Assembly: GCA_946405645.1 (NCBI GenBank)
Contig: CAMJHW010000041.1
Span: 1 to 10,882 of the forward strand
Direction: 5' to 3'
Length of the DNA stretch: 10,882 nt
Source: an uncultured Bacteroidales bacterium
Lineage (GTDB): Bacteria; Bacteroidota; Bacteroidia; Bacteroidales; UBA932
Below are positions 1-10,882 of this stretch, one piece after another. The position numbers and the translations under genes are program-made. The notes under the pieces are model-generated. The model was not told the origin of the DNA, did not search any database, and saw only the letters and a program-made list of their open reading frames with translations. How positions within the stretch are numbered: position 1 is the first letter of the stretch; every line of letters begins with the position of its first letter.

Positions 1-1510
1 CGTACATCTGTCCGAGGACCTCGAGGGCGGGGATGCCGTCGACGAGTACCAGACGATAGACGGTGTCATCGACCTTGTAGTACTCGACTCCGTTGAGTAC
101 GATCGTGTCGTAGTCATCCGGAAGTTCGTTGACCAGAGCTCCTGCAGGAGGTACGATGACCTCGTAGCGGTTCCTCTTGGTGGCGACGTAGAAGACGCCG
201 TCCTCATAGAAGTACTCGGTGTTGATGTTCGCGAAGCTCTGGACAAGTCCGAGGGCGGAAGCGATCTCATAGGCCGAGAGGGCTCTGTTGGAGTTCAGCG
301 CAAGCGCCGAATTCTGCGTTGCGAGCAGGGCGTTGTTCCGGGCGATCTCCCGGTTCTGCTCCAGGATGGTCCTGTAGTTACTGTCGATGATATCGAACGT
401 GCGATATACATTGTGGTAGTACGAGAACCTCACGGAAGCGAAAGCCATGTCGCGCAGTGCGATGTCGATCATCACTCCGAAGGGAGGACGTGTGATCACG
501 TACCAGTTGCCGTAGCGGAGGTAATAGACATTGTTGTAGAAGTAGTAGTCCCTGCCCCAGTGGGAGATCCTGCGGTATCTCGGAGGAAGGGCCTGCACCC
601 TGTATCCGAAGAAGTGAGGATCGTGTCCGTAGAAGGCTCCGGGCCTGTCGTAGATGATGAAATCACGCTCACGGGGAGGGATGCGGTTCAGATTCCTGCC
701 GTCATCCATCCGGATGCCGCCGCGATCTTCGCGGCCGGTGGAATAGTTGACATTGGGAACGGCGCCTCTGTTGTTGGAGGCAGCTCCTCCGCGGGTGACG
801 TTCGCTCTGGCTGCGGAGGCCTCCGGAGCGGAGGTCAGGCCAGTGCTGGTCGTCGCATTGGTGGTGGAGCGAACGGTCCTGACGGGAGTGCCGTTCTGAG
901 CAGTGGGGGCGGTAGCCGCACCGGTGTTGGCGGAGCGGGCAGTGGTCGTCGCCCTTCTGGAAGGAGTCTCGTTGGTGGCAGCGGCATTGCCCGCGGAGCG
1001 GGTGGCTCCGGTCGCCTGCCTTGCGGCAGTGCTCTCGGAAGCGGTGGTGCCGGTGCTGCGACGGGCGGCGGTACCGGTGTTGCCGGTATTGCCGTTGGTG
1101 TTGCGGTTCACCTGGGACCCGGTGTTGTTGCCGGTCGTACCGCGGTTAACCTGGCTGCTGGAATTGCTTCCGGTAGTGGTGCTGCGGCGGACCTGGGTGG
1201 AAGTGCTGCCCGAAGGGGCTGCTGTATTCCTCGTGGCCGTGCTGCTCTGACGGGCAGGCGCGGCAGTGGAAGTGCTCTGGCGATTGGTGGTAGTACCTGC
1301 GCTACGCGTAGCAGTGGCAGTGCTTCTGGAAGCAGCGGAGCTGGAAGAAGCGGCGCTTCTGCTGGCGGTGGCGTTGGACTTGTTATCGGAAGAGCTGGAA
1401 GTGGAAGTCGTAGTGGTGCTACGTCTTGCCTGGGCGTTGAGCTCAGGCGCTGCAGCGGCGAGGGTGAAAACCAGGACGCTGGCAAGTGCGATTTTGAATG
1501 TGGTTCTCAT
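1..1510 (-). CDS. Secreted Ser/Thr/Asn-rich DUF6515-type protein (3' end cut off)
   Basis: Reading from the ATG at 1510-1508, 503 codons stay open to the left edge, so the C-terminus is missing. Residues 1-26 are a Sec signal peptide (MRTTFKIALA then a hydrophobic stretch ending PELNA). Residues about 29-245 are low complexity, rich in Ser, Thr, Asn, Ala and regularly spaced Arg. From about residue 264 the protein looks folded and rich in Tyr and Pro. It has two related modules: HWGRDYYFYNNVYYLRYGNW followed by YVITRPPFG near residues 304-345, and FYVATKRNRYEVIVPPAG followed by LVNELPDDY and GVEYYKVDDTVY near 428-503. The pattern 'aromatic - x - Val - x - Pro-Pro - x - Gly ... LP ... GVEYY' is what I know from the DUF6515 family of secreted Bacteroidota proteins, whose function is unknown. 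The start is 26 bases after the NamZ-like stop, so it may be the last cotranscribed gene. An envelope or surface role is inferred. Confidence 0.8.
   Translation of the reverse strand, partial: MRTTFKIALASVLVFTLAAAAPELNAQARRSTTTTSTSSSSDNKSNATASRSAASSSSAASRSTATATRSAGTTTNRQSTSTAAPARQSSTATRNTAAPSGSTSTQVRRSTTTGSNSSSQVNRGTTGNNTGSQVNRNTNGNTGNTGTAARRSTGTTASESTAARQATGATRSAGNAAATNETPSRRATTTARSANTGAATAPTAQNGTPVRTVRSTTNATTSTGLTSAPEASAARANVTRGGAASNNRGAVPNVNYSTGREDRGGIRMDDGRNLNRIPPRERDFIIYDRPGAFYGHDPHFFGYRVQALPPRYRRISHWGRDYYFYNNVYYLRYGNWYVITRPPFGVMIDIALRDMAFASVRFSYYHNVYRTFDIIDSNYRTILEQNREIARNNALLATQNSALALNSNRALSAYEIASALGLVQSFANINTEYFYEDGVFYVATKRNRYEVIVPPAGALVNELPDDYDTIVLNGVEYYKVDDTVYRLVLVDGIPALEVLGQMY
776..1426 (-). 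repeat. Degenerate Ser/Thr/Asn/Arg repeat region inside the DUF6515-type gene
   Basis: This stretch encodes about residues 29-245 of the secreted protein. Short motifs recur imperfectly: RRST (about residues 29, 124 and 163 by position in the reading), TRSAG (twice), SQVNR (twice, after TQVRR) and ARQ. Arginines recur about every 8-15 residues in a Ser/Thr/Asn background. It looks like an extended, possibly O-glycosylated or wall-associated linker. Codon choice leaves the opposite strand free of stops over long distances and creates spurious Gly/Ala/Val-rich reading frames there. Confidence 0.7.
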
Positions 1511-1536
1511 GGCTCTAAATTTTAATGGTTAGTTAA

Positions 1537-2820
1537 TCATTCGTACATATAGTACTTTTTCGAAAGATCCTTGAAAGCTTCGGTGTTTTCGAACCATACG
1601 GTTCTCAAGTCCTGGGCTTTGAAGCTCTTCTCAAAAGCCACCCTTGCACAATCCGTACCACAAACGCGGTCGAAGGTGGAAATCTTGCCTTGTACGAATG
1701 GATTGCGCCCCGGAAACAGCTCGTGGAGGGCCTGCAGGACATAAAACTGCACCATCGTCAATTCCGCTTTTTCATAGTCCGTGAAGTAATATTGTACTCC
1801 GTGGAGAAGCTTTCCGGAGTCGGATCCGGATGTCGGCTTGTAGTGAATGGTCCGGAACGAGACTCCCGGAACATCATACGAATCGAGCCGCGACTTAAGC
1901 GCGTCGGCGTCGATCCATTCGGCGGCGAAGCAGCCGAACGGGAGCGTATAGCCGACACCTATGTTCACGAAGCCCAACTCGCCGAGTATCCCGGCGGCAG
2001 GGTATCCCTGCGCGCTCTGGGGATACGGGATGTTGGGCGACGGGAGCACCCACGGCAGACCGGTATCCATAAAGGTCATGTTCCGGTGCCATCCTTCCAT
2101 CGGGACTACGGTGAGCTTGCATCTCACGTGCGGGAGCTTGCCATTCTCTCCGCGGTTAAGTCCCTCTTCGTTGATCAGTGTCGCAAGCTCCCCTACCGTC
2201 AGTCCATAGACATAGGGGATATGGAACTGGCTGATGAAGGAATAGTACCCGTCCTCGACCGGACAGCCCTCGACCTTGAGCCCGCCGAGCGGATTGGGGC
2301 GGTCGAGGACGACGACCTCGACCCCCTGCTCGGCGCAGGCGCGCATCAGCAGGCCGAGCGAACTGATGAACGTATATGACCTGGTGCCGACATCCTGTAT
2401 GTCGTACACCACGGCGTCCAGCCCCTTGAGCATCTCGGCAGTGGGCGTGCGCGTGCTGCCGTAGAGCGAACGTACGGGGAGGCCGGTGGCCTCGTCGACA
2501 GAGTCGCTGAGTTTGCCGCCGGCATATACGTCGCCGCGGACGCCGTGCTCCGGTGCAAACAGTACCTTGAGCTCGACGTCGGGGGCGGCGAAAAGGATAT
2601 CGACCGTAGACCTGAGGTTACGGTCGATACCGCTTGGATTGGTGAGCAGGCCAACCTTCTTGCCTCGGAGACATTCGAAGCCGGAACGTTCGAGCACCTC
2701 TACTCCCGGGATCACTTCCCGGGAGTCCTCCGGAGCCGGAGGGGGTGTGCTCGAAACGCCCCGGGCGCAAGCGCCCAGGGCTATAAGAAGTACGGCCAGG
2801 CCAAAGGTCAGCCTTTTCAT
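1537..2820 (-). CDS. namZ: NamZ-like exo-beta-N-acetylmuramidase lipoprotein (DUF1343, GH171)
   Basis: This 427-residue lipoprotein has a signal peptide with lipobox ALGAC (lipidated Cys18). Family members remove MurNAc from the non-reducing ends of peptidoglycan fragments outside the cytoplasm. DUF1343 hallmarks appear in order: GKKVGLLTNPSG (53-64), VLFAPEHGVRG (86-96, with Glu91 in the PEHG motif the likely catalytic acid), YDIQDVGTRSYT (139-150), VLDRPNPLGG (171-180) and LPSPNIPYP (259-267). Length is normal for the family. The later motif reads NIGVGYTLPFG (286-296), whereas many relatives have a GRGT...PFE form, so it may belong to a divergent subfamily. It follows the esterase gene by 24 bases. 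Its neighbours, an AmpG-like importer and a SpoIID-type domain, fit peptidoglycan breakdown. The family call is secure. The gene symbol is by family, and the exact substrate is inferred. Confidence 0.88.
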   Translation of the reverse strand: MKRLTFGLAVLLIALGACARGVSSTPPPAPEDSREVIPGVEVLERSGFECLRGKKVGLLTNPSGIDRNLRSTVDILFAAPDVELKVLFAPEHGVRGDVYAGGKLSDSVDEATGLPVRSLYGSTRTPTAEMLKGLDAVVYDIQDVGTRSYTFISSLGLLMRACAEQGVEVVVLDRPNPLGGLKVEGCPVEDGYYSFISQFHIPYVYGLTVGELATLINEEGLNRGENGKLPHVRCKLTVVPMEGWHRNMTFMDTGLPWVLPSPNIPYPQSAQGYPAAGILGELGFVNIGVGYTLPFGCFAAEWIDADALKSRLDSYDVPGVSFRTIHYKPTSGSDSGKLLHGVQYYFTDYEKAELTMVQFYVLQALHELFPGRNPFVQGKISTFDRVCGTDCARVAFEKSFKAQDLRTVWFENTEAFKDLSKKYYMYE

Positions 2821-2844
2821 TACATCAATGCTTGATAGCGACGA

Positions 2845-4395
2845 TTAGTAACCGAGCTCGGTGACGGGCTGACCCATCTCGGAAGCCTCGGCATCGTTGG
2901 CGTCGAGCTTGAAGATCATGAAGTTGTTGTTCTCCTTGGTGCAGGGAGTCCACTCGCCTCCGTTAGGGCCGTTAGGATCGCTGTACTTTGCGAAGTTGGT
3001 CCAGGCGGTAAGCATCTTCTCGGAGAGATCCCAGTCGCCCTGGGTCCAAGGACGCCAGCCATGCTGGAGGGACTTGAAGACATACCAGAGATCGGAGGAG
3101 TGGAAGGCGCCCTTCAGGCGGACAGTGACCTCGGGGTGGGAACCGTCGTCCGGGAGCGGACGGGCGAACTCGTAAGCCCAGGCCTTGTTGCCCTTCTCCT
3201 GACGGTTCTCGCAGAATGCGACGACGCCGGCGGCCATATTGCCCATATCGTTCATGGTGTAGCCGATCATGTAAGGAACATCGGCGAGGGTGCCGTCAAG
3301 GGCGGCGGCGTCGAAGCTCTCCTTGGAAACATAGCCGTCCACGAGAGGACTGCCGCTGAGGCTCTCACGGTTGCCGGTAGCGGAAGCATAGATGGCTCCG
3401 ATGGAGTGGATGACCTCGGTATCGGCAGCACGCATCTTCTCGAGGGTGTTGTAACCACCCCAGTCGAGGACGACCTTGCTGTTGAACTCGGCACGCTGGA
3501 AGGCGGTCAGGCCTTCAGGAGCGACGGGAGCCTTGTAAGGAGCGAGCTTGGGCTCGGGCTGTGCGCCGGGGAATCCCATCATAGGGAAGCCACCGCGGCC
3601 GCCACGGCCGGCTGCAGCATTGGCGTTGGGAACGGTGAGGCCGCCGGCGCTCATGATGACAGCCTTGTGGAAGAGGCCGCGGGCGAGAGGAGACTCGCAG
3701 AGGGTGCGGACAGCACCGCCGCCGGCGCTCTGGCCGAAGATCATGACGTTGTTCGGGTCACCGCCGAACTGCTCGACATTCTTCTGGATCCACTTGAGGG
3801 CCTGGATCATGTCGAGGATACCATAGTTTCCGGAGACGCCGTTGGGACTTTCAGCGGAGAGGAGAGGATGGGCCATGAAGCCATAGACACCGAGACGATA
3901 GTTGATGGAGACGAGGACGACGTCCTTGCCTGCCCACTCCTGGGCATCAAACTCGGGCTCGGTACCGAAGCCTTCGCGGTAGCCGCCGCCATGGATCCAG
4001 AGTGCGACAGGAAGCTTGGCTCCGGTGTTGCCCGGCTGCTTCGTCCACACGTTCACATAAAGGCAGTCCTCGCTGAAAGGGGCCTCGTCGCCGTATCCCC
4101 ACTCAGTGTAGTAGCCACCCTTGTACTGGATGTGCTGATAACTGGGGTTGCCGAAGCGCTTGGCGAGATACACGCCATCCCAAGGAACTACCGGCTGGGG
4201 AGCTTTCCAGCGATTCTCCCTGATCGGGGGTGCGGCATAAGGGATACCGCGGAACACGAACACGTCCTTGACATTGTCAGCCAAGACGCCCTGAACCTGG
4301 CCGCCTTCGATGGTGAGGACGGGGCTCAGCTTTTCCTGGGTCCGGCAGCCGGCCAACAGGGCCAGCACTCCGGCGAGCAACAATAATTTTTTCAT
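2845..4395 (-). CDS. Type-B carboxylesterase family lipoprotein
   Basis: A 516-residue alpha/beta hydrolase of the carboxylesterase type B family (PF00135), with lipobox LLAGC (Cys17) placing it on a membrane facing the periplasm or cell surface. Family marks: FRGIPYAAPP (48-57), SEDCLYVNVW (108-117), oxyanion-hole WIHGGGY (133-139), nucleophile elbow FGQSAGG with Ser223, and the His region GAFHSSDLWYVF with His432. The usual acid site NxDEG is replaced by GYTMNDMG, leaving Asp383 as the likely acid. A Gly/Met/Pro-rich insertion follows the nucleophile elbow at about residues 255-294. Its ATG overlaps the permease stop by 4 bases, so translation is probably coupled. Substrate is unknown. In this operon, deacylation or de-esterification of a wall or dietary polymer is possible, but that is inference. 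Confidence 0.88.
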   Translation of the reverse strand: MKKLLLLAGVLALLAGCRTQEKLSPVLTIEGGQVQGVLADNVKDVFVFRGIPYAAPPIRENRWKAPQPVVPWDGVYLAKRFGNPSYQHIQYKGGYYTEWGYGDEAPFSEDCLYVNVWTKQPGNTGAKLPVALWIHGGGYREGFGTEPEFDAQEWAGKDVVLVSINYRLGVYGFMAHPLLSAESPNGVSGNYGILDMIQALKWIQKNVEQFGGDPNNVMIFGQSAGGGAVRTLCESPLARGLFHKAVIMSAGGLTVPNANAAAGRGGRGGFPMMGFPGAQPEPKLAPYKAPVAPEGLTAFQRAEFNSKVVLDWGGYNTLEKMRAADTEVIHSIGAIYASATGNRESLSGSPLVDGYVSKESFDAAALDGTLADVPYMIGYTMNDMGNMAAGVVAFCENRQEKGNKAWAYEFARPLPDDGSHPEVTVRLKGAFHSSDLWYVFKSLQHGWRPWTQGDWDLSEKMLTAWTNFAKYSDPNGPNGGEWTPCTKENNNFMIFKLDANDAEASEMGQPVTELGY

Positions 4396-5687
4396 AACTT
4401 TTTAGAGTTTTTGTTTATGGGGTTATTGGTATAAAGTAGTATCTTGTTGCGGGCGATGGCGGCTGCCAGGAACGTACCAAGGCAGGACACCATCACGAGC
4501 GTGAAGAATCCGACATAGCCGAGCCATTGCTGCAGGTAGCCCGCCACGAGGGCCGGGAGCTTCATCGACAGCCACATGAAGGCCGTGCATATGGCATAAT
4601 GCGAAGTCTTCAACGGACCGTCCACGAACTGCATCATGAACAGCGTGTAAGCCGTGAAGCCGAACCCATAGCCGAACTGGTCCAGCACGATCATCGAGCC
4701 TATCGTCCAGACGCTGGCCGGACGGAATATGGCCATCAGCAGATAGACGGCACAAGGCAAGGCAAGGGACAGGGCCATCGGCCACATGGCCTTCCTCAAG
4801 CCATAGCGTGATGCATAAAGGCCTCCGAGGATGCCGCCGAGAAGCAGAGCCACGACTCCGAAGGTACCGTAAACCAGACCGTACATTTCCGTTCCGGCAT
4901 TCAGCCCCCCTACCTCTGCCCCGTCCTTGAAGAACGGATATAACAGATTCAGGGACAATGCCTCCGGCAAGCGGAACAAGAGCATGAACGCAATAGCCCA
5001 CCACACGCCTTTCTTAAGGAAGAAGGAACGGAAGGACTCGGCGAACTCTGCCCATATCTGCGCCGAGGAGCGTGCGTCACGCCGGTCGGTGTCTTCATCC
5101 GCTTTCGGAAGTTTGAAAGTATGGTAGATTGCAATGAGCGCCAGCAGGACTGCCGAAATCAGCAGAACAGTACCCCAGGCGCGAGGTATGTCGCCGGAAC
5201 GCTTCTGGAGTAAGCCTCCAAGCATGACCAGCAGGCCCTGTCCGAGGACGAGGCCGCCGCGGTAGAAAGTATTGCGGATGCCCACGAACGAAGACTGCCG
5301 CTGCCTGTCGAGGGCAAGCATGTAGTAGCCGTCGGCGGATATGTCGTGCGTAGCTGACGCAAACGCCACCAGTACGAACAGTATGAGCAGCATGGTCATG
5401 GTGCAGAAAGGCAGGCAGAAGGCTATCAGAGCCAGCAGGACCGTCATCGTGAACTGCGTCAGGAGGATCCACCAGCGCTTGCTGCGGAAGATGTCCATGA
5501 ACGGACTCCAGAGAGGCTTGATAAGCCAGGGAATGCTGATGAGAGTGGTGAGCGGGCCGAGCGTACCGTTGTCCACGCCCATATCCTTGAACACCGCCAA
5601 CGCTATGGTGTTGACGATGGCATAAGGAAGCCCCTCCACCAGATACAGTGTCGGGACCCAGAGCCATGGAGTGCGTGTATTGCTCAT
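4392..5687 (-). CDS. AmpG-like MFS permease (putative muropeptide importer)
   Basis: A 431-residue inner-membrane transporter with twelve hydrophobic segments by eye, in a 6+6 arrangement separated by a charged loop near residues 191-227. The N-terminus PTLYLVEGLPYAIVNT, the motif ASATHDISADGY near residues 109-120 (compare the 'QDI..DAY' motif of AmpG) and QFGYGFGFTAYTLFMM in the second half are typical of the AmpG/acetyl-CoA transporter branch of the major facilitator superfamily. AmpG imports GlcNAc-anhydroMurNAc peptides from the periplasm. The lysosomal and acetyl-CoA relatives mean substrate cannot be assigned from family alone. The start overlaps the stop of the DUF4922-SpoIID gene by 4 bases and the stop overlaps the esterase start by 4 bases, so it sits in the middle of the operon. 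Its neighbours NamZ and SpoIID support a muropeptide or amino-sugar cargo. Confidence 0.82.
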   Translation of the reverse strand: MSNTRTPWLWVPTLYLVEGLPYAIVNTIALAVFKDMGVDNGTLGPLTTLISIPWLIKPLWSPFMDIFRSKRWWILLTQFTMTVLLALIAFCLPFCTMTMLLILFVLVAFASATHDISADGYYMLALDRQRQSSFVGIRNTFYRGGLVLGQGLLVMLGGLLQKRSGDIPRAWGTVLLISAVLLALIAIYHTFKLPKADEDTDRRDARSSAQIWAEFAESFRSFFLKKGVWWAIAFMLLFRLPEALSLNLLYPFFKDGAEVGGLNAGTEMYGLVYGTFGVVALLLGGILGGLYASRYGLRKAMWPMALSLALPCAVYLLMAIFRPASVWTIGSMIVLDQFGYGFGFTAYTLFMMQFVDGPLKTSHYAICTAFMWLSMKLPALVAGYLQQWLGYVGFFTLVMVSCLGTFLAAAIARNKILLYTNNPINKNSKKL

Positions 5688-7900
5688 ATCCTTTCCAAAT
5701 CAGCACCGGGATAATAATGTCCCAGTATTTCCTTGTATCCATAACCTTTGAAGGACATCACGGCCGCGCCGATCTGGCAGAGGCCAACGCCGTGGCCCCA
5801 GCCGCGGCCCCTCAGGATCACCTCGTCATCCTGCCATTCCACATCGAACGCAGAACTCTTGAGGTGGCTTTCGGACAGCATCCTTCTTATCATCAATTCC
5901 TTTCCTATGACCATGGTGCGGGCGGAGCCCACCACCTTGAGGCGGCTGATGCGGCCTGAAGGTCCCCGTTCCACGGGGACAAGGTCGCGTACCTCGCCGA
6001 ACACGATGCCGGTACGGCGGCTGACCAGCTCCGAGAGCGGGGCCCGTCCGTACCGGACTTCCCATCTGTAGAAGTCCTTGGTCTCAAGGTCATAGTCGTT
6101 GAGCACCTGGGAGAGGATGGCCTCGTCCGCGGTGTCGCAAAAACAATGTCCCGCAGGATCCTCTCCCGGAGTGTCCGGGAGCGCCTGCAGGTAGGGATAG
6201 TCGCGATCCTCCCAGCAAGTGGAAAAACGCTCCATCATTCCGCCGCAGCACTTGGAGAAGCGCGCGTCGCAAATCTTTCCGTCATATTCCAACACCTGGC
6301 CCCAGGTCTCGTCCACGGCTTTCCGGACGTTCTCCCCCACTGCATTTGTCAGGCCCTGATAGCGCTGGCAATGGTCGTCGGCGCAGACGTCGAACAGCTT
6401 GTGGTCGTCGTGGTCCCACCAGTGGATCAACTCGCCGGGGGCCTGGGGCAGTTTCACTGCTCCCGCCCCGTCATTCCCGCGCAAGCGGTTCTCAATCTGC
6501 GAGAGCACCCACGAGCGGGATATGACCGCATGGGCTTTCAGGAACTCGAGCGATGCCGAGGCCTTCATTTCCGAGGAAATGACGCTGACGAGATAATCCT
6601 CGATGCCGACGCGGTTCACCGCGGTGACCTTGCCGTCCTCCACTATGAACTTGAGCGAACCGGCGAAGGTCTGGTCCTGCTTCCTCTGCCAATGGAAATC
6701 AACCCCGATGGTCACTCCGTAAAGGATGAAGGAAGGCTCGGAGAAAAGGGTCGATCGGGTAACCGCTTCGAAAACTAGTTCGTCATAGAGCACGCCGCCG
6801 TAGTCGATCTTGCCATCCTTGAAGCGCACCGTTTGCGGACCGGCTCCGTCGGAAATGATCTCGAAACGGATCTCCTCCGCGGACATTATACCGACTTCGA
6901 CCTTTCGCTGGCGGCGCTTGAGGCGCCAGACGATGTCGCGTTCCGCCTCGGGGCGGACGGCGGCTTCGTCGAGCAGCCCTGCCAGCAGGCGTGAGTCGAG
7001 TTTGGCATAATCGCCGGGGTCGGGGACGATGAGCCATCCCGCCACGTCGGCGCATCCCGGGGCCATCGTAAGATGGTCGGGGCCGTCGCTGTAAAAATGA
7101 TGCGTGCGATGCCTCTCGCGCAGCACGACGATGGCGCGGTACTCCGCTCCGTCATGCCATACGAAGAGGTTGAACTTCGGTTCCTTCTCCCCTTCCGCCA
7201 AGGGAACACTTTCGAGCAAGCGGTAGAAGAGCTTGCCCACCGACTTGGGAGTACGGCCGCGAAGGGCGAACACCCCACGCATAAAATGCTTGTAGTGATA
7301 GACTATTGCTTCCTGCACGCGGGTAAGGTATTCCATGTCGCCGTCCAGGTCGTAATGGACGTCGTCCAGGCCTTCCTCGCGGATGCGGTCCAGAAGGCCG
7401 TCTACAGCCTTCTCCAAAGGCAGCATGCCCCTGGGGCAAGTCTGGAAATGGAGATGCTCGGGAGCGGAAGCCCCGCTCCCGGGGCCATTATAGAATATAG
7501 TATAGCCCGCGAGGGAACGCGCCATGTCCAGCATGTCCACGAAATGATGCCAGATGGACTGGGGCAGGTGACGCTCGGAAGCGATTACCAGATGGCGGGG
7601 GAATATGGGATAAGGATTGATCTGTATGCGGTACTTGCGGCCCTTACGTCCTTCGAAGGGAAGGGTCATCTGTTCCGGAGGAAGGTTCTCGCGGCAGAGG
7701 AAGCAGGGAGCGTCCTTGAAGGCGTCCGCATCAGTGCCGGCGACGGCGGAAGCCATTCGGGCGGGGTTGTGCTGGAGCACGACCTCCAGACCTCCCGCCT
7801 CCAGCCGCCGCATAGACGCGGACTTCAGCCCGCGGAAACGGGCGGACACTTCCGGCCATACCGACAACTGGTCATTTATGAACTTCTCAACCTCCGGCAT
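5684..7900 (-). CDS. DUF4922 (GalT/HIT-like) - SpoIID/LytB fusion protein
   Basis: A 738-residue two-part protein with no signal peptide or membrane segment, so predicted cytoplasmic. Residues about 20-340 resemble DUF4922 and GalT/GDP-hexose phosphorylase members of the HIT superfamily. CFLCREN gives Cys66 and Cys69. IQINPYPIFPRHLVIASERH gives His111. FYNGPGSGASAPEHLHFQ gives His149-x-His151-x-Gln153. By analogy with GalT, Cys66, Cys69, His111 and His149 would bind zinc and His151 would be the nucleotidylated nucleophile. Residues about 395-738 match SpoIID/LytB: GIEDYLVSVISSEM with Glu444 at the catalytic position of these lytic transglycosylases, FLKAHAVISRSWV, a Cys/His cluster (His500, Cys506, His510, Cys511, Cys551, Cys552, Cys562) and GRGWGHGVGLCQIGA near the end. 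It begins 3 bases after the Nudix stop and overlaps the permease start. Both domain calls are firm. Joint function and cellular location are inferred. Confidence 0.85.
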   Translation of the reverse strand: MPEVEKFINDQLSVWPEVSARFRGLKSASMRRLEAGGLEVVLQHNPARMASAVAGTDADAFKDAPCFLCRENLPPEQMTLPFEGRKGRKYRIQINPYPIFPRHLVIASERHLPQSIWHHFVDMLDMARSLAGYTIFYNGPGSGASAPEHLHFQTCPRGMLPLEKAVDGLLDRIREEGLDDVHYDLDGDMEYLTRVQEAIVYHYKHFMRGVFALRGRTPKSVGKLFYRLLESVPLAEGEKEPKFNLFVWHDGAEYRAIVVLRERHRTHHFYSDGPDHLTMAPGCADVAGWLIVPDPGDYAKLDSRLLAGLLDEAAVRPEAERDIVWRLKRRQRKVEVGIMSAEEIRFEIISDGAGPQTVRFKDGKIDYGGVLYDELVFEAVTRSTLFSEPSFILYGVTIGVDFHWQRKQDQTFAGSLKFIVEDGKVTAVNRVGIEDYLVSVISSEMKASASLEFLKAHAVISRSWVLSQIENRLRGNDGAGAVKLPQAPGELIHWWDHDDHKLFDVCADDHCQRYQGLTNAVGENVRKAVDETWGQVLEYDGKICDARFSKCCGGMMERFSTCWEDRDYPYLQALPDTPGEDPAGHCFCDTADEAILSQVLNDYDLETKDFYRWEVRYGRAPLSELVSRRTGIVFGEVRDLVPVERGPSGRISRLKVVGSARTMVIGKELMIRRMLSESHLKSSAFDVEWQDDEVILRGRGWGHGVGLCQIGAAVMSFKGYGYKEILGHYYPGADLERI

Positions 7901-7903
7901 AAC

Positions 7904-8485
7904 TCACAACAGCGATTCAAGTGTCTGGCGTATCATCCGGAACTCCTGTTCGAAGTTGGGGGTGAATACGTCGTGGGACATATGGGCTTCTATATCGGGG
8001 AAAGGCCAGAAACGGCCTTCCGTCACTTCTTCTTTGTTCGGGAACAGCTCGAAATTGCCTACGGCGGCGAATACGTTGACCAGCTCCTTCTCCACCTGGG
8101 ACTCGAACACATAGGATGTCACTGACACCGGATTGAAATCATAGAACCCCAGTTCCTCCCCCGCTTCGCGGAAAAGGGCTTCGATTATACTCTCGCCATA
8201 GCTTACGTGACCGCCTACCGCAGTATCCCAGTACCCCGGAAGCAGGTCCTTGGTCATAGCGCGCTTCTGCAGGTACAGCTCGCAGCTACGGTTCAGGATA
8301 TGGAGATGGACGACAGGATGGAGCGGTTTCTCTCCCCCGTGGCACCATCCGCGTGAAGCCTGTCCCAGCACGGCCCCATGCGTGTCCACGATGGGGACCA
8401 TCTCCGAAGCGGAGACGTCGGACAGTTCGGACTGACGCTGAAGGATCGGTGCGGGAGCGCCCACGGGATATACAAGCTCGATCAT
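7904..8485 (-). CDS. Nudix hydrolase (IDI/YfcD-like)
   Basis: A 193-residue cytoplasmic Nudix protein. The Nudix box is complete at residues 92-114: Gly92, Glu98 and REAGEELGF (106-114) fit GX5EX7REUXEEXGU, with Ala in the aliphatic position. Ahead of the box, LHPVVHLHILN and the GYWDTAVGGH stretch resemble the branch containing isopentenyl-diphosphate isomerase and YfcD, whose members often have unassigned substrates. A longer reading frame opens at 8620, but its first 45 codons lie inside the preceding gene and look out of place. I chose the ATG at 8485-8483 because it overlaps the preceding TGA as ATGA and starts a sensible MIELVYPVG sequence. Hydrolysis of a nucleoside diphosphate or related compound is likely. 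Its placement next to a nucleotidyltransferase-like gene hints that the two share a metabolite, but that is only a guess. Confidence 0.87.
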   Translation of the reverse strand: MIELVYPVGAPAPILQRQSELSDVSASEMVPIVDTHGAVLGQASRGWCHGGEKPLHPVVHLHILNRSCELYLQKRAMTKDLLPGYWDTAVGGHVSYGESIIEALFREAGEELGFYDFNPVSVTSYVFESQVEKELVNVFAAVGNFELFPNKEEVTEGRFWPFPDIEAHMSHDVFTPNFEQEFRMIRQTLESLL

Positions 8486-9300
8486 ATCTGACGTATAATA
8501 TCCAGCTCTTCTTGAGTATATAGGATGGAATCGACAAAATCCGGGGCGATGCGGGCCAGTACAGCAAATGACGCCAGCAGCAGCACTGCCGCTCCCAGGA
8601 CTGACGCCGCGACTATCCACCAGCGGCGTCCCTTGCGCGGAGCGGCCTCCGGCAGGACCTCCACGACCTTCGCAATCTCCTCAACCTTCTTCTCCTCGAT
8701 AGCAGGCTCCTCTTCAACCGCCGGCGTTTCTTCAGCAACGGGCATCTCCTCAATCACCGGCTTTTCCTCTACAGCCGGTTTCTCTTCGGCAACAGGATTC
8801 TCTTCGACGGCCGGTGCCGGTTCGTCGAAAATCTGATGGAGCGATGCCACCGCCGCCTCCACGTCGTCCTCTGTCTCTACATGAGTCTTGAGGGACAACG
8901 GCTCGAGACCGAACCCTTCCGGATAGATATTGAGATCTTCATCGGGGATGAAGAAGAAATTGTTCTCGCGTGTGGCCCTGAGGCGGCCTAGTCCCGGGAA
9001 GACGATGGTCTTCCTGGACTTCAGGGTGTCCTTCAACTCTGCCAGATATGCCCCCAGGATCGACGCGGCGACGCGCTCGTCGACGCCGTTGGATCGCGCA
9101 TAAAGCGCGACCAGCCGGCCGTCCGATGACTCGCGCTGGCGGAATGAAAGCCTCCGGTACGGAGGATTGATGGTATAACCTTTATCGGAAAAAGTGGAGG
9201 GTACGACTTCAGCGACGAAAGTACCGACACCCGGCAGTGACACCTCGTCATTGTCCAGGATCAACTCCCCAACCATCTTTGCCAGGAGGTCTATATCCAT
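8482..9300 (-). CDS. Membrane-anchored protein with paired HU-CCDC81-like domains
   Basis: A 272-residue protein, first gene of the operon. Residues 1-55 (LILDNDEVSLPGVGTF ... INPPYRRLSF) look like the first prokaryotic HU-CCDC81 domain, and about 60-138 (ILGAYLAELKDTLKSR, VFPGLGRLRA) like the second. Both belong to the HU/IHF DNA-binding fold. Residues about 165-208 are a Glu/Pro/Val repeat, followed by a basic patch RKGRR (222-226) and one membrane span (about 228-249). A tail of some 22 residues ends in IIRQI. Known Bacteroidota relatives often place a periplasmic SPOR domain after the span; none is present here. The positive-inside rule puts the HU domains in the cytoplasm. A link between nucleoid, or another ligand, and the envelope is inferred. 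The ATG at 9300-9298 is the only sensible start and lies about 35-40 bases from the predicted transcript start. Confidence 0.8.
   Translation of the reverse strand: MDIDLLAKMVGELILDNDEVSLPGVGTFVAEVVPSTFSDKGYTINPPYRRLSFRQRESSDGRLVALYARSNGVDERVAASILGAYLAELKDTLKSRKTIVFPGLGRLRATRENNFFFIPDEDLNIYPEGFGLEPLSLKTHVETEDDVEAAVASLHQIFDEPAPAVEENPVAEEKPAVEEKPVIEEMPVAEETPAVEEEPAIEEKKVEEIAKVVEVLPEAAPRKGRRWWIVAASVLGAAVLLLASFAVLARIAPDFVDSILYTQEELDIIRQI
8677..8808 (-). repeat. Glu/Pro/Val-rich imperfect repeat in the HU-like gene
   Basis: The region encodes about residues 165-208, made of roughly six to seven repeats of five to six residues on the pattern V-x-E-E-x-P (VEENP, AEEKP, VEEKP, IEEMP, AEETP, VEEEP, IEEKK). 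Protein phasing is regular while the DNA copies are diverged. It probably forms a stiff, acidic linker between the HU domains and the membrane span. Copy number may vary between strains. Confidence 0.8.
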
Positions 9301-9341
9301 GGTTAATAGAAAATTACCTTAAAACGCCTTTCCAGGCATTA

Positions 9342-9349
9342 CAAAGGTA
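9342..9349 (-). promoter_or_regulatory. -7 element (TACCTTTG) of the operon promoter
   Basis: On the minus strand TACCTTTG matches the Bacteroidota -7 consensus TAnnTTTG exactly and lies 41 bases before the HU-like start codon. The upstream region is T-rich but has no clear TTTG at the usual 19-21 base spacing, so the -33 element is weak or absent. It would serve the whole leftward operon, since no other promoter is visible at the tight junctions downstream. Confidence 0.55.
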
Positions 9350-9369
9350 AGAAAAAAAGGATAAAAAAA

Positions 9370-9400
9370 TTTGAATGATTGAAAAAATGTCTTACCTTTG
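9370..9400 (+). promoter_or_regulatory. Bacteroidota-type promoter for tRNA-Asn
   Basis: TTTG at 9370-9373 and TACCTTTG at 9393-9400 are separated by 19 bases, which matches the -33/-7 consensus of the primary sigma factor of Bacteroidetes. The predicted transcript start lies a few bases after 9400, giving a leader of about 20-25 bases before the mature tRNA. Confidence 0.75.
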
Positions 9401-9430
9401 CAATCCCGTTCGGAAACGAATGTGGAACAT

Positions 9431-9504
9431 TCCTCCTTAGCTCAGTTGGTTAGAGCACCTGACTGTTAATCAGGGGGTCCTGGGTTCAAGTCCCCGAGGG
9501 GGAG
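9431..9504 (+). tRNA. tRNA-Asn (anticodon GUU)
   Basis: A full cloverleaf can be drawn. The acceptor stem is 9431-9437 (TCCTCCT) with 9497-9503 (AGGGGGA), including one T-G pair. The D arm is GCTC/GAGC. The anticodon stem CCTGA/TCAGG encloses CTGTTAA with anticodon GTT at 9465-9467, and the variable loop is GGGTC. The T arm is CTGGG/CCCCG around TTCAAGT. The discriminator base is G at 9504, and CCA is not encoded. The T stem contains one T-C mismatch (9481 against 9495). The gene has its own promoter and terminator on the strand opposite to the operon. Confidence 0.95.
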
Positions 9505-9509
9505 CGACA

Positions 9510-9543
9510 AAAGAAGCACTTACGGAAACGCAAGTGCTTCTTT
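9510..9543 (+). terminator. Hairpin terminator after tRNA-Asn
   Basis: AAAGAAGCACTT (9510-9521) pairs perfectly with AAGTGCTTCTTT (9532-9543) over 12 bases. Inside, CG-GAAA-CG adds two more pairs and a GAAA tetraloop after one mismatch. The 3' arm and following bases (CTTTCGTTT) are T-rich. It starts five bases after the tRNA. Confidence 0.8.
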
Positions 9544-9591
9544 CGTTTATAGAGGTCGCAAATCCTTATCGCTCTTCAATGCCACACGCTG

Positions 9592-9609
9592 TTCCCGACC
9601 CCTCGGGAA
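9592..9609. repeat. Short perfect hairpin, TTCCCGA-CCCC-TCGGGAA
   Basis: A 7-base perfect stem with a 4-base loop in the 128-base stretch between the tRNA terminator and the lipoprotein gene. A T-run (TTTTT) follows only about 14 bases later, so it is not a standard terminator. It could be part of the lipoprotein mRNA leader, a second termination signal or a protein site. Apart from this hairpin I see no convincing promoter in the stretch. Confidence 0.5.
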
Positions 9610-9671
9610 TGGCCGCATGCAACGTTTTTCCAGCTAACTGCATCTATTATAAGGATTAAACTTGTTTTATT

Positions 9672-10175
9672 ATGAAAAAACTTGTAACCTTAGCCGTACT
9701 TGCGGCAATGGCTTTCTGCTCTTGTACGAAGGACAATGAAAAGATTTATACCCTTGAAGAGATAGGAAAGTTGGGGATTAGTATAGACTTGGCATACTGC
9801 GGATGGAGCGAAGTCTATAATGACACGAAGGAGACGGTCACCCTCATTACTTCTTATCCAATGCCGGACAGGCATGAACCTGTCACTTCCGTCATCAAAC
9901 CGGGTGAATTCGTAAAGCTTATGAATGGAGTAATGCTTTATGGTAAATCCATCGACGAGTGCAATACTGCCTCCATCATTCTCGGCGACGGTACCGAAAT
10001 ACTGTGCTCTCAAAAAAGGGACGATAACTGGTCGCAGTATTTCTTCGAGAATTTCGACCAAAGGGTCGAACCTGAAATCACTATAGCCTTCGATAAAAAA
10101 GTCCGCATCGACCATATCGTAAAGACATACCATATAGACGATGCGCTCATTGAAATCGGAAAGGCTAAACAATAA
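9672..10175 (+). CDS. Small putative lipoprotein, family not recognised
   Basis: A 167-residue protein with a clear lipoprotein signal (MKKLVTLAVLAAMAFCSC). Cys18 is the likely lipidated residue, although the lipobox FCSC is less typical than usual. TKDNEK follows directly, an acidic/polar stretch resembling the surface-export signal of Bacteroidota lipoproteins. The mature part is about 150 residues, looks soluble and probably rich in beta strands, and has Cys at 43, 97 and 112. I do not recognise a family. The gene is visibly richer in A+T than the operon to its left, lies alone on the plus strand after a tRNA, and is convergent with the isomerase gene 24 bases away. Transfer or a lineage-specific origin is possible. 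A 160-codon antisense frame covers almost the same bases but lacks any sensible protein features. Confidence 0.8.
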   Translation: MKKLVTLAVLAAMAFCSCTKDNEKIYTLEEIGKLGISIDLAYCGWSEVYNDTKETVTLITSYPMPDRHEPVTSVIKPGEFVKLMNGVMLYGKSIDECNTASIILGDGTEILCSQKRDDNWSQYFFENFDQRVEPEITIAFDKKVRIDHIVKTYHIDDALIEIGKAKQ

Positions 10176-10199
10176 GACCAGGCTCCAGCCCGGTTCAGT

Positions 10200-10882
10200 T
10201 TACTTTCCGGCGGTAAGGAAGGAGAGGACATTGTCGTAGGAAGTACGGCTGTCCTCGAGCATCTTGCGTGAACCGTACTGCTCCACCGTATACCAGCCTT
10301 CGTAGCCGCTTTCCTTGAGTTTTCCTATGATCTCCCCCATCGGGATGCAGCCATCTCCGGCAGGGACGCACGTCATATCGTAGGGAGCGGTCCTGTCTTT
10401 CAAATGCACGTGGCCAATCTGCTTCCGAAAATGCCCGAACTGCGTCATCGTGTCATCACCAGCGAAGATGAAGTTTCCGGTATCGAAGACAACCCCGATG
10501 TCACTTGAGACCCTCAGAATGGAATCCATTCTCTCGGCGCCGTAGCACAGGGAGCGGGGATTGTCAAAGTCCTCTATCAACACGCTGTAGCCCTTTGCCG
10601 CGACCTTCGCTGCAAAAGCGGACATCCGCTGTCTGACGGCCTCCCTATCTTCCTGCGACAATCCGTCTGCAGGCATCAGGCCGGGAATCAGCAACAGACG
10701 GTCATAGCCGTAAGTATCCATGAATGCCAGAGCCTGTGCCTCCATTTCGGGCTGGTCCCCGCGGGAATAATTGATGTCCGCGATGGCGCAGGCGTGCTCA
10801 AATCCCAGACTGTCCAGAGTCTTGACTACAGCGGGGCTGAAAGTGACCCTCACATCGACTCCGGTATAGCCGTAATCCCTGA
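10200..10882 (-). CDS. Sugar phosphate isomerase/epimerase-type TIM barrel (5' end cut off)
   Basis: The frame is open from the right edge to the stop at 10202-10200, about 227 codons. An internal GTG at 10853 is not needed as a start, because in-frame coding (RDYGYTGVDV) continues to the edge. It matches the xylose isomerase-like TIM barrel/AP endonuclease 2 superfamily (PF01261). Expected metal ligands are visible: the Glu of VLIEDFDN, the Asp of VVFDTGNF, the His of GHVHLKD and the Glu of YTVEQYGS. AGDGCIPMGEIIGKL is the typical segment before the last strands. Family members isomerise or epimerise sugars, inositols or hydroxypyruvate. The substrate cannot be told. The stop faces the lipoprotein gene tail to tail, and no clear terminator lies between them. 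Confidence 0.85.
   Translation of the reverse strand, partial: RDYGYTGVDVRVTFSPAVVKTLDSLGFEHACAIADINYSRGDQPEMEAQALAFMDTYGYDRLLLIPGLMPADGLSQEDREAVRQRMSAFAAKVAAKGYSVLIEDFDNPRSLCYGAERMDSILRVSSDIGVVFDTGNFIFAGDDTMTQFGHFRKQIGHVHLKDRTAPYDMTCVPAGDGCIPMGEIIGKLKESGYEGWYTVEQYGSRKMLEDSRTSYDNVLSFLTAGK

Follow-up and report, generated by a model that had tools for sequence, protein, structure and literature searches.

Lytic transglycosylase-type domains are usually viewed as envelope enzymes. Enzymes related to the SpoIID domain described below act on MurNAc as lytic transglycosylases, which form its 1,6-anhydro bond, or as muramidases, which add water there, and in many bacteria the anhydro sugar is recovered by a kinase. 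Among the described systems closest to the locus considered here, the SpoIID of Clostridioides difficile (5i1t/5txu) is a sporulation enzyme located outside the cytoplasm, and that of Waddlia chondrophila, in the excerpts of its description (PMC6635528), is predicted to be periplasmic and septal and can act as a muramidase on denuded glycan strands. On the nucleotide side, the closest systems are the yeast Ap4A phosphorylase Apa2 (4i5t) and the Arabidopsis ADP-glucose phosphorylase (2h39). The metabolic position that we propose below is that of AnmK, the anhydro-MurNAc kinase (PF03702), at the re-entry of anhMurNAc after import by AmpG. The nearest described gene order is the Tannerella forsythia ampG operon (Tanf_08345-08385), for which the excerpts of PMC5388701 give gtf, gtf, lytB, ampG, and ybbC, resembling GT2, DUF4922, SpoIID, AmpG, and NamZ in Bacteroides; lytB, named there as an amidase enhancer precursor, is likened to SpoIID by the gene order of the figure legend only. 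The AmpG of this organism is 27% identical to that of Escherichia coli, and its function was tested by the authors (excerpts of PMC5388701 and PMC7670621). According to the latter excerpts, T. forsythia uses GlcNAc-anhMurNAc and, poorly, anhMurNAc, has no predicted AnmK, and does so by a route that was left open. Our homolog search returned Dysgonomonas and Prevotella names and no Tannerella among its best 120 matches.

The window, by which we mean the whole stretch of 10,882 nucleotides analyzed, from an uncultured Bacteroidales bacterium, encodes a protein that joins relatives of these systems in one chain:

5684..7900, minus strand: DUF4922-SpoIID fusion of 738 amino acids, beginning MPEVEKFIND, in an ORF without an internal stop
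6953..7900, minus strand: residues 1-316, two-lobed Apa2/GalT-like (HIT superfamily) nucleotidyltransferase or phosphorylase
5687..6916, minus strand: residues 329-738, leaderless zinc-type SpoIID domain

Pfam recognizes DUF4922 (PF16269) at residues 7-155 (165 bits; cut-off, 23.6) and SpoIID (PF08486) at residues 422-539 (85.5 bits; cut-off, 23), and the SpoIID/LytB profile TIGR02669 scores 179.6 bits against its cut-off of 83.3. The protein stays under the cut-offs of the sporulation SpoIID equivalog TIGR02870 (143.5 bits; cut-off, 234.75) and of the Ap4A phosphorylase family PF19327 (Ap4A_phos_N; 18.0 bits; cut-off, 23.1). In a structure model, residues 1-316 adopt the two-lobed Apa2 fold and, with their HxHxQ motif, belong with the Apa2-like members of the HIT/GalT superfamily, while the part from about residue 329 has the SpoIID fold. 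The DUF4922 half differs from Apa2 and the ADP-glucose phosphorylase in its subthreshold Ap4A_phos_N score and in its conserved CxxC and His. An earlier note on this DNA had read the frame as continuous, with no assembly error joining two genes; of the 80 top-ranking loci among 578 relatives (hereafter the 80 best loci), 74 indeed have both domains in a single ORF, which rules out an assembly or frame artifact. The fusion is thus real and intact, and it is common in Bacteroidales. A promoter and terminator scan gave nothing beyond chance.

The residues that the earlier note had singled out in both halves are all at the positions it gave; the list below adds the GHGVGLCQ core:

7694..7705, minus strand: C66xxC69, kept in 28/28
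7568..7570, minus strand: H111, kept in 28/28
7442..7456, minus strand: H149xH151xQ153, HIT/GalT-type motif, both His in 28/28 and Gln in 27/28
6569..6571, minus strand: E444, catalytic glutamate position of SpoIID, in 27/27 leaderless and 34/34 leadered SpoIIDs
6368..6403, minus strand: H500-x5-C506-x3-H510-C511 zinc-type loop, motif in 26/26 leaderless and 0/35 leadered SpoIIDs
5774..5797, minus strand: GHGVGLCQ, SpoIID core, residues 702-709, with C708 a cysteine in only 19/34 leadered SpoIIDs

We take C66xxC69 to be zinc ligands of the GalT type, and the H149xH151xQ153 motif aligns with DHKHLQ of Apa2. All eleven named residues are invariant across 31 aligned fused proteins (the window's protein among them) and, phylum-wide, across 28 DUF4922 and 27 SpoIID proteins (a set that omits the interrupted SpoIID of genome G193), where Q153 (27/28) is the sole exception. 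A substitution of E444 or H151 across the family, which the note had named as contrary evidence, was looked for and does not occur (27/27 and 28/28, respectively), and both active sites are conserved. E444 and the residues of the GHGxGxxQ core are common to 34/34 leadered SpoIIDs (the comparison omits a 35th leadered ORF, 1167 amino acids long), while other positions, e.g., W464, D545, R547, K550, G666, H679, and I710, are specific to the leaderless clade relative to other Bacteroidota SpoIIDs. The proposed likeness to the zinc site of C. difficile SpoIID holds at the level of sequence, with H-x5-C-x3-HC in the fusion versus H-x5-C-x4-HC in C. difficile; the motif was read by eye, the HMMER alignment of the loop being shifted. 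Zinc binding by these C. difficile residues is described in the excerpts of PMC6221140.

Unlike the C. difficile and Waddlia enzymes, the fusion begins directly with its DUF4922 domain, without a leader as judged by hydrophobicity. The claim that signal peptide and membrane anchor are absent extends to the separate-gene forms: SpoIID is encoded apart from DUF4922 in Bacteroides, Dysgonomonas, Muribaculaceae, and Prevotella pallens, as the note had envisaged for contrary evidence, and the signal peptide that it coupled to such genes was looked for in these four and is absent. Leaders were measured as the number of residues ahead of the first domain strand, which replaced the maximal hydrophobicity of the first 45 residues, a measure on which extended ORFs and the hydrophobicity of domain strands made the groups overlap. 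Just 7-11 residues precede that strand in 24/27 leaderless SpoIIDs, which favors salvage inside the cell; the remaining three have longer ORFs, and in two of these the true start is likely internal. In the same genome sample, all 35 leadered SpoIIDs have a hydrophobic stretch, as does a 36th, that of G185, which was missed by the profile and read separately and has a clear leader and no zinc motif. The note's reading is supported in part: a true leaderless fusion with conserved active sites and a link to imported muropeptides (see below) stands, the cytoplasmic location that it asserted is one that we infer, and its idea that a sugar product is channeled to a nucleotide-dependent step stays a hypothesis. 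A literature search of open-licence PMC papers found no report of a cytoplasmic or DUF4922-linked SpoIID.

The third regular partner of DUF4922 and SpoIID, absent from the window, is a tandem GT2 glycosyltransferase. The three are neighboring genes in Bacteroides and Dysgonomonas and a single protein of 1200-1321 amino acids in Prevotella types, where Pfam sees GT2 solely in the second half of the GT2 part; the 80 best loci comprise 51 two-domain ORFs, 23 with GT2 added, and 6 sets of adjacent genes. Loss of GT2 in the window's lineage fails as an explanation for its nearest relative, G001, which has GT2 on another contig (C4:270771-272183). Among 20 genomes without a local GT2, a strong match lies elsewhere in 17 and none was found in G214, G215, and G220; all five controls with a local GT2 were matched.

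The AmpG-like gene beside the fusion supports the link to imported muropeptides that the earlier note had suggested; the neighbors are as follows:

4392..5687, minus strand: AmpG-like MFS transporter, its start overlapping the stop of the fusion (TIGR00901, 173 bits; cut-off, 350)
2845..4395, minus strand: carboxylesterase (PF00135), between AmpG and NamZ
1537..2820, minus strand: NamZ exo-beta-N-acetylmuramidase (PF07075, 273 bits), with a lipoprotein-type N-terminus by eye
7904..8620, minus strand: NUDIX hydrolase (PF00293), directly upstream of the fusion, as in 25 of the 80 best loci

An AmpG-like gene directly follows in 72 of the 80 best loci (three others end at a contig end, and five are without it). 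It is also present in 28/28 DUF4922 carriers among 198 Bacteroidota genomes, versus 36 of the 170 others, and in 26/26 carriers of a second sample. The profile matched 31 of the 198 genomes; the 28 counted are those left without the weak partial matches of G032, G165, and G141 (E values of 8e-6 to 9e-4). All 28 carriers have SpoIID (versus 28/170 others), which likewise fits salvage, and 27 have GT2 at an E value of 1e-60 (versus 0/170).

We propose, with confidence evenly divided, that the fusion constitutes two parts of a cytoplasmic three-enzyme muropeptide-salvage module, consisting of the tandem GT2, the Apa2/GalT-like nucleotide phosphorylase or transferase, and the leaderless zinc-type SpoIID, which would offer an AnmK-independent route for anhydro-MurNAc. 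The module would act on cell wall sugar fragments imported by AmpG. The most likely task of its SpoIID half is to break or open the bond at C1 of MurNAc in incoming (GlcNAc-)anhydro-MurNAc, after which MurNAc would re-enter metabolism without the kinase, and the Apa2-like half and GT2 might process the companion sugar, either free or nucleotide activated. We infer the substrate, the direction of the reaction, and these roles of the two nucleotide enzymes; the muramidase activity of the Waddlia enzyme is in keeping with the proposal.

AnmK, of unrelated family and chemistry, is less frequent alongside the module: among genomes with AmpG it occurs in 10/28 with the module versus 35/36 without (P = 5.5e-8, uncorrected for phylogeny across module-free genomes), and in 5/20 versus 34/35 when only AmpG matches of ordinary length are counted (omitting eight carriers and one noncarrier, G140, with a partial match in a long frame). 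In the second sample the figures are 3/26 and 8/10. MurQ is not depleted (21/28 carriers versus 120/170 others), and 11 of 12 genomes with MurQ and without AnmK have the module. On the module tree, AnmK requires seven changes, at least six of them on starred branches; some of these could be gains. Its absence is recurrent within module lineages and extends to G001, and the module is absent from all eight genomes in which the start of AmpG lies no more than 6 kb from AnmK. If this proposal is true, a large conserved clade of leaderless SpoIIDs, linked with AmpG as well as with a glycosyltransferase and an Apa2-like enzyme, would alter the picture of peptidoglycan recycling in Bacteroidota, a dominant gut phylum, and a missing AnmK should not be taken as missing recycling. 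The module would then be a candidate for AnmK-independent use of anhMurNAc, the step left open in T. forsythia in the excerpts of PMC7670621.

Several findings weigh against salvage. AnmK and the module coexist in 10/28, 3/26, and 8/50 genomes (the last being the carrier genomes searched, covering 50 of the 80 best loci). The AmpG profile cut-off of TIGR00901 is reached in 0/198 Bacteroidota genomes, and in 8/28 carriers the only AmpG-like match is partial (from about position 157 to 413, out of 417) and lies in a frame 600-626 amino acids long. Simple ring opening has no need of GT2 and Apa2-like partners, and the MurNAc-GlcNAc bond targeted by SpoIID is absent from the GlcNAc-MurNAc disaccharide. 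A nucleotide-linked variant, which we consider rather unlikely, has SpoIID reverse lytic transglycosylase chemistry on imported anhydro-MurNAc fragments inside the cell, the acceptor being water, phosphate, or a sugar, and has GT2 and the Apa2-like phosphorylase split or rebuild GlcNAc-MurNAc via an NDP-sugar; the whole would be a phosphorolytic, energy-saving substitute for NagZ and AnmK.

A somewhat doubtful alternative is that the module is biosynthetic, with GT2 (GT4 in some lineages) and an NDP-sugar-supplying Apa2/GalT-like enzyme building a cytoplasmic glycan or glycolipid on which SpoIID serves as a transglycosylase or trimmer. GT2 is the tightest partner of DUF4922, and its model resembles the tandem GT-A fold of the E. 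coli K4 chondroitin polymerase (2z86; Foldseek E value, 6.5e-21). In 13 distant loci a SpoIID gene is paired with a GT4-type gene (Pfam was run on one), which suits synthesis and counts against salvage. This alternative is at odds with the constant presence and adjacency of AmpG-like genes, with the anticorrelation of AnmK, and with neighbors including a BadF-type kinase and NamZ, though few neighbors are family-identified and an export system may be among the rest.

We consider it unlikely that the SpoIID half, acting in the cytoplasm as a muramidase or lytic transglycosylase, does no more than trim longer imported denuded glycans to disaccharides and that the absence of AnmK is coincidental. 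Such trimming would accord with the MurNAc-GlcNAc specificity within denuded strands described for SpoIID in the excerpts of PMC6221140 and with the core active site common to leaderless and exported forms. However, the T. forsythia AmpG substrates are reported as disaccharides (excerpts of PMC7670621), AnmK is repeatedly absent in module lineages yet missing from just 1/36 module-free AmpG genomes, and GT2 and DUF4922 are left unexplained. Finally, it is highly improbable that the SpoIID half is an ordinary peptidoglycan cutter entering the periplasm by an unrecognized route: the 36 leadered SpoIIDs of the sample do look exported, but in 74 of the 80 best loci the domain forms one polypeptide with a nucleotide enzyme (and with GT2 as well in 23), its separately encoded forms have no leader either, and it is richer in cysteine, with a median of 7 in leaderless versus 4 in leadered SpoIIDs.

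The SpoIID domains of the phylum fall into two groups, one with and one without a leader. Among 198 genomes evenly drawn from the phylum of B. clarus (the phylum sample), PF08486 was matched at 64 places in 56 genomes, and a profile built from the SpoIID half of the fusion scores 26 full-length proteins at 405-498 bits versus 74-160 bits for the other group. Judged by hydrophobicity, and with the B. clarus SpoIID added to the first group (n = 27), these proteins begin directly with the SpoIID domain, 7-11 residues lying ahead of the first strand in 24 of 27; the remaining three are longer ORFs, with a likely internal start in two. In the second group, a hydrophobic stretch precedes the first strand in 35 of 35, and a 36th member (from G185), missed by the profile, likewise has a clear leader. 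The zinc-type motif is present in 26/26 leaderless versus 0/35 leadered proteins, with medians of seven and four cysteines, respectively. In an automatic alignment, E444, R462, Q512, GG553-554, R672 and GHGxGxxQ (fusion numbering) are common to both groups, and a further set, including W464, D509, R513, D545, R547, K550, G666, H679, I710, A713 and V714, is constant in the leaderless group and found in at most one of 34 leadered proteins. Hence, as judged from these residues, the catalytic core of the leaderless SpoIIDs is preserved and its surroundings are remodelled. The interrupted leaderless gene of G193 (locus L135, 6590-7915), in pieces of 149 and 278 aa with one TAG according to the PF08486 search, was left out of the first-group counts. 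In distant Bacteroidota, a GT4-type glycosyltransferase adjoins a leaderless SpoIID at L136 (8190-9308; Pfam run on this locus only) and at 12 more loci.

The fusion and the genes around it in the window are as follows.

2-1510, minus strand: DUF6515 protein with a low-complexity region rich in Ser/Thr/Asn/Ala
2845-4395, minus strand: carboxylesterase
4392-5687: AmpG-like transporter, its start overlapping the stop of the fusion (TIGR00901, 173 bits, under the 350-bit cut-off)
5684-7900, minus strand: DUF4922-SpoIID fusion
7904-8620, minus strand: NUDIX gene, ending at 7904 just upstream of the fusion (7900)
9672-10175, plus strand: lipoprotein-like ORF without a match to a Pfam family

After the fusion come the AmpG-like transporter, the carboxylesterase (matched, among the loci scanned, in the nearest relative, L010, only) and then a NamZ exo-muramidase with an N-terminal start of lipoprotein type; NamZ is followed by the DUF6515 protein here and at many other loci within the lineage.

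A protein search with the fusion scored 8000 candidates, 7914 of them at E <= 0.001 (best 120 listed). From a genome scan we analyzed the best 80 of 578 relatives, which the following locus counts describe; all but one carry the name of Bacteroidales, of Bacteroidia or of a family or genus belonging to them, the exception being labelled only uncultured bacterium. DUF4922 and SpoIID form a two-domain protein in 51 of the 80; GT2, DUF4922 and SpoIID (together the module) form a single ORF of 1200-1321 aa in 23; and the parts are adjacent separate genes in six (Dysgonomonas, Bacteroides sp., B. clarus, P. pallens, B. oleiciplenus and Muribaculaceae). In 72 loci the next gene downstream is AmpG-like, three more end at a contig edge and five are without it; 48 loci also have NamZ downstream. 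A GT2 of the module type, fused or adjacent, is present in 52, and the 28 without a local copy include L010, whose genome has GT2 on another contig. The 25 loci with NUDIX directly upstream of the fusion all belong to these 28. The B. clarus GT2 (488 aa) is predicted to be a tandem GT-A protein resembling chondroitin polymerase. A GNAT acetyltransferase gene separates GT2 from DUF4922 in two genomes (L125, 9620-10141, minus strand; L191, 7088-7627, plus strand), and contig C140 of G052 has a second, broken GT2 copy (one TAG) alongside DUF4922 fragments.

The partnership is regular across genomes. DUF4922 is present in 28 of the 198 phylum-sample genomes, three weaker partial matches being left out; SpoIID is found in 28/28 of these carriers versus 28/170 others, GT2 (E 1e-60) in 27/28 versus 0/170, and an AmpG-like gene (E 1e-20) in 28/28 versus 36/170, the match being partial and in a 600-626 aa frame for eight carriers. 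In G161, the one carrier without GT2, DUF4922 lies no more than about 2.2 kb from the end of its contig. In many carriers, the AmpG-like matches sit in open frames of 600-646 aa, the usual length being 430.

AnmK shows the opposite distribution: it occurs in 10/28 carriers versus 126/170 others (p 1.2e-4) and, among AmpG genomes only, in 10/28 versus 35/36 (p 5.5e-8), both without phylogenetic correction and with genomes counted regardless of completeness; removing the eight partial-AmpG carriers and one such non-carrier leaves 5/20 versus 34/35. MurQ, as a control, is not depleted (21/28 versus 120/170), and 11 of the 12 genomes with MurQ and without AnmK have the module. A second sample comprised 119 genomes of the order, with one genome shared with the first and carriers defined by DUF4922 only; here AmpG is present in 26/26 carriers versus 10/93 others and AnmK in 3/26 versus 78/93 (p 1.1e-11, without phylogenetic correction), or 3/26 versus 8/10 among AmpG genomes. 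AnmK was found in 8 of 50 genomes from the best 80 loci, and a search of the nearest relative's genome did not find it. A tree built for the 28 carriers requires seven changes in AnmK, at least six on well-supported branches; its absence is therefore recurrent, though gains may account for some of the changes. In eight genomes, none of them carriers, AmpG starts less than 6 kb from AnmK.

We propose that the module serves cytoplasmic muropeptide salvage, bypassing AnmK for the anhMurNAc fragments that AmpG imports, a reading to which we give even credence. Known SpoIIDs are described as cleaving denuded glycan at MurNAc C1, leaving 1,6-anhydro-MurNAc (PMC6221140), and the Waddlia enzyme is described as giving mainly non-anhydro, muramidase-like products on denuded strands (PMC6635528). 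If it forms or hydrolyses the MurNAc C1 bond as these enzymes do, the SpoIID half could in principle, as we infer, open the anhydro ring or, alternatively, split imported cell-wall fragments. Our boldest option, a guess, is that GT2 and the Apa2-like half make or split a GlcNAc-MurNAc unit via an NDP-sugar. Against the AnmK bypass, some genomes hold both AnmK and the module; a synthetic role, with GT2/GT4 and SpoIID in glycan building, is suited by the 13 distant SpoIID-GT4 pairs. Weighing these observations, we consider synthesis unlikely and simple trimming of imported glycans by the SpoIID half less probable still.

An open-licence literature search found no paper on cytoplasmic SpoIID or on bacterial DUF4922. 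The component families are already known, so we place the novelty, as far as the literature was searched, in their arrangement: a presumed cytoplasmic location, the fusion itself and the recurring association of the parts. In the cited passages on T. forsythia, AmpG imports GlcNAc-anhMurNAc and GlcNAc-MurNAc, growth occurs on these fragments and is poor on anhMurNAc, no AnmK is predicted, and the authors leave the processing step open (PMC7670621). Its ampG operon, gtf, gtf, lytB, ampG, ybbC according to a figure legend (PMC5388701), matches our Bacteroides loci, a likeness resting on gene order. MurNAc kinases are described as flanking its scavenging operon on both sides (PMC10465942), and BadF-type kinases adjoin module genes in nine of our loci (Pfam run on two).
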